The notes below the pieces were generated by a model. That model saw nothing but the letters and a program-made list of their open reading frames with translations, had not been told where the DNA came from and did no database searches. Positions 1-64,000 of a stretch of 64,000 nt of DNA are shown one piece after another. Numbering within the stretch: position 1 is the stretch's first letter; each line of letters opens with the position of its first letter. The translations under genes were made by a program, and so were the position numbers. Origin of the DNA: Candidatus Eiseniibacteriota bacterium (GTDB lineage Bacteria; Orphanbacterota; Orphanbacteria; Orphanbacterales; Orphanbacteraceae); the NCBI GenBank assembly GCA_029262235.1, contig JAJCZU010000002.1:496001-560000 (forward strand), in the 5' to 3' direction.

Positions 1-15
1 GAAACTGAGGGTCCC

Positions 16-1095
16 TTGAGCATCACGACGCCCGCAGGCCTGACGCGTTCCTGGAAGGACGGCGACACGTCCTGCTCCATCGCGCTCTGCTCGGGCGGCG
101 AGATTCTCGGCCTCGATCAGTGCACGGACAGGTTCGTTCGCTTCGCCCGCGACAATGACTGGGAAGTCGTGCCGGTCGAAGCGAAGGGGCTCGACCGAAA
201 CGCGCTGCGCGACGCGCTGGCGCAGGTCTCGCTTTTTGCCGTACAGCGCATGTTCGTTCTGCGCGGAATCCCGCCCACCGACGTCATGGAAGAGATCGTC
301 GACATCGTAGTCGCCGCTCCCGACCTCGTACTCGTGATCCGTCACGACGGCAATGTCGACAAGCGACTGCGCTGGGTCAAGAAGCTGAAGAAGTCGGGAG
401 CCGTCTTTTCTTTCGAAACGATCCAGGAACGCGATATGCCCGATCGGATTTCCGGTCTCGCGGAATCCATGAAGCTCAAAGTATCGTTTCCCGCGGTGCG
501 GGCGCTCGCCGCCCGCGTCGGGACGGATCTTGCAGGCGCGAAGAACGAACTCGAAAAGCTTTCGCTCTATCTGCATCCCGCGCGCTCGATCTCACTCGAG
601 GACGTGGAAGCCCTGGTGGGCCGTTCGCGCGAAACGATTCTCTATGAAATCACGGAAGGCATTCGCATGCGCGACGCGGAACGTGCGCTTTCCGACCTCG
701 GAGATCTGCTGAAGCAGGGAACGGGAGCGGGGGGAATTCTCGCGCTCATTGCGCGGGAAGTGCGCTTCCTGATTCAGGCCCAGGATCTGCTCCGCAAGGA
801 ACCGCGCGTGCAGAAGATGCTGCAGAACTATCAGCAGTTCGGGACGTTCCTGCGAACGGGCCTCGATCCCTCGTGGAAATCGCGCTACGGAGAGGGGCGC
901 GAAAACGTGTTCCGTCAGCATCCGTACGTGCTTTTCCTGCGCATGCAGCAGGCGAAAGACTTCCCGTCTACCAAGCTGCGCCGCATTCTCGCGTCGCTCG
1001 GGCGCGCGGACCGGTCGATCAAGTGGGGCCTCGGCCGCGCCGAGACCGTGCTCTACGCAACGGTCGCCTCGGCTGCGGGAGGGAAGACCACATGA
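16..1095 (+). CDS. holA: DNA polymerase III subunit delta
   Basis: The 359-residue product matches the delta subunit of the clamp loader, which opens the beta sliding clamp as part of the replicative polymerase. Seen in the sequence: the N-terminal AAA+-like region with no Walker A motif, as is normal for delta, then a conserved NELEKLSLY helix at about residue 177, and a C-terminal all-helical collar domain. The TTG start follows a TGAGGG ribosome site. The stop overlaps the start of the next gene, the partner clamp-loader subunit holB, by 4 nt (ATGA), so the two are probably translated together. Identity rests on overall pattern and on the holA-holB pairing. The window begins only 15 bases upstream, so the promoter is outside. 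Confidence 0.9.
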   Translation: MSITTPAGLTRSWKDGDTSCSIALCSGGEILGLDQCTDRFVRFARDNDWEVVPVEAKGLDRNALRDALAQVSLFAVQRMFVLRGIPPTDVMEEIVDIVVAAPDLVLVIRHDGNVDKRLRWVKKLKKSGAVFSFETIQERDMPDRISGLAESMKLKVSFPAVRALAARVGTDLAGAKNELEKLSLYLHPARSISLEDVEALVGRSRETILYEITEGIRMRDAERALSDLGDLLKQGTGAGGILALIAREVRFLIQAQDLLRKEPRVQKMLQNYQQFGTFLRTGLDPSWKSRYGEGRENVFRQHPYVLFLRMQQAKDFPSTKLRRILASLGRADRSIKWGLGRAETVLYATVASAAGGKTT

Positions 1096-2327
1096 ATCGC
1101 GAGGCGGCCGTACATTCCGTAAGGCGTCGCGTGGAACGGGGCACCATGCCCCATGCGATGCTGATCACGGGTACGCGGGGAATGGGCAAGCGCTTTCTCG
1201 CGGACGACATCGTGAAGGTCCTGCTCGGCGACGGGCCGGAAGTGCGCGAGCATCGCTCTCTCGATCTTCTGGTGCTGAAGCCCGTGGACGCTCCGAACTG
1301 GGTGGCGCTCGACGGGCCGGAGGGCCCCGGCCTTCTCTCCGCATACGACGAACTCGTCGAGGCCGGATTTCTGGTGGCGGGCGTGAAAGAGCTCGCCGGG
1401 CGGAAGCTCGCGCCGGTCTATCTCGACCCGCAGCAGCTCTACAGAAAGATGCAGGGGAAGGATCGCGTGGACCGCGCCACTTACGAAAAGAAGCTGGAGA
1501 AGTCCGGGATTTCGACCGAGGCGCGCGCGGCGCTTCACGCGATCGTCACGAAACCGATCTCGGACACCTGGTACAAGAGGACCGTGAGCATCGACCAGAT
1601 GCGCGGGGAAGGGAACGCGGCCATGGGAACGGAAGGCGTGCTTTCGTTCCTGTCGAAACGCCCGGCCGGCGGAAGGCACAAGGTCGTCGTGATCGAGGAA
1701 GCGGAGCGCATGACAGAGGACGCGCAGAACGCCCTTCTCAAAACGCTCGAAGAACCGCCCGCACAGTCGTTCCTGATTCTTACGGTCACCGATCGTTCCC
1801 GGCTTCTCGACACGATTCATTCCCGGTGCGAGGAGATTCGCCTGCAGCCGCTCGGCCGCGCGGAAACGGACGCCGCCATGCGCGAATACTTCGCGGACTG
1901 GGAATCGATGGACCGGGAAACGTTTCTCGATCATGCCGAAGGGGTGCCGGGCCGCGCCGCGCTGCTCGAACCCGATGCCTATCGTGAGGTGCGCCGCGAG
2001 GTCGAAAGTCTGATGCAATCGGCCTCGTCCGACGCGCCGGGGGATTTCTTCGTGAACCTCGAACGCTGGATCGATGGAATCGAGGGCGCTTCCGATTCGC
2101 TCGCCACGGCGTCGTTTCATCTCGACGTGGCGCTGCATGCGGCGCGCGTACGCGCCGAAAAATCGTCGGGCGCCGGGGAGTGGCGCCGCGCCGACGCGCT
2201 CTTTCTGCTCCTGCTCCGCACGCGCAAGTCGCTCGGTGTCTCGCTCAGCCTCCGACTGCAGCTCGAAGAATTCGGGCTGCGTCTCGGGAGTCTCGCCGGT
2301 TCCCGCAACACGGCGGTGCCCGCATGA
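1092..2327 (+). CDS. holB: DNA polymerase III subunit delta prime
   Basis: This 411-residue protein is a clamp-loader AAA+ subunit. Its P-loop is GTRGMGK (residues 27-33). A later block with IDQMR (about residue 167), a Walker-B-like stretch VVVIEEAERM and the run NALLKTLEEPP is typical of delta prime and DnaX. The ATG overlaps the holA stop; an open frame extends upstream to 873 but lies inside holA and is rejected. Oddity: the stretch between P-loop and IDQMR is about 130 residues, roughly twice the usual length as I remember it, and contains no cysteine. The usual four-Cys zinc module is therefore missing and seems replaced by a charged insert. Function is otherwise secure from motifs and context. 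Confidence 0.88.
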   Translation: MNREAAVHSVRRRVERGTMPHAMLITGTRGMGKRFLADDIVKVLLGDGPEVREHRSLDLLVLKPVDAPNWVALDGPEGPGLLSAYDELVEAGFLVAGVKELAGRKLAPVYLDPQQLYRKMQGKDRVDRATYEKKLEKSGISTEARAALHAIVTKPISDTWYKRTVSIDQMRGEGNAAMGTEGVLSFLSKRPAGGRHKVVVIEEAERMTEDAQNALLKTLEEPPAQSFLILTVTDRSRLLDTIHSRCEEIRLQPLGRAETDAAMREYFADWESMDRETFLDHAEGVPGRAALLEPDAYREVRREVESLMQSASSDAPGDFFVNLERWIDGIEGASDSLATASFHLDVALHAARVRAEKSSGAGEWRRADALFLLLLRTRKSLGVSLSLRLQLEEFGLRLGSLAGSRNTAVPA

Positions 2328-3328
2328 AAGCCCTGTCGAAGAATGCCGGCGTCAAGGGAGTCGCGCTCGCCATCACGTTCCTGCTCTGTCTGAACGCGGA
2401 GACGGACCGCATGGTCGAAGTGGACTGCGCGGTCCCGCTTCAGTACGTGAATCTGCCGGACTCGCTCGTCCAGATGGGCGAGCCGATTTCCGAGGCCCAG
2501 GTACGCGTCATCTTCAATCGCAAGTTCTGGCAGCTGCAGCCGGGGAATCTCGTGGCGCTGATCGATCTCGCGGCCGCGGGGCGAGGAACGCACCGGTTCA
2601 CGATCAGTCCCGAAGACATCGCGATTCCGCACGATCGCAAAGCGCGCGTGGTCGATATCATCGAGCCGAAGAGGATCGCGCTCACATTCGAACCCAGGAT
2701 CAGGGCCGACATCAAAGTGCTGCCGGTCGCGCAGGGAGCGCCGGGTGACGGGTTCGTCGTGTTCCAGGAGCCGCGCGTCGAACCGGAACGCGTGACCGTG
2801 ATCGGGGCGCGGTCGATTGTCGAACGGATCGAAGCGCTCGGCACGCTCCCCATCGATCTGACCGGGCTTCGCGAAGATCGTTCGGAGATCGTGCGCGTCG
2901 ACCTGACCGAATGGGAAGGCGTCATTACGGATCCGATCGAAGTCGAAGTCTTTTACGATCTGGAGAAGATCGAGGATCGCACGCTCGCGAAGCGCTCGAT
3001 CCGCATGTCGCCGCGCTCCGGAACGCGCGTGATTCCCGACTCACTCGATCTCGTGGTGCGGGGGCCCGGCGCCCGCCTGGACGAGATTCCCGAGTCGCGC
3101 ATCAGGCTCAGCCTGAACGTCGAGCCGATCAACTCCGCCGGCGAGTTCTCGTATCTGGCGGAAGTCATGGAAGGAAACCGGATCCGTTTCTATCGTCAAC
3201 TGAGCGATGGCACGACAGAAGAAGTCGCCCTTCCCGATCTCGAGGGCGCCGTGCAGAACCTTCCCGATCAGGTCGTTGTAGTCGACTTCTCGCCCAAGGT
3301 CTTTCGCATCGTGCGCGGCGGGAGCTGA
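2324..3328 (+). CDS. YbbR-domain (CdaR-like) membrane-anchored protein
   Basis: The 334-residue product starts at the ATG that overlaps the holB stop (ATGA). Residues 9-25 form one hydrophobic segment, either a signal anchor or an uncleaved signal peptide. The rest is a series of beta-rich YbbR repeats with the typical pattern of a V.P..V.V.G stretch (PERVTVIGARS) followed by I..L.T..IDLTGL. In Firmicutes YbbR/CdaR binds and controls the di-adenylate cyclase CdaA, usually from the next gene. No cyclase gene lies in this window, so the partner here is unknown. The protein should sit in the periplasm, tethered to the inner membrane. Family assignment is firm; the biological role is not. Confidence 0.75.
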   Translation: MKALSKNAGVKGVALAITFLLCLNAETDRMVEVDCAVPLQYVNLPDSLVQMGEPISEAQVRVIFNRKFWQLQPGNLVALIDLAAAGRGTHRFTISPEDIAIPHDRKARVVDIIEPKRIALTFEPRIRADIKVLPVAQGAPGDGFVVFQEPRVEPERVTVIGARSIVERIEALGTLPIDLTGLREDRSEIVRVDLTEWEGVITDPIEVEVFYDLEKIEDRTLAKRSIRMSPRSGTRVIPDSLDLVVRGPGARLDEIPESRIRLSLNVEPINSAGEFSYLAEVMEGNRIRFYRQLSDGTTEEVALPDLEGAVQNLPDQVVVVDFSPKVFRIVRGGS

Positions 3329-3331
3329 TCC

Positions 3332-4345
3332 GTGTCGCTCGTGCTCGGCGTGGAAAGCTCGTGCGACGAGACGAGCGCGGCGGTCGTCCGGAACGGGCGC
3401 GAAATCCTCTCGCATGTCATCCTTTCGCAGGACATTCACACGGTGTACGGCGGCGTCGTTCCCGAGCTGGCGTCACGCGAACATATCAAGACGATTATTC
3501 CCGTGATCGAAGAGGCGCTGGAAGAGGCCGGTGTTACCGCGTCCGATCTCGACGCGGTCGGGGCGACTTCGGCGCCGGGGCTCGTCGGCGCACTCGCGGT
3601 CGGATTCTCCGCGGCGCGCGCATTCGCGTGGGCCGCCGGACTCCCGCTTGTGCCGGTCCATCATCTGGAGGGCCATCTCTTTTCGGTTCGCCTCGCCTAT
3701 CCTGATGTTCCATTCTCATTCGTAGCGCTGATCGTTTCAGGCGGGCACACCGAGCTGGTCGAAGTCGCCAGGGAAGGCGCCTACAAGATCGTGGGGGAGA
3801 CGCGCGACGACGCGGCGGGCGAGGCGTACGACAAGGTCGCCAAGATGGCGGGGCTTCCGTATCCCGGCGGCCCGCACGTCGATCGGCTGGCTGCTTCGGG
3901 CGACGGGTCCCGCTATCCGTTTCGTCAGGCGCGCCTCGGGAAGGGGAGCCTCGACTTCAGCTTCTCGGGTATCAAGACCGCGGTGCGCTATACGATCCGC
4001 GATCATCCCGAAGTCCTGGGCGAAGAGGAATTGCCCCATCTTCTCGCGGGTTTCCAGGAATCCGTCGTATCCGCCCTTCGCGACCGTGCGCGCGACGCCC
4101 TGCGTCTGTCAGGGCTCGATCGCATCGCGATCGTGGGCGGTGTGGCCGCCAATCGGGCGCTCCGCGCCGCGTTCGAAGTCATGGCGGAAGAAGAGGGGGC
4201 CGCGCTTCTGGTTCCCCCTCCGGTCCTCTGCACGGACAACGCCGCGATGATCGCGTCCGCGGCTGCCGCCCGTCTCGCTTCCGGGAACACGATGGACTCG
4301 GAGTCGCACGGAGTCGCTTCCGATCGCACGCTTCCCTCGTATTGA
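3332..4345 (+). CDS. tsaD: tRNA N6-adenosine threonylcarbamoyltransferase
   Basis: TsaD transfers threonylcarbamoyl from TC-AMP to A37 of ANN-decoding tRNAs (t6A). The 337-residue protein has the ASKHA ATPase fold signature ESSCDETSAAVV near the N terminus, the metal-binding HLEGH motif (His111 and His115), and the late glycine-rich segment IVGGVAANRALR. The GTG start lies 3 nt after the ybbR stop. Partners TsaE, TsaB and RimI are encoded together at 44.5-46.1 kb; TsaC is not in the window. The gene is the last of the holA-holB-ybbR-tsaD unit, and a gap of 262 nt follows. Confidence 0.95.
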   Translation: MSLVLGVESSCDETSAAVVRNGREILSHVILSQDIHTVYGGVVPELASREHIKTIIPVIEEALEEAGVTASDLDAVGATSAPGLVGALAVGFSAARAFAWAAGLPLVPVHHLEGHLFSVRLAYPDVPFSFVALIVSGGHTELVEVAREGAYKIVGETRDDAAGEAYDKVAKMAGLPYPGGPHVDRLAASGDGSRYPFRQARLGKGSLDFSFSGIKTAVRYTIRDHPEVLGEEELPHLLAGFQESVVSALRDRARDALRLSGLDRIAIVGGVAANRALRAAFEVMAEEEGAALLVPPPVLCTDNAAMIASAAAARLASGNTMDSESHGVASDRTLPSY

Positions 4346-4549
4346 TCCCTTTTGTTCCGTTTGTCCCTTCCCGCCGGCTCGGACCGCGCCGGGCGACGCA
4401 AAGTGCCCGTTGTCGTGGCAAAGCGCAATTCACGCCGCACTCCGCAAACGCCTTCCCGCTCCTGTCCCTGAATGGAGACATTCCTGTAACGCAATTGATC
4501 ATTGAACGTTAGACGGATCCACGATCTCGCGAATCCAGACGAACGCCCA

Positions 4550-4566
4550 TGGCATACCTCTTGCCC
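4550..4566 (+). promoter_or_regulatory. Candidate sigma54 (-24/-12) promoter
   Basis: The sequence TGGCATACCTCTTGCCC has GG at 4551-4552 and GC at 4563-4564 with exactly 10 nt between them, the spacing required by RpoN. It matches the TGGCAC-N5-TTGC consensus at nearly all key bases. It lies about 40 nt before the ATG of the signalling operon. The rest of the 262-nt gap (4346-4607) shows no convincing sigma70 hexamers and could hold an enhancer site, but I cannot define one. Confidence 0.55.
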
Positions 4567-4607
4567 TTCACTCCGACACGCGATATGCGAGAGGGACTTA
4601 CGCCACT

Positions 4608-5594
4608 ATGGAAAAGCCGAGCGAAAAAATACTGATCGTCGATGACGAGAGCAGTATCCGAAAGATTATCTCGTTTCAACTGGAGCGGTCCGGATACGAA
4701 ACCATCTCGGCTGCGAACGGGCGCGAGGGGGTGGAGGCAGCCAGGCGTCATTCGCCGGACCTCATCCTGCTCGATCTCATGATGCCGGAAATGGACGGGC
4801 ACCAGGTCGTCGAGGCGCTCAAAGCGGACTATCTGACGAGCCAGATTCCGATCATCATACTCACGGCGAAATTCGCGAAATCCGATCGGATGGCGGGACT
4901 TTCGGCGGGTGTGAATGACTATTTGACGAAACCGTTCGAACTGGCGGAACTGCTGGTTCGAATTCGCAACGTGCTCGACTGGAGCAAGAAGCAGCGCTCC
5001 GCCAATCCTCTTACAGGACTTCCGGGGAACGTCTCGATCGAGGAAGAACTCGAGAAGGCGATCCGGACGGGCGATCGCTTTTCGGTCGTGTATGTGGACC
5101 TCGATAATTTCAAAGCCTACAACGACTACTACGGATACAACCAGGGCGACAAGGCGATCCGTGAACTCGCGCGGATTCTGATCGACGGCAAGAAGCAGAT
5201 CGGAAGCGGCGACGAGTTCGTGGGGCATATCGGCGGAGACGACTTCCTCTATATCGCTCCGCCCGCGATCGCCGATGCCATCGGCCACTGGGTCATCGAT
5301 GAGTTCGCGAAAATGCGGGCGACTCTGATTCGGCCCGACGATCTCCGCAAAGGACATATCGAAGTGCGCGGGCGCACGGGAGAAGTAACGCGTTATCCGT
5401 TGCTCTCCGTCACGCTTGCGATCGTTTCGAATGAAGATTGTGAAATCGATCACGTGGCGAAGGTCGGTGACCTCGCATCCGAGGTGAAGGTCTTCGGCAA
5501 GTCGATCCCGGGTTCCGTTCTCGTCAAAGATCGACGCATCGAAAAGAGCGAGCCTGTGATCGCGGCAGGAGAGGAGACCGAAAGTGCGAGCTGA
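4608..5594 (+). CDS. Response regulator with degenerate GGDEF (GGDDF) domain
   Basis: The 328-residue protein has an N-terminal receiver (acidic pair Asp12/Asp13, phosphosite Asp56, Lys108) joined to a GGDEF-family domain at about residues 133-300. The signature is GGDDF (209-213), not GGDEF, and the upstream metal-ligand region VDLDNFK is kept (Asp164). No RxxD inhibitory site precedes the signature. It may be a weak or inactive diguanylate cyclase, or a nucleotide sensor; activity cannot be settled by eye. It is the first gene of a four-gene signalling unit and overlaps the next gene by 11 nt. The motif NPLTGLPGN near residue 133 is typical of this GGDEF subgroup. Confidence 0.82.
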   Translation: MEKPSEKILIVDDESSIRKIISFQLERSGYETISAANGREGVEAARRHSPDLILLDLMMPEMDGHQVVEALKADYLTSQIPIIILTAKFAKSDRMAGLSAGVNDYLTKPFELAELLVRIRNVLDWSKKQRSANPLTGLPGNVSIEEELEKAIRTGDRFSVVYVDLDNFKAYNDYYGYNQGDKAIRELARILIDGKKQIGSGDEFVGHIGGDDFLYIAPPAIADAIGHWVIDEFAKMRATLIRPDDLRKGHIEVRGRTGEVTRYPLLSVTLAIVSNEDCEIDHVAKVGDLASEVKVFGKSIPGSVLVKDRRIEKSEPVIAAGEETESAS

Positions 5595-6000
5595 CCGAGC
5601 GGATCAGAAGGCGCCGCCGACGGTTCTCATCGTCGAAGACAACCCGCGCGTCGTCGAAACGATGATGCAGATGCTGGATACGTCCCGCTACTTCTTCGTT
5701 TTCGCGGAGAACTGGAAGAACGTCGTGGCAGAAGCCAGGTCGCACAGACCGGACTGCATTCTGATGAACCTTTCGATCTCGCTTCTCGACGGGAATACGA
5801 CGGCCCGCAACCTGAAGCGCGACAAGATTACGAAAGACATACCGATCGTCGGCTTTCAAACACCGGCCGGCGAGTTCAACTGGAAACCGGCGGATCGAAC
5901 ACGGCTGTTGCAGCAGATCGATCTCGCAATGGATCGCACCGGGCGGCAGGGAGTCGCAGTGCAAACCGTCTCCGCAAAGGAGAGGAGGTGGCTCTCATGA
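5584..6000 (+). CDS. Atypical (pseudo-)receiver domain protein
   Basis: A stand-alone receiver-like domain of 138 residues. Acidic residues Glu18 and Asp19 are kept, but the phosphosite position holds Asn62 (ILMNLSIS instead of LLDxxMP), and the usual T/S-A switch motif is GFQTPAG. A KP pair close to the expected lysine is present. It therefore cannot be phosphorylated in the standard way and may act as a constitutive or ligand-driven adaptor. The GTG start is preceded by a GGAGAGGAG ribosome site and lies inside the end of the upstream gene; the stop overlaps the start of the next receiver gene by 4 nt. The tight overlap suggests fixed stoichiometry with its neighbours. Confidence 0.75.
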   Translation: MRADRADQKAPPTVLIVEDNPRVVETMMQMLDTSRYFFVFAENWKNVVAEARSHRPDCILMNLSISLLDGNTTARNLKRDKITKDIPIVGFQTPAGEFNWKPADRTRLLQQIDLAMDRTGRQGVAVQTVSAKERRWLS

Positions 6001-6365
6001 GTCGAAAGATCCTGATCGTGGATGATGAGGTCTACATCCTTCATATCCTGGACTTCAGTCTGGGTGCCGAGGGATACGAGGTCATCACCGCGGCCGACGG
6101 GGAAGAGGCGCTCGAAAAGGCGCGTCAGGAACGCCCCGATCTCGTAGTGCTGGATGTCATGATGCCGAAAGTGGATGGCTTCGAGGCATGCCGGCGTCTC
6201 AAGAACGATCCGGAAACGCGTGAGCTTCCCGTCATTCTACTGACGGCGAAGGGGCGTGAAGTGGATCGCAAGATGGGAATCGAAGTGGGCGCGGACGATT
6301 ACATCGTCAAGCCGTTCAGCCCGAGCAAGTTGATCCAGAAGATCGAGAGTTTTCTCTCAGTCTGA
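5997..6365 (+). CDS. Single-domain response regulator (CheY/DivK type)
   Basis: A 122-residue receiver with all catalytic residues: Asp9/Asp10, phosphosite Asp53 in VVLDVMMP, a Thr in LLTAK and Lys105 in VKPF. It has no output domain, so it probably works by protein contact, for example with the HD-GYP protein encoded next or as part of a phosphorelay. I chose ATG 5997 because AGGAGG ends about 8 nt upstream; an in-frame GTG nine nt earlier falls inside the ribosome site. It overlaps the upstream pseudo-receiver by 4 nt. The cognate kinase is not in this operon. Confidence 0.88.
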   Translation: MSRKILIVDDEVYILHILDFSLGAEGYEVITAADGEEALEKARQERPDLVVLDVMMPKVDGFEACRRLKNDPETRELPVILLTAKGREVDRKMGIEVGADDYIVKPFSPSKLIQKIESFLSV

Positions 6366-6389
6366 TTGCCGAACTTCGGCGTGGAACCT

Positions 6390-7562
6390 ATGAAAAACGC
6401 AACGCAGACAACGGAAGAGAACGTCGGCACGACCACGGCGCCACTGGTAAGCCAGTTCGAATTGAATCTGGATGCCTGGGCGAACCTGCTTTATGCGGGC
6501 CGTTACGACGAAGACGAAGACATCGATACGGAAAGTCTCGTCTGGCGTTCTCTCGAAACACTGAGCCGGGTGTCCGGCGCGGACGGATGTTCGATCGCGC
6601 TGGCCGACTGGAATCAGGAGCTGCTCGTCTTTCAAAACGGGCCCAGGGTGACGCGTCAGACTCATTCGCACGACACGATTCTCATGAAGGGTTCGCTCGG
6701 AGCCCAGGTTGTCAAGTCGGACGGGCCGCGGGTCGCGAGCGACATGAAGCGCGACCCGCAGTACCGTTATCCCGACTGGATCCGGCAGCACGGTTTCTCC
6801 GCGGCGGGTTGCTTCCCGCTGGGTGCGCGCGGCCGCATTCTGGGCGTACTTACGCTCTACTTCCGGAAGGCGAGAACCTGGACGGATCCCGAGAAGGAAC
6901 TGCTGCGCGGCATGGCGCAGTCGATTTCCGCGGCGATCGACAATTCGCTGCTGCTCAGCGAATCGCGCAACAACTCGCTCAGTACGGTGCAGGCGCTGGT
7001 CCGCTCTCTCGAGGCGCGGGACTCGGTCACTTCGCACCATTCTCTCAGGGTCACGCAGTACGCGACTTTGCTCGGCGAGCAGATGAAGCTTTCCACACGT
7101 GAGATGCGGGCCCTGCAGTACGGGGCGATGCTTCACGACATCGGAAAAATCGGAATCAGCACCGAGATCCTGAACAAAAACGGTCCACTGACGGAAGAAG
7201 AGTACACGGTGGTGCGTCAGCATCCGATCATCGGAGCCCGCATCGTGGAGAGCGTCGATTTCCTGCGCGACGCGGTCCCGTGCATCCGCCATCACCATGA
7301 GCAGTACGACGGCAAGGGCTATCCGGACGGGCTCAAGGGTGAGAAGATTCCTCTGATCGCGCGCGTAGTCTGCGTGCCGGATTTCTTCGACGCGCTGACT
7401 TCCGACCGCCCGTACCGCGGCGCGCTCGACCCTGAAATCGCGATCGCCGAGATCCGGGAGAACGCCGGTACCGTATTTGATCCGGCCGTCGCGAACCTCT
7501 TCATCAAGATTCACGCAAGCGGCGCGGTTCCCCTCGCGGTCGCCCAAGAATTCACTTCGTAG
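6390..7562 (+). CDS. GAF-HD-GYP domain protein, predicted cyclic-di-GMP phosphodiesterase
   Basis: The 390-residue product has an N-terminal GAF-like sensor (about residues 50-185) and a C-terminal HD-GYP domain (about 200-380). HD-GYP residues visible are His249-Asp250 in MLHDIGKIGI, the histidine run HHHE (301-304) and GKGYPDG (308-314). HD-GYP proteins hydrolyse c-di-GMP to GMP. The operon thus pairs a GGDDF protein with a likely degrader, linked by two small receivers. ATG 6390 was preferred over a TTG directly after the previous stop (6366), since it better fits the domain start; the ribosome site is weak in both cases. Confidence 0.88.
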   Translation: MKNATQTTEENVGTTTAPLVSQFELNLDAWANLLYAGRYDEDEDIDTESLVWRSLETLSRVSGADGCSIALADWNQELLVFQNGPRVTRQTHSHDTILMKGSLGAQVVKSDGPRVASDMKRDPQYRYPDWIRQHGFSAAGCFPLGARGRILGVLTLYFRKARTWTDPEKELLRGMAQSISAAIDNSLLLSESRNNSLSTVQALVRSLEARDSVTSHHSLRVTQYATLLGEQMKLSTREMRALQYGAMLHDIGKIGISTEILNKNGPLTEEEYTVVRQHPIIGARIVESVDFLRDAVPCIRHHHEQYDGKGYPDGLKGEKIPLIARVVCVPDFFDALTSDRPYRGALDPEIAIAEIRENAGTVFDPAVANLFIKIHASGAVPLAVAQEFTS

Positions 7563-7635
7563 AGCTCCCCCGCACTGCTATAGTTCCGAGTGGCCGACCG
7601 GCCGTCCTTTTGCCCCCGGCAACCCGGAGTCAGTT

Positions 7636-10062
7636 TTGTCTGCAATCTTCGTTGTGGTGGCGCTTCCCGTGCCGCCGCGCCGTGAATTCACATATCGACT
7701 TCCCGACGCCTTGCGCGCCTCCGATCTGGTAGGGCGTCGCGCTGTCGTTCCGTTCGGCCCCCGTCAGCTGACCGGCGTCATCGTGGAAGTCACGGCCGCC
7801 CCGCCCCCCGTCGAAGCGAAGGACGTTCTCGACCTGCTGGACGAAGCCCCTCTCGTATCATCGGAAATGCTTACTCTCACGAAATGGGTGGCGGAGTACT
7901 ACGTGGCAAGCTGGGGGGAGACCCTGCGCTCCGCGCTTCCCGTCGGATGGAACAAGCGCAGCCGTCGCTACGCGGTGCTGACCGGCGAGCCGGATGCGGA
8001 ACCATCGGATGCCATCCTGAAGGAGCTGCGCGACGAGGGGCGCCTGCCCGTTTCGACTCTCGTGCGTCGTCTCGGGAGCGATGCCGGTGTCGAGAACTCA
8101 CTTCGCAAGCTCGCGCGCGCCGGAGTCGTGAGCATCGAGTCGGTGCTCGAGGAGACATCGGGGGCAGCGCGCACGGAAACGTGGGCCGAGATCCTGCCGG
8201 CCGGGGCGCTCGACGGGTCGGAGGACGAACTGCGTGCCAACGCGATCCGTCAGCGCGAGTGCCTGCTCTATCTGCGGCAGAAGCGGAAAGCGCTTCGCGC
8301 GGAGCTCACGGGACGGTTCGGGCAGGCCGTATTCGGGCTCGAGAAGCGCGGGTTCCTGCAGTTCGTGGAAGAGGACCGCATGCGGATTGCGGACGGTTCG
8401 CTGCAGAAATACGCGCCGGAAGGGCGTGTGCTCACGCGCGAACAGAGTGATGCGCTTACGCCGATTCTGGAGGCCGTGAGCGAGAAGCGATACGAGACGT
8501 TTCTGCTGCACGGGATAACGGGCTCCGGCAAGACCGAAGTGTATCTGCAGGCAGCCACGAGAGTCCGCGAGGCGGGGCGTTCAGTCCTCGTGCTCGTGCC
8601 GGAGATCGCGCTCACACCGCAGACCGTAGGACGCTTTCGCGCCCGCTTCGGGGCCGACACGGCGGTCATTCATTCGTCGCTCACGCCGGCGGAGCGCCAC
8701 GACACCTGGCGCGGTATCGCCCGCGGAGCATTTCCCGTCGTGGTCGGCGTGCGCTCGGCCATCTTCGCGCCGCTTCCGAATCTGGGGCTCATCATCGTGG
8801 ACGAGGAACACGATACGAGCTACAAGCAGAGCGAATCTCCCCGCTATCATGCGCGCGACGTCGCGGTTGTGCGCGGGCGCCAGAACAAAATCCCGGTGGT
8901 GCTCGGAAGCGCCACGCCGAGTCTCGAGTCGTACGGGAACGCCGTGTCCGGCAAGTATCGCATCATGCGCCTCGACAACAGGATCGGGAACCGGCCGCTT
9001 CCGGTCGTCGAAGTCGTCGATATTCGCGAAATTCCGTACCCCGCCCGCAAAAGCGTGCTCGCGCCGGTTCTGCTCGAGCGCATTGCGCAGGCGCTCAGCA
9101 CCGAAAACCAGGTCATGATCTTTTTGAATCGCCGCGGGTTCTCGCCGTTTCTCTCATGCGGCGACTGCGGCTGGGCCCCCCGCTGCCCTCATTGCGACGT
9201 CACGTTTACGTTTCACAAGCGGGAAAACGTGCTCCGGTGCCACTATTGCGGTACCGAGCAGCGCCCACCACAGAAATGCCCCGATTGCGAAAGCGACAAG
9301 CTCGACTTTCGCGGGATCGGGACACAGCGCGTCGAAGAGGATCTTCTCGCGGCCTTCCCGTCGGTTCGCATTGCCCGTATGGATCTCGATACGACCCGGC
9401 GCAAGGATTCGGCACGCCTCATTCTCGAACTGTTTTCGAACCGCGAAATCGAGATTCTCGTCGGCACGCAGATGATCGCCAAGGGGCACCATTTCCCCGG
9501 GATTTCGCTGGTCGGGGTGATCAATGCCGACACGGCACTGCACCTGCCCGATTTTCGAGCGGGTGAGCGCACGTTCCAGCTGATCACACAGGTGTCGGGG
9601 CGCGCGGGGCGGGGAGATGAGCCGGGGGAGGTGGTGCTGCAGTCGTTTCATCCGGAGCACTACTGCATTCGCGCGGCCTCTTTTCACGACTACGGCACAT
9701 TCGTGGACCACGAGATGAAGGATCGGGAGGAACTCAAGTACCCGCCGTTCTCGCGGGTCGTCTCGTTCACGTTCCGCGGAAAGCGGGAGAATGTGACGCG
9801 GGAGGCGGCGCATGCGTTTCTGGCCTACCTGCGGGCGGATGAGCACACGATGAGCCGCGTCTGGGAGCTGCTCGGGCCGACGCCGGCTCCGATCGCCAGG
9901 ATCCGCGATCGCTGGCGCTGGCGGGTGTTGCTCAAGGGAAAACTGGAGACGTGGGGAGCGCTTCGGAAGCGGCTCGGACAGATGCTCGACCACTGGGACG
10001 GGACGCCCCTCGGGCGTCGCGTGCAGACCGCCGTGGACGTGGACGCGTTCGACCTTCTGTGA
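7636..10062 (+). CDS. priA: Primosomal replication restart helicase PriA
   Basis: PriA reloads the replisome at stalled forks. The 808-residue protein carries a 3'-DNA-end binding N-terminal domain, the helicase P-loop GITGSGKTE, a DEEHD Walker B box, and the zinc region with CGDCGW, CPHCD, CHYCG and CPDC (eight cysteines, two Zn sites) inside the helicase lobe. The open frame begins at 7477, inside the previous gene, but homology starts at SAIFVVVALPVPPRREF. The TTG at 7636 directly before this is the only suitable start I see; no strong ribosome site is visible. The gene stands alone between the signalling operon and the TPR lipoprotein. Confidence 0.93.
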   Translation: MSAIFVVVALPVPPRREFTYRLPDALRASDLVGRRAVVPFGPRQLTGVIVEVTAAPPPVEAKDVLDLLDEAPLVSSEMLTLTKWVAEYYVASWGETLRSALPVGWNKRSRRYAVLTGEPDAEPSDAILKELRDEGRLPVSTLVRRLGSDAGVENSLRKLARAGVVSIESVLEETSGAARTETWAEILPAGALDGSEDELRANAIRQRECLLYLRQKRKALRAELTGRFGQAVFGLEKRGFLQFVEEDRMRIADGSLQKYAPEGRVLTREQSDALTPILEAVSEKRYETFLLHGITGSGKTEVYLQAATRVREAGRSVLVLVPEIALTPQTVGRFRARFGADTAVIHSSLTPAERHDTWRGIARGAFPVVVGVRSAIFAPLPNLGLIIVDEEHDTSYKQSESPRYHARDVAVVRGRQNKIPVVLGSATPSLESYGNAVSGKYRIMRLDNRIGNRPLPVVEVVDIREIPYPARKSVLAPVLLERIAQALSTENQVMIFLNRRGFSPFLSCGDCGWAPRCPHCDVTFTFHKRENVLRCHYCGTEQRPPQKCPDCESDKLDFRGIGTQRVEEDLLAAFPSVRIARMDLDTTRRKDSARLILELFSNREIEILVGTQMIAKGHHFPGISLVGVINADTALHLPDFRAGERTFQLITQVSGRAGRGDEPGEVVLQSFHPEHYCIRAASFHDYGTFVDHEMKDREELKYPPFSRVVSFTFRGKRENVTREAAHAFLAYLRADEHTMSRVWELLGPTPAPIARIRDRWRWRVLLKGKLETWGALRKRLGQMLDHWDGTPLGRRVQTAVDVDAFDLL

Positions 10063-10135
10063 TGGCGCGGGAACCTCGCGACGGGGCGGGGGGTATCAGC
10101 TCTGAAACTGCCCGGCCTGTGGAGCCGATTTCCAC

Positions 10136-10164
10136 TTGACACCCCCATTCTTCATTCTTATGGT
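10136..10164 (+). promoter_or_regulatory. Sigma70-type promoter for TPR lipoprotein
   Basis: TTGACA (10136-10141), a 17-nt spacer, and TATGGT (10159-10164). This is a full -35 consensus with a four-of-six -10. Transcription should start near 10171, about 70 nt before the chosen ATG at 10239. Confidence 0.8.
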
Positions 10165-10238
10165 ACCGGTTGATCTCGGGAACCCATCCTGACATGTTCC
10201 GAACGACTTCCACTATCAGGCAATTCGAGGTGCGAACC

Positions 10239-11255
10239 ATGCGTAACTTCCTGCGTTTATCACTCCCGGCCTTTGGCCTTCTGCTGATCGGTTTTTCCTG
10301 CGCCGGTAATCCGAACTTCATCGGCGGCAAGAACTACGTAAAGCAGGGAGTCTGGGACAAAGCGGCGACTGAATTCGAACTCGCGATCGAGGCGGATCCG
10401 AATAACGCGGAAGCGTATTACTACCTGGGATGGGCCCGCACCGAGACCGGTGAGTTTCACAAAGCTGCCGAGGCGTTCTCGAAGTGCCGCGCCATGAGCG
10501 ACGCATTCGACGAACAGTGCGACCAGAAGGCCAGATCGCACTTCGACAATCTTGCGGCGCAGGGCCAGCAGGCCAAGGAAGCCGGGAACTTCAAACTCGC
10601 GGCCGAAAAGTTCGATCTTGCGCTGCTCCTGCTCGATTCGAATGTCGACGCGTATCTGTACGCGGCCGACATCGACGCGCAGATGGGGAACATCGACGAA
10701 GCGGCGGCCATGTACGAACGCGCGCTCGAACTCGAGCCCGAGCATCCGGGCGGGCTTGCGAATTACGCGCTTCTGCTCGACGACAACGGTCGCTATCTCG
10801 AAGCGATTCCGGTCTATCAGCGTTATATCGAAGTCGCGGACGAGTCGCACAAGGAAGCGGTGCGGGGCACGATCTGCATTCTCTACGGCAAAGCCGGCGA
10901 CGAGAAAAGAGAGCTCGAGTGTTACCAGGAGCTCGGGAACGTGATCCCGCTTCTCAATAAGGCGCATGAAGCGTATCAGGCCGAAAACTATGACGAGGCC
11001 GTGAACCTGTATTCGACCGTGCGGCGCGTGTCGGAGCCGGGCTCCGAGGAGTACTACGAAGCCTCCTACAACACCATGGTCACCTACTACCGTATGGAAG
11101 ACTATGGAAACGCGATCGAAATCGGCGAGGCTCTCGTGGAAGAGAAGTCGAGCGATCCGCAGGTCTGGCGTCTGCTCGGTAACAGTTACTCGAAAGCGAA
11201 ACGCCCGCAGGACTCTCTGCGAGCCCTGAAGAAGGCCGAGGATCTCTCCCGATAG
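10239..11255 (+). CDS. Tetratricopeptide-repeat lipoprotein
   Basis: The 338-residue protein begins with a lipoprotein signal peptide, a hydrophobic core and the lipobox IGFSC (Cys21), so it should be anchored to a membrane on the outside. The rest consists of TPR units such as AAMYERALELEPEHPGGL and earlier AEAYYYLGWARTETGEF. TPR lipoproteins act as protein-binding scaffolds in envelope assembly. I moved the start from 10170 to ATG 10239, because the signal peptide begins there and the earlier start would put charged residues in front of it. It is a single-gene unit with its own promoter, followed by the rho promoter. The specific partner is unknown. Confidence 0.82.
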   Translation: MRNFLRLSLPAFGLLLIGFSCAGNPNFIGGKNYVKQGVWDKAATEFELAIEADPNNAEAYYYLGWARTETGEFHKAAEAFSKCRAMSDAFDEQCDQKARSHFDNLAAQGQQAKEAGNFKLAAEKFDLALLLLDSNVDAYLYAADIDAQMGNIDEAAAMYERALELEPEHPGGLANYALLLDDNGRYLEAIPVYQRYIEVADESHKEAVRGTICILYGKAGDEKRELECYQELGNVIPLLNKAHEAYQAENYDEAVNLYSTVRRVSEPGSEEYYEASYNTMVTYYRMEDYGNAIEIGEALVEEKSSDPQVWRLLGNSYSKAKRPQDSLRALKKAEDLSR

Positions 11256-11269
11256 CGGGGGGATTCCGG

Positions 11270-11298
11270 TTGACACCAGCGAGAGAGGAACGTACACT
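11270..11298 (+). promoter_or_regulatory. Sigma70-type promoter for rho
   Basis: TTGACA (11270-11275), 17-nt spacer, TACACT (11293-11298). The predicted leader is about 180 nt long. In several bacteria rho controls its own transcription in a long leader, so the leader may matter here, but no clear attenuator hairpin was recognised. Confidence 0.8.
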
Positions 11299-11487
11299 TT
11301 TCAGGAATTGGCGATACTGCCGATTCTACCAATCGAATCTTCACGACCAATCTCATCATCGTGAGCACCCCATCCCAGGATGCGAATCCCGTAGATCTCA
11401 AGAACGGGCGGACGCGGAGGACCGGAGTGGAAATGCCGCGCGGGGCGATCGGTCGATCCTAATCAATCTTCAAGTGAGGTGAGTGGA

Positions 11488-12735
11488 GTGGATCTTGCGG
11501 CTCTGAAGAGCAAGACGATGCCCGAACTCCTCGAAGTGGCGCAAGAGCTCAAGCTCAGCGGCACGAGCGGGCTTCGGAAACAGGAATTAATCTTTCGGAT
11601 TCTGGGTGCCCAGACCGAGAAGAACGGACTGATCTTCGGACAGGGCGTTCTCGAAATCCTTCCGGAGGGCTACGGCTTCCTGCGATCACCCGAGTACATG
11701 TACCTGCCCGGCCCTGACGACATTTATGTTTCTCCTTCGCAGATCAAGCGATTTGATCTCCGGACAGGGGACACGGTCTCCGGCCAGGTGCGACCCCCGA
11801 AGGAGAGCGAGCGATATTTCGCTCTTCTCAAGGTGGAAGCGGTCAACTTCGAGAACCCGGACGCGATCAAGTCGAAGACGTTCTTCGACAGCCTGACGCC
11901 CCTCTATCCGGACGAGAAACTGGTGCTCGAACACAGCCCGGACGAGATCTCGACGCGGATTATCGACCTTCTCTGTCCGATCGGGAAGGGACAGCGCGGA
12001 CTGATCGTGTCGCCGCCGAAGAGCGGGAAGACGGTCTTTCTGCAGCAGGTCGCGAACGCGATCAGCGAAAACCATCCGGAAGTGATTCTGATCGTTCTGC
12101 TGATCGATGAGCGTCCGGAAGAAGTCACGGACATGCAGCGCTCGGTGAACGGCGAAGTGATCAGCTCGACCTTTGACGAACCGGCCACGCGCCACGTCCA
12201 GGTTGCGGAGATGGTCATCGAGAAGGCGAAGCGACTGGTCGAGCACGGCAAGGATGTCGTGATTCTGCTCGACTCGATCACGCGACTCGCACGCGCCCAC
12301 AACACGGTCGTGCCCCACTCGGGCAAGATCCTGTCGGGTGGTGTCGACTCGAACGCGCTCCAGCGTCCGAAGCGCTTCTTCGGAGCGGCGCGCAACATCG
12401 AGCACGGCGGCAGTTTGACGATTATTGCGACGGCGCTCATTGACACGGGCTCCCGAATGGACGATGTAATCTTCGAAGAGTTCAAGGGTACGGGGAACAT
12501 GGAACTGGTCCTCGACCGCAAGCTGGCGGATCGCAGAATCTGGCCGGCGATCGATATCAACCGCTCGGGAACGCGTAAGGAAGAACTCCTGATGGCGCCT
12601 GACGTCTTGAATCGAGTATGGATCCTGCGTAAGTTCCTGAATGAACGGAACAGCATCGAGGCGATGGAATTTCTGATCGAACGCCTCGGACGCGCCAAGT
12701 CCAACAAGCAGTTCCTGGAATCGATGAATCAGTGA
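11488..12735 (+). CDS. rho: Transcription termination factor Rho
   Basis: Rho is a hexameric RNA-dependent ATPase that ends transcription of untranslated RNA. The 415-residue protein has the N-terminal helical segment ([19 protein letters not shown]), a cold-shock RNA-binding region with GYGFLRS, P-loop SPPKSGKT (175-182), the [12 protein letters not shown] block, and the Q/R-loop area [12 protein letters not shown] 11488 is preferred over GTG 11479, since family members begin with a similar M-x-L-x-x-L-K stretch and the AGGTGAG ribosome site then lies at a proper distance. It is followed after 10 nt by rpmE, a common bacterial order. Length agrees with short Rho proteins that lack an insertion domain. 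Confidence 0.96.
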
Positions 12736-12745
12736 GGGAACGATC

Positions 12746-12973
12746 ATGAGAAAAGGTATTCATCCCGAGTACAAGGTTTCGAAGGTAGTCTGCGTCTGCG
12801 GCAACGTGATCGAGGTCGGCTCGACGGTCAAGGATCTCCATGTGGAAATCTGCTCCGCCTGCCACCCGTTCTTTACGGGCCGTCAGAAGCTTGTCGATAC
12901 GGCCGGTCGAGTCGAGCGCTTCCGCAAGAAGTACGGCATCGAAGATCCGGACGAGGACGGCGCCAAGAATTAG
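12746..12973 (+). CDS. rpmE: 50S ribosomal protein L31 (zinc-binding form)
   Basis: The 75-residue protein begins [10 protein letters not shown], the normal L31 start, and carries the zinc-ribbon cysteines C16, C18, C36 and C39, so it is the C+ form that needs zinc. It sits 10 nt after rho with ribosome site GAGGGA and is followed by a strong terminator, so rho and rpmE form one transcription unit. The acidic tail DPDEDGAKN is a little longer than in many L31 proteins. Confidence 0.95.
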
Positions 12974-12993
12974 CTCGCTTTCTGGAAACGGGT

Positions 12994-13029
12994 CCGGCCG
13001 CGTCACCATGTGATCGGCCGGGCTTTTCT
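12994..13029 (+). terminator. Intrinsic terminator after rpmE
   Basis: CCGGCCG (12994-13000) pairs with CGGCCGG (13015-13021), and inside it TCAC (13003-13006) pairs with GTGA (13010-13013). A short run of T follows (13024-13027). The T tract is short, so termination may be partial. Confidence 0.7.
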
Positions 13030-13055
13030 ATGCGTGCACACTTTCGGGGGAACGG

Positions 13056-13979
13056 ATGAGCGAGAGCCGGCTCGGCACCACGATGTTCAACAAGGTCGGT
13101 GGCCAGGCCGTCATCGAAGGCGTCATGATGCGCGCGCCCGGCGGCATCGCGACCGCGGTCCGGCGTCCCGACGGGAGCATCTCGATCCGGAAGCGTGTTT
13201 TCCGATCGCTCGGTGAACGCTTCGCGATCTTTCGACTTCCCGTGTTTCGCGGCGCCGTCGCGCTGATCGAAACCATGGCGATCGGCATGGGATCTCTGAT
13301 GTGGTCCGCCGAAGAGTCCGAAGGGAAGGAGAGCGGCGAAGAGGACCGCATCAGTTTGAGTCTGATTCTCACGGTCGCCGTGTCGCTGACCGTCGGCATC
13401 GCGTTCTTCTTCTATCTCCCCCTCGTGCTCACGGATCTCACCGGCGTCAAAGACGGTGTTCTCTATAATCTGATCGACGGAGCCATCCGCCTGGCATTTC
13501 TGTTCCTCTATATATGGGGCATCAGCCTATGGGGCGAGATGCAGCGTGTTCTCGCGTACCACGGGGCGGAGCACAAGTCGATCTACAACCTCGAGTCAGG
13601 AAAGCCCCTGTCTGTCGAGAATGCGCGTGGATTCTCACGCCTTCACCCGCGCTGCGGCACGAGTTTCCTGCTCATCGTGATGATCGTGAGCGTGCTCGTG
13701 TTCCTGATGCTCGACCGCCCCGACACGTTCGGGGCCAAGATGACGCGCCTCGCGTTTCTTCCGCTCGTGGGGGGACTGGCGTACGAGTTCCTGAAATTTT
13801 CCGCCAGTTTCGCGGACAGCATCTGGATGAAGCCCCTGATCGCGCCGGGGCTCTTTCTCCAGACGATGACGACGCGCGAACCTGACGATTCTCAGATTGA
13901 AGTGGCGCTCGAAGCGCTACGGGCCGCGATCGGCGATGAAGCCGCGCGCCCGGAGGAGCTGCTCAGCGATGTTGGATAA
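13056..13979 (+). CDS. DUF1385 family integral membrane protein (YqhQ-like)
   Basis: The 307-residue protein carries the family hallmarks: [14 protein letters not shown] near the N terminus, [13 protein letters not shown] in the middle, and [10 protein letters not shown] shortly after. Three to four membrane spans are visible (about 105-130, 142-160, 203-220 and a weaker later one). The conserved His, Glu and Cys residues suggest a metal site, but the family has no settled function that I know of. The gene lies between rpmE and prfA, the same neighbourhood as in many Firmicutes, and overlaps prfA by 11 nt. The C-terminal tail is charged and likely cytoplasmic. Confidence 0.82.
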
Positions 13980-15036
13980 ACTACAGACGTTTCGCGACGA
14001 GCTCGAAGAGCTGAACGCGGCGATGATGGATCCCGAGGTCACCGGCAATCAGAAGAAGATGGTCGAAATCGGGAGACGTCGCAGCCGCCTGGACAGCATT
14101 CTGGTCGTCGGCGATCAATACGAAGAAATGATCAACCAGGCCAGAGAGGCGCGCGAGGTCATCGACTCCGGAGACGAGGAGCTCGCCGAACTCGCGCAGC
14201 ACGATCTCGAGGAAGCCGAGGGCAGGCTCCCGAAGCTCGAAAAGGAACTGACGCTGCTGCTCCTGCCCCCCGATGAGCGTGACCATCGCAATGCGATCGT
14301 CGAAATCCGCGCGGGCGCCGGAGGCGACGAAGCCTCGCTGTTCGCCGGTGAGCTCTATCGCATGTATTCGCGTTACGCGGAGAACAACGGCTGGAAGCTC
14401 GAGGCGATGGACACGAGCCCGACGGAACTCGGCGGCTTCAAGGAAGTCGTGTTCAGCGTCTCCGGGCCGGACGTCTTCCGCAAGCTCAAGTACGAAAGCG
14501 GCGTGCATCGCGTGCAGCGCGTGCCGGCGACGGAGTCGAGCGGACGCATTCATACGAGCGCGGCCAGCGTTGCGATTCTGCCCGAAGCGGAGGAAGTCGA
14601 ACTCGTGCTCGACGAGAGCGAACTTCGCATCGACGTCTGCCGGGCGTCGGGACCGGGCGGTCAGAGCGTCAACACCACCGACTCCGCGGTTCGCATCACA
14701 CACGTACCCACCGGGATCGTAGTCCGGTGCCAGGACGAAAAGTCGCAGCACAAGAACAAGGCGAAAGCGCTCCGGATTCTGCGCTCGCGGCTCTACGAAA
14801 TGAAGCTCGAGGAAGAGCACAACAAGATCGCGGCGGTGCGGAAAAGCCAGATCGGCTCCGGCGACCGGAGCGCGAAGATTCGAACCTACAATTTCCCGCA
14901 GGGCCGCGTGACCGACCATCGCATTCACCTCACCCTTCACAAGCTCCCCCAGGTGCTGGACGGTTCTCTCGACGAACTGGTGGAGGCGCTCGCCATGGCG
15001 CACCAGGAAGAGCTGCTCCAAGCGACAGACGCATGA
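13969..15036 (+). CDS. prfA: Peptide chain release factor 1
   Basis: RF1 reads UAA and UAG and triggers release of the finished peptide. The 355-residue protein has the decoding region [18 protein letters not shown], with the P-A-T tripeptide typical of RF1 rather than RF2, and the catalytic GGQ at 230-232 inside [16 protein letters not shown]. Start ATG 13969 lies within the end of the DUF1385 gene; the open frame reaches further upstream but that part is shadow coding. The stop overlaps prmC, whose product methylates the GGQ glutamine. RF1 does not read UGA, which is relevant because this genome appears to use UGA for selenocysteine. Confidence 0.95.
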
Positions 15037-15914
15037 CCGAGACGAAGCGATGGACGCCGATCGACCTTCTGAAGACAACGGCGGCGTTTTTCGAATCGAA
15101 GGGACTCGAGAACGCGCGTGTGGACGCCGAGATCCTGCTTTCGCACGTGCTGCAATGCCGTCGCATCGAACTGTACGCGGGTTTCGAACGTGCCCTGGAA
15201 CCGGCGGAAGTAAACCGGTATCGCGAAATGGTACGAGCCCGTGCGAAAGGCGAACCGGTACAGCGGATCACGGGTGAGACGGAATTTTACGGTCTCGGGA
15301 TGACGATTCAGCCGGGGGTTTTCATTCCCCGCCCCGAAACCGAACTGCTGATCGATGAGGCGCGCAATCTGATTCCGGCCGAGTGGGAAGGAGAGTGGCG
15401 CGCCTGCGATGTCTGCACGGGCACCGGCATCATCCCGGTGACCCTGCTGCTCAAGAGCCCCGCGTTCGTGCGCTTCGACGCGGTCGATGTGTCGGAAGAA
15501 GCCATCGTGAATGCGGGCGTCAACGCGGAGCGCCACGGTGTGGCCGAGCGATTGGAACGGATTCTCTCTCCGCTGGGTGAATACCTCCGAGACCATCGAG
15601 ACACCTATCGACTTCTGACAGCCAATCCGCCTTATATCATGACGAAAGAGATTTCCACGCTCGCTTCCGAAGTGCGCGAGCACGATCCGGTCCGGGCTCT
15701 CGACGGGGGCGCCGACGGTCTTGTCGTGTATCAGGAACTGATCCCGCTTGCGTACGACGCGCTCGTCCCGGACGGGGCGCTGCTCCTCGAGATCAGCGAC
15801 GGTGTCAGCGCCGGGATCCGATCGATCCTCGAAGAAACTGCGTTCGGGGAAGCTCGTGTGCGCAAGGACTACGGTGGCCACGATCGTGTCCTTCTCGCGA
15901 AGAAGGGGGCGTAG
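15033..15914 (+). CDS. prmC: Peptide chain release factor glutamine N5-methyltransferase
   Basis: PrmC methylates the Gln of the GGQ motif in RF1 and RF2. The 293-residue protein has the N-terminal helical domain that binds the release factor, a SAM-binding motif around [13 protein letters not shown], and the catalytic NPPY (198-201) in [10 protein letters not shown]. The ATG overlaps the prfA stop (ATGA), and the open frame upstream to 14727 is out-of-frame reading of prfA. The gene pair prfA-prmC is a standard functional coupling. Confidence 0.94.
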
Positions 15915-15916
15915 CC

Positions 15917-17173
15917 ATGGACGCATTTCGTATTGAGGGCGGCGTACGACTGAAGGGCACCGTTTCGATCTCCGGATCGAAGAACGCGGTGCTTCCGATG
16001 CTGTGCGCCACGCTGCTGGCGCCGGGTGAGTATACGCTTACGAACGTGCCCGTCCTGCGTGACGTGACGACCCTTTCGTCGCTGCTCCGGACGCTCGGTG
16101 TTCATGTCGTACGCGACGGGAGCACGCTGCGTATCGACTCGACGCGCGCGGTCCCGAACGAAGCACACTACGATCTCGTGCGCACGATGCGCGCTTCGGT
16201 TTACGTGCTCGGCCCGCTGCTCGGGCGATTCGGCCATGCGCGTGTTTCGCTTCCGGGCGGCTGCGCCTGGGGGCCACGTCCGATCGACCTCCACCTGCAC
16301 GCGATGGAGAAACTGGGCGCCCGCATCTCCCTGGACCACGGCGTGATCGTCGCGCGCGGAGCGCCCCTTCGCGGCAACGTGATCGATTTTCAGATTTCGT
16401 CAGTCGGCGCGACAGGAAACGCCGTCATGGCTGCGGTGCTTGCCGAGGGGACGACCACGATACGGAACGCCGCCCGGGAACCGGAGATCGCGGCACTCTG
16501 CGAGTTCCTCGTTGCCATGGGGGCCGGGATCACGGGCATCGGCACGCACGAACTTGCGATCGACGGCGTGCCTTCCCTTTCTCCGGTCGATGCGGCCGTC
16601 ATCCCCGACCGGATCGAAGCCGGGACGTATCTCGTTGCCGGCGCGATCACGCGCGGCGAAATCGAATTGCGCGATATTCGCGAAGACCAGATGCAATCCA
16701 CTGTGGAAGCGCTGCGGGCAACGGGGGCCGAACTCGAGTCCACCGAAGCCGGAATCCGAATTCGCGGCACCGGGGAAATCCGGCCAGTCACGGTTTCAAC
16801 CGAACCGTACCCCGGCTTCCCGACCGACATGCAGGCGCAGCTCATGAGCCTCCTTCTGCTGGCGCACGGCGATTCTACGATTCACGAGACGATCTACTCC
16901 GACCGCTTCAAGCATGTGCCGGAACTGACACGCATGGGAGGGCGCATTCGCGTAGAGGGCGGCGACGCCATGATTCAGGGTGTTCCCAATCTGACCGGCG
17001 CTCCTGTCATGGCGAGCGACCTGCGTGCGAGCGCGGCGCTCGTGCTGGCAGGCCTCGTGGCGGAAGGGACGACGGAAGTGCTGCGCGTGTATCACATCGA
17101 CAGGGGCTACGAGCGAATCGAAGAGAAGCTCGCCGGCCTCGGGGCCCGCATCTGGCGGGTCAGACAGTCATGA
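15917..17173 (+). CDS. murA: UDP-N-acetylglucosamine 1-carboxyvinyltransferase
   Basis: MurA transfers enolpyruvate from PEP to UDP-GlcNAc, the first committed step of peptidoglycan synthesis. The 418-residue protein has the SGSKNAVLPML start of the EPSP-synthase fold and the catalytic loop PGGCAWGPRPIDLHL with Cys116, the residue that fosfomycin attacks in sensitive bacteria. The region GFPTDMQAQ is also conserved. It starts 2 nt after prmC and overlaps selB by 4 nt. Confidence 0.95.
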   Translation: MDAFRIEGGVRLKGTVSISGSKNAVLPMLCATLLAPGEYTLTNVPVLRDVTTLSSLLRTLGVHVVRDGSTLRIDSTRAVPNEAHYDLVRTMRASVYVLGPLLGRFGHARVSLPGGCAWGPRPIDLHLHAMEKLGARISLDHGVIVARGAPLRGNVIDFQISSVGATGNAVMAAVLAEGTTTIRNAAREPEIAALCEFLVAMGAGITGIGTHELAIDGVPSLSPVDAAVIPDRIEAGTYLVAGAITRGEIELRDIREDQMQSTVEALRATGAELESTEAGIRIRGTGEIRPVTVSTEPYPGFPTDMQAQLMSLLLLAHGDSTIHETIYSDRFKHVPELTRMGGRIRVEGGDAMIQGVPNLTGAPVMASDLRASAALVLAGLVAEGTTEVLRVYHIDRGYERIEEKLAGLGARIWRVRQS

Positions 17174-19095
17174 TTCGCCGTGTCGTCGGAACCGCGGGTC
17201 ACATCGATCACGGGAAGACGACCCTCGTTCACGCGCTGACCGGCATCGACACCGACCGCCTCAAAGAAGAAAAAGAACGCAAGATCAGCATCGATATCGG
17301 TTTCGCCCCGCTCACGCTTCCGAGTGGCGAACGCGTTGCCGTCATCGACGTGCCCGGGCACGAACGCTTCGTCAAGAACATGCTGGCGGGGGTGGGCGGT
17401 ATCGATGCCGTGCTCTTCACGATCGCGGCGGACGAAGGCGTCATGCCGCAGAGTCGCGAACACCTCGAAATCATTCATTTTCTGGGCGTAGACCGCGGGC
17501 TCATCGTTCTCACGAAGAAGGATCTCGTCGACGAGGAAATGCTCGAACTCGTGTCCGATGAAGTGCGCGAACTCTTCGCGTCGACCTCGCTCGCGCATGC
17601 GGAAATCGTGGCGGTTTCCTCCACGACCGGCGACGGCATCCCCGACGTTCTTGCCAAGCTCGATGCGCTGCTGCAGGAGCCGGTGCAGCGGCCCGAGCAC
17701 GCGTGGTTCCGCCTGCCGGTCGATCGCGTATTTGCGTCCCGCGGCTTCGGGACCGTGGTCACGGGGACCGTCTGGTCCGGCAGCGTCTCGGTCGGAGATC
17801 GTCTCTCGCTTCTTCCGTCGGGCAAAGAAGTACGGGTGCGAAAGGTCGAAGTGTTCCATGAAGAGGTCGAGTCGGCCGCCTCGTCGCAGCGGACCGCGCT
17901 CGCGCTTCACGGTGTCGACAGGGACGAAGTCGAACGCGGGGATGTTCTCGTTACGCCGCGCGTTCTGACCCCGACGCACATGATCGACGCCAGAATCCGC
18001 ATGAGCGCTTCTGCGGGCGAGCTGCGGCCACGCCAGCGTATCCGGTTTCATATCGGGGCGGCGGAGCTTCTCGGTCGCGTGATTCCTCTCGAGACGGAAA
18101 CGATTCAGCCCGGCGGGGAAGGACTCGTGCAGGTTCGCCTCGAACGTCCCGTAGTTGCCGCGAACCAGGACCGCCTGATCATTCGGTCGTATTCACCGGC
18201 CCGCACGATTGCCGGTGGCGTCGTGCTCGACGCGAACCCGCCGAAGCGAAAGTCCGGACGCGAGACAACCGCGACGTTTCTTACGATGATGGAGTCGGGC
18301 AGTCAGGCGAACCAGATCGCGGCCATTCTTACGCAGTCTTACGAGTCGTCGCAATCCGCGGCTTCGATCGCCGACCGTCTGCAGGAGTCCGAGCCGGTCG
18401 TGCGGGAAGAGCTGCAGGCGATGGAGCAGCGCGGCGAAGTCCTGGCGCTCGGCGGCGCCTGGATCGCGACGGCAACGGCGGACGCGATCCGCGGCGAGCT
18501 GCGCTCGTATCTCGAAGACGTGAAGAAGAAGGGAAATCGCGAGAGCGGGATCCCGCGCGAAGAGCTGCGTAAGAGCCTTTCGAAGGTCGTCGAACTGCCG
18601 CTGTTCAGCCGCCTGCTGCAGGAGCTCGTCGACGAGGAGATCTGCTCCGTGCACGAGGATCGCATTCTGACGGAGCGCGCGGGGCTCTCGCCCGCAATGG
18701 AACGCAGGGCGAAGGCGCTCGACGAACTGCTGGCTGAGCGGCGATTTCTGGCCCCCTCGCTGGACGAGATCGGGGCCGCGCTCGATCTGGCCGGAAAAGA
18801 ACGGTCGCAGGCGCTCGAACTTTTCGCGCGTCTCGGGCGCATCGTGAAAGTCACGCCGGAACTCGTGTATCGCCCCGCGGAACTCGAGGCGCTGCGCGGA
18901 ATCGTACGCGGCCTCGTCGTCGAAGGCGGTATGGACATCGGCGCGTTTCGCGACGCGAGCGGGCTGTCGCGCAAGTATTCGGTCCCCGTTCTCGAGTACT
19001 TCGACAGAACGGGCTGGACGAGGCGCAGCGGAAACGAACGAGTCGCCGGGCCGCAGATGGAACGCAGTCTCGAAGAGTCGAAGGGAGAGAGCTGA
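17170..19095 (+). CDS. selB: Selenocysteine-specific elongation factor SelB
   Basis: SelB carries Sec-tRNA(Sec) to UGA codons marked by a SECIS hairpin. The 641-residue protein has an EF-Tu-like GTPase (P-loop GHIDHGKT at 10-17, DVPGH from Asp60, TKKD at 115-118), two beta-barrel domains, and a C-terminal string of winged helices ending in [19 protein letters not shown], the typical SECIS-binding module. Oddity: switch I reads [11 protein letters not shown] where the usual form is RGIT/RGIS, so Lys38 replaces the Gly. The ATG overlaps the murA stop. selA, selC and selD are not visible in the window. A probable selenoprotein gene lies at 50694, about 32 kb away. Confidence 0.93.
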
Positions 19096-19101
19096 ACGAT
19101 C

Positions 19102-20130
19102 ATGGCAATGGATTTTCGAAGCGACACACTGACGAAACCGACGCCCGCGATGCGAGAGGCCATGGCCCGCGCGGAAGTGGGGGACGACGTCTTTGACGAA
19201 GACCCGTCCATTCACGCGCTGCAGGACGAAGTCGCGGGGCTGTTCGGAAAAGAGGCTGCGCTCTTCGTGGCCAGCGGCACGATGGCGAACGTGGCGGCCG
19301 TTCTGGCACAGACGAGCCCGGGTACGGAAGTGATCTGCGAAGAGGGGTGTCACATATTTCAGTACGAGGCCGGGTCGGCCGCGGCGTTCTCCGGTGTGCA
19401 GCTGCGCACGATTGAAGCCGATCGTGGCCACCTGCACTGGGCAGACATCGCTGCGCGCATCCGGTCTGATGACATTCATGCGCCGCCGACCGTACTCGTT
19501 TGTCTCGAGAACACACACAATCGCGCCGGTGGCACGATCTATCCGCGCGCTGTCTGGGACGAGATTGGAAAGAACGCGCACGCGCGCCAACTGCGCGTGC
19601 ATGTCGACGGTGCCCGTATCTGGAATGCGGCCGTGGCTTCCGGCGTATCCCTGCGTGACATGGCGGCGCCCGTCGATACCCTCTCGGTCTGTCTCTCGAA
19701 GGGTCTTGGTGCTCCCGTCGGCTCACTGCTCGTCGGCGACAGCGAGTTTATCGCGCGCGCGCGCCGGTGGAGAAAGCGGCTCGGCGGCGGCATGCGGCAG
19801 GGGGGCATTCTCGCCGCCGCGGGCCTCCACGCGCTGACCCATCATCGCGACCGCCTGGCCGATGACCACGAGAACGCGCAGATTCTCGCGCGTGCCTGGG
19901 CGGACGTACCGGGCGCCACGATCGATCCTGCCCGTGTCGAAACGAACATCGTGATCGTCGAGGTTGCGGGTATGGAAGCGAGCGACGACGCCATCATTGC
20001 GGCTCTCGGCGAGCGTGACGTTCGTCTGCTCGGCATGGGGCCGCGGAGACTGCGCATGGTGACCCATCTCGATGTGTCGCGCGACGATTGCGAGCGGGCG
20101 GCCGCTGCTGTTCGGGAGCTCTTTGCGTGA
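19102..20130 (+). CDS. ltaE: Low-specificity L-threonine aldolase family, PLP enzyme
   Basis: The 342-residue fold type I PLP enzyme begins with DFRSDTLTKPTPAMREAMA, the signature start of threonine aldolases, and has the Schiff-base lysine Lys200 in CLSKGLGAPVGS plus the VDGARIWNA block. It should cleave L-threonine or L-allo-threonine to glycine and acetaldehyde. It lies 6 nt after selB and overlaps rsmI by 4 nt, so it is part of the long rpmE-rsmI run. Its neighbour selB has no known link to it; it is not SelA (which also uses PLP), since the aldolase motifs are clear. Confidence 0.88.
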   Translation: MAMDFRSDTLTKPTPAMREAMARAEVGDDVFDEDPSIHALQDEVAGLFGKEAALFVASGTMANVAAVLAQTSPGTEVICEEGCHIFQYEAGSAAAFSGVQLRTIEADRGHLHWADIAARIRSDDIHAPPTVLVCLENTHNRAGGTIYPRAVWDEIGKNAHARQLRVHVDGARIWNAAVASGVSLRDMAAPVDTLSVCLSKGLGAPVGSLLVGDSEFIARARRWRKRLGGGMRQGGILAAAGLHALTHHRDRLADDHENAQILARAWADVPGATIDPARVETNIVIVEVAGMEASDDAIIAALGERDVRLLGMGPRRLRMVTHLDVSRDDCERAAAAVRELFA

Positions 20131-20957
20131 GCCGGGGCGTTCTTTATCTCGTGGGGACCCCGATCGGCAACCTCGAAGACCTTTCGGAGCGTGCAAAGCG
20201 CATTCTGCGCGAAGTGAAGCGTGTAGCAGCTGAAGATACGCGCCGTACCGCCAAGTTGATGCAGCATATCGGGAGTGAAGTGCCGCTTCTATCGTTCCAC
20301 GGCCATAACGAGCGAAGCCGGATCCCGAAGCTGATCGAATCGCTCACGAGCGGCGAAGACATCGCCGTTGTTTCCGACGCAGGGAATCCCGGCATTGCGG
20401 ACCCGTGCGAGCGGCTCGTGCGGGAGGCGATCGCCGCGGAGATCACGATCGTGCCGGTGCCGGGGCCGAGCGCATTCCTGACCGCCATCCCGGCTTCGGG
20501 GCTCAGCGCAGAACGCTTTCGGTTTGAAGGGTTTCTGCCCCCGCAGAAAGGGGCGCGGCGCGCACGGCTGGAAGCGCTCCGCTACGAGTCGTCCACGATC
20601 GTTTTCTATGAAGCCCCGCACCGACTTTCGCAACTGCTCGAGGAACTGGAGTCGAGCTGGGGCGACCGCTCCATCGTCCTCGCGCGCGAGCTCACGAAAA
20701 TGTACGAGGAGTTCTGGCGTGGAAGTGTAGGCGCGGCCCGTGCGGAAATCGAAGAACGCCCCCCGCGTGGTGAATACGTCGTTCTCGTCGAAGGCGCGGG
20801 TCCGGAAGGCGCGTTGTCTGACGAGGTCGTGGCAAGGATCGTACGAGAAGAGCTCACCGGAGGAAGTTCCATGCGTGACGCCGTCAAGACGGCGGCGCGG
20901 CTCGCTCTTCGGAAGGAGCAGGAAGTCTATCGGATCGTCAAAGGGGAGGCGGATTAG
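20127..20957 (+). CDS. rsmI: 16S rRNA (cytidine(1402)-2'-O)-methyltransferase
   Basis: RsmI methylates the 2'-O of C1402 in the ribosomal P site. The 276-residue protein has the tetrapyrrole-methylase-like motifs LVGTPIGNLEDLSERA at the N terminus, EDTRRTAKL, and SDAGNPGIADP, where most homologues have SDAGTPG. GTG 20127 directly precedes the family start (SRGVLYLVGTP) and overlaps the ltaE stop; the longer open frame from 20088 is not needed. It ends the operon; the next gene has its own promoter. Confidence 0.93.
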   Translation: MSRGVLYLVGTPIGNLEDLSERAKRILREVKRVAAEDTRRTAKLMQHIGSEVPLLSFHGHNERSRIPKLIESLTSGEDIAVVSDAGNPGIADPCERLVREAIAAEITIVPVPGPSAFLTAIPASGLSAERFRFEGFLPPQKGARRARLEALRYESSTIVFYEAPHRLSQLLEELESSWGDRSIVLARELTKMYEEFWRGSVGAARAEIEERPPRGEYVVLVEGAGPEGALSDEVVARIVREELTGGSSMRDAVKTAARLALRKEQEVYRIVKGEAD

Positions 20958-20995
20958 AGCGCACCCCCGCGTTCGTTGTCGCCGTTTTCCCATTC

Positions 20996-21025
20996 TTGAC
21001 ACGCTTTGACCTGGCTTGCTACGCT
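20996..21025 (+). promoter_or_regulatory. Sigma70-type promoter with extended -10
   Basis: TTGACA (20996-21001), 18-nt spacer, and TACGCT (21020-21025) preceded by TGC (21017-21019), an extended -10. It sits about 50 nt upstream of the phosphatidyltransferase start. Confidence 0.65.
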
Positions 21026-21073
21026 ACAGCACCTGTATCAGAATCTCTAGGGAAGGACGGTGAACGGGACCCC

Positions 21074-21643
21074 ATGCTGAACGCCGAACAAAAGGAATGG
21101 GCCCGCTCGGTTCTGCATCCCGTCACATCCTTTTTCATTCACGTCAATTTCCATCCGAATACATTGACTGTGATCGGTTTTCTGTTCGCGGTCGTCTCCG
21201 CGTGGCAACTCGCGCTGGGTCACTATCGGCTCGGCGCCGTGATCCTGCTCGCCGGAGGCGTCTTCGACATGCTCGATGGCGAAGTGGCCCGCCGCGGCAG
21301 CCGTGGCTCCCGTTTCGGCGCGTTCTTCGATTCCACGGTCGACCGCTACGCCGAGATCGTCCCTTACATGGGACTCGCCTACGCAATGCGCTTCGACGAA
21401 CTCTTCCTGCTGCCGTTCGTGGTCATCACGGGCTCATTGATGGTCAGCTATACACGCGCCCGGGTCGAAGGCCTCGGAGAAGAGTGCGCCGTCGGCTGGC
21501 TGGAGCGTCCCGAACGCATCGTGATCCTGTTTCTCGGCCTCGTCATCGGCGGGCCGATCCGCACGCTCGCTCTCGTGATTCTGGCCGCCGGCAGCCACTG
21601 GACCGCCCTGCAGAGGATGCTCCACGCCCGCAAAGTGCTCTGA
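21074..21643 (+). CDS. CDP-alcohol phosphatidyltransferase family protein
   Basis: The 189-residue membrane protein carries the complete family motif D-x2-DG-x2-AR-x8-G-x3-D-x3-D: Asp65, Asp68-Gly69, Ala72-Arg73, Gly82, Asp86 and Asp90. Hydrophobic spans lie at about 31-45, 52-65, 92-105, 112-125 and 148-168. Such enzymes join a CDP-activated lipid to an alcohol (glycerol phosphate, inositol phosphate or similar); short members with this pattern resemble archaetidylinositol-phosphate-synthase-like proteins. The true alcohol cannot be read from sequence. ATG 21074 is used; the ORF from 20996 would begin in the -35 box. The gene is isolated, with its own promoter. Confidence 0.82.
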   Translation: MLNAEQKEWARSVLHPVTSFFIHVNFHPNTLTVIGFLFAVVSAWQLALGHYRLGAVILLAGGVFDMLDGEVARRGSRGSRFGAFFDSTVDRYAEIVPYMGLAYAMRFDELFLLPFVVITGSLMVSYTRARVEGLGEECAVGWLERPERIVILFLGLVIGGPIRTLALVILAAGSHWTALQRMLHARKVL

Positions 21644-21653
21644 GGCCCCGAGA

Positions 21654-21680
21654 GAGCCGCTGGCGGCTCGAAACCGCCCT
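21654..21680 (+). terminator. Possible weak terminator after phosphatidyltransferase gene
   Basis: GAGCCGC (21654-21660) and GCGGCTC (21663-21669) form a tight hairpin 11 nt after the stop; only a short T-run follows, at 21678-21681 in a C-rich context. It may be a Rho-assisted or partial terminator. Confidence 0.4.
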
Positions 21681-21736
21681 TTTCCCGCTTGAAGCGACCG
21701 GAATCCTGCCGAAAAGTAGAAAAGAGTCAGAGCACA

Positions 21737-21764
21737 TTCATGGAAGGAATCGTCCTTCTATGAT
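21737..21764 (+). promoter_or_regulatory. Possible promoter for ctpA
   Basis: A good -10 box TATGAT (21759-21764) lies about 100 nt before ctpA, in an A+T-rich pocket. The best -35 is TTCATG (21737-21742) with 16-nt spacing and only three of six matches. A short inverted repeat GAAGGA/TCCTTC fills the spacer and could be an operator. Confidence 0.35.
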
Positions 21765-21864
21765 AAATAGTGGAAAATATGGCCTCGCAGGGAACGGAAC
21801 ATCCTGCACCGGTGTTGCTCCTGAAAGCGACGTCGTCCCGCATCATCATCTAAAGGAGTTCGGC

Positions 21865-23490
21865 ATGCAGCGAATCAAGGACCCACGAACATTTATACTC
21901 GGGCTGGTGCTCCTCGCGATGCCCGGACTCGCGACGGCGGACGATCGCCAGAATATCTACCGCGACCTGAACCTGTTCAGTGAAGTGCTGCAGCGCATCG
22001 AATCAGACTATGTGGATGAAGTGGAAATGCGCGAGCTGATCGTCGGCGGGATCCGCGGGATGCTGAAGACGCTCGACCCGCACACGCAGTTCCTCGACAC
22101 CAAGCAGTACCGCGATCTCATGGTCGGCACGAAGGGAAGCTTCGGCGGACTCGGAATCGTGATTTCGATTCGCGACGGAATCTTGACCGTGGTCTCGCCG
22201 ATCGAAGGAACGCCCGCCCATCGTATGGGTATTCAGGGTGGCGACCAGATTCTTTATATCGAAGATGAGTCGACGAAAGGCTTCAGCTCGGAAGATGCCG
22301 TGTCGCGTCTGCGTGGTCCCGAAGGGACGCAGGTCGCGATCAAGATTCGCCGCGAGGGCGTCGACAAGCTGCTCCCCTACACGGTCACGCGCGAAATCAT
22401 CAAGCTGAAGTCCGTGCCGTTCAAGTTCGTGCAGGACGGCATCGGTTATGTGAAAGTGACGCAGTTCAGCAAGAGAACTTCGCACGAACTCATCGAGGCG
22501 ATCGACAGCCTCGAGGCCGTCGGCGTCCAAGGGCTCGTGCTGGACCTTCGCGGGAACCCCGGCGGGCTTCTCGACCAGGCGGTCGAAGTCTCCGACATCT
22601 TTCTGGACCGCGGTCAGATGGTGACGTACACGAAGGGCCGCAAGAAGAACACGAACAACGAATTCGTCGACCGGCGCGACTCGCAGTACAAGAACTATCC
22701 GCTCGTCGTGCTCGTGAACGAGGGGTCGGCCAGCGCTTCCGAAATCGTGAGCGGCGCCGTGCAGGACTGGGATCGCGGGCTCGTTGTCGGAAAGACGACG
22801 TTCGGGAAAGGCTCCGTGCAGTCGGTGCTTCCGCTTTCGCAGGACACCGGGCTCAAGCTGACGACCGCGAAATACTACACACCCTCGGGGCGAAGTATTC
22901 ATCGCGACGAATCCAGCATCATCAAGAAGGGGGAAGACGGGGAAGCCGAAGACGCCGCCGGTGAGACGCGGGAGATTTTTCACACGAAGATCCAGAACCG
23001 CGAAGTGTACGGTGGCGGCGGAATCGCCCCGGATATCGAAATCGCTCAGCGCCGCGTGAACGAACTGGAGGAGATTGCCGAGCGGAACTCGCTCTTCTTC
23101 AAGTATGCGGTCGAATTCAGCGCCTACCACGACGGAATCACGCTCGACTGGCGCCCCGACGACCAGGTGATGGAAGACTTCCGCAAGATGTTCGACGCGG
23201 AAAACAGCGACTACACGGCCGAACAGTGGGCGGACGCCAGGAAGTATCTCGAAAGCGGGATTCGCCGCGAGATTTTCCGGAAGCAGTTCGGCGACCAGGC
23301 CGCCTACATGGCCGGCATCGAGCTGGACGATCAGCTCCAGGCGACGTTCCACCTCTTTCAGGAGCTCAAGCTGAACGAGAATCTCCAGGCCGTGACGGAG
23401 GCCTACAAGGCCAAACACGCCGTTGCGAAGGCGGATGGCGATGATTCGAAAGAGGCCGAAGGAATCGCCGAGGGCCGCCAGTTCGACTAG
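21865..23490 (+). CDS. ctpA: C-terminal processing peptidase (S41 family), periplasmic
   Basis: The 541-residue protein has a signal peptide (about residues 1-26, ending LATADD), a PDZ domain (about 85-170) and an S41 serine-protease domain. The catalytic dyad is Ser290, in the NEGSASASEIVSGA run, and Lys315, in TTFGKGSVQ, spaced 25 residues as in Prc. Such proteases trim C termini of envelope proteins. A C-terminal extension of about 130 residues after the protease core is rich in Glu and Lys. ATG 21865 is preceded by AAAGGAG at good distance; the open frame runs back to 21097, inside the upstream gene, and is rejected. Confidence 0.92.
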   Translation: MQRIKDPRTFILGLVLLAMPGLATADDRQNIYRDLNLFSEVLQRIESDYVDEVEMRELIVGGIRGMLKTLDPHTQFLDTKQYRDLMVGTKGSFGGLGIVISIRDGILTVVSPIEGTPAHRMGIQGGDQILYIEDESTKGFSSEDAVSRLRGPEGTQVAIKIRREGVDKLLPYTVTREIIKLKSVPFKFVQDGIGYVKVTQFSKRTSHELIEAIDSLEAVGVQGLVLDLRGNPGGLLDQAVEVSDIFLDRGQMVTYTKGRKKNTNNEFVDRRDSQYKNYPLVVLVNEGSASASEIVSGAVQDWDRGLVVGKTTFGKGSVQSVLPLSQDTGLKLTTAKYYTPSGRSIHRDESSIIKKGEDGEAEDAAGETREIFHTKIQNREVYGGGGIAPDIEIAQRRVNELEEIAERNSLFFKYAVEFSAYHDGITLDWRPDDQVMEDFRKMFDAENSDYTAEQWADARKYLESGIRREIFRKQFGDQAAYMAGIELDDQLQATFHLFQELKLNENLQAVTEAYKAKHAVAKADGDDSKEAEGIAEGRQFD

Positions 23491-23516
23491 AAAAACGAAA
23501 GTTCTGCTCTAGCGTG

Positions 23517-23547
23517 ATCCCCCCGGTTGTCTTACAATCGGGGGGAT
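23517..23547 (+). promoter_or_regulatory. Long hairpin touching the dus start codon, with embedded -10 box
   Basis: The arms ATCCCCCCG (23517-23525) and CGGGGGGAT (39-47 of the same hundred) pair perfectly, then G26-T38 wobbles and TTGT (27-30) pairs ACAA (34-37) around a 3-nt loop. The 14-pair hairpin ends one base before ATG 23548 and includes the G-rich stretch that would act as ribosome site. TACAAT (23533-23538) inside it is a perfect-looking -10, which would start a nearly leaderless mRNA. It could also stop ctpA transcription, though no T tract follows. Confidence 0.6.
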
Positions 23548-24543
23548 ATGCGTATAAGGGAAATCCAGCTCGATTCCGGGGCCTTTCTGGCCCCTCTTTG
23601 CGGAGTGACGACCCGTCCGTTCCGGCGCCTGTGTCGCCGTTTCGGCGCCAGCATCGTCTTTTCCGAAACCATTTCCGCCGACGGCCTCGCGATGATGAAC
23701 AACCGCACTCTCGATATGACGCGGTTCGACCCGGAGGAGCGCCCGATCGGGATTCAGATCTTCGGCTGCGATCCGGACAAGATCGCGCTGGCCGCGAAGA
23801 TCGTGGTCGACCAGGTGAATCCGGACGTGATCGACCTGAACTTCGGCTGCCCTGTCCCCAAATTCGTAAAGAAGGACAAGGGGGCGGCGCTCCTGCGCGA
23901 TACCGCGCGCATCAAGAAGATCATCCAGGCGACGCGCAAGGCGATCGACATCCCGCTGACCGCCAAAATGCGCACGGGATGGGATGAGAGCACGATTGTC
24001 GTGAAGGAGGTCGCGCGTATTGCGGACGGCGAAGGCGTGGACGCGCTCAGCATTCATGGCCGCACGCGTGCGCAGGGGTATCAGGGTGTCGCGAACTGGG
24101 AACGGATCGGAGACGCGGTCCAGACCGTCTCGCGCGTTCCGATCATCGGGAACGGCGACGTGACCGATGTGGCGACGGCCGAGCGACGCATGCAGGAGAC
24201 AGGGTGCGCGGCCGTCATGGTAGGGCGGGGCGCGATCGGCAATCCGTGGATCTTTCGTCAGATCGCGCACTACATGCAGACGGGAACCGCCCTTCCGGAC
24301 CCGACGCCTCGCGAACGGCTCCAGATCTGCCTCGAGCATCTCGACCTCCAGATCGAAGACAGGGACGAGCAGCGCGGGATTCCGGAGTTCCGGCGTCACC
24401 TTTCCGCCTATACGAAGGGCCTCGACGGCGCTTCCGCGTTTCGCAATCAGATCAATCTCGTGCCGACGCGCGCGATTCTGGAAGAGATGCTGACGGAGTT
24501 CTTCGAATCCGTTGCTCGAAAGGAAGAAGTCCATGCGGCGTAA
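23548..24543 (+). CDS. dus: tRNA-dihydrouridine synthase (DusB-like)
   Basis: Dus proteins reduce uridine in the tRNA D-loop using FMN and NADPH. The 331-residue TIM-barrel protein has the start LAPLCGVTTRPFRRLCRRFG, the catalytic Cys101 in NFGCPVPK, and the FMN-phosphate site around VPIIGNGDV and VGRGAIGNPW. A TTG at 23527 is also in frame, but the homologous part begins after ATG 23548. The start lies just behind a strong hairpin. A terminator follows the gene after 32 nt. The exact Dus subtype (A, B or C) is judged from GCPVPK-like patterns and is not certain. Confidence 0.9.
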   Translation: MRIREIQLDSGAFLAPLCGVTTRPFRRLCRRFGASIVFSETISADGLAMMNNRTLDMTRFDPEERPIGIQIFGCDPDKIALAAKIVVDQVNPDVIDLNFGCPVPKFVKKDKGAALLRDTARIKKIIQATRKAIDIPLTAKMRTGWDESTIVVKEVARIADGEGVDALSIHGRTRAQGYQGVANWERIGDAVQTVSRVPIIGNGDVTDVATAERRMQETGCAAVMVGRGAIGNPWIFRQIAHYMQTGTALPDPTPRERLQICLEHLDLQIEDRDEQRGIPEFRRHLSAYTKGLDGASAFRNQINLVPTRAILEEMLTEFFESVARKEEVHAA

Positions 24544-24575
24544 CCAGGCCGTTTTGAATCATTCGAGTGTGAAGC

Positions 24576-24605
24576 GCTTCGGCAGCGTTGCCGAAGCTTT
24601 TTTTT
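24576..24605 (+). terminator. Strong intrinsic terminator between dus and pyrR, possible pyr attenuator
   Basis: GCTTCGGCA (24576-24584) and TGCCGAAGC (24589-24597) form a perfect 9-bp stem with a GCGT loop, followed by eight T (24598-24605). Only 37 nt separate it from the pyrR ATG, too little for a visible promoter, so it may attenuate pyr transcription instead of only ending dus. The preceding GAAGC (24571-24575) could pair with GCTTC in an alternative fold. Confidence 0.85.
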
Positions 24606-24642
24606 GGGCATTTTCCGCCACGGAAGAAACGGAGATTGCATC

Positions 24643-25188
24643 ATGAAGGTTGAGCGATCCGTCATGGGACGGCGTGAACTGCAGTGGGCCGTGACCCGGC
24701 TTGCTCATCAGATTCTGGAGAAGAACCGGGGCACGAAGGATCTCGCGATCGTCGGTGTCAGGACACGCGGGGCGCATCTTGCGGTGCGCATCGTCGATGA
24801 AATCGAGAAGATCGAAGGGACGAAGGTTCCGCTCGGCATCCTCGATATCACGCTGTACCGGGACGACCTTCAGACCGTGGCCAAGCAGCCCGTCGTAAAA
24901 GGCACCGAGATTCTGTTCGACGTCGAGGACAAAGTCATCGTTCTCGTTGATGACGTCCTTTACACGGGGCGGACCGTGCGTGCGGCGCTCGATGCCCTGA
25001 TCGACTTCGGTCGTCCGCGCAGGATCTGGCTTTCGGTGCTCGTCGATCGGGGGCACCGGGAACTGCCCGTCGCTGCTGATTTCGTCGGTGAAGATCTTTT
25101 TACGACTTCGGACGAAATCGTGCACGTGCAACTGGATGAAGTGGAAGGAGAAGAGGACGGGATCGTCGTCAGCCGGAGGGAGTCGTGA
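24643..25188 (+). CDS. pyrR: Bifunctional pyr operon regulator / uracil phosphoribosyltransferase
   Basis: PyrR binds pyr leader RNA when UMP is high and also has uracil phosphoribosyltransferase activity. The 181-residue protein carries the PRPP loop VLVDDVLYTGRTVRAAL (Asp103, Asp104), VGVRTRGAHLA and the end segment DEIVHVQL. ATG 24643 follows GGAGATTGC; the open frame from 24604 begins in the terminator T tract. It is the first gene of pyrR-pyrB-pyrC and overlaps pyrB by 4 nt. The hairpin just upstream fits the expected attenuation mechanism, although I did not find a copy of the known PyrR-binding loop. Confidence 0.92.
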   Translation: MKVERSVMGRRELQWAVTRLAHQILEKNRGTKDLAIVGVRTRGAHLAVRIVDEIEKIEGTKVPLGILDITLYRDDLQTVAKQPVVKGTEILFDVEDKVIVLVDDVLYTGRTVRAALDALIDFGRPRRIWLSVLVDRGHRELPVAADFVGEDLFTTSDEIVHVQLDEVEGEEDGIVVSRRES

Positions 25189-26126
25189 AGTTAGCGCGCA
25201 AGCATCTTCTCGGAATGGAGGGAGTCTCGCGCACGGAAATCGAGACACTTCTCAATTGTGCGGAAACGTTCAAGGAAATTCTCGACCGCAAGATTCCGAA
25301 AGTGCCGTCGCTTCGCGGGCTGACGGCCGTAAACCTGTTTTTCGAACCGAGTACGCGCACGCGCGTCTCGTTTGAACTCGCGGAGAAACGACTCTCCGCG
25401 GATTCGGTTTCGATCTCGGCCAGTACGTCGAGCAGCGAGAAGGGCGAATCGCTGATCGATACCATCCATAATGTGGAGGCGATGAAGGTCGACTTCCTGA
25501 TCGTGCGTCATTCGGCCGCCGGCGCCCCGCATTTCCTCGCTTCCCGGTGCGACGTGTCCGTCATCAACGCGGGTGACGGCTGCCACGAGCACCCGACCCA
25601 GGCACTGCTCGATCTTTTCACGATCCGGCAGCACTTCCCGACGTTGGAAGGTCTCAAGGTCGCGATCCTCGGCGATATCGCCCACAGCCGCGTGGCGCGG
25701 TCGAACATCTGGGCGCTTCGCACCATGGGCGCGCAGGTCACTCTCTGTGCGCCGCGCACGCTGCTCCCGCCCGGCATCGAAGATCTCGGCGCGAAGATTC
25801 ATCCGCGGCTCGACGATCTGATCGACGAAATGGATATCATTATGGTGCTCCGGATTCAGAAGGAGCGGCAGGGTGAGAGTTTTCTCCCCTCGAGCCGGGA
25901 GTATGCACGTCACTTCAGTCTCACGCGGTCACGTGCCGACCGGATGAAGACGAACAGCTTCATCATGCACCCGGGGCCGATCAACCGCGGCATCGAGATG
26001 GCGCCGGAAGTCGCCGACGGGCCGCGGTCCGTGATTCTTGATCAGGTGACGAACGGAGTGGCGGTTCGAATGGCGGTGTTATACCTCTTGGCAGGAGGGG
26101 AGACGGATCATGCGATGGCTAATTAA
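25185..26126 (+). CDS. pyrB: Aspartate carbamoyltransferase catalytic subunit
   Basis: PyrB joins carbamoyl phosphate and aspartate, the committed step to UMP. The 313-residue chain has the carbamoyl-phosphate site [13 protein letters not shown] (Ser56-Arg60 region), HPTQALLD (about 136), and the aspartate site around MVLRIQKER. The GTG start overlaps the pyrR stop. No pyrI gene follows, so the enzyme should be the unregulated trimer or a PyrC-associated type. Next comes pyrC with a 17-nt overlap. Confidence 0.95.
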
Positions 26127-27429
26127 AGACGCCCGGCTGCTCGACCCCGACCACGGTGTCGACCGGGTCGCGGATCTGCTGATCGAAAAGGGGAAGATCG
26201 CGAAGATCGGCATGGGGCTCTCTGTCGAAGGGGACCACGAGGTGGTCGAGGCGGCGGGAATGGTTCTGAGCCCGTCCTTCATCGATATCCATGTGCACCT
26301 TCGCGAGCCGGGCCGCGAGTATGCGGAAACGATCGAAAGCGGCGTGCGCGCCGCGGCCGCGGGCGGGTTCAGCGCCGTCGCCTGCATGCCGAACACGGAT
26401 CCCCCGCTCGACAATCATGCAATGGTGCACTACGTAATCGACCAGGCGCTGAAGTACGGGCCAGTCGAAGTGATGCCGATCGGGTGCATCACGCGTGGCC
26501 GCGCGGGAGAGCGGCTCGCGGAATTCGGCGAGATGGTCGATGCCGGCGCTGTCGGCGTGAGTGACGACGGCGATCCTGTGAGCGACTCGAGTCTCATGCG
26601 GCGTGCGCTCGAGTACGCGCAGCAGTTCGACATCCCGATCTTCACGCATCCCGAAGACCGCACGCTCTCACGGAACGGCGTGATGAACGAAGGAGTCGTG
26701 AGTACTCGCCTCGGGCTCAAGGGAATTCCGAAACAGGCCGAAGAGATCGGCATCGCGCGGGACATCGAACTTACGGCTCTCACAAGCGGGCGGCTGCACG
26801 TTCTTCATGTATCAAGCGCGGGCGGAGTCGAACTCGTCCGCCGTGCCAAGGAACGCGGGCTGAACGTGACGGCGGAAACGGCACCCCATTATCTTGCCCT
26901 CACAGACGAGTCCCTGGCCGGCTACGATACGAATCGCAAGATGAACCCTCCGCTTCGCACATCGGTCGATCGCGAGGCGCTCAGGCGCGGCGTGGCCGAA
27001 GGCGTGCTCGATGTGATCGCTACCGATCACGCACCGCATCCTGTCCATGAGAAGGAAGCGGAGTTCGACAGTGCGCCGTTCGGGGTGCTCGGCCTCGAGA
27101 CAGCTCTCGGCGTGCTCATCACGCACTGTGTGCGGCCCGGTCACCTCACGCTCGAAACCGTGATCGAGCGTCTCACGGCGGGCCCGTCACGGGTGCTCGG
27201 ACGTGAGCTTGCCGGGATTCGCGAAGGGCAGAAGGCCTCTTTGACGCTGTTCGCCCCGGACGAGTCCTGGGTCGTCGATCCCGGTCGGCTCCATTCGATC
27301 TCGCGCAACACCGCATTCGGACAGGAACGCTTGTTCGGAGTCGTAAAAGCGTTATTCTTAGGTGAGGAGATGATCCCGTCAGAACAGGGGTCATCTTCAC
27401 AGGACCGCCCCGCGACAATGGTTCCATGA
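26110..27429 (+). CDS. pyrC: Dihydroorotase
   Basis: PyrC cyclises carbamoyl aspartate to dihydroorotate. The 439-residue amidohydrolase has metal ligands His61 and His63 in DIHVHLREPG, an ATDHAPH motif late in the chain, and the substrate region MPNTDPPLDN. This is a type I dihydroorotase of the longer (CAD-like) form. The ATG is preceded by GGAGGGGAG and lies inside pyrB. The tail after about residue 420 (QGSSSQDRPATMVP) looks unconserved. The stop overlaps the next lipoprotein gene. Confidence 0.95.
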   Translation: MRWLIKDARLLDPDHGVDRVADLLIEKGKIAKIGMGLSVEGDHEVVEAAGMVLSPSFIDIHVHLREPGREYAETIESGVRAAAAGGFSAVACMPNTDPPLDNHAMVHYVIDQALKYGPVEVMPIGCITRGRAGERLAEFGEMVDAGAVGVSDDGDPVSDSSLMRRALEYAQQFDIPIFTHPEDRTLSRNGVMNEGVVSTRLGLKGIPKQAEEIGIARDIELTALTSGRLHVLHVSSAGGVELVRRAKERGLNVTAETAPHYLALTDESLAGYDTNRKMNPPLRTSVDREALRRGVAEGVLDVIATDHAPHPVHEKEAEFDSAPFGVLGLETALGVLITHCVRPGHLTLETVIERLTAGPSRVLGRELAGIREGQKASLTLFAPDESWVVDPGRLHSISRNTAFGQERLFGVVKALFLGEEMIPSEQGSSSQDRPATMVP

Positions 27430-29204
27430 AACGACTGTTAGCTCTGCTGATACTGACCGGCGCGCTCGCGAGCGGATGCGCGTACTACAACACGTTCTTT
27501 CACGCGAAGGAGTACTACTCCGACGCGGAGAGAGCGCGACGGCGCGTTCCCGAAGACCGCCGTGCGGCGACCGGGCTCGACCTCTACGAGCAGTCGATGA
27601 AGAAGTGCGCGAAAGTCATCCTCGAATACCCCGATTCGAAGTGGGTCGACGATGCCGTTCTTCTGATGGGGAAATGCATGTATGCGAAGGGCGATTACCT
27701 CGCCGCAATCCGCAAATTCGAAGAGCTGAGCTCCATTTCAAAAGACAAGAAGCTGCTTGCCGAAAGCCGGTACTTCAAGGCGAGAACGCTTCTCGAACTG
27801 GAGCGCTACAAAGACGCGATGACCGTTCTCGAGTCGTTTCAGGCGAAGGAGAAGAACACGTACCTGAAGCAGGCCACGTATCTGCTCGCGAAGGTGCAGT
27901 TCAAGCAGGGCGAGTACGAGGCCGCTGTCGACGGGCTCGAGGAGTTCCTGAAGAAGGGCGCTTCCGGCGCGGAACGTGGCGATGCTCTGCTCATGCTCGG
28001 AGAAGCCTACGCGCACCTGGGCGAAACGGATCTCTCGCTCGACCGCTACGAAGAGCGGCTCGGCATCGTCACGCTGCACGAAACCGAGCGGCTGGACACG
28101 ATGCTGCGCATGGCTGCGGTGCTTCGCGACGCCGAGAACTACGATGACGCGTACGACCTTCTGTATCAGACGCGTGTCGACGTGACCTCCAAGAGCGATT
28201 CGGTCCGGATCGCGCACGAGATCGGCAGGACGCTCGAGAAAGAGAAGCGCTTCGAGGAAGCGGCCCGCATCTATTATGAGAATCTCGTTTCCGCACCGCC
28301 GGGGGACGAGTCGGGCCGGCTCGCCTTTTCTCTCGGCGAACTGCAGCTCTATCAGTTCAATCGCAAGGACTCCGCTTCCACCGCTTTCTCCAAAGTGGCC
28401 GTTCTCGCGCAGGATCCTGAGCTCAAGAAAGAGTCCGTTCGCATCGCGAGCGCGCTTAGCGAGTACCTGAGCCTGCAGGCGCGTTTCAAGACGATGGAGG
28501 TCGACACGGCGGAGGTCGAGTTCCTGCTCGGCGAGAACGCGTACTTCCATTTCAATGAAGCGGAGAACGCCTACAACCACTATGACCGCGTCACGACCTA
28601 CTATCCGAAATCAGACTACGCGCCGCTCGCGAAAGCGGCGAAGGCGTATCTGATCGAAGCGGAGGGAGTCGGCCACGAGAACCCCGACTCGCTCAGGAAA
28701 GACGTGATTCGAAAGTACCCGCGCAGCAGTCTCGCGACCGAGTTACTCGACATGCGTACGATTCGCGTGTCCGAGGACTCGCTCAAGACATGGATCGCGC
28801 GATACGATGCCGTACATGGCACGCCGGAGGCGATGAAGAAGGAAGCGCAGGTCCGTCAGTTCGGGCGCGTGCGTGTGTTCCCCGGTGAGGGTGAGGTCGA
28901 AGTACCGGACACGACGGTACGGGTGTTTGCGGGTCCGCCGGGGCCGGTTCGGATCATCAAGCGTGTGGAGGCGGATTATCCGCTCGGATCGGGGCTCGGT
29001 TCGGGAGACGTGGAGGTCGAAGCGGACGTCGACGGCTTCGGCCGCGTGAGGGACGCCCGCATCATGACGAGCACGGATCCCGCTTTCGAAGGACCGGCGC
29101 TCGCGGCCGCCTATCAGTGCGTTTTCATTGCTGACGGGGCGGAAGGGACCAGGCAGACAATCATCCGCTTTCCCTTCCGCCCCCGCTCATCGCTGCGTGA
29201 TTAG
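27426..29204 (+). CDS. TPR lipoprotein with C-terminal TonB-like domain
   Basis: The 592-residue protein starts with a lipobox (GALASGC, Cys18) and continues with about eight TPR-like helix pairs rich in YxxA, for example AIRKFEELSSI, AATYLLAK-like and RYEERLGIV segments. From about residue 510 the pattern changes to a beta-rich TonB-C-terminal-like module: VRIIKRVEADYP, GDVEVEADVDGFGRVRDARIM, followed by a final strand. It may act in envelope assembly. It is translationally coupled to pyrC (ATGA overlap) although its job appears unrelated. It ends tail to tail with the MarR gene, sharing 4 nt. Confidence 0.75.
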   Translation: MKRLLALLILTGALASGCAYYNTFFHAKEYYSDAERARRRVPEDRRAATGLDLYEQSMKKCAKVILEYPDSKWVDDAVLLMGKCMYAKGDYLAAIRKFEELSSISKDKKLLAESRYFKARTLLELERYKDAMTVLESFQAKEKNTYLKQATYLLAKVQFKQGEYEAAVDGLEEFLKKGASGAERGDALLMLGEAYAHLGETDLSLDRYEERLGIVTLHETERLDTMLRMAAVLRDAENYDDAYDLLYQTRVDVTSKSDSVRIAHEIGRTLEKEKRFEEAARIYYENLVSAPPGDESGRLAFSLGELQLYQFNRKDSASTAFSKVAVLAQDPELKKESVRIASALSEYLSLQARFKTMEVDTAEVEFLLGENAYFHFNEAENAYNHYDRVTTYYPKSDYAPLAKAAKAYLIEAEGVGHENPDSLRKDVIRKYPRSSLATELLDMRTIRVSEDSLKTWIARYDAVHGTPEAMKKEAQVRQFGRVRVFPGEGEVEVPDTTVRVFAGPPGPVRIIKRVEADYPLGSGLGSGDVEVEADVDGFGRVRDARIMTSTDPAFEGPALAAAYQCVFIADGAEGTRQTIIRFPFRPRSSLRD

Positions 29205-29626
29205 TCCGCGAGCTTGAGGTTCGTCAGGCTTTTTTCGAGGCGTTTCAGCTCGGCGTCGCTGGTTGCGCCGAATGCCGACTTCAGGAAGCGGTCGTACGAA
29301 GGAGTCGCCTTGTGGTAGAGACGCTTGCCTTTTGCCGTGAAGAACGCGCGGATGATCCGGCGATCTTCGCCGTCGCGCTTCCTCTTCACGAGGCCGTTGC
29401 GCTCGAGGCGATCGACGATACCGGTGATGTTTCCGCCCGTAACGTTCATGTTTTCGCCGATCCGGGTGAGAGGAATGCCCTCTTCATCGGAAATCTGCGA
29501 CATGACTTCGAACTGGGGCTGGGTAAGTCCGCTCGTACGAAGGGCGTCGCGACACTGTTTCTGGGCTATCTGGTACGTCTGCGACAGACGGGCCCAGGCG
29601 CCCACGGAAGTTTTCTTGGTAGCCAT
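29201..29626 (-). CDS. MarR family transcriptional regulator
   Basis: The 141-residue winged-helix protein matches MarR regulators: GLTQPQFEVMSQISDEEGIPLTRIGENMNVTGGNITGIVDRLERNGLVKR is the DNA-binding domain in outline (recognition helix near GGNITGIVDRLE), followed by DEDRR-type wing residues in DGEDRRIIRAFFTAKGK. ATG at 29626 is preceded on the minus strand by AAGGAG at a 7-nt distance; an earlier in-frame start at 29662 lacks this. Its promoter region holds two short palindromes that could be its own operator. The signal it senses is unknown. Confidence 0.88.
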   Translation of the reverse strand: MATKKTSVGAWARLSQTYQIAQKQCRDALRTSGLTQPQFEVMSQISDEEGIPLTRIGENMNVTGGNITGIVDRLERNGLVKRKRDGEDRRIIRAFFTAKGKRLYHKATPSYDRFLKSAFGATSDAELKRLEKSLTNLKLAD

Positions 29627-29708
29627 GTGAATTCTCCTTGCAAAGTTTACGGCTCGTGACACAAATCGACAGTTTCTTTGAGATATTCACTGTTTATGCG
29701 TCGTTAAC

Positions 29709-29738
29709 TATTTATTCAATTCTACATGTACTTGTCAA
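29709..29738 (-). promoter_or_regulatory. Promoter and palindromic operator candidate of the marR gene
   Basis: On the minus strand TTGACA (29738-29733) is followed by 18 nt and TAAATA (29714-29709). Over this promoter lie the palindromes TACATGTA (29723-29730) and CTTGTCAAG (29731-29739), well placed for autorepression. The whole 173-nt gap from 29627 to 29799 is A+T-rich; I see no equally good plus-strand promoter for pyrF in it. Confidence 0.6.
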
Positions 29739-29799
29739 GAAATTCCGAGAAAAAACGTAATAAACGGTTCATGTGCAATGTCACGCATAGGGTAATCGA

Positions 29800-30468
29800 A
29801 TGACAAACGAGAATTTTCCCGCAGAAATCATTGTCGCCCTCGATTGCCTGACGGGCGAAGAATCCCTGCGGCTCGCGGAGGATCTCGGTCCGGGGCTCTC
29901 CTGGGTGAAGGTCGGACTCGAACTGTTTACGCGCGAGGGACCGTCCATAGTGCGCACGCTCAAGGCGGAAGGCTACCACGTTTTCCTCGACCTCAAGTTT
30001 CACGACATCCCGGCCACCGTGTCCGGCGCCGTCAGGGCTGCCGGCGAGACTGGCGCCGATCTCGTCAACGTGCACGCGGCCGGCGGCGAAGCGATGCTGC
30101 GGAGCGCATGCGACGCGCGGCCCCCGCACGCCCGCGTGATTGCGGTGACTGTATTGACGAGCGAGCGGGCCGGCGGCGAGGTCGTTGTCGAACGAGCGCT
30201 TCTCGCACGGGAATGCGGTCTTGACGGCGTGGTCTGCGCCGCTGCCGAGGCGGCGGCTGTCAAACGCGCGTGCGGGGCCGGCTTTCTGTGCGTGACCCCT
30301 GGAATTCGTCCGGCGGGAGGGGCCCGCGACGATCAGGCCCGCGTTGCGACGCCGGCCGAAGCGGCCGCAGGGGGCGCGGATCTGCTTGTCGTGGGCCGCG
30401 CGATCACCCGCGCGCCGGATCCGCGGGCCGTATTCGAACGCATGCAGGAGGAGATTCGTGAAGTCTGA
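29800..30468 (+). CDS. pyrF: Orotidine 5'-phosphate decarboxylase
   Basis: PyrF makes UMP from OMP. The 222-residue TIM-barrel has the catalytic Asp64-Lys66-Asp69 set in FLDLKFHDIP, upstream Lys37 in WVKVGLELF, and the phosphate loop VTPGIRPAGG. It is the short (pyrF group 1) type. It starts at ATG 29800 with a weak ribosome site (GGGTAA) and overlaps pyrE by 11 nt. The pair completes the pathway begun by pyrB and pyrC 3.6 kb away. Confidence 0.95.
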   Translation: MTNENFPAEIIVALDCLTGEESLRLAEDLGPGLSWVKVGLELFTREGPSIVRTLKAEGYHVFLDLKFHDIPATVSGAVRAAGETGADLVNVHAAGGEAMLRSACDARPPHARVIAVTVLTSERAGGEVVVERALLARECGLDGVVCAAAEAAAVKRACGAGFLCVTPGIRPAGGARDDQARVATPAEAAAGGADLLVVGRAITRAPDPRAVFERMQEEIREV

Positions 30469-31036
30469 GGAACTGTTGCAGGGATATCGGGAGATGGAGG
30501 CGCTGCTCGAGGGCCATTTCGTGCTCCGCTCCGGGAAGCACAGTGCACGCTATCTGCAGTCCGCCCTTTTCCTGTCGGAGCCGGCCTGGGCGGCGCGCGC
30601 GGGAGAAGCGCTGGCGGCGCTGCTCGAACCGGAGCGTCCGGATCTCGTCCTTTCGCCCGCAACGGGCGGTCTCATTATCGGGCATGAAACCGCGCGCGCT
30701 CTCGGCCTCCGCAGTTACTTCGCGGAGCGCACGAACGATCGCTTCGAACTGCGGCGTGGATTCGCGCTTCGCAGGGGAATGCGTGTGGCCGTCGTCGAGG
30801 ATATCATCACCACCGGCGGATCCGTCCGTCTCGTGCTCGAGACGATCGCGCGCGCCGGGGCCGAATGTGTCGCTGTGGGTTGCCTGATCGATCGTTCAGA
30901 GGGCGCGCGCTTCCCCGTGCCGTTTCACTCGATCGCCACTCTCTCTCTTCCGGCATACGACGAAGGCTCCTGCCCGTTGTGCGCCGCGGGGAAACCGATC
31001 GACGCGCCGGGGAGCCGCGGGCTCTCAGCCCGCTGA
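30458..31036 (+). CDS. pyrE: Orotate phosphoribosyltransferase
   Basis: PyrE joins orotate and PRPP to give OMP. The 192-residue protein has the PRPP motif VAVVEDIITTGGSV (Glu114, Asp115) and the N-terminal segment GHFVLRSGKHSARYLQ that contacts the substrate. GTG 30458, with AGGAGG about 6 nt before it, is inside the end of pyrF; the longer frame from 30344 is shadow. The C-terminal part has two cysteines (SCPLC), an uncommon small addition that could bind a metal. It meets the antiporter gene tail to tail with 12 nt overlap. Confidence 0.94.
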   Translation: MKSEELLQGYREMEALLEGHFVLRSGKHSARYLQSALFLSEPAWAARAGEALAALLEPERPDLVLSPATGGLIIGHETARALGLRSYFAERTNDRFELRRGFALRRGMRVAVVEDIITTGGSVRLVLETIARAGAECVAVGCLIDRSEGARFPVPFHSIATLSLPAYDEGSCPLCAAGKPIDAPGSRGLSAR

Positions 31037-32116
31037 TCCGCCGTTCCCGGCCCGGCGCGCACGCACGCTTCCGACGATTCCGACGGCCAGTGCCACCAGA
31101 GTGAGAGGCATTACCACGAACAGCAGCATGCGCTGGTAACCGGGCAGGGTCGGATGATGCGTGGCGGAGAGAACGATGTACGCCATGTAGAGCCCGTAAT
31201 ACAGGACGAAGAGTGCGCCCTCCATGCGTGTGATGACTCCGCGTGTCCAGAAGACGGGAATGCAGACGAGCGCGACCGCGAGCATGATCGGCATGTCGAA
31301 GCGAATGACCTTCGGTGAGATGTCGAGGCCCCCGGCAATGATCGCCGCGATGCCGAGTACCGCCAGCAGGTTGAAGATATTGCTTCCGACGATGTTCCCG
31401 ACTGCAATGTCACGCTCGCCGCGCATCGACGCGAGAATCGAAGTGGCGACTTCCGGCAGCGATGTGCCGATCGAAACGATCGTGAGCGAGATCACGAGTT
31501 CACTGACGCCCAGGGAGCGCGCGAAGGCGACGGCGCTGTCGACGAACAGCGGAGTACCTGCGAAGAGGGCCGCGAGCCCGGAGCCCAGCATCAGGCAGGC
31601 AATCAGAATGCCCGCTCTCGTTTTCGGCTTGTCGCCGTACTCTTCCAGGTATTCGCCCGTTTTCACTTTCTCCTTCCGGCCCAGGAAGAAAACCGCGCCG
31701 ATGTAGCCCAGAAGCAGCACGACGAAAAAGATCCCGTCACGCGCGTCGAGTCGGCCGTCGAGACTGAGCGCGAACGTGATGGCGCTCACCGCGATCATGA
31801 GCGGCACGTCGAGCCGGATCAGCTGGCGGGCGACCATGAGCGGCGTAACGAGCGCGGAGAGGCCGAGAATCAGCAGCACGTTCAGAATGTTGCTTCCGAC
31901 GATGTTGCCGACGGATATATCGGCATGACCTTCTCTCGCGGCGTTGATGGATACGGCGAGTTCGGGCGAAGCCGTGCCGAAAGCAACGACGGTCAGGCCG
32001 ATCACGAGAGGGGGGACGCCGAGCGCGGACGCGATTTTTACGGAGCCTCGCACGAGGAGCTCTGCGCCGCCTATGATCATCACGAGCCCGGCGATAAATG
32101 AGAATACTGATTCCAA
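31025..32116 (-). CDS. Calcium/sodium antiporter (CaCA family, YrbG-like)
   Basis: The 363-residue membrane protein has ten or eleven hydrophobic spans and the two inverted alpha-repeats of the family: FGTASPELAVS with GNIVGSNILN in the first half, and IGTSLPEVATS with GNIVGSNIFN in the second. These acidic/Asn segments bind Ca2+ and Na+. The open frame extends to 32599, but the true start should be TTG 32116, five nt after GGAGG and directly before the first membrane span. It follows pyrD on the same strand after 29 nt, so the two share a transcript. A loop with LEEYGDKPKTR lies between the halves. Confidence 0.85.
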   Translation of the reverse strand: MESVFSFIAGLVMIIGGAELLVRGSVKIASALGVPPLVIGLTVVAFGTASPELAVSINAAREGHADISVGNIVGSNILNVLLILGLSALVTPLMVARQLIRLDVPLMIAVSAITFALSLDGRLDARDGIFFVVLLLGYIGAVFFLGRKEKVKTGEYLEEYGDKPKTRAGILIACLMLGSGLAALFAGTPLFVDSAVAFARSLGVSELVISLTIVSIGTSLPEVATSILASMRGERDIAVGNIVGSNIFNLLAVLGIAAIIAGGLDISPKVIRFDMPIMLAVALVCIPVFWTRGVITRMEGALFVLYYGLYMAYIVLSATHHPTLPGYQRMLLFVVMPLTLVALAVGIVGSVRARRAGNGGSAG

Positions 32117-32145
32117 ACGTTCCTCCGATCGTCGAGCCGAACAGT

Positions 32146-33201
32146 CTAGCTGTTCGCCGAACCGACCGCCTCCTTCATTGTTGCGAATCCTTCTCTCTCG
32201 AGAATAGTCAGCAGCCGGCGCACGATCGATCGGACGACTCCCGGTCCTTCGTATACGAGAGACGTGTAGATCTGGAGAAACGAAGCGCCGGCGCGGATCC
32301 GCTCGAACGCGTCTTCCCCTGTGAAGATTCCGCCCACGGCAATCAGGGGGACACTGCCGCCGGTGATACGCGCCGCGCGCACGAGGGCCGCTTCCGCCCG
32401 TGCGGCAAGCGGTCGTCCGGAGAGCCCGCCGGCCTGCGCCCGGTGTTCTCCCAGCGACGAATGATCGATTGTCGTGTTCGTGAGAATCAGTCCGTGCGCT
32501 CCGTTTTCGATCGAAACGCCCGCGGCTTCTTCCAGCTCTCCCGGCCCGAGGTCGGGGGAGAGCTTGCAGAACACCGGCGGAGGACTCTCCTTGTCGCACA
32601 GCGCCGTTTTCACGGCGGTCAGAATCGCGCGCAGGTCGCGCCCTGACTGCAGGTCTCTGAGCCCCGGCGTGTTCGGCGAGCTCACGTTCACCACGAAGTA
32701 GTCCGCCACTCCCGCAAGCCGCTGCGCCAGAGCGGCGTAGTCGCCCGGCGCTTCTTCGGGCGGCGTTTCGCGCTGTTTCCCCAGATTGATACCGACCGGA
32801 ACGGGCTGCTCTTTGCCCTGCAGGCGCTCCAGCAGGGAGGCGGCCCCCTCGTTGTTGAACCCGAGCCGGTTCACGAGCGCCCGTTCGTCGGGGAATCGGA
32901 ACAGGCGCGGGCGATCATTACCGGGCTGCGCGCGCGGCGTGACCGTACCGACTTCGATCGAAGAAAAGCCGAGCCTCGCAAGCGGACCGATCCAGCGCCC
33001 GTTCTTGTCGAAGCCCGCGGCGAGGCCCACGGGGTGCGCGAATCGGAGGCGCGGATCGCCGAGATCGGTCGCGAGCAGAGGGCTGTCCGGCATCGAAACG
33101 GGGGGGAGTATCGGCAGTAACCGGGTGGCGAGGGTGTGGGCCTTTTCCGCGTCCATCCGGAACAGAAAAGGTCGTACCCAATGGGAATAGAAGCTCGTCA
33201 T
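32146..33201 (-). CDS. pyrD: Dihydroorotate dehydrogenase (quinone), class 2
   Basis: PyrD oxidises dihydroorotate to orotate and passes electrons to membrane quinone. The 351-residue FMN barrel has an N-terminal amphipathic part (MTSFYSHWVRPFLFRMDAEKAH) for membrane contact, HPVGLAAGFDKNG, the NRLGFNN stretch, and VNVSSPNTPGLR with the class 2 catalytic Ser. It lies on the opposite strand from the other pyr genes and is transcribed with an antiporter gene. The upstream gap to ugd (33202-33309) is shared by divergent genes; I see no clear minus-strand hexamers. Confidence 0.94.
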   Translation of the reverse strand: MTSFYSHWVRPFLFRMDAEKAHTLATRLLPILPPVSMPDSPLLATDLGDPRLRFAHPVGLAAGFDKNGRWIGPLARLGFSSIEVGTVTPRAQPGNDRPRLFRFPDERALVNRLGFNNEGAASLLERLQGKEQPVPVGINLGKQRETPPEEAPGDYAALAQRLAGVADYFVVNVSSPNTPGLRDLQSGRDLRAILTAVKTALCDKESPPPVFCKLSPDLGPGELEEAAGVSIENGAHGLILTNTTIDHSSLGEHRAQAGGLSGRPLAARAEAALVRAARITGGSVPLIAVGGIFTGEDAFERIRAGASFLQIYTSLVYEGPGVVRSIVRRLLTILEREGFATMKEAVGSANS

Positions 33202-33241
33202 AATGGGCTGCTAAGGGTATCATGCTCTCTTGGCTTCGGCA

Positions 33242-33270
33242 TTGACTTTAGAGGGCGAGGCCGCTAACAT
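33242..33270 (+). promoter_or_regulatory. Sigma70-type promoter for the UDP-sugar operon
   Basis: TTGACT (33242-33247), 17-nt spacer, TAACAT (33265-33270). Predicted transcription start is about 33 nt before the ugd ATG at 33310. Confidence 0.75.
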
Positions 33271-33309
33271 TTCCTATTTCAACCGCTTGAATGGATTCTG
33301 GGAGTATAG

Positions 33310-34617
33310 ATGAGAAGCATATGTGTGGTCGGGACGGGGTACGTCGGTCTCGTGACCGGAACGTGTCTGGCCGACTTCGGGAACCAGGTCGTCTGCGTCG
33401 ATATCGACGAGTCGAAAATCACCCAGCTTCGTGAAGGGAAGATTCCGTTCTACGAGCCCGGGCTGAAGGAAATGGTTCTCCGCAATCACGATACCGGTCG
33501 CCTGACGTTCGATACGTCGCTCGAAGAGGGCGTGAAGCGCTCCGAGGTGATTTTTATCGCCGTCGGGACCCCCTCTGACGACTCCGGGCACGCGGACCTC
33601 AAGTACGTCCGCGGTGTGGCGGAAGAGATCGCGAAGGCGATGAACGGATACAAGGTGATCGTGACGAAGAGCACCGTGCCCACGGGTACGGGGTCGCTCA
33701 TCGAATCCATCATCAAGGAACATCAGACCGAACCGCACGAGTTCGCGATCGTTTCGAATCCGGAGTTTCTCCGCGAGGGGAGCGCCATCGAGGATTTCAT
33801 GCATCCGGATCGCATCGTGATCGGGACCGAGTCGCCGCGTGCGATGGAAGTCATTTCGAAGGTGTACGAACCGCTCTATCTGCTCGAGACGCCGATCGTA
33901 AAGACGAACGTCGCAACCGCCGAAATGATCAAATACGCCTCGAACGCGTTTCTCGCGACCAAGATTTCGTATATCAATGAAATGGCGAACATCTGCGAAA
34001 GAGTCGGAGCGGATGTCGGGATCGTGTCGCAGGCCATGGGGCTCGACAAGCGGATCGGGCCCAAGTTTCTGCACGCGGGCGCCGGCTACGGCGGCTCCTG
34101 CTTCCCGAAAGACACGAAGGCGCTCGTTTACTTCGGCCAGAAGGCGGGTTACCTGCCGCGGATCGTACAGGCCGTGATCGAAGTGAACGAAGAGCGCAGC
34201 GGCTATCTTGCTGAAAAAGTGAAGGCGGCAATCGGCGGTTCACTGAAGGGAAAAACCGTGGGCATGCTCGGGCTTTCGTTCAAGCCGAACACGGACGACA
34301 TCCGCGATTCTCCCGCGCTGGCGCTGGCGTCGACATTGCTCGACGCGGGGTGCCGCGTGCAGGCGTTCGATCCCGTTTCGGCTGAACTTGCGAAAGCCGA
34401 AGTAGGCGGGCTCGATCTGCGTGCCTCGATCGGCGAGACGCTCGACGGCGCCGACTGTCTGATACTCATGACCGAATGGAACGAGTTCCGCGATCTCGAT
34501 CTCAAGGATCTTCGTTCGCGCATGAACGCGCCGGTCTTTCTCGATTTTCGTAACGTTTACGAACCCCGCAAGGTCCGAGACGCCGGGTTCGAATATCATT
34601 CCGTTGGAAGAGTGTAA
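33310..34617 (+). CDS. ugd: UDP-glucose 6-dehydrogenase
   Basis: Ugd oxidises UDP-glucose to UDP-glucuronate with two NAD+. The 435-residue protein has the Rossmann start [19 protein letters not shown], the catalytic Cys264 in GGSCFPKD, and the central helix and C-terminal UDP domain with [17 protein letters not shown]. It is the first gene of a polysaccharide unit. The product feeds the uxs enzyme encoded 11 nt later. Confidence 0.95.
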
Positions 34618-34628
34618 GAGGTGATTGC

Positions 34629-35567
34629 ATGCGCGTCCTGGTAACGGGGGGAGCCGGTTTTCTCGGATCCCACCTTTGCGATCTGCTCCTGAACGAGGGG
34701 CATGATGTGATCGCAATGGATAATTTGATCACGGGAAATCCCGACAACGTCGCTCGTCATATGAGCAATCCGAAGTTTCAGTTCGTGCATCAGGACGTTT
34801 CGCAGTTCGTATATGTGGAAGGCGCGGTCGACGGGATTCTGCATTTCGCTTCGCCCGCGAGTCCGATCGATTATCTGGAACTGCCGATTCAGACGCTCAA
34901 GGTCGGCGCGCTCGGTACGCATAACGCTCTCGGCCTCGCGAAGGCGAAGGGTGCCCGGATCATTCTGGCGTCGTCATCGGAAGTCTATGGAGATCCGCTG
35001 ATTCATCCGCAGGAAGAGTCCTACTGGGGGAACGTCAACCCGATCGGACCCCGCGGCGTTTACGACGAAGCGAAGCGTTTCGCGGAAGCGATGGTGATGG
35101 CGTATCACCGCGCGCACGGTGTCGATACGGGGATCGTGCGCATTTTCAACACGTACGGGCCGCGCATGCGCGCCAACGACGGGCGCGTGGTGCCCACGTT
35201 CATCGTGCAGGCGCTCGCCGGCAAGCCGCTGACGGTCTTCGGCGACGGTTCGCAGACGCGATCCTTCTGCTACGTGACCGACCTCGTGCGAGGGATCTAC
35301 AAGCTGCTGATGTCCGATGAGGTAAATCCCGTCAACATCGGCAACCCCACGGAAATGACGATCGGCAAGTTCGCCGAGAACGTGCTCGAGCTCACGGAGA
35401 GCGAGTCGTCGATCGTCTACAAAGATCTGCCGCAGGACGATCCGAAAGTAAGACAACCGAATATCGGTCGCGCCAGGCAGACTCTCGGATGGGAGCCGGA
35501 AGTGCCCCTCTCGGAAGGCCTGGCGCACACGGTCGAGTATTTCAAGAAAGTCGTCGCCGCGAAGTAA
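34629..35567 (+). CDS. uxs: UDP-glucuronate decarboxylase (UDP-xylose synthase)
   Basis: The 312-residue extended SDR protein has [10 protein letters not shown] (NAD site), [20 protein letters not shown] and [17 protein letters not shown], where Tyr and Lys form the YxxxK pair, plus [18 protein letters not shown] and [14 protein letters not shown]. These segments are those of UDP-xylose synthase and not of RmlB or GalE. Together with Ugd it should make UDP-xylose from UDP-glucose, a donor for surface glycans. An ATG start is preceded by AGAGGTGATTGC. Confidence 0.88.
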
Positions 35568-35648
35568 TCTCGAACACACCCCGCGACAGAGTCCGGCTCC
35601 GGACGCGCTCCTGGCGCGCGCCGGCAACCGGTTGCGCGAGGAGGCTCC

Positions 35649-36845
35649 GTGCCGTCCCCCAAAATGAAGATCCCCATGTTGAAGCTGGTCGATCAGCACG
35701 CCCCGCTCCGGGCCCGTATTCTGAGCGAAATCGATCGCCTGCTGCAGACCGGCCAGTTCGTCCTTGGCGAGCCGGTTGCGGCGTTCGAAGAACGCGTGGC
35801 CGCCTATCTCGGCGTCAGGCACGCGATCGGTGTCGCATCAGGTACGGATGCGCTGATGCTCGCGTTTCGATCAGCCGGTGTCGGGCCGGGCGACGAGGTC
35901 ATCACCCCGCCGTTCTCGTTCTTCGCCATCAGCGAAGCGATCGAACTGGTCGGCGCCGAGGTCGTGTTCGCTGATCTTCGCGAAGGCACGTACCTGATGG
36001 ATCCCGATCGTGCGATGGAAGCCGTTACGGAACGCACCCGCGCCATCGTCCCCGTCCATCTTTACGGGCACCCGATGGATCTCGCGCCGCTCAAACGGGC
36101 GCTCGACGACCGCGCGCAGAGCGCGAAGAACGCGAACACCGCGAAGAGCATCGCCGTGATCGAAGACGCCGCGCAGGCGTTCGGCGCTTCGCATCGAGGT
36201 ACGAAGGTCGGCGCGCTGGGCGACCTCGCGACGTTTTCGTTCTATCCCACGAAGAATCTCGGCGGCTGTGGCGACGGCGGCCTCATTACGACTGACGATG
36301 ACGATCATGCGGCGGAAATTCGGATGCTGCGGGATCATGGTCAGACTGAGAAGTACGTGCACGGCTCGTTCGGCTGGAACAGCCGGCTCGACGCGATTCA
36401 GGCCGTGATTCTGAGCGCGAAACTCGATCACATCGACGAGTGGAACGACGGGCGACGCCGCGTTGCCGCCCAGTATCGCGCGCTGCTCGCGGATCTTCCC
36501 GCGGGGCTTCCGCCCGCGGGCGACAACAGCGTTTCCGTCTATCATCAATTCGCAATGCGGGTGCCCGACCGGGACTCGCTCATGGCATATCTCGCGGAGG
36601 CGGGCATCGCTTCCGCGCTTCACTATCCCCGGTGCCTGCATCAGCAGCCTGCGTACCAGCGCTCCTTCGGGAGCTTCCCGGTCGCGGAGCGAACCGCAGC
36701 CGAGGTCTTGTGCCTTCCGATCTATCCGGAACTGACCGAAGACGAAGTGAGCTACATCGCGGAGACGATTCGCGATTGGTTTCATGAAACGAAGGGGGAC
36801 GCACAGTCCTCCCGTCAGGAGAACCGTTCATGGGGCGAGCGTTAA
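35649..36845 (+). CDS. DegT/DnrJ/EryC1 family sugar aminotransferase
   Basis: The 398-residue PLP enzyme has GVASGTDALMLAF, DAAQAFGAS and the Schiff-base lysine Lys202 in FYPTKNLGGCGDGG. Such enzymes aminate 4-keto or 3-keto nucleotide sugars. GTG 35649 is supported by AGGAGG about 7 nt upstream. An insert of about 18 residues (DDRAQSAKNANTAKS) breaks the usual loop before the PLP aspartate. The gene follows uxs by 81 nt and overlaps the next epimerase gene by 16 nt, so the amino sugar belongs to the same surface glycan pathway; the exact sugar is unknown. Confidence 0.85.
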   Translation: MPSPKMKIPMLKLVDQHAPLRARILSEIDRLLQTGQFVLGEPVAAFEERVAAYLGVRHAIGVASGTDALMLAFRSAGVGPGDEVITPPFSFFAISEAIELVGAEVVFADLREGTYLMDPDRAMEAVTERTRAIVPVHLYGHPMDLAPLKRALDDRAQSAKNANTAKSIAVIEDAAQAFGASHRGTKVGALGDLATFSFYPTKNLGGCGDGGLITTDDDDHAAEIRMLRDHGQTEKYVHGSFGWNSRLDAIQAVILSAKLDHIDEWNDGRRRVAAQYRALLADLPAGLPPAGDNSVSVYHQFAMRVPDRDSLMAYLAEAGIASALHYPRCLHQQPAYQRSFGSFPVAERTAAEVLCLPIYPELTEDEVSYIAETIRDWFHETKGDAQSSRQENRSWGER

Positions 36846-37792
36846 TCACAGGGGGCGCCGGTTTTATCGGCTCCCACCTTGCAGAACGACTTCTTGAAAT
36901 GGGGGAGGGGGTCACGATTATCGATGACCTCTCCACCGGATCTTTTCAGAACATCGCACATCTCGAAGGGCATCCCCGGTTCAAATACGTGATCGACACG
37001 ATTTTGAACGAGGCGGTCGTCGGCGAACTGATCGCCGAGGCCGACGTCGTTTACCACCTCGCGGCGGCCGTGGGCGTGGCGTATGTGATCGAGAACATAT
37101 TGAAGTCGCTCCAGATCAATATTCGCGGCACGGAAATCATCTTCGAGCAGGCGAATCGGTACAAGCGCAAGGTCGTGCTCTTTTCGACATCCGAAGTCTA
37201 TGGAAAGTCGGAGGAGTTTCCCTTTCATGAAGAGCAGGATCGCCTGCTCGGGCCCACGACGATCAACCGGTGGTCGTACGCCGTCGCGAAGTCCGTCGAC
37301 GAAATCCTGGCGCTCGCGTATCACCGCGAAAAGAAGCTCCCGATTCTGGTGGTCCGCTGCTTCAACACGGTCGGGCCGCGCCAGACCGGGCAGTACGGGA
37401 TGGTTCTTCCCCGGTTTGTGCGGCAGGCGCTCCTGGAGCAGCCGTTGATCGTATTCGGCGACGGCAAACAGAGCCGCTGCTTCTCGTCCGTGTACGATGT
37501 GGTACGCGGCGTGATCGACCTCGCGAACGCGGAAGACTGCTGGGGCGAGATCTTCAACATCGGCTCGCCGAACGAAATCACGATTCTCGACCTCGCGAAG
37601 AAGGTTCTGCAGTTCACGGGCTCCTCTTCGACGATCGAGTTCCTTCCCTACGACAAGGCCTACGAACGCGGCTTCGAAGATATGCGCAGGCGCGTGCCGG
37701 ATCTCACAAAGATCAACAAGGCAATCGGTTACGAGGCATCGGTCGGACTGGACGAACTGGTGAAAAGCGTGATCGAGTACTTCGAGAATTAG
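36830..37792 (+). CDS. NAD-dependent nucleotide-sugar epimerase/dehydratase
   Basis: The 320-residue extended SDR protein has TGGAGFIGSH, the YxxxK pair Tyr150/Lys154 in WSYAVAKS, STSEVYGKSEEFPF, and NTVGPRQTGQYGMVLPRFV. It resembles UDP-glucose 4-epimerase- or UDP-glucuronate-type epimerases, but YGKSEEFPFHEEQD is not a hallmark I can tie to one substrate. ATG 36830 is preceded by AGGAGAAC. It belongs to the ugd-uxs-aminotransferase set and ends just before a separate promoter. Confidence 0.82.
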   Translation: MGRALITGGAGFIGSHLAERLLEMGEGVTIIDDLSTGSFQNIAHLEGHPRFKYVIDTILNEAVVGELIAEADVVYHLAAAVGVAYVIENILKSLQINIRGTEIIFEQANRYKRKVVLFSTSEVYGKSEEFPFHEEQDRLLGPTTINRWSYAVAKSVDEILALAYHREKKLPILVVRCFNTVGPRQTGQYGMVLPRFVRQALLEQPLIVFGDGKQSRCFSSVYDVVRGVIDLANAEDCWGEIFNIGSPNEITILDLAKKVLQFTGSSSTIEFLPYDKAYERGFEDMRRRVPDLTKINKAIGYEASVGLDELVKSVIEYFEN

Positions 37793-37815
37793 GAGCGACG
37801 GTACCCCATTAGTCC

Positions 37816-37844
37816 TTGACACCCTCTCGGCCCCTTCCTACAGT
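37816..37844 (+). promoter_or_regulatory. Sigma70-type promoter for the WecA/MraY-type gene
   Basis: TTGACA (37816-37821), exact 17-nt spacer, TACAGT (37839-37844): a near-consensus promoter. A longest-frame caller would place the next gene's start in the -35 box, which shows this start to be wrong. Confidence 0.85.
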
Positions 37845-37881
37845 AGGGCGGTTCGTGCTCAGAAAGGAAACGGGGCTCCAT

Positions 37882-38901
37882 TTGATTTCCTATACCCTCC
37901 TGTTCCTGGTCGCGGGAGTTTCTGTACTCTCGCTGACCCCCAGGATCATTCGTGCGGCCCATCGCTGGGGCTTTCTCGATATACCCAGCGCCAGGAAGAT
38001 CCATCAGAATCCCACTCCTCTGCTCGGGGGGATGGCGATATTCGCGGGTTTCCTCGCGTCCTTTCTGATCGGGATCCGGCTTTCGTCCACCGCTTTCTCC
38101 TTCCCGCTCGTCGGATTCCTGCTCGGGGCCACCTGGGTCTTTCTGATCGGGCTGATCGACGACAAGCGGAGCCTCGGCCCGGTGGCCAAGCTCGGCGGGC
38201 AGCTCGTGGCCTGCGGCCTGCTGTTCTTTTCCGGCAATACGAACGGCCTGATTACCAACGCTCCGCTCGACGTGCTTCTGTCGTTCGTCTGGGTCGTGGG
38301 CCTCATGAACGCGCTCAACTTCCTCGATAATATGGACGGCCTGGCGACCGGGATCACGTTTCTCGCAAGCATGGCGTTCTTCATTCTGTTTCTGATTCAG
38401 GGGCAGGTCATGCCCGCGGTGATCGCGATCGGACTGGCGGGCTCGGCGCTTGCTTTCCTGCGTTTCAATTTTCATCCGGCTTCGATCTTTCTCGGTGACG
38501 CCGGTTCTCTGCTCTACGGGTACGTGCTCGCCACGCTCGGCCTCATGTCGACCTGGCACCAGGAGTCGTATCTGAGCCTGTTCGCGCCGATTCTGATTCT
38601 GGGCTACCCGATCTTCGACGTCAGTTTCGTCGTGCTCACACGGATTGCGCGCGGTTCGCATATTGCGCAGGCGGGGAAAGACCATTCGACTCATCGTATC
38701 GGCACGCTGCTCGACAACGTCCGCGGGACCGCGTGGGTCGTCTATGCCGCGTGCTTCCTGCTGGCCGCCGTCGGCATTACGCTTTCGATGACCCGCGATC
38801 TCGCGCTCCATTTCTCCGTTCTGATCCTCATCGCATTCCTCTTTCTGCTCTCGGGGACGCTCCTTTCGCGCGTACCGATTCAGGAGAGAGCCGCCGATTG
38901 A
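37882..38901 (+). CDS. WecA/MraY-like undecaprenyl-phosphate sugar-1-phosphate transferase
   Basis: The polytopic protein (about eleven spans, 339 residues from the chosen start) has the family motifs GLIDDKRSLGP, NALNFLDNMDGLATG with the metal aspartates, FLGDAGSLLYGY, and KDHSTHRI. It should load a sugar phosphate, often GlcNAc-1-P, on undecaprenyl phosphate to begin glycan synthesis. The start is uncertain: TTG 37882 has a ribosome site AAAGGAAACGGGG and opens directly into the first membrane span; GTG 37855 is the alternative and would give an almost leaderless RNA. It has its own promoter, yet follows the sugar genes. Confidence 0.85.
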   Translation: MISYTLLFLVAGVSVLSLTPRIIRAAHRWGFLDIPSARKIHQNPTPLLGGMAIFAGFLASFLIGIRLSSTAFSFPLVGFLLGATWVFLIGLIDDKRSLGPVAKLGGQLVACGLLFFSGNTNGLITNAPLDVLLSFVWVVGLMNALNFLDNMDGLATGITFLASMAFFILFLIQGQVMPAVIAIGLAGSALAFLRFNFHPASIFLGDAGSLLYGYVLATLGLMSTWHQESYLSLFAPILILGYPIFDVSFVVLTRIARGSHIAQAGKDHSTHRIGTLLDNVRGTAWVVYAACFLLAAVGITLSMTRDLALHFSVLILIAFLFLLSGTLLSRVPIQERAAD

Positions 38902-38926
38902 CGCCCCCGCGGTGTCGTGCTAACTT
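38898..38926 (+). promoter_or_regulatory. Sigma70-type promoter for hemL
   Basis: TTGACG (38898-38903), 17-nt spacer, TAACTT (38921-38926). The -35 box overlaps the stop codon of the previous gene. Confidence 0.7.
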
Positions 38927-38983
38927 CGCTGTCCGGCCTATCTTGAACTGCATCCAGGACCAATCAGGATCCGGGGAGAACAC

Positions 38984-40282
38984 GTGAACCGGAATCGTTC
39001 CCAGGAAGAATGGCAGCGCGCCCGGCGGGTTCTCGCCGGCGGCGTGAACAGTCCCGTGCGGGCTTTCGGCGCGGTGGGGGGAGAGCCGATCTTCTTCGAA
39101 TCCGGCGACGGCGCCATCGTGCGCGATGTCGACGGAAACGAATACATCGATTATGTGCTTTCCTGGGGCCCGCTGATCCTCGGGCACCGTCATCCTGCCG
39201 TCATCCGCGCTCTGGAACTCGCACTGACGCGGGGCACCACGTTCGGCGCCCCGACGATCGCCGAAAGTGATCTCGCCGAAGTGCTTATCGCCTGCACGCC
39301 CTCGCTGGAGGTCGTCCGCATGGTGTCTTCGGGCACGGAGGCCACGATGAGCGCGATTCGCCTTGCGCGCGGAGTCACGGGCAGAGACGGCATCGTCAAG
39401 TTCGACGGCTGCTATCACGGCCACGCCGACGCCCTGCTCGTGGCCGCCGGATCGGGCGCGGCGACACTTTCGATTCCCGGAAGCCGAGGCGTACCGCAGC
39501 GCGCGGTGGAGCACTCGCACGTGGTGCCTTTTAACGACGGTGACGCCGTCAAGAAGCTGCTGCGCGATCGAGGGGACGAAATCGCCGTGGTCGTGGTCGA
39601 GCCCGTTGCGGGAAACATGGGCCTCGTGCCTCCGGAGCCGGGCTTCCTGGCGCTTCTCCGCGCGGAGACGGAGCGGGCGGGAACGCTGCTGCTGTTCGAC
39701 GAGGTCATGACCGGGTTTCGTCTGGGGCTTTCGTCGGCCCAGGGCCGTTTCGGGGTCACGCCCGACCTGACCGCTCTCGCGAAAGTCGTCGGGGGCGGGC
39801 TGCCGCTCGGGGCTTATGGCGGGAGCGCGGCGATCATGAAACATCTCGCGCCGGACGGTGCCGTCTATCAGGCGGGCACGCTGTCGGGAAATCCGCTCGC
39901 GGTCACTGCCGGACTCGCCACCGTAAGGGAGCTGCGCGCGCGCGATCCCTACGCCGCGATCGAAAAGAGCGCCGGCGTGCTCGAAGAGGGGCTGCTCGCG
40001 GCCGCGAAAGGGGCGGGAGTCCCTGTGCGGATCCAGCGCGAAGGGACGATGATGTCGCTCTTCTTTCGCGAGGGCCCCGTCCGCGATTACGAGGACGCGA
40101 AATCAGCCGATCAGGAACGCTTCGCACAGTTCCATCGCGGCATGCGGGATCGCGGGATCTACTTGCCACCGTCCCAGTTCGAAGCTTACTTTCTTTCCAC
40201 GGAACATGGCGAAGCGGAAATCGCACGCACGATCGACGCGGCCGCCGCGACCTTCGCCGACATCGCCACCGGGCGATCGTAA
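38984..40282 (+). CDS. hemL: Glutamate-1-semialdehyde 2,1-aminomutase
   Basis: HemL makes 5-aminolaevulinate for haem in the C5 pathway. The 432-residue PLP enzyme has LAGGVNSPVRAFGAVGG near the start, the Schiff-base Lys267 in ALAKVVGGGLPLGAYGG, and YHGHADALLVAAGSG in the glycine-rich loop. The GTG start is preceded by CGGGGAGAAC. It is followed 28 nt later by serS; both probably use the hemL promoter. Haem supply fits the c-type cytochrome at 50.7 kb, but that link is inferred. Confidence 0.94.
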   Translation: MNRNRSQEEWQRARRVLAGGVNSPVRAFGAVGGEPIFFESGDGAIVRDVDGNEYIDYVLSWGPLILGHRHPAVIRALELALTRGTTFGAPTIAESDLAEVLIACTPSLEVVRMVSSGTEATMSAIRLARGVTGRDGIVKFDGCYHGHADALLVAAGSGAATLSIPGSRGVPQRAVEHSHVVPFNDGDAVKKLLRDRGDEIAVVVVEPVAGNMGLVPPEPGFLALLRAETERAGTLLLFDEVMTGFRLGLSSAQGRFGVTPDLTALAKVVGGGLPLGAYGGSAAIMKHLAPDGAVYQAGTLSGNPLAVTAGLATVRELRARDPYAAIEKSAGVLEEGLLAAAKGAGVPVRIQREGTMMSLFFREGPVRDYEDAKSADQERFAQFHRGMRDRGIYLPPSQFEAYFLSTEHGEAEIARTIDAAAATFADIATGRS

Positions 40283-40309
40283 CGAAACCGATTTCAGAGG
40301 AGAATTCGA

Positions 40310-41590
40310 TTGCTGGATCCCGCACTGATCCGGAGAGAACCCGACGCGGTCAAGGCCGCGATCGAACGCAAGGGGGATCACGCGAACGTCGACGAATGGC
40401 TTTCGCTCGACGGAAAGCGCCGCAATCTTCTGCAGGAAGTGGAAGAGCTGAAGAGCGTGCGCAATCGCGTGAGCGAACAGATCGGCGCGCTGAAGCGAGA
40501 CCGGAAGGACGCGGATGAGCCGATCGCCGAAATGAAAGTGGTCTCGCAGAAGATCGCGGCGATGGACGCCGACCTTCGTGTTCTCGAAGAACAGATTTAC
40601 GAAATTTCGATCCGCATCCCGAATCTGCCTGACGATTCCGTTCCGGTGGGAGACGAATCCGCGAACCGCACGGAACGCGAGTGGGGCACGCCGGCGGAAC
40701 TTCCGTTCGAAGCGAAAACGCACTGGGAGCTCGGCGAGGCGCTCGGCATTCTCGACTTCGTGCGCAGCGCAAAGCTCTCAGGATCCGGGTTCTCGCTCTA
40801 CTGGGGCGATGGCGCGGCACTTCAAAGGGCGCTCATCCGTTTCATGATCGATCTGCATACGAAAGATCACGGCTACGAAGAAGTCTATACGCCGTTTCTC
40901 GTATCGCGCGAGAGCATGTTCGGCACGGGTCAGCTTCCGAAGATGGAAGAGGATATGTATCAGTGCCGCGACGACGAGCTGTTTCTGATCCCGACGGCCG
41001 AAGTTCCGATTACGAACGCGCACGGGGATGAAATCTTCGACGACGCGGACCTGCCCCGGCGGTATGTCGGGTATACGGCCTGCTTTCGCAGGGAATCGGG
41101 TTCGGCGGGCAAGGAAACACGCGGCCTGAACCGCATGCACCAGTTCGACAAAGTGGAACTCGTGCGCTTCGAGCGGACGGAGGATTCGTACGCCGCGCTC
41201 GAGGAACTGCTCGGCCATGCGGAAGAAGTGCTGAAACGACTGGAGCTGCCGTATCGGGTTTTAACGCTGGCCACGGGAGATCTTTCGTTTGCGGCCGCCA
41301 AGACGTATGACATCGAAGTGTGGGCCCCCGGGCAGAAACGATGGCTCGAAGTGTCGTCCTGTTCGAACTTCCTCGACTTTCAGGCGCGGCGCGCGAAAAT
41401 CCGCTACCGCGTCGCCGACCGGAAAGAGAACCGCTACGTGCATACGCTGAACGGATCCGGACTCGCGCTGCCCCGTCTCTTCATCGCCGTGCTGGAAACG
41501 TATCAGCAGGCGGACGGCTCGATCGCGATCCCGGCCGCCCTTCGTCCGTATCTCGACGGACGCCGCGCTCTGACCGGCAGGGATACCTAG
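40310..41590 (+). CDS. serS: Seryl-tRNA synthetase
   Basis: The 426-residue class II synthetase begins with LDPALIRREPDAVKAAIERKG and the long coiled-coil arm (about residues 25-105) that binds the tRNA(Ser) variable arm. Catalytic motif 2 is in FRRESGSAGKETRGLNRMHQF and motif 3 in NGSGLALPRLFIAVLE. TTG 40310 follows AGAGGAGAATTCGA, a good ribosome site. SerRS also charges tRNA(Sec) with serine in the selenocysteine pathway. The stop is 3 nt before the kinase gene. Confidence 0.95.
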   Translation: MLDPALIRREPDAVKAAIERKGDHANVDEWLSLDGKRRNLLQEVEELKSVRNRVSEQIGALKRDRKDADEPIAEMKVVSQKIAAMDADLRVLEEQIYEISIRIPNLPDDSVPVGDESANRTEREWGTPAELPFEAKTHWELGEALGILDFVRSAKLSGSGFSLYWGDGAALQRALIRFMIDLHTKDHGYEEVYTPFLVSRESMFGTGQLPKMEEDMYQCRDDELFLIPTAEVPITNAHGDEIFDDADLPRRYVGYTACFRRESGSAGKETRGLNRMHQFDKVELVRFERTEDSYAALEELLGHAEEVLKRLELPYRVLTLATGDLSFAAAKTYDIEVWAPGQKRWLEVSSCSNFLDFQARRAKIRYRVADRKENRYVHTLNGSGLALPRLFIAVLETYQQADGSIAIPAALRPYLDGRRALTGRDT

Positions 41591-41593
41591 CAC

Positions 41594-42880
41594 GTGGCTG
41601 CACAGGAATACCAGAGCAGCACTCGTACCGTTTCCTCCACGCTGCTCCGCGCCTACATCTTTCTCGGCAGCGGCTTCATCATTCTGATGTTGTTCTTCTA
41701 TACGAATCACATGATCGATCGACTCGAGAAGGAATCGGAGGTACTGAGCCAGATTTTCGCGCGCTTCTGTGCCGCGACGATCGTTCCGGCCGCGCAGGGC
41801 GACGCGATCTCCGGTGTCTTCAGCGACGTGATCGAGCAGATTCCGTTTCCCGTGATCGTGACCGACCAGCGGGGTGTTGCCTGGACCTGGCACGGGATCC
41901 CCGACAAGCTCGGCGGCATCAGCGTCAAGATCGACGAGGTCTCCTATCAGGATTTCCTCGTGACAGACGCGACCGAACCGCCTCCGGGCCCGATGCGCGA
42001 AGTGCTGAAACTCGCGCAGAAGTTCGACGACATGCACCCGCCGATCCCGTTCTACGATCCCGCGAGCGGACAGGTGTTCGGGCACGTTCACTACGGCAAT
42101 TCTCCGATCGTCGACGAACTGCGCTATCTGCCGCTCATTCAGGCGATCGTGCTCGGCATATTCGTACTGCTCGGGTATCTGGGCTATCGGGGGATCAAGG
42201 AAGGCGAGCAGCGTTCGATCTGGCTCGGCATGGCGAAGGAAACGGCGCATCAGCTCGGTACACCGATTTCGTCGCTGATGGGATGGCTGCACCTGCTTCG
42301 CGAGAAGAAGGACGGCACCGGCTCCTCGACCGTCGATATGGGAGAGATCGTGGTCGAGATGGAAGAGGACGTGAACCGTCTGAACAAGATCGCGTATCGC
42401 TTCTCGAACATCGGTTCGCTTCCGGCGCTCAAGATGGAAGAAGTGAACGACGTGCTTTCCGCGTCGCTCGACTATCTTCGCAAACGGTTCGATCGTGTGG
42501 GCCGCGACATCACGCTGATCGAGGATCTGCAGCAGGTTCCTCCCTGCAATGTGAACCGCGAGCTGCTGGAGTGGGTGATCGAAAATCTATTCCGCAATTC
42601 GATCGACGCGCTGGCGGAAAAGGGAGGAACCATCACGGTCCGGACCGGGTTGAATTCACAGGGCAGCGTGACGATTGCGTTCGAAGATGATGGACGCGGC
42701 ATGTCGCCGTCGGAACAGTCGCGGGCGTTCAGCCCCGGGTTCAGTACGAAGCGCCGCGGCTGGGGTCTCGGCCTCGCCCTCTGCAAGAGGATCATAGAAG
42801 ATTATCACGGGGGCAAGATCGCAATCGAACGAAGCCAGGCCGGTCTCGGCACGTTGTTCGTGATCACGCTTCCCGCGTAA
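41594..42880 (+). CDS. Membrane sensor histidine kinase (possible PorY-like partner)
   Basis: The 428-residue protein has one N-terminal membrane span (about 19-38), a periplasmic sensor of about 140 residues without a clear family, a second span (about 178-198), and a HisKA-HATPase core. The phosphoacceptor is His219 in ETAHQLGTPISSL; the N box is ENLFRNSIDAL, and G boxes are DDGRGM and WGLGLALC. The GTG start is 3 nt after serS. It lies 10 nt before a PorX-like regulator gene, so the two are a likely pair. PorY in Porphyromonas plays this role with PorX; equating the two is inference from order alone. Confidence 0.88.
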   Translation: MAAQEYQSSTRTVSSTLLRAYIFLGSGFIILMLFFYTNHMIDRLEKESEVLSQIFARFCAATIVPAAQGDAISGVFSDVIEQIPFPVIVTDQRGVAWTWHGIPDKLGGISVKIDEVSYQDFLVTDATEPPPGPMREVLKLAQKFDDMHPPIPFYDPASGQVFGHVHYGNSPIVDELRYLPLIQAIVLGIFVLLGYLGYRGIKEGEQRSIWLGMAKETAHQLGTPISSLMGWLHLLREKKDGTGSSTVDMGEIVVEMEEDVNRLNKIAYRFSNIGSLPALKMEEVNDVLSASLDYLRKRFDRVGRDITLIEDLQQVPPCNVNRELLEWVIENLFRNSIDALAEKGGTITVRTGLNSQGSVTIAFEDDGRGMSPSEQSRAFSPGFSTKRRGWGLGLALCKRIIEDYHGGKIAIERSQAGLGTLFVITLPA

Positions 42881-42890
42881 AAAGGAATCC

Positions 42891-44462
42891 ATGAACGAGA
42901 CCGCCACGTCGAAACGAATCCTCTGGGCCGACGACGAAATCGCGCTGCTCAAACCCCACGTTCTGTTTCTCCGGGCCCGCGGCTACGATGTGACCACTGT
43001 CACCTCGGGTGACGAGGCGGTCGATCTCGTGCGCGAGTCCAGGTTCGACGCCGTTCTGCTCGATGAGATGATGCCGGGGCGCGACGGCCTGTCGACGCTC
43101 GAGGGCATCAAGGAGTTCGACGAGTCGATCCCCGTCATCATGATCACGAAGAGCGAGGAAGAAGAGCTCGTCGATACGGCGATTCGAAAACGCATCAATG
43201 ATTATCTGTTGAAGCCCGTGAATCCTGTGCAGATCCTGAGCGCGCTGCGACGCGTACTCGATCGCGACAAGATCGAACAGAACCAGGTTACGCAGGACTA
43301 CCTTGCCGAGTTCAATCGCATTCGCGCGGCGGCGCACATGGCCGACTGGCGTGAGTGGATCGATATTCACAAGACGCTCAGTCGCTGGGATATCGAGTTC
43401 GAGCGGTTTCGCGACATCGGCCTCAAACAGACACACGCCGATGTGCACAAGGAGATGAACGCCGAGTTCTCACGCTTCGTGCAGAAAAACTACAAGGGAT
43501 GGGTGCAGGACGGGGACGGACCACACATGTCCCCCGACCTCTTTCGTGAGTACGTGATCCCCTCGCTTCGGAAGAACGAGAAGGTCTATTTCATCGTGAT
43601 CGACTGCATGCGGCTCGATCACTGGTACGCGCTCGAGACTTTGCTGGAGCCGTACTTCCATACGCGGACCGATTACTATTATTCCATCCTTCCCACCGCG
43701 ACCCCCTATTCGAGGAACGCGATCTTCGCCGGCCTCTATCCTGACGACATCGCGAAGAAACACCCGCAATGGTGGAAGGAAGGAACGAACGACGAGAAGA
43801 GTCTGAACCGCAACGAAAACGAACTCATGAACGCGCAGCTGAAGCGCGAGCATGTCGAGCTGCCGCGCCAGCCGAAGTACATCAAGATCTACAATGCGGA
43901 CGAGGCGAACATGCATCGCAAGCAGGTGTCGTCGCTTTTTTCGATTCCGCTCGTGGCGATGGTGTTCAACTTCGTCGATATTTTCGCGCACGGTCGTTCC
44001 GATTCCGAAATTCTGCAGGAGCTCGCGCCGGATGAAGCGGCGTTCCGCTCCGTGATGGAGTCGTGGTTCAAGCACTCGGCGCTTTTCGAGATTCTGCGCG
44101 CCATTTCCTCGCAGGACGCGAAAGTCTTCATCACAACCGATCACGGATCCGTCATCTGCCGGAAGTCGGCCACCGTGTACGGGAACAAACAGGCATCGAC
44201 GAACCTTCGCTACAAGTACGGAGTGAATCTGAACTGCGAGGACGCGAAGCAGGTCGTGAAAGTGGACGATCCCGCGGATTATCGACTGCCCGCCGACGGA
44301 CTCGGCAAGAACTATATCTTCGCAAAAGAGAGTTACTACTTCGTTTACCCGACGAATTTCCACGAATACGAGCGTCAGTTCCGCAATACGTTTCAGCATG
44401 GCGGGATCTCGATGGAAGAGATGATCCTGCCGATCGCCACGTTGACGCCGAAACGGTCATGA
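42891..44462 (+). CDS. PorX-like response regulator with PglZ (alkaline-phosphatase-fold) domain
   Basis: The 523-residue protein has a receiver (Asp14/Asp15, phosphosite Asp58 in LLDEMMPG, Lys in LLKPVNP), a helical linker of about 100 residues, and a PglZ domain from about residue 200. Metal-site segments VIDCMRLDHW and TTDHGSVICR and the nucleophile Thr271 in PTATPYSRNAIF are visible. In Porphyromonas and Flavobacterium, PorX has this layout, a Thr at about the same number, and hydrolyses oligonucleotides while controlling type IX secretion. No T9SS genes are seen here, so its target is unknown. It overlaps tsaE by 4 nt. Confidence 0.88.
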   Translation: MNETATSKRILWADDEIALLKPHVLFLRARGYDVTTVTSGDEAVDLVRESRFDAVLLDEMMPGRDGLSTLEGIKEFDESIPVIMITKSEEEELVDTAIRKRINDYLLKPVNPVQILSALRRVLDRDKIEQNQVTQDYLAEFNRIRAAAHMADWREWIDIHKTLSRWDIEFERFRDIGLKQTHADVHKEMNAEFSRFVQKNYKGWVQDGDGPHMSPDLFREYVIPSLRKNEKVYFIVIDCMRLDHWYALETLLEPYFHTRTDYYYSILPTATPYSRNAIFAGLYPDDIAKKHPQWWKEGTNDEKSLNRNENELMNAQLKREHVELPRQPKYIKIYNADEANMHRKQVSSLFSIPLVAMVFNFVDIFAHGRSDSEILQELAPDEAAFRSVMESWFKHSALFEILRAISSQDAKVFITTDHGSVICRKSATVYGNKQASTNLRYKYGVNLNCEDAKQVVKVDDPADYRLPADGLGKNYIFAKESYYFVYPTNFHEYERQFRNTFQHGGISMEEMILPIATLTPKRS

Positions 44463-44929
44463 CCCCGGTTATCACACGGAAACGGCGCAGCCGCTCACCG
44501 GATGAAACGGAATCCCTCGCCGGCGCGCTCGGTGCGCGTCTCGGGCCCGGTGATCTTGTGGCCCTGATCGGCGATCTCGGCGCGGGAAAGACCGTTTTCG
44601 CGCGCGGGCTCGGTGCCGGGCTCGGTGTGATGTCGGGCGTCAAATCGCCGACCTTCGTTCTTGTGCGCGAATACGCCGGACGCTGCCCGGTGCTGCACGC
44701 GGATGCGTACCGACTGGACGGGGAGTCGGACTGGGAAGGCCTGGGGCTCGATGAGCGACAGGCGGACTCGGTCGTCATCGTCGAATGGGCTGACCGGGTT
44801 CTCGATCACATGGGGGCACCGGCCGTGACGGTTCGCATCGAGGACGGGGCTACTGACGAGGAGCGGTTTCTTACGGTGACCGGTCCGTCGTCGCTGCTCG
44901 AGGGGCTCTTCGAAACGGGTGAGGGCTGA
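44459..44929 (+). CDS. tsaE: tRNA threonylcarbamoyladenosine biosynthesis ATPase TsaE
   Basis: TsaE is the ATPase of the t6A complex. The 156-residue protein has the P-loop GDLGAGKT (38-45), the Walker B region DAYRLDGE and an end segment VIVEWADRV. The ATG overlaps the PorX-like gene stop; the longer open frame from 44063 is shadow. It is followed by tsaB and rimI, while tsaD is 41 kb upstream. Confidence 0.93.
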   Translation: MTPVITRKRRSRSPDETESLAGALGARLGPGDLVALIGDLGAGKTVFARGLGAGLGVMSGVKSPTFVLVREYAGRCPVLHADAYRLDGESDWEGLGLDERQADSVVIVEWADRVLDHMGAPAVTVRIEDGATDEERFLTVTGPSSLLEGLFETGEG

Positions 44930-44933
44930 CTTC

Positions 44934-45638
44934 GTGAAACTGATTCTTGCGATTGAAACGTCTTCGCGCTTCTCGAGCGTGGCCATTGCCGGCCCGCAGG
45001 GCCTGATCGGGGAGCGGGCGGAAGAAGACGGCGGTCGAACCGAGAATATTCAGCGGATGATTGCCGATCTCTTCAGGGCACACGGGAGAGAGCCGGGGAT
45101 GATCGACGGTGTGGCGGTTTCGATCGGCCCGGGTTCCTTTACCGGAACACGCATCGGCCTGGCGGTCGCGAAAGGAATCGCGCTCGCGAACGCGTGCCCT
45201 CTCGTCGGCGTCCCTGTTCCGCACGCGCTCGCAACGGAAGCGGACCCCGGGCGTGAGTGCGAGGTCTGGCTCGATGTCGGCCGCGGTGAAGTGTATCGAA
45301 CGCTCGTTCGCGGCGCCGTGACACTCGAGGAAGGGCGTACCGTGCCGGTCGACGAATGCCTGGCAACGGATCAGGGACCGGACGCCCGACTCCTGATCGG
45401 CAGCGGTGCGGAAAAGTACAGAGCGCGCATTCTGGAACGGTGGCCGAAGCGGGCCGTCGCGAAACGGGGGGCGAACGAGTCGCGCGCGCGCACAATCGCC
45501 TCGATCGGGCGTGCCCTGATCCTCGCGGACGAGGGTGGGGAGTGGCGATCCCTCGAGCCCGCATATGCGCGCCCCGCCGACGCCAAGCTGCCGAAAAACG
45601 GGCCCGCCGCCCGAAAAACGGGGAAGGGGACGCGTTGA
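44934..45638 (+). CDS. tsaB: tRNA threonylcarbamoyladenosine biosynthesis protein TsaB
   Basis: TsaB is the TsaD-like scaffold of the t6A complex. The 234-residue protein starts LILAIETSSRFSSVAI and has VSIGPGSFTGTRIGLAVAKG, both typical. It lacks the metal motif of TsaD. GTG 44934 with GAGGGC about 8 nt ahead is preferred to GTG 44919, which lies inside tsaE and would add MRADF. The C-terminal 40 residues are basic and low in homology. The stop overlaps the rimI start as TTGA. Confidence 0.9.
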   Translation: MKLILAIETSSRFSSVAIAGPQGLIGERAEEDGGRTENIQRMIADLFRAHGREPGMIDGVAVSIGPGSFTGTRIGLAVAKGIALANACPLVGVPVPHALATEADPGRECEVWLDVGRGEVYRTLVRGAVTLEEGRTVPVDECLATDQGPDARLLIGSGAEKYRARILERWPKRAVAKRGANESRARTIASIGRALILADEGGEWRSLEPAYARPADAKLPKNGPAARKTGKGTR

Positions 45639-46123
45639 CCGGGGAAGGGATCGTGCTGAGGCCGATGGAGAGCGCGGATCTTCCTGCCGTTGGTGGGCTC
45701 GAAAACGATCTCTTTACCGAGCCATGGCCCGCCTCTATATTTGAACGGGAAATCGCGGACCGCCAGGGAAGCTGGACTGTTGTCGGGCTTCGCGACGATC
45801 GGATCGTCTGCTACGCGGTCGCGTGGCTCGGTACGGCAGAGCTTCACATCGCCAATCTGGCCGTGGCCGCTCACGAGCAGGGAAAGGGCGTCGGCGCATG
45901 GCTTCTCGACCGCGCGCTCGAACGGGGTCGTGAGGCCGGGTGCCTCTACGCCACACTCGAAGTGCGCGTGAGCAACGAGCGCGCGATCCGGCTCTATGAG
46001 AAGCGGGGGTTTCGGGGTGTCGCGATGCAGCATGGTTACTACGTGGATGACGGCGAAGATGCACTCGTGATGTGGGCGGATCTGATTCCGGCCCATGGAG
46101 AAGAGCAGGATGGCCTGGTTTAA
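45635..46123 (+). CDS. rimI: Ribosomal-protein-S18-alanine N-acetyltransferase (GNAT family)
   Basis: The 162-residue GNAT protein has the start region IVLRPMESADLPAVGGLEN, the PW segment EPWPASIFEREI, the acetyl-CoA loop AAHEQGKGVGAWLLDRALE (Q/R-x-x-G-x-G/A) and EVRVSNERAIRLYEKRGF. Its place after tsaB is typical of RimI. TTG 45635 overlaps the tsaB stop by 4 nt; the longer frame reads inside tsaB. It overlaps the start of accD by 14 nt. Confidence 0.88.
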   Translation: MTGEGIVLRPMESADLPAVGGLENDLFTEPWPASIFEREIADRQGSWTVVGLRDDRIVCYAVAWLGTAELHIANLAVAAHEQGKGVGAWLLDRALERGREAGCLYATLEVRVSNERAIRLYEKRGFRGVAMQHGYYVDDGEDALVMWADLIPAHGEEQDGLV

Positions 46124-47000
46124 AAAACGTGATCGCGGTGTGAAGGCTGAACGGAAGAGAAATCTTCCTGACGGGCTCTGGCTTCGCTGTGAGTATTGCG
46201 GCGCGATTCTCTATAAGAAGGAACTCGAGCGGAATCTGTGGACCTGCGACAGCTGCGGATTTCATTTCCGCATTCGTGCCAGGAACTACATCGACATTCT
46301 ACTCGACCAAGGTTCGTTCCGTGAGATGGACGCGGGAATCAAGCCGCTCGATCCTCTCAAGTTCAAAGACACTAAAAAGTACGCAGATCGCATCAAGACG
46401 TACCAGGCCAAGACCGGAATGAACGAAGCGATCCTTTCGGGCAGCGGAGAAATCGACGGACGCCAGGTCAGTATCGCGGTTCTCGAATTCGCGTTCGGGG
46501 GCGGAAGCCTCGGCTCGGTGATGGGGGAGAAGATCGTGCGCGCGATCCGCCGCGCCATCAAGACGAACTCTCCGTTTCTGATCGTGAACAGTTCAGGCGG
46601 CGCCCGTATGCAGGAGGGAATCCTTTCTCTGATGCAGATGGCGAAGGTCAGCGTGATGCTGGCGCGACTGCATGAAGCGCACCTGCCGTTCATTTCCATT
46701 CTGACCCATCCGACGACGGGAGGGGTGAGCGCGAGCTTCGCGTTTCAGGGCGACCTCATTCTTGCCGAGCCGAAAGCCCTGATCGGATTCGCGGGCCCCC
46801 GCGTCATCCAGCAGACGATCGGGCAGGAGCTGCCCGAAGGCTTTCAGCGTTCCGAGTTCCTGATGGATCACGGCCAGATCGACCGGATCGTCAATCGCAA
46901 GGAGCTCAAGGAGACCGTGTCGTCGCTCCTTTCCTATCTCCCCTCTCCCGCACCGGTGCTCGGGTTCGAGGAGAAAGCAAGGGCCCTCGAGAAGTCGTGA
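46110..47000 (+). CDS. accD: Acetyl-CoA carboxylase carboxyltransferase subunit beta
   Basis: AccD and AccA move CO2 from carboxybiotin to acetyl-CoA, the first step of fatty acid synthesis. The 296-residue protein has the N-terminal four-Cys zinc finger (C27, C30, C46, C49), SSGGARMQEG and HPTTGGVSASFA in the crotonase fold. ATG 46110 gives the usual start MAWFKKR; an ATG 15 nt earlier lacks support. It overlaps the lptD start by 4 nt. accA is not in the window. Confidence 0.93.
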   Translation: MAWFKKRDRGVKAERKRNLPDGLWLRCEYCGAILYKKELERNLWTCDSCGFHFRIRARNYIDILLDQGSFREMDAGIKPLDPLKFKDTKKYADRIKTYQAKTGMNEAILSGSGEIDGRQVSIAVLEFAFGGGSLGSVMGEKIVRAIRRAIKTNSPFLIVNSSGGARMQEGILSLMQMAKVSVMLARLHEAHLPFISILTHPTTGGVSASFAFQGDLILAEPKALIGFAGPRVIQQTIGQELPEGFQRSEFLMDHGQIDRIVNRKELKETVSSLLSYLPSPAPVLGFEEKARALEKS

Positions 47001-50000
47001 GGTTCACTCTCGCGATTACCGTTGCCCTGCTGCTGTTCCCCGCAATCTCCCTGTCTCAGGACTTCGACGGGGAGGACGTCTACCTTTCCAGCGATTCCGT
47101 TTCCATTCAGATGTTCGGCAGCGGCGAAACCGTGTCGAATCTCGTAGGCCGCGTTCGCTTCCTCGACCGGGACCGCAAGATCTTCGCGCGCTCCGCCCGC
47201 GCGATCTGGCGGGAGGACGCCGCGCATCTTCGCCTGCTCGGACGGGCCGAAATCTATCGCGATCAGAACTGGATCCAGGGGCCTGTTGCGGAGATCGACC
47301 TGGACGCGGAGCGCATGACCCTTCCGAACGGCGCGTTTGTCGTGCAGGGGCATCAGACGATTCAAGCGAACCGCGCCGTCTTCCGGATCGGGCTCGCGGA
47401 GGAAAAGAACGACGTGATCATCTTCCGGGGTGAAGTCACGGTGATCGACAGCGCTCTCTATATGGACACGGATTCCCTCGACGTTTTTCCCGGGCGCGAT
47501 GAAGCGGTCGCCCGCGGTTCCGTTCTTCTCGATCTCTACAAGCAGAACTATCGTGTGCGCGGAAGCAAGGCGCTGTTCGATTCGTCGCGGGTTACCGTGA
47601 CAGGCGACCCGGTGCTCGAGGAGCTCGACTCGCTTCGTGAAGTGGCCGGTCGCATTACGGGCGACACGATCTGGATCTATCCGAACGAAGACCGCGTCGA
47701 GGCCAGTGGCCGCTCTCTCAGCGACTACCGCGGCCTCAGGACATCCGCGGCGCGCACCGACTTCAGCGCCGAGGAACGACGCGTCATTCTGCGCGGCGCG
47801 CCCGAGCTCCAGCATGAGGGCGAAACGATGCGCGGGGACGTGATCGAAGTGTATTTCGCGAAAGAGGAAGATCGTATCGAACGCGTGGTTCTGATCGGAA
47901 ACGGCGAGTTGCTCTCCGAGAAGATCGACTCGACGGTGGTGGAACGTTCGACGGCCCGAGGCGATTCGATCGTGCTGCACTTTACGGACGGTGAGCTGAC
48001 GCGGACCGAAGTGATCGGGAGCGCGTCGAGCGAACGCTCCTGGGAGAGTGCGGGACGAAACGAGAGGGAAACGACGGAAGCAACGGGCGACACGATCCGC
48101 TTCGCGATCGAGAAGTCGGCGCTGAAACGTGTGGACGTGCTCGGGAACGCGGTCGGCTCGAACACGGACGCGGCGATCGACGCGACTCCCGAAGAGCTGG
48201 AAGTGAGCCGCGTGAAGTACACAGGGCAGAGTATGACGTATGAAGTGGATCGCAACCGCCTGTCTCTGATCGGTACCGCGCACGTGCAGAAGCAGGATAC
48301 GTCTCTCGACGCGGATCATATCCGCTACGATCTCGACCGCGCCGTCATGACCGCGATCGGGGGGCCGAAGCTGATTGACGCCGGCGAAGAGGTGGACGGC
48401 GAGCGCATGATTTATCAGGTCGATCTCGGACAGGGCACGATCTACAAGGGAGTGACTGCGTACGAAAACGGAATCTGCCGGGGCGAACGGATTCTGCGCG
48501 TCGGAGAGAAGACGCTCCTGCTTCAGAACGGCATGTACACGAGCTGCGACCTCGAGCATCCGCACTATTTCTTCGGAGCGAAGGAAATGAAGATCTACCT
48601 CGACGACAAGACGATCGTGCGCCCCATTGTGCTCCATATCGCGGACGTTCCGGTTTTCGCGCTGCCGTTCTACATGTTCCCGATCAAGGGGGGGCGTTCG
48701 AGCGGATTCATCCTGCCGCAGATCGAATTCGGGTTCTCAGAGAGCCGCGGCCGCTTCATTCGAAACGGCGGCTATTACTGGGCGATCAACGATTACATGG
48801 ACATGACGGTGCGCGCTGACTGGTTTGAGAACTCGACCTGGACGGGCTACCTGGACGGCCGGTACAAGATCCGTTATCTGCTGAACGGTTCGCTGCGCAC
48901 GTCCTATCGAGCCGACGAAGGGCGAAAGCGCTGGTCCGTAAACGCGTCGCACAGTCAGGAGCTGCGGGACGATCTCGATCTTACGGCGCGCGCGGACTTC
49001 GTCAGCGATGAAACGTTCCGCGTGGAGGAATCAACCACGCTCCAGGAGCTCGACCGTACGCTCAAGTCCGACATCACGCTCAGTAAGCGGTGGCAGTCGC
49101 GTTCCTTTACGCTCGACGCAAGCAGGACGCAGCGGCTGGACAACGGCAGTATCGACGAGACGCTCCCCTCGATCCGATACACGCAGAATCAGTCTGAGAT
49201 CTTCACGCCCCCCGAAGAATCCGAAGATCGCAGCTGGTACAACGATATCTATTACCGGTACTCGTCGCGGCTTCTGAACTCGCGGGAGAGCGACGAGATC
49301 GTTTCCTCGATCGACACGCTCTTCGAAACGGTGAACGATACGCTGCAGGAAATCGCGGGTTTCGACACCACGCGAACAACGGAACGGAACGATCACTTCG
49401 GCTGGAATCACGATTTCGGTTTCACGTACTCGAGCAAGCTGCGCGGCTGGCTCGGCGTATCGACGCGCCTCAACTGGAAAGAGACGTGGTACGACAAGGA
49501 CAAGGCGGGCCAGGAGTGGGTTCGCCGCGGTCAGGGGAACGCGTCGGTCAGCGCGAACACGAACGTGTACGGCACGTGGTTCCCCCGTTTCGGTCCGCTC
49601 GAAGGGGCGCGTCATATCATCACGCCGAACGTGAGCTATTCGATCCGGCCGAAGAATCCGCATCACTTCATCCGGACGCTCGACGACGAGGGCGATCCGA
49701 TTCTGAACACCGACGGGACGTTTCGCGAGGAGGACCGCTTTTTCAATTTCGGCGGATTCGGTTCGTCGCAGAACCGTTCGCGCACCCTGTCGTTCGGTTT
49801 CAGCAACAAGCTGCAGACGAAGTACCGGGTCGGGGAAGAGTTGAAGCGGAACGACCAGTTGATTCTCGTGAGAAACTCGATCGGGTACGACTTCGAAAGA
49901 GACGAGGAGCAGTGGTCCGATCTGCAGTCAAGTCTGCGCTTCGAACCGATCCGGGTATTGAGCTCCGAAGTGGGGGTGACGCACGACGTCTATACCTGGC

Positions 50001-50539
50001 AGAACGAACGGCTCAGCGTAAGCACGAACCTCTCGCTCCAGGGGGAGTGGGGAGGAGCCGGGAAGCGTGGTGACGTCGAAGGCGAAGGCGACCCCGAGCG
50101 GCCTGACAACGGGGAGCGCCCGGTCGATCCCAACGCGAGTTCGTCTTCATTCGACGAGAGCGGGGACGATATCTACAGAGGAACGGGCCAGCGTGACCGG
50201 GAGCAGCGCACGTCTTCGTCGCAGATTCCGTGGACGCTTCGCCTCGGGCACAGCTTCAGCCGGGGGGCGCCAGGGAGCACGCCGACGCAGTGGCTCAACG
50301 CGTCGGCCGGGATCGGGCTTTCGAAGAACTGGAACCTCGACTACGAAAACCGCTACGACGTCGAGAACAGCGAAATCGTGAGCCAGTCGTTCCGGATCAC
50401 GCGCGATCTCCATTGCTGGGAAGCCAGCATGCGGGGGCGTTTTTCGGGGCAGGAGTGGGAGTATTACTTCAACATTCGCATCAAGGCCCATCGCGAGGTT
50501 TATTACGAGAAGGGGAACCGCAGCCTTGGATCGTTTTAG
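46997..50539 (+). CDS. lptD: LPS-assembly protein LptD (large, with many OstA-like segments)
   Basis: LptD forms the outer-membrane pore that inserts LPS. The 1180-residue protein has a signal peptide (about 1-20), then about 500 residues of OstA/LptA-like repeats (for example ARSARAIWREDAAHLRLLG), then the barrel with the characteristic GMYTSCDLEHPHYFFGA and PIKGGRSSGFILPQ (about residue 564) and a C-terminal beta barrel. It is about 400 residues longer than the E. coli protein, the extra part lying in the N-terminal repeats and in an acidic loop (near 1030-1060). GTG 46997 overlaps accD. It shows the cell has an LPS-type outer membrane. Confidence 0.85.
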   Translation: MRFTLAITVALLLFPAISLSQDFDGEDVYLSSDSVSIQMFGSGETVSNLVGRVRFLDRDRKIFARSARAIWREDAAHLRLLGRAEIYRDQNWIQGPVAEIDLDAERMTLPNGAFVVQGHQTIQANRAVFRIGLAEEKNDVIIFRGEVTVIDSALYMDTDSLDVFPGRDEAVARGSVLLDLYKQNYRVRGSKALFDSSRVTVTGDPVLEELDSLREVAGRITGDTIWIYPNEDRVEASGRSLSDYRGLRTSAARTDFSAEERRVILRGAPELQHEGETMRGDVIEVYFAKEEDRIERVVLIGNGELLSEKIDSTVVERSTARGDSIVLHFTDGELTRTEVIGSASSERSWESAGRNERETTEATGDTIRFAIEKSALKRVDVLGNAVGSNTDAAIDATPEELEVSRVKYTGQSMTYEVDRNRLSLIGTAHVQKQDTSLDADHIRYDLDRAVMTAIGGPKLIDAGEEVDGERMIYQVDLGQGTIYKGVTAYENGICRGERILRVGEKTLLLQNGMYTSCDLEHPHYFFGAKEMKIYLDDKTIVRPIVLHIADVPVFALPFYMFPIKGGRSSGFILPQIEFGFSESRGRFIRNGGYYWAINDYMDMTVRADWFENSTWTGYLDGRYKIRYLLNGSLRTSYRADEGRKRWSVNASHSQELRDDLDLTARADFVSDETFRVEESTTLQELDRTLKSDITLSKRWQSRSFTLDASRTQRLDNGSIDETLPSIRYTQNQSEIFTPPEESEDRSWYNDIYYRYSSRLLNSRESDEIVSSIDTLFETVNDTLQEIAGFDTTRTTERNDHFGWNHDFGFTYSSKLRGWLGVSTRLNWKETWYDKDKAGQEWVRRGQGNASVSANTNVYGTWFPRFGPLEGARHIITPNVSYSIRPKNPHHFIRTLDDEGDPILNTDGTFREEDRFFNFGGFGSSQNRSRTLSFGFSNKLQTKYRVGEELKRNDQLILVRNSIGYDFERDEEQWSDLQSSLRFEPIRVLSSEVGVTHDVYTWQNERLSVSTNLSLQGEWGGAGKRGDVEGEGDPERPDNGERPVDPNASSSSFDESGDDIYRGTGQRDREQRTSSSQIPWTLRLGHSFSRGAPGSTPTQWLNASAGIGLSKNWNLDYENRYDVENSEIVSQSFRITRDLHCWEASMRGRFSGQEWEYYFNIRIKAHREVYYEKGNRSLGSF

Positions 50540-50575
50540 GCCTGTAAAAAGCGCGTCAATCATCGAGCCGTCGCG

Positions 50576-50604
50576 TTGACACGGACCATAGCCGCTGATA
50601 ACTT
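50576..50604 (+). promoter_or_regulatory. Sigma70-type promoter for the selenoprotein gene
   Basis: TTGACA (50576-50581), 17-nt spacer, TAACTT (50599-50604). The leader of about 85 nt contains a hairpin, CCGGATC (50643-50649) with GATCCGG (50656-50662), about 30 nt before the ATG. Confidence 0.75.
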
Positions 50605-50693
50605 GATCAGGCGGCATAACTTGGGGTCCATCCAGACCCGCTCCGGATCCGTCCTGATCCGGTGCCGCAGGACCTGAATTCCGAGGGAGCGAA

Positions 50694-52127
50694 ATGCAAA
50701 AACTGAAGGTGACGGTGGCCCTCGCCGGACTCTTCGCCCTGGCTCTGACCGGCTGCAGCGGTCTCGGGCTTTTCGGGCCGAAGGGACCGCAGACGGTCAC
50801 CCTGATGTTCTCGAACGAGACCATCGGCGAACTGAAGCCCTGTGGCTGAAAATCCAAGGGCAAAGGCGGGCTGGCCCGGCGGGCTGGCGAGATCAATGCA
50901 AGACGCGCTCAGAATCCGGTCGTAGTACTCGACCTGGGGAACTTCGTTTCGCGTAAGAATCCTCCTTACGGGTACGACACTCCGATTCTGGCGCAATGTT
51001 ACGAGCAGATGGCGTACGACGCGGTTGCGATCGGCGAAAAGGAAGTCAGCCTCGGGCTGGCCGAAGTCGACTCGCTCCTTGCGGCGCACGGCCTTCTGGC
51101 TTTGAACAACAACATTCTGGACGCGACGACCGGGGAGCCTCGGTACACGCCGTACACGATTCTGAAAGCCGGTGAGCTGAAGATCGGTGTGACCTCGATG
51201 CTCGGTGGTGACGCGATCGTCGCGCGGTCGATCAAAGAGCGTGAAAACGTAGCCGTTTCGAACGGCGTGGCGGCCTCGCGCGAAGTCCTGGAGACGTTCC
51301 GCAAGAAGAAGGTCGATCTCAAGGTTCTGCTGGCCCACACGGGGCTGCAGAAAGGCGAGATGCTGGCGGATTCGCTTGCGGGCTTCGACGTGATCCTGAT
51401 CGGACACGGCAGCCGTTCTTGGACGGAGCCGAAGCAGGTAAACGGCGTCATTCTGGCCTCGCCGGGATCGCGCAGCAACCAGCTCGGGGAAGTCACGATC
51501 GTCGTGGAAGATCGCATGGTGCAGTCGTTCGAAGGACGTTCGTACCAGCTGCAGCAGGACGACGGACCGCTCGAACCGACCGTGAAAGCGCTGACCTGGA
51601 CGCATCTCGAACTCGACGAGAACGGGAATCGCGTGAAAGCCGGTGCGAAGACGGATTCGACGGAGGCGACCGAAACGTCGCTCGACCAGAGCAGCCTCGA
51701 TCCGAAACTCCAGAAGAACGAAGCGGCGAAAGCAGAGCCGGCAATGGCATATCTCGGAAACGAGAATTGCCGGCTTTGCCACGCCGACATCTTCGAGTCT
51801 TATGAGAAGAGCGCCCACGCGGAGGCGTTTCAGGTCATCGCCGAAGATCCGAAGGAGTGGCAGAATCCGGCTTGCTGGAACTGCCACACCCTCGGCTTCG
51901 GCGAGCCGACCGGCCACTCCACCACGGAACTGCAACCCGATCTCTGGAACGTGCAGTGCGAGTCGTGTCACGGCATGGGTACCGGGCATGCGCGCGGGGA
52001 GCTTACCGTGGCGATCACGGAAGCCACCTGCACGAAGTGCCATACCTCCGAATGGAGCCCCGACTTCGAATTCAAGAAATCCCTCGCTCTCATCTCTCAC
52101 AAATCGAATCACGCGAAATCGAACTGA
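50694..52127 (+). CDS. Probable selenoprotein: metallophosphatase-like tetraheme c-type cytochrome lipoprotein
   Basis: ATG 50694 has GAGGGAG ahead. The frame codes for a lipoprotein signal peptide (lipobox LALTGC, Cys21), then TVTLMFSNETIGELKPCG, then TGA at 50847-50849 (codon 52), then KSKGKGGLARRAGEI and an open frame to TGA 52125-52127: 477 residues with Sec52. The part up to about residue 310 resembles the 5'-nucleotidase/UshA-type metallophosphatase region (VVVLDLGNF, NNNILDATTGEP, VILIGHGSR). The C-terminal part has four CXXCH haem sites at Cys359, 394, 422 and 446. Homologues known to me have Cys-Gly-Cys at the UGA place. NCBI uses the name multiheme c-type cytochrome (seleno)protein ExtKL for a Geobacter protein of this kind, from memory. 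Alternatives: a nonsense mutation or sequencing error. It lies between lptD and a sirtuin gene. Confidence 0.8.
50850..50890 (+). promoter_or_regulatory. Candidate bacterial SECIS hairpin just after the UGA codon
   Basis: CGGG (50867-50870) and CCCG (50875-50878) close a CTGG loop 21 nt after the UGA; an alternative fold pairs GGGC (50858-50861) with GCCC (50874-50877) and CCA (50854-50856) with TGG (50885-50887). Distance and position suit SelB recognition, but the stem is short and the folds compete, so the structure is tentative. Confidence 0.45.
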
Positions 52128-52154
52128 TCCCGGGTTCCCTCGACGGAGTCGGCC

Positions 52155-52901
52155 TTGCCTGTAAATGAACGGATCAGAACCGCCCGGGAGTGGATCGTAC
52201 GGGCAGGATCGATTACCGTGCTAACCGGAGCGGGCGTTTCCGCAGAAAGCGGAGTGCCGACGTTTCGGGGGGCCGAAGGGCTCTGGAAGAAGCACCGGCC
52301 GGAGGATCTTGCGACGCCGGAGGCGTACGCCCGGAACCGGGCACTCGTTTGGGAGTGGTACCGCTGGCGGCAGGAACTCGTGGCCGCCACGGAACCGAAT
52401 GCGGCTCATTACGCGCTGGCCGCCCATGCATCGCGCGGCCGGAGTCTCACGCTGATTACGCAGAACGTGGACGGGCACCACGAGCGTGCGGGATCGCGCG
52501 ACGTCGTGGAACTCCACGGCAACCTGTTTCGAGCGCGCTGCTCTTCGGACGGCACGCTCGCCTCGCTCGCCGAGGGACCGTTTACGGGGATTCCCGTTTG
52601 CCCGGCCTGTGGGGACGCCATGCGGCCCGACATCGTATGGTTCGGCGAGTCGCTTCCCGGGGATGCGCTTCAACGCGCGTTTCTCGCCGCAGAGAATGCC
52701 GAGGTCTTCGTCGTCGTGGGAACATCCGCCGTCGTTCATCCGGCCGCGTCTCTTCCCGGAGTAGCGGCCTCACGGGGTGCGAAAGTGATCGAAGTGAATA
52801 TCGAGGAGACGCCGGTAAGCGAGTTCGCGCACTGCGTAATCTCCGGCACGGCGGCGGAAACGCTTCCTCTGCTGTTCTCCCATGACGAAGGGTCTCCTTA
52901 G
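52155..52901 (+). CDS. cobB: NAD-dependent protein deacylase (CobB-like sirtuin)
   Basis: The 248-residue sirtuin removes acyl groups from lysines, using NAD+. Visible: VLTGAGVSAESGVPTFRG, TQNVDGHHERAG, catalytic His121 in ELHGN, and RPDIVWFGESLP. Tyr69 and Arg72 (WYRWRQ) match the class III desuccinylase pair. The zinc part is reduced: Cys129 has no CXXC partner, while Cys149 and Cys152 are present, as I recall for E. coli CobB. The start is TTG 52155 with GGAG ahead; an ATG at 52165 is out of frame. It begins 27 nt after the selenoprotein stop and overlaps the VWA gene by one base. Confidence 0.9.
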   Translation: MPVNERIRTAREWIVRAGSITVLTGAGVSAESGVPTFRGAEGLWKKHRPEDLATPEAYARNRALVWEWYRWRQELVAATEPNAAHYALAAHASRGRSLTLITQNVDGHHERAGSRDVVELHGNLFRARCSSDGTLASLAEGPFTGIPVCPACGDAMRPDIVWFGESLPGDALQRAFLAAENAEVFVVVGTSAVVHPAASLPGVAASRGAKVIEVNIEETPVSEFAHCVISGTAAETLPLLFSHDEGSP

Positions 52902-55105
52902 TGGACCATATCGCGCTTACATTTCAGCGGGGGGGAGCCTGGGCTTTCGCGGTCGGGATTGCGCTGGCACTCTTTCTGGCGTTTTTCGCGTACCGGCGCA
53001 CGCTGCCGCCTATCGCACCCGGTCTCAGCCGGCTCCTGGCGGGGCTTCGGTTCGGGGCGTTCGTGCTGTTGCTGCTCGTTCTCTTCGATCCGCTGATCTC
53101 CTACGAATCCGTACTCACGATACGTCCCCATGTTGCCGTGCTCGTGGATCGTTCCGCGAGCATGGGAATCGGCGACGCCGACGAGTCGGGCGTCACGCGC
53201 GCCGCCGCGGCAGACGCCATTCTGAATGACGGCGGGGGCATGGTCGCGAAGCTGCGCGACCGCTACGATGTGACGCTCTATCAATTCGCGGATCAGTTCG
53301 GGCCTTACGACGCCGCGGGCGAACTCGGGAGCGCGACGGATCTCTCCACCGCGCTCGAAGGAACGTTGAACGCCGAATGGGAACGGGGGATCGACGCGGT
53401 CGTGCTTCTGTCCGACGGCGTCGTGAACGAGGGACGTGATCCGGTTTCCGTGGCGCGTACTCTGGCGATCCCGATCCATGCGTTTCCGATCGGCGACCCC
53501 GACCCGCCGCGCGATCTCTCCGTGCAGCAGGTGCTTGCCAACCAGGTCGTTTACGTGAACAGTCAGGTGACGGTTGACGTAAGCGTGCGGGCACGCGGAT
53601 TCGAAGGGCGCGAGTTCCCGGTGCGTATCGTCGAAGGGGACCGTGTCGTCGCGGAGAAGGTCGTGACCGTAACGCAGCCGCTCGAAACCACCGTTCACAA
53701 GCTCAAGTTTCCGGTCGACCGCGAAGGGATTCACCGCTATGCGGTCGTGATCCCCGAAGAGGCGAGTGAACAGCTGACCGAAAACAACCGGTATCCGTTC
53801 ACGATGGAAGCGTTGAAAGAACGCGTGAAAGTGCTCGTACTGGCCGACAGGCCCGGGTGGGATCTCACGTTCTTCCGTCGTGTGCTTGAACAGGATCCGA
53901 ATCTCGAGATCGAGACGTTCATCGAATCGCGCGACGGCAAGGTGCGGCCGGTTGCGGACAGCGAGGGCGCGCCCTCTTTTCCCGCGACGAAGGAAGATCT
54001 GTTCGCGTACGAGGTCGTGACGATCTTCGGCACGCCGGGCGAACTCGGCCGTTCCTTCGGCGAATGGATCGATCCGTACGTGCGACAGCGGGGGGGGGCG
54101 CTGCTCTTTTTCGCCGTGGAACCGCTCGACGGAATCGTCCCGAACCGGTTCAGCGAACTGCTGCCCGTATCGATGAACAAGGGGCGCAGCCGGTACAACG
54201 AAGAGCCGTTCACCGCGAAACTGACACCGCAGGGAGAACGGCATCCCGTATTGCGAATACACGAGAACACATCGCAGAATCGCACTCTCTGGAGCGATCT
54301 GCCGCCTCTGGACGGGCTCAATCTGATCGGGCCCGTCAAGCCCGGCGCCACGCTGCTGGCGAGCCATCCCACACTACGGGTGAACGGCGCGGAAGTTCCC
54401 CTGATGGCCCTCGGCTCCGTGGGCAAGGGACAGGTATTCCTCGCGAACGGAACGAGCTTCTGGAACTGGGATTTCCGCATGTGGGGCATCGGGAAAACGA
54501 ATCGCACGTACGAGAAGTTCTGGACAAACCTCGTGCGCTGGCTCGTTTCACGCGGCGGGTTCCAGAACGTGAGCGTCAAACCCGAAGCCATCACGTACAA
54601 CCGTGGGGAGCCGGTCGTATTCCGCGGGCTGGCATTGAATCAGGCGCTCGACCCGGTGAGCGATGCGCGGATCGAAGTCATCGTGGAGCGTGACGACGCG
54701 GAAGTGGATCGATTCACGCTGGCGTCACGTCCTGCCGAGCCGGGCGCATACGAACGGACGCTTACCGGTTACGCGCCCGGCGACTACACGTACAAAGCGA
54801 CGGTCGTGAGCAGCGATCAGCTGCTCGGAGAAGATCGTGGCGAGTTCACGGTCAGCGACTTCAGCGCGGAGTTTCTCGAAACCGCGCGGAACGATCGCCT
54901 GCTCGAGACCCTCGTGAAGACCACGGGCGGCACGCTCTGGAACGAGGCGGAGTTCGCGTCGTTCACGGGAGATCTCGGTCTCGCCGAAAGAACGGAACGC
55001 GATCTTCACGAACGGTCGATCTGGAATCACTGGACTATCTTCTTCGCCATCCTCGGATTTTTTTCATTCGAATGGTTTCTTCGTAAACGAAACGGTCTTT
55101 CCTGA
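52901..55105 (+). CDS. VWA-domain membrane protein with glutamine-amidotransferase-like domain
   Basis: The 734-residue protein has two N-terminal membrane spans (about 12-30 and 45-62), then VAVLVDRSASMG with a MIDAS D-x-S-x-S site from about residue 75, a beta-rich middle with Ig-like features, a region FAYEVVTIFGTPGELG that looks like the GATase1-like fold common in such proteins, and a final span (about 708-724). Related proteins occur near aerotolerance and MoxR clusters, but no MoxR gene is seen here. The GTG start shares the A of the sirtuin TAG. The function is unknown; a periplasmic assembly or protease-linked role is possible. Confidence 0.72.
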   Translation: MDHIALTFQRGGAWAFAVGIALALFLAFFAYRRTLPPIAPGLSRLLAGLRFGAFVLLLLVLFDPLISYESVLTIRPHVAVLVDRSASMGIGDADESGVTRAAAADAILNDGGGMVAKLRDRYDVTLYQFADQFGPYDAAGELGSATDLSTALEGTLNAEWERGIDAVVLLSDGVVNEGRDPVSVARTLAIPIHAFPIGDPDPPRDLSVQQVLANQVVYVNSQVTVDVSVRARGFEGREFPVRIVEGDRVVAEKVVTVTQPLETTVHKLKFPVDREGIHRYAVVIPEEASEQLTENNRYPFTMEALKERVKVLVLADRPGWDLTFFRRVLEQDPNLEIETFIESRDGKVRPVADSEGAPSFPATKEDLFAYEVVTIFGTPGELGRSFGEWIDPYVRQRGGALLFFAVEPLDGIVPNRFSELLPVSMNKGRSRYNEEPFTAKLTPQGERHPVLRIHENTSQNRTLWSDLPPLDGLNLIGPVKPGATLLASHPTLRVNGAEVPLMALGSVGKGQVFLANGTSFWNWDFRMWGIGKTNRTYEKFWTNLVRWLVSRGGFQNVSVKPEAITYNRGEPVVFRGLALNQALDPVSDARIEVIVERDDAEVDRFTLASRPAEPGAYERTLTGYAPGDYTYKATVVSSDQLLGEDRGEFTVSDFSAEFLETARNDRLLETLVKTTGGTLWNEAEFASFTGDLGLAERTERDLHERSIWNHWTIFFAILGFFSFEWFLRKRNGLS

Positions 55106-55161
55106 CAAGCTGCTGATTCTTCCCCGATTTGCACAGGCACGATCGAAGGGAGAAGTGTGTC

Positions 55162-56922
55162 TTGTTTCGCAGCTTCGCGGCCGGGTCCGGTCGCACGTAT
55201 GTTGTCCTGTTTTTTTGTACGTCTGCGCTCGCCGTTCACGCGCCGCATGCCCGCGCGCAGTCCGGCGACCTCGTTCCCTGGGAAGACCGGGAGGAAGCTC
55301 TCGACACCGAGAGGCACGCGACAGACGTAAACGTCGCGCCGCTCTACCTGCTGAGCGCTGAGTCCGCATGGGGGAGGGAAGGCGCCGGTGTCATCGGGCG
55401 TGTTCGGAGCGAAGCGGCGTTCGCTTCGCCGGATGACTTTGCCGCGCGCACGGGACTCTCGGCACTCCCCGGTTACGCATACGGGGAGCCCGGTGCCGGC
55501 GAACGATGGGACTGGGAGTGGCGCACCACGTCGAACGGCGTGTTCACGGGACGAAGCGGTCGCCTGGCCTGGAGCCGCGGCCCCTGGTCGATTCCGATGC
55601 GATGGGAGGGGGACGGCGGGCTCGAGCGATGGAACGACCGGAGAACCGCGGCGGTTTCCTGGAAGCGAGCTACGTCGGCGTTCGTGATCGGGCACTACGA
55701 TCTGCGCTGGGGAAACGGTTTTCTCGTCGACTCCTCGCCCGGGTGGGGGACTCCCTCCCGTCCGACGTCCGACCGAAAGACACGTTTGCGGCCGTACGAT
55801 TCGCGCGTCGAGAACCGCGCGTTTTTCGGGCCTGCCGTGTTTTTCGATCGTGGTGCATGGAAACTCGGCGGTGCGTTCTCGCTTCATCAGCGCGATGGCC
55901 GGATCGATCGTGATGGCCTGGTCAGTTCGTGGGACGAGGGAGGTTACCATCGCACTTCTTCCGAGCGGCGCTCCCGGGCGCGCGTCCGCGAGACTTTCGC
56001 GAGCAGCTTCGGCGAGGTCGCGATCAGGCGAGCGACACTCTCTCTTGCGGCGTTCACGGTGTCCTACGGTCCCGCGTGGAGCGGAGGAAGCGTCGAAAGA
56101 AAACCGGACGCGATGCGCGGAGATCACTCGGCGGGCGTCAGCGTCGGGGCCAGGCTCCCGTTGCCGGGCGCGGAATGGTCCGCGGACGTCGCGACGACAG
56201 GCGGGCGCGATGGCCTTGCCGGGCGCCTTGCGATGCGCACCTTCGGAAAGCGCTCGCTGCAGGTCACGTGGCAGCGCCTCGGGAAGCGGTTTCACGCCAC
56301 GAGGAGCGGAGCGTACCATCGCCTGCGATCCTCGCCCCGGGGCCAGGAAAGCGCCCTTGCCATCGCCCGCGTTCCGAGCTTCGGAAGCACGATTACGTTG
56401 AGGCTTCTCGTGTATCGTTCGCTCGGGCGGACGTTCTTCGAAGCCGGGGGCGAGAGCGGCGCCGAGTTTCGTGCGGGAATTGAGCGGGGGCGTCTGCGTC
56501 TCGAGTGGGATCGAAGGCGCGAGTGGGAGAGCGGAGAGCCGGAGGACCGCGTCCGATGGGGCGCCCGGATCCGGCTCGAACGCCGTCTGGCCGGCCTCGC
56601 AGGGAGCGTGGCCCCGTTCTGGGTCGCGCAGCGGGAAATCCGGGAGGATGGAACGCGCCGGGCGGCCGGTACGGGAGCTGTGATCGCATGGGGGCCGCTT
56701 CAGGTCTCTCTCGTGCGACTGCTGGCGCGTGAGGCATCGCTCGTGCTTCCCGCCGTGACTCTCGGAGGGAGCTTCCCGGCGCGCTCCTACGGGCGTACGG
56801 GCCGGCCCTGGCGCGTGCGCAGCGCTCTGCGCTGGAACGGTCCGGGTCGAGTCGAGGCCCATTGCGCGTTTGCCGAGGGGGAGTGGGGCGTTCTCGTGCG
56901 AAAAAGAGGCTCGATTCGCTGA
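55162..56922 (+). CDS. Helix-hairpin-helix protein with predicted outer-membrane beta barrel
   Basis: The 586-residue protein begins with a signal peptide (about 1-33, ending HARAQS). Next is a HhH-like part: DVNVAPLYLLSAES and RVRSEAAFASPDDFAARTG fit the ComEA-type pattern with two HhH units. The long rest is rich in alternating aromatic and Arg/Gly residues (WEWRTTSNGVF, WKLGGAFSLHQ), as in a beta barrel. FCB bacteria carry such HhH-barrel fusions, and a role in DNA uptake or export has been guessed; I would not claim it. The chosen TTG 55162 has AGGGAGAAG ahead; earlier starts lack it. It lies 56 nt after the VWA gene. Confidence 0.6.
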   Translation: MFRSFAAGSGRTYVVLFFCTSALAVHAPHARAQSGDLVPWEDREEALDTERHATDVNVAPLYLLSAESAWGREGAGVIGRVRSEAAFASPDDFAARTGLSALPGYAYGEPGAGERWDWEWRTTSNGVFTGRSGRLAWSRGPWSIPMRWEGDGGLERWNDRRTAAVSWKRATSAFVIGHYDLRWGNGFLVDSSPGWGTPSRPTSDRKTRLRPYDSRVENRAFFGPAVFFDRGAWKLGGAFSLHQRDGRIDRDGLVSSWDEGGYHRTSSERRSRARVRETFASSFGEVAIRRATLSLAAFTVSYGPAWSGGSVERKPDAMRGDHSAGVSVGARLPLPGAEWSADVATTGGRDGLAGRLAMRTFGKRSLQVTWQRLGKRFHATRSGAYHRLRSSPRGQESALAIARVPSFGSTITLRLLVYRSLGRTFFEAGGESGAEFRAGIERGRLRLEWDRRREWESGEPEDRVRWGARIRLERRLAGLAGSVAPFWVAQREIREDGTRRAAGTGAVIAWGPLQVSLVRLLAREASLVLPAVTLGGSFPARSYGRTGRPWRVRSALRWNGPGRVEAHCAFAEGEWGVLVRKRGSIR

Positions 56923-57016
56923 TCGGTCATCGGGTAAACGGTTCTTTTCGCCCCCTCTGGGACAAATGTGCTTACAATGGGCGGATCGTTTCAGAATCGC
57001 GTCAATTCGGCCGATA

Positions 57017-57044
57017 CTCCTCCTATCGGAAGCAATTGAGGAGG
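57017..57044 (+). promoter_or_regulatory. Anti-Shine-Dalgarno hairpin before the ExeA-like gene
   Basis: GAGGAGG (57038-57044) is the ribosome site of the next gene, 10 nt before its ATG. CTCCTCC (57017-57023) upstream is complementary to six or seven bases of it over a 15-nt loop, so the site can be hidden in the RNA. A TACAAT -10 box lies at 56973-56978 without a good -35. The gap 56923-57054 has no other feature I recognise. Confidence 0.5.
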
Positions 57045-57054
57045 TTTCACGCGC

Positions 57055-58359
57055 ATGTACTGCAAATATTTCGGATTCTCGGAAGATCCGTTCCAGCTGA
57101 CGCCCGACCCCCAGTTCCTGTTTCTCGACGAGGTCTATCGCGAGGCGATGGCGCATCTCGAGTACGGAATCGAGACGGGGAAGGGGTTCGTGCTGCTCTC
57201 GGGCGAAGTGGGGACCGGGAAGACGACCCTGGTTCACGCGCTTCTCGACCGGTTTCGGGAAGAGGTGAACACGGCGTTCGTCTTTTCGACGGCCATGAAC
57301 TTCGTGGAACTGCTGAAGCTGATCCACGATGACTTCGATACCGGCGTGACCGGAGACTCCGAAGCCTTTCTTCTGATCGAGCTGAACCGGTATCTGCTGA
57401 AGCAGTACCGCGAAGGCAAGCGGTGCGTTCTGATTTTCGACGAAGCCCAGAACCTGAGCGTTCCGCTGCTCGAGAAGATCCGGATGCTTTCGAATCTCGA
57501 GTCCCGCAAGTCGAAGCTGATTCAGATCCTGCTCGTCGGGCAGCCGGAACTGGCGGCGAAGCTGCAGCGGAACGATCTGCGCCAGCTGCGCCAGCGCGTG
57601 GCCGTACGCTTTCATCTGCCGCCCATGTCGCGCGAACGCGCCGACGACTACATCGCCTATCGCCTGGCTCGCGTCGGGTCGGCGCACCGGGGGCTGTTCG
57701 AACCGGAGGCGCTCGAGCGGCTCTACGCCGAGTCCGAGGGGATTCCGCGTGTCATCAATGTACTTTGTTCCAATGCCCTGCTGCTCGGCATGGGAGCGGC
57801 CACGACGTCGATCACGGCCGACATGATCGACGAGGTCATCGCGGATCTTACGCGCGGCGTTCCCGAGGGTCCGATTCCCGGGAGCGGCGACGATGTGGCA
57901 GGAACGATCGCGCACGAAGCGATCCACGGCGGCGGAAGGACCGAGCGTCCGTGGGACGGGTGGGAAGAGAGCCGTCCGCTGACGGCCGAAGAGGCGGCGC
58001 AGTACCTGCGCGTTTCGACGAAGACGATGCGCGCGTTCTTCACGAAGGGCGTGGTCCCGGCATCCAAGATCGGCCGCGGGTGGCGCGTTCTGAAAGCGGA
58101 TCTCGACATGTACATTCGGACATCCGGTCAGGCGCAGTCGCCGGGCGGGGAAACCGAACCGGCGACGACGTTCGCCGAGCAGTGGAAGAAGAACGTCATG
58201 ACCGACGAGAAACGTCCGCACGGAAATGAACCTGAATCGAAGCCGGAGACGGCAAAGGACACGCATGAAGATACTGGTCACGGGGGGAGCGGGGTACATC
58301 GGCAGTCACACGGTGAAGGAACTGTCGAAAGAGGGCTACCGTCCCGTCATTCTGGATAA
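57055..58359 (+). CDS. ExeA/GspA-like AAA ATPase fused to a C-terminal helix-turn-helix
   Basis: The 434-residue protein has an ExeA-type ATPase domain: MYCKYFGFSEDPFQLTPDP at the start, P-loop GEVGTGKTT (50-58), Walker B VLIFDEAQNL (about 125), and a peptide-like region ending near residue 285. In type II secretion and pilus systems ExeA moves peptidoglycan-linked proteins. After a Gly/Pro linker, residues 305-362 (LTAEEAAQYLRVSTKTMRAF and KIGRGWRVLKADLDMYIR) form an excisionase-like HTH. The last 80 residues are polar, and the frame runs 95 nt into galE. A stop 95 nt inside a convincing downstream gene is odd and may mean an extended tail. The role is uncertain. Confidence 0.75.
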   Translation: MYCKYFGFSEDPFQLTPDPQFLFLDEVYREAMAHLEYGIETGKGFVLLSGEVGTGKTTLVHALLDRFREEVNTAFVFSTAMNFVELLKLIHDDFDTGVTGDSEAFLLIELNRYLLKQYREGKRCVLIFDEAQNLSVPLLEKIRMLSNLESRKSKLIQILLVGQPELAAKLQRNDLRQLRQRVAVRFHLPPMSRERADDYIAYRLARVGSAHRGLFEPEALERLYAESEGIPRVINVLCSNALLLGMGAATTSITADMIDEVIADLTRGVPEGPIPGSGDDVAGTIAHEAIHGGGRTERPWDGWEESRPLTAEEAAQYLRVSTKTMRAFFTKGVVPASKIGRGWRVLKADLDMYIRTSGQAQSPGGETEPATTFAEQWKKNVMTDEKRPHGNEPESKPETAKDTHEDTGHGGSGVHRQSHGEGTVERGLPSRHSG

Positions 58360-59251
58360 CCTTTCGGAAGGGCATCGCGCCGCGCTGACCGAAGGAAGCT
58401 TTCACGAGGTCTCGCTCGATGATCGCGATGCCGTAAAACGCGTCGTCGAATCGGAAGGCATTGATGCCGCGATCCATTTCGCGGCCTCGTGCTACGTGGG
58501 CGAGTCGATGAGCGATCCGCTCAAGTACTATCGGAACAACTCGATCAACGCGCTGAACCTTCTCGAAGTGCTCGTCGAAGCGGGCGTGCGGAAGTTCGTG
58601 TTTTCGTCGACATGCGCGACCTACGGCGACCCCGTGAAACTGCCCCTCGATGAAGAGCATCCGCAGAATCCCGTGAACGTGTACGGGGAGACGAAGCTGG
58701 TCGTAGAACGCGTTCTGCGCGCGCTCGACCGCTCGCACGACTTTCGCAGCGTCATGCTGCGCTATTTCAACGCGTCGGGCGCCGATCCGGACGGCCGGCT
58801 CGGCGAAGATCATCGCCCCGAGACGCATCTGATTCCGCTCGTGCTGCAGGTCGCCCTCGGCCAGCGGAAGGAAATCGGCGTATACGGCGACGATTACGAC
58901 ACGCCGGACGGCACCTGCATCCGTGACTACATCCACGTCGTCGATCTGGCGCAGGCCCATGTGCGCGCGCTTCGCTATCTGGAAAATGGCGGTGACAGCC
59001 GCGCCTTCAACGTGGGCACCGGCAACGGATTCTCGGTCCGTGAGGTCATCGATTCCGCGCGCCGGATCACGGGGCACCCGATCCCCGAGGTCGTCACGCC
59101 GCGCCGGGAGGGAGATCCGGCGGAACTTGTAGCGAACAGCGCGCGTATACGTAACGAGCTCGGATGGGACCCGGAGTTCACGTCAATCGACGCGATCATG
59201 AAAACCGCCTGGGAGTGGCATCGCGCTCACCCGGACGGGTACGCGGATTGA
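58265..59251 (+). CDS. galE: UDP-glucose 4-epimerase
   Basis: GalE interconverts UDP-glucose and UDP-galactose. The 328-residue SDR protein has TGGAGYIGSH, the YxxxK in NVYGETKL, RYFNASGADPDGRLGE and the segment YGDDYDTPDGTCIRDYIHV, all typical of GalE. ATG 58265 has AAAGGA at a proper distance; the longer frame from 58226 reads inside the ExeA-like gene. It provides another route into the sugar nucleotides used at 33-38 kb. A promoter for the next gene overlaps its stop. Confidence 0.94.
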   Translation: MKILVTGGAGYIGSHTVKELSKEGYRPVILDNLSEGHRAALTEGSFHEVSLDDRDAVKRVVESEGIDAAIHFAASCYVGESMSDPLKYYRNNSINALNLLEVLVEAGVRKFVFSSTCATYGDPVKLPLDEEHPQNPVNVYGETKLVVERVLRALDRSHDFRSVMLRYFNASGADPDGRLGEDHRPETHLIPLVLQVALGQRKEIGVYGDDYDTPDGTCIRDYIHVVDLAQAHVRALRYLENGGDSRAFNVGTGNGFSVREVIDSARRITGHPIPEVVTPRREGDPAELVANSARIRNELGWDPEFTSIDAIMKTAWEWHRAHPDGYAD

Positions 59252-59276
59252 TTTCCGAAGGGCCCTGCACTACTAT
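59248..59276 (+). promoter_or_regulatory. Sigma70-type promoter for tlpA-like gene
   Basis: TTGATT (59248-59253), 17-nt spacer, TACTAT (59271-59276). The -35 box contains the galE stop codon. The transcript would start about 24 nt before the TTG at 59307. Confidence 0.65.
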
Positions 59277-59306
59277 GACCGCGTCCCCCTTGAAAGGAGC
59301 AGCCCA

Positions 59307-59828
59307 TTGACTGCCATGAAGATAAAAATCGCACTCTTCGTTCTTGCAGCCGCACTCTCGTTCGGCTGCGGGAAGTCCGACGAAGAGGCGACTAAGAACG
59401 ATACGAACTCGAGCGCCCTCTCCGCGCCGGAATTCATCGTAACGTCGTACACAGGTGAAGAAACGTTTTCGCTCGACGGTTACAAGGGGAAGGTATTGAT
59501 CCTCGACTTCTGGGCGACATGGTGCGGCCCGTGTAAACGGGAGATCCCGCACTTCAACGAGCTTTACGCGAAGTATCAGGACAAGGGCCTCGAAATCCTC
59601 GGCGTCTCGCTCGACGAGCAGGGGCCGGGCGCTGTGGAGCGCTTCGTCTCCTCGATTCCGATCGACTACGGAAACGCCATGGCGAACCGCGAAGTGGTAA
59701 CGGCGTACGGGCCGATCAGCGCGATTCCGACGACGTTCGTGATCGACCGCAAGGGTCGCGTGCAGCGGCGCTTCGTGGGGTATCAGGATGTGAGCGTCTT
59801 CGAAGAAGTTCTGCAGCAGCTTCTCTAG
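59307..59828 (+). CDS. TlpA-like thioredoxin lipoprotein
   Basis: The 173-residue protein has a lipoprotein signal (lipobox LSFGC, Cys21), a short Asp/Ser-rich linker and a thioredoxin fold with the active site WCGPC (Cys73 and Cys76), GVSLDEQG and the cis-proline segment AIPTTFVIDRKG. It should act as a membrane-bound periplasmic disulfide reductase, for example in cytochrome c maturation or oxidative repair. TTG 59307 is supported by AAAGGAG with 7-nt spacing; ATG 59316 is the alternative. Such a reductase would suit haem attachment in the selenocysteine cytochrome, but this is only a guess from the window. Confidence 0.85.
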   Translation: MTAMKIKIALFVLAAALSFGCGKSDEEATKNDTNSSALSAPEFIVTSYTGEETFSLDGYKGKVLILDFWATWCGPCKREIPHFNELYAKYQDKGLEILGVSLDEQGPGAVERFVSSIPIDYGNAMANREVVTAYGPISAIPTTFVIDRKGRVQRRFVGYQDVSVFEEVLQQLL

Positions 59829-59841
59829 AACGGAAGGCCGC

Positions 59842-61014
59842 ATGACGGGGAACGAGCGTCGGATGCAGTGGTTCGGTGCCATTGCGCACGCGCTCTGCCA
59901 CGGCTATATGCTGGTCTTCCCCGCGGTCCTGCTGATCATGGTTTCCGATTTGAACGCCGACCTTTTCAGGGTCGGCGTTCTCGGTAATGTCGCGTACTTC
60001 GCGTTCGGTTTCGGTGCGATTCCCGCGGGCTATCTCGCGTCCCGATTCTCTTCGCGCACGGTCGTACTCACGTTTCTGTACGGCGCGGCCCTCACGGCGG
60101 TCGCCCTGAGCTTTCTTCCGTCGATCCAGGCGCTCTATGCGGGCTTTCTCGTACTCGGCCTGTTCTGTTCCCTCTATCATCCCGCAGGGCTTTCCATCAT
60201 CGCGACGATCAAGGATCGCGGTCCGGCCATGGCCTATCACGGCGTCTCAGGGAACCTCGCTATCGCGCTCGCCCCGCTGCTGTTCGGAACGATCGGGATG
60301 TACGGCGGCTGGCGCGGGGCGTATCGAGCCGCCGGGATTGCCGGAGTCGCGCTCGCGCTCCTGGCGCACAGGATCACGTTCGACATGCCGCACGAAGAGC
60401 GGCCGTCCGCGGAGAAGGCGCGCGGCAGTTTCGCGGAGGACGGCCGGGGCGTTCATCTGGCCCTTCTTTATCTGATCGTGGCGCTGAACGGCTTCATATA
60501 CCGAGGCGTCCTCACGTTTCTGCCGGCCTGGTTCGCCGACATCGGCAGCTCGAATCTGGCCCAGGCGGGGCTCGTGACCTCGCTGGCGCTGACGCTCGGG
60601 ATCGCCGGCCAGGTTTTCGGCGGGCGCGTGTATCGCGCGGGCTCACCCGAGCGGTCGCTTCTGTTTCTCGGAATCGCCGCGCTCCCGCTGCTCGCGTGGA
60701 TCGGGCATCCGCCTCTCGTGACGTCCGGCGTGATCGCGGGCGCGTTCCTGTTCGTTCATTTTGCCACTCAACCGGTGACGAACAGTCTTGTTGCACAGTA
60801 CACTCGCAGTGGAAAGCGCAGCATCGGGTACGGGTTCTCGTTTTTCCTCGGGTTCGGGACCGGGTCCTTCGCGTCGAGCGCTTCCGGTTACGTCGCGAGG
60901 AACGACGGGATTGCCGCGGTTTTCCCGTTTCTCGCGTGGTTTGCAGCAGGTATCGTCGTGTTCGGATCCGTTCTCGCCCTGCGCGCGCGGCGTGAACCGC
61001 ACGTTTCGAAGTAA
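59842..61014 (+). CDS. Major facilitator superfamily transporter
   Basis: The 390-residue protein has twelve hydrophobic segments and MFS features such as GVLGNVAYFAFGFGAIPAGYLASRFSSR (the loop 2-3 motif in varied form) and the similar second-half piece GQVFGGRVYRAGSPERS. It may be an exporter, as in the fosmidomycin-resistance-like group, but the substrate cannot be read. It starts 13 nt after the tlpA-like gene with GAACGGAAGGCC ahead, so the two may share a transcript. A cupin gene follows 17 nt later. Confidence 0.78.
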   Translation: MTGNERRMQWFGAIAHALCHGYMLVFPAVLLIMVSDLNADLFRVGVLGNVAYFAFGFGAIPAGYLASRFSSRTVVLTFLYGAALTAVALSFLPSIQALYAGFLVLGLFCSLYHPAGLSIIATIKDRGPAMAYHGVSGNLAIALAPLLFGTIGMYGGWRGAYRAAGIAGVALALLAHRITFDMPHEERPSAEKARGSFAEDGRGVHLALLYLIVALNGFIYRGVLTFLPAWFADIGSSNLAQAGLVTSLALTLGIAGQVFGGRVYRAGSPERSLLFLGIAALPLLAWIGHPPLVTSGVIAGAFLFVHFATQPVTNSLVAQYTRSGKRSIGYGFSFFLGFGTGSFASSASGYVARNDGIAAVFPFLAWFAAGIVVFGSVLALRARREPHVSK

Positions 61015-61031
61015 CGAGCAAGGAGCCCGGT

Positions 61032-61373
61032 TTGGCCAAGAGAGTTCTTTCCCAGTTTCTGACGCAGGTGAACGAGCCATGGCAGCGCGTCGATCTCGGT
61101 ATTCTCGATGAGAAGTATCGCGTGTGCATGGTCTGGTATAAAGGGGAGTACGTTCCTCACAAACACGACGCGGACGAGTTCTTTCTCGTGCTGCAGGGTT
61201 CGATCGAGATTCAGTTCCGCAGTTCGGTCGTCAAACTGCGGCGCGGGGAGTCGTACCTGATCAAGAAGGGCCGCCCGCATCTTTCGCGATCGGTGCGTGG
61301 CGCCCACGTGCTCGTTTTCGAAGCGAAAGATCTCTCCACGGACGAGGTCAAGAATCTTGCGGGCTTTCGTTAA
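61032..61373 (+). CDS. Small cupin-domain protein
   Basis: The 113-residue single-domain cupin has the motif-1 region VPHKHDADEFFLVLQGSIEIQF with HxH and Glu, and motif 2 near RPHLSRSVRG with His. Such proteins bind a metal and catalyse or sense small molecules; the specific function is unknown. TTG 61032 follows AAGGAG at 7 nt. Its end is overlapped by the next gene by 17 nt, pointing to joint expression with the amidohydrolase. Confidence 0.8.
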   Translation: MAKRVLSQFLTQVNEPWQRVDLGILDEKYRVCMVWYKGEYVPHKHDADEFFLVLQGSIEIQFRSSVVKLRRGESYLIKKGRPHLSRSVRGAHVLVFEAKDLSTDEVKNLAGFR

Positions 61374-62829
61374 CGGATCGATCGGACCGCCGTTTCGTTC
61401 GGCGGGCGTTCTCGTCGAAGGGGACCGGATTGCGACAGTAGCATCCGATGACACGATTCGCGCGCTTGCAAAGGAGCGCGGGGCGGAAGTCGTCGATCTC
61501 GAAGGCGGAACCCTTCTCCCCGGATTTCAGGACGCCCACGTTCACCTCTATCTCGCCGGACAATACGAGGCGCGGCTCGATCTCGGCGCCGCACGCACTC
61601 TCGCGGACGTGCACCGCGCGATCCGTGCGTTCGCCGCGCGCACGACGGGTCCGGTTCTCCACGCCTACGGACTCGATGAAACGCAGCTGGACGAGAAGCG
61701 ACTCCCGACGCACGACGAGCTTTCCGCCGCGGTGAACGACCGTCCGCTCGTCGTGTTCCGCGTTTGTCGTCATGTTGCCGTGTTGAACGGGCGTGCACTC
61801 GCAAGCGTGCCCGCGGAGTTCGCGCACGTCGATCGGGAGGCGGGGCGTGTCGAAGAGCAGTCTCTCTTCCGCCTCGAGAAGGAAGTCTTTGTTCCGACAA
61901 GGGACGATCGGCGAGCCTGGATCAGGAATGGCGAGAAGATCGCGTTTTCGCTCGGCATTACGACCGTGCATGAAATCAAGGGCGCCGGCGTCGCCGAAGC
62001 GTATCGTGCCATGGCGGCGGACGGGTCGCTTCGCATGCGCGTATTCTACTTTCTGTACGGCGAATGGGAAGACGCGCTGCAGATGCGCGACCGGTTTGAT
62101 GGTCTTCCGATTCACTTCGGCGGCTACAAGATCTTTGCTGACGGCACGATCGGAGCGGAGACGGCGGCGGTTCACGAACCGTACGCGGGAGGGGGATGCG
62201 GCAGCCTTGTCCGGGATGACCGCGATCTGAATGTCCTGTTTACGAAGGCCGCACGTGCCGGGATGCCGCTCATGTGTCACGCGATCGGAGACAGGGCGAT
62301 CGACCAGCTGCTTCGCGTGCGGCTCGAAGCCGGCGGGGAGATTCCGTTTCTGCGCATGGAGCATGTCGAGATGATGCGCGAAGAATCCCTCCCTTCGGTC
62401 CTTCGCGGCGCCTGGAGGCTCTGTCTTCAGCCGAACTTCGCGCATCAATGGCAGGGGCCGGGCGGTTTTTATGAAGCACGACTCGGTGCCGCGCGTGCTC
62501 GCGGTATGAACCGGATCCGTTCGTGGCACGCGGCCGGGGTGCCTGTCGCTTTTGGTTCGGACGGAATGCCGATCGATCCCGTGTACGGAATCCGAGCCGC
62601 GCGCGAACACCCGAATCCGGACGAGCGGTTCTCCTGGGAGGACGCGTTTGCGCTTTACTCGCGCGCGCCCGAGAGTTTCGTGCAGAGTGGCGGGGACGCG
62701 GGAGTCATCGCAGAAGGCAAACGCGCGGATCTCAACTGGGTTCGTGTGCCGCATCAGGAGATCCACGCGATGCGCACGGAAGATATCAGGCTCACGCTTG
62801 CCGGCGGGGAGGTCGTGCATGAACGATAA
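61357..62829 (+). CDS. Amidohydrolase family 3 (YtcJ-like) metal-dependent hydrolase
   Basis: The 490-residue protein has DAHVHLYLAG with metal ligands His61 and His63, a middle HAIGDRAIDQLL, MEHVEMM, and FGSDGMPIDPVYGI. This is the amidohydrolase-3 pattern of proteins cleaving amide-like bonds with zinc; natural substrates are mostly unknown. TTG 61357 lies inside the cupin gene and gives MRAFVNG; the longer frame (from 61297) reads the cupin gene in another frame. The stop overlaps the start of rarA by 11 nt. Confidence 0.84.
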   Translation: MRAFVNGSIGPPFRSAGVLVEGDRIATVASDDTIRALAKERGAEVVDLEGGTLLPGFQDAHVHLYLAGQYEARLDLGAARTLADVHRAIRAFAARTTGPVLHAYGLDETQLDEKRLPTHDELSAAVNDRPLVVFRVCRHVAVLNGRALASVPAEFAHVDREAGRVEEQSLFRLEKEVFVPTRDDRRAWIRNGEKIAFSLGITTVHEIKGAGVAEAYRAMAADGSLRMRVFYFLYGEWEDALQMRDRFDGLPIHFGGYKIFADGTIGAETAAVHEPYAGGGCGSLVRDDRDLNVLFTKAARAGMPLMCHAIGDRAIDQLLRVRLEAGGEIPFLRMEHVEMMREESLPSVLRGAWRLCLQPNFAHQWQGPGGFYEARLGAARARGMNRIRSWHAAGVPVAFGSDGMPIDPVYGIRAAREHPNPDERFSWEDAFALYSRAPESFVQSGGDAGVIAEGKRADLNWVRVPHQEIHAMRTEDIRLTLAGGEVVHER

Positions 62830-64000
62830 CGATCTGGACCTCTTTCCGGGAGACGCAAATCGTGCGGGCGGGCCCGGGTCCGGTGGCGAATCCGGGCGCG
62901 ATGCGCACAGGCCGCTCGCGGATCGCTACAGGCCGCACACATGGGAAGAGTTTGCGGGGCAGGAGCATCTCGTGGGTGAGAACGGCCCCGTGCGGCGTCT
63001 GGTTGCCGCCGGCCGTCCCTTTTCGTGCATTCTCTGGGGGCCGCCCGGTACAGGGAAGACGACGCTGGCTCGTCTGATCGCGACGTCGTCCGGCGCGCGC
63101 TTTCTCGAATACTCGGCCGTTCTTTCGGGCGTGAAGGAGATCCGCATCGCGGTGGAAACGGCGCGCGTCGAGCGTTCGCGAAACGATCGTGCCACGATCC
63201 TGTTCGTCGACGAGATTCATCGCTTCAATAAATCACAGCAGGACGCGTTTCTTCCTCACATGGAGAACGGAACGATCTATCTGATCGGGGCGACGACCGA
63301 GAACCCGTCGTTCGAAGTGAATGCCGCGCTTCTCTCGCGAACGCGCGTGTTTTCACTGAATCCGCTGGAAGAGAGCGAGTTGCAGTTGATTCTCGATCGT
63401 GCGCTGGCGCTGGCGGGCAAGGAGGCCGGGACCGACGCCGCGGTTCTCGATGAGGATGCGCGCGCATGGCTCGCGCAGTTCGCTTCGGGGGATGCGCGCG
63501 CGCTGCTTTCGCTTCTCGAACTCGCCATCGCAGGGACCCGTTCGTCCGGCGGCACGGATGAGGAAAGCGAAGGCGCGGGCGAAGCACGCTCTTCGATTAC
63601 GGTGGAGGAACTGCAGCGCATCGCCGGCAGACGCACGCCTCTCTACGACAAGAGCGGCGAGTCGCACTTCAATCTGATATCGGCGCTCCAGAAAAGCATT
63701 CGCGGGAGTCACGCCGACGCCGCGCTCTACTGGGCCGCACGCATGATGGAAGCCGGCGAGGATCCGCTGTATCTGCTTCGCCGCCTGATCCGCATCGCGA
63801 TGGAGGACGTCGGGCTCGCCGTTCCGAACGCGCTCCGTTACACGCTCGACTGCGCCGAAACGTATCATCGCCTCGGATCGCCCGAGGGTGATCTCGCGAT
63901 CGCGCAGGCTGTGCTCTTCCTCGCGCACGCGCCGAAATCGAACCGCGTGACGGCCGCATGGAGCGCGGCGTGCGAGGCCGCGCGGGCGCATCCCGACGGC
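62819..64000 (+). CDS. rarA: Replication-associated recombination protein RarA (MgsA), partial
   Basis: ATG 62819 overlaps the upstream stop and opens a frame that runs off the window end, so 394 codons are seen and the 3' end is missing. RarA is an AAA+ ATPase of stalled forks. The start has DLDLFPGDA (often a clamp-binding stretch), PLADRYRPHTWEEFAGQEHL, P-loop WGPPGTGKTT, Walker B FVDEIHRFNKSQQDAFLP, GATTENPSFEVNAALLSR, and later YLLRRLIRIAMEDVGLA and HAPKSNRV. Nearly the whole protein is present except the C-terminal end. The product is easy to miss, because no stop is in the window. Confidence 0.93.
   Translation, partial: MNDNDLDLFPGDANRAGGPGSGGESGRDAHRPLADRYRPHTWEEFAGQEHLVGENGPVRRLVAAGRPFSCILWGPPGTGKTTLARLIATSSGARFLEYSAVLSGVKEIRIAVETARVERSRNDRATILFVDEIHRFNKSQQDAFLPHMENGTIYLIGATTENPSFEVNAALLSRTRVFSLNPLEESELQLILDRALALAGKEAGTDAAVLDEDARAWLAQFASGDARALLSLLELAIAGTRSSGGTDEESEGAGEARSSITVEELQRIAGRRTPLYDKSGESHFNLISALQKSIRGSHADAALYWAARMMEAGEDPLYLLRRLIRIAMEDVGLAVPNALRYTLDCAETYHRLGSPEGDLAIAQAVLFLAHAPKSNRVTAAWSAACEAARAHPDG

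Follow-up and report, generated by a model that had tools for sequence, protein, structure and literature searches.

A selenoprotein entered as 'COG0737, UshA-like, CxU' was reported in 2008 from Global Ocean Sampling data (PMC2398784). The UshA-like family is also found in a 2026 catalogue (PMC13188914). UshA-like family 2 (NF049981) has a CxxU motif instead (PMC13188914). The Geobacter protein ExtKL (NF040886) belongs to the multihaem c-type cytochromes and is predicted to contain selenocysteine (Sec) (PMC5877670). The gene analysed here lies in a 64,000-nucleotide stretch of DNA from a Candidatus Eiseniibacteriota bacterium, the whole of which is called the window. Its product is a divergent member of the already described, functionally uncharacterised UshA-like PCGU selenoprotein family, not a new one. 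UshA-like selenoproteins are thereby placed in a little-studied lineage.

Gene layout and family assignment

The gene starts with the ATG at 50694 and ends with a TGA stop at 52125-52127 on the forward strand (Table 1). Its translation comprises 477 residues, Sec52 counted. The sole in-frame TGA is codon 52, located in the peptide ELKPCG-TGA-KSKGKGGLARR. After it, the reading frame stays open for 425 sense codons up to the terminal stop. A preliminary description had named a ribosome binding site with ATG, a lipobox, a Cys-Gly-TGA triplet with an uninterrupted continuation and four CXXCH motifs, all of which were recovered. The promoter named there is unconfirmed, since a simple consensus scan yielded no sigma-70-like site for this gene. 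As also stated there, a plain ORF list shows only the piece 51009..52127 of this gene. Automatic annotation would cut the gene to the 51009 start and lose the signal peptide. Cys21 of the lipobox would be the lipidated residue, and the protein is probably located in the cell envelope as a lipoprotein.

Table 1. Features of the selenoprotein gene and the selB gene (window positions)
Feature	Positions	Strand	Basis
selB, Sec-specific elongation factor	17170..19095	+	TIGR00475 match G000:C2:513182-515044, 370 bits
Shine-Dalgarno-like GAGGGAG, 4 nt before ATG	50683..50689	+	sequence
Whole selenoprotein gene, UshA-like and tetrahaem c554-like domains	50694..52127	+	translation, profile match
Lipobox LTGC, residues 18-21	50745..50756	+	translation
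UshA/5'-nucleotidase-fold domain, residues 32-285, dimetal ligands largely replaced	50787..51548	+	AlphaFold, Foldseek, alignment
Cys-Gly-Sec motif, TGT GGC TGA	50841..50849	+	sequence, homologue alignment
In-frame TGA, codon 52, very likely read as Sec	50847..50849	+	conservation, Cys homologues
fdhF-type SECIS register of distant members; here 3-bp stem only, loop GGGCUG	50862..50879	+	pairing comparison
Candidate SECIS hairpin, 8 bp, GGC loop at 50878-50880, 28 nt after TGA	50870..50888	+	constraint, folding, pairing
Haem site 1, CRLCH	51768..51782	+	sequence
Haem site 2, CWNCH	51873..51887	+	sequence
Haem site 3, CESCH	51957..51971	+	sequence
Haem site 4, CTKCH	52029..52043	+	sequence

Among the profiles, NF041198, named 'UshA-like (seleno)protein', gives the window protein its best match, with E = 1.3e-68 across both domains. 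The segment G000:C2:547678-548076 matches positions 380-519 of this profile, its C-terminal haem half (E = 6.8e-26). The score of 231.8 bits is below the curated cut-off of 275 bits, and the protein is therefore filed as a divergent branch, not as an equivalog. Scores of 208.7-249.3 bits were obtained for four other members of clade A, which comprises the window gene and its orthologues. Clade B, the second paralogue in the phylum, scores 289.3 and 275.3 bits; identity between clade A and these members above the cut-off is 29-31%. Across the genomes searched, members over the cut-off occur in 32 of 386, both with and without TGA.

Like the members of NF041198, the window protein combines a UshA-like domain with a C554-type haem domain and carries P-C-G-U followed by GGxAR. 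Sec or Cys occupies the same column, with PCGU in the window and its relatives and PCGC in Cys homologues. The window clade differs in its scores of 209-249 bits and in having its probable SECIS hairpin in another register. NF049981 matches weakly over the first ~90 residues (E = 3.1e-11), scoring 43 bits where its cut-off asks for 140, and the window protein has CxU in place of CxxU. The preliminary description had named ExtKL as a possible relative, and as the alternative had considered a new selenoprotein group. ExtKL membership was rejected: the NF040886 profile gave no meaningful match (E = 0.015, 13.9 bits against a cut-off of 250), and in none of the phylum's seven genomes did a protein pass its cut-off. 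With the 2008 report and the 2026 catalogue, the idea of a new group falls as well.

Fold, metal site and proposed role

AlphaFold modelled residues 32-285 mostly with pLDDT above 90. Confidence was low for the haem domain and for residues 47-56, which form the Cys-Gly-Sec loop. Foldseek matched the model to 5'-nucleotidases (2ush, E = 3.4e-20). The SoxB profile gave E = 1.3e-16, and Pfam Cytochrome_C554 matched with E = 1.5e-13. The fold and the GG-x-AR region are shared with the 5'-nucleotidase/UshA and SoxB metallophosphoesterases. In contrast to these, the window protein has largely lost the dimetal ligands, has gained a C-G-U motif and carries a haem domain behind its phosphoesterase-like part.

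Metal ligands were compared between PCG(U/C) members and six canonical metallophosphoesterases that are their paralogues in the same genomes, with columns set by motif and positions given in what we take to be E. coli UshA numbering. The window protein shows the replacements D41E, H43I, D84N, N116E, H117K and H254S, and lacks the complete set of dimetal ligands and catalytic His of a 5'-nucleotidase or metallophosphoesterase. All PCG(U/C) members examined have ligand replacements; in the six canonical paralogues every ligand is intact and the PCG motif is absent. The C-G-U motif thus directly follows a defunct metal-binding motif. The preliminary description had ascribed Cys-Gly-Cys to metallophosphatase-like relatives. 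This is wrong for true metallophosphatases, as the metal-binding paralogues are devoid of the motif; Cys-Gly-Cys occurs in Cys forms with a degenerate metal site. The loss of the two-metal phosphoesterase site goes beyond the cited sources (PMC2398784, PMC13188914) and renders annotation of the family by fold misleading. One family relative, L085, still has HTNDTH as its first metal motif, contains GCGC and has lost the later ligands, a possible intermediate between a phosphoesterase and the PCG(U/C) forms.

Since the PCG(U/C) members examined have lost the two-metal site, the UshA-like domain is probably a redox module. Nucleotide hydrolysis by the window protein would not be expected. With the c554-like tetrahaem domain and the lipobox also considered, a role as periplasmic thiol/selenol oxidoreductase connected to c-type cytochromes is the most plausible one, proposed tentatively at slightly below even chances. 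A phosphoesterase-fold domain without its two-metal site would carry the Cys-Gly-Sec couple, followed by the tetrahaem c554-like domain. The C-G-U centre may exchange electrons with a small substrate or a protein disulfide, and the fused haems would tie this centre to the cytochrome pool. The window protein makes such a Sec-haem electron-transfer function testable.

Alternatively, the same selenoprotein could be a residual phosphoesterase, or a chaperone for a substrate or metal; Sec and Cys would then serve to bind a metal or a selenide/thiolate ligand, and the haems would have a separate role. The 5'-nucleotidase fold is kept, clade A and several further members retain equivalents of His217 and His252, and Sec members without haems exist, all in favour of this view. 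The equivalents of H43, N116, H117 and H254 are replaced in the window protein and close clades, and Sec in bacterial selenoproteins is mostly redox-active, which makes it unlikely, though a serious competitor to the oxidoreductase role. UshA-like has, however, been listed among the exceptions, as no redox motif is known for it (PMC2398784).

Decoding of codon 52 and the downstream hairpins

TGA is present at codon 52 in 7/7 clade A genomes of the phylum and at the matching codon in 7/7 clade B genomes, far more than chance would produce. Distant Cys homologues, by comparison, have TGT or TGC exactly in this column. A Cys codon in homologues at the position of an in-frame TGA is the classical signature of Sec. 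Codon-level constraint was observed on both sides of the TGA, and changes near it are mostly at third positions, in the closest as well as in more distant orthologues.

The genome encodes a tRNA-Sec with a UCA (TCA) anticodon (70.7 bits), SelA (538 bits) and SelD (348.7 bits, with its own in-frame TGA). The SelB noted in the window by the preliminary description is real, and selB was detected in all seven genomes of the phylum. Two marks of a bacterial selenoprotein are present, a UGA aligned with Cys in homologues and tRNA-Sec, SelA, SelB and SelD in the genome. Partial SelB-profile matches (G000:C4:48883-50052 and similar), some with in-frame TAA or TAG, are probably EF-Tu genes read past their ends. 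The selD gene L104 (G000:C3:455857-456780) is a selenoprotein gene itself, with TCGUAAK and a strong hairpin with GGTCT after the TGA. Its Sec context was read from a six-frame translation, which is noisy and was used for that context only. A second selD match (L108) is without in-frame TGA.

Sec incorporation at codon 52 is very likely on these grounds. A hairpin shortly after the UGA would recruit SelB with Sec-tRNA(UCA), and selenocysteine would be inserted at the UGA. The central proposal of the preliminary description, Sec at codon 52 of a haem lipoprotein, has strong support: the codon is conserved, Cys homologues exist, the constraint is SECIS-like and the Sec machinery is complete. That the TGA encodes Sec and that the protein belongs to the UshA-like PCGU family are jointly held with high confidence.

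Termination at this UGA would leave a short lipopeptide and/or a second protein from 51009, in a decayed gene. In favour, the gene itself ends in TGA, and an ATG at 51009 opens the downstream ORF. Against this, the codons between the TGA and 51009 are under amino-acid constraint, the NF041198 profile runs through the site and the TGA is conserved across genera, not decaying; a real stop is very improbable. A sequencing or assembly error, with TGC or TGT as true codon and Cys in the protein, would take a single base; related Cys forms exist and the relatives are metagenome assemblies. The same TGA recurs in independent assemblies of seven species, in both paralogous clades and also beyond the phylum, which makes an error highly implausible, and the downstream synonymous constraint would be left unexplained. 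UGA is reassigned in some bacterial lineages, and reading as Trp, Gly or Cys via a variant code or suppressor tRNA is equally far-fetched here, as TGA also ends the gene, homologues have Cys and not Trp or Gly at the site, and a full Sec system with a UCA tRNA-Sec is encoded.

Codon usage provides the best support for an RNA signal downstream of the TGA read as Sec. In clade A, codons +7 to +14 after the TGA rank first of 332 windows for synonymous constraint across the whole gene (111/120 codon pairs identical vs 42.9 expected). In clade B, with 235 windows, the three most constrained ones fall in the same place. The candidate hairpin lies within this peak. A CGG-CGG Arg pair is invariant in this stretch, and CGG accounts for only 22% of the Arg codons in ten genes of the window.

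The bSECIS model describes a loop of 3-9 nt with G in the first two positions, a stem of 4-16 bp, a spacing of 16-37 nt and an MFE of at most -7.5 (PMC13188914). With 8 bp, a GGC loop, 28 nt and -13.5 kcal/mol when folded alone, the candidate hairpin is within all of these limits (model: PMC13188914). Across 17 sequences, of which two come from other phyla, its stem at 24-31/35-42 (the T of TGA being position 1) is 94.9% paired. An equally long stem conforming to the model follows 1.3% of all TGA in the window. An A-R-R-A peptide in GC-rich codons favours such a hairpin by itself. In longer contexts, the candidate segments were no more stable than shuffles, a comparison that is uninformative in so GC-rich a stretch. 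Rfam SECIS families had no match in the window or in other family members; only the E. coli fdhF control was matched.

Eleven Sec members from genomes outside the phylum share another hairpin, 16-21/28-33 with loop 22-27 (same count), which is 97% paired. Three of its pairs have changes on both sides, and sliding the partner reduces pairing to 53% or less. Ten of the eleven have a GGUCU loop, in the register of E. coli fdhF (GGTCT at 22-26). In the phylum of the window, this fdhF-register hairpin is only 52.9% paired. It was therefore rejected as SECIS of the window clade, and the second hairpin is preferred. The UshA-like gene family thus appears to use two SECIS registers, an fdhF-type (18 nt, GGUCU loop) and a second one (28 nt, GGC loop), and the SECIS of the window gene may have shifted its register in this lineage. 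Two apparent registers in one gene family would offer a natural case of a recoding signal relocating under coding constraint. A composite scenario is offered as a speculative, rather doubtful proposal. A metallophosphoesterase fold would have lost its metals, gained a Cys-Gly-Sec loop where the active site had been and so become a Sec-dependent oxidoreductase, with fused c-type haems as electron relay, and the SECIS would have moved from the fdhF register to the second hairpin.

Paralogues and gene neighbourhoods

Genomes of the phylum contain two Sec paralogues, and some contain three. Clade B consists of L009 (G000:C4:1190332-1191669) and the orthologues L021-L026, one per genome. L026 has a PVGU motif, with Val for Cys and Sec without a Cys partner. 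A third Sec paralogue without haem motif occurs in two genomes (L045, L046), and L078, L082 and L091 are further Sec members without haems. Neither the haems nor the Cys partner are indispensable, as judged from these haem-less members and the Val of L026. Fusion of the UshA-like domain to a c554-like haem domain is frequent in the family. The family tree contains several Sec/Cys changes with weak deep support, so no direction of change is claimed.

The window gene is flanked by lptD and sir2, and this order is conserved in the orthologues. It is uninformative as to function, and no redox partner was revealed among the genomic neighbours of the gene. Most other family members are located among genes of unrelated function. 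A small lipoprotein-like TlpA/AhpC-TSA thioredoxin-fold protein with CGPCK is encoded ~7 kb downstream in the window (59307-59828). In L099:7324-9245, a TlpA/AhpC-TSA-like thioredoxin gene overlaps the start of a tetrahaem UshA-like member by 4 nt. Its product could be a redox partner of that family member, and the overlap gives a hint of a redox role. In another genome, two Sec members are arranged in tandem (L094:8227-11268), and their surroundings are similar to those of the one copy in L093.
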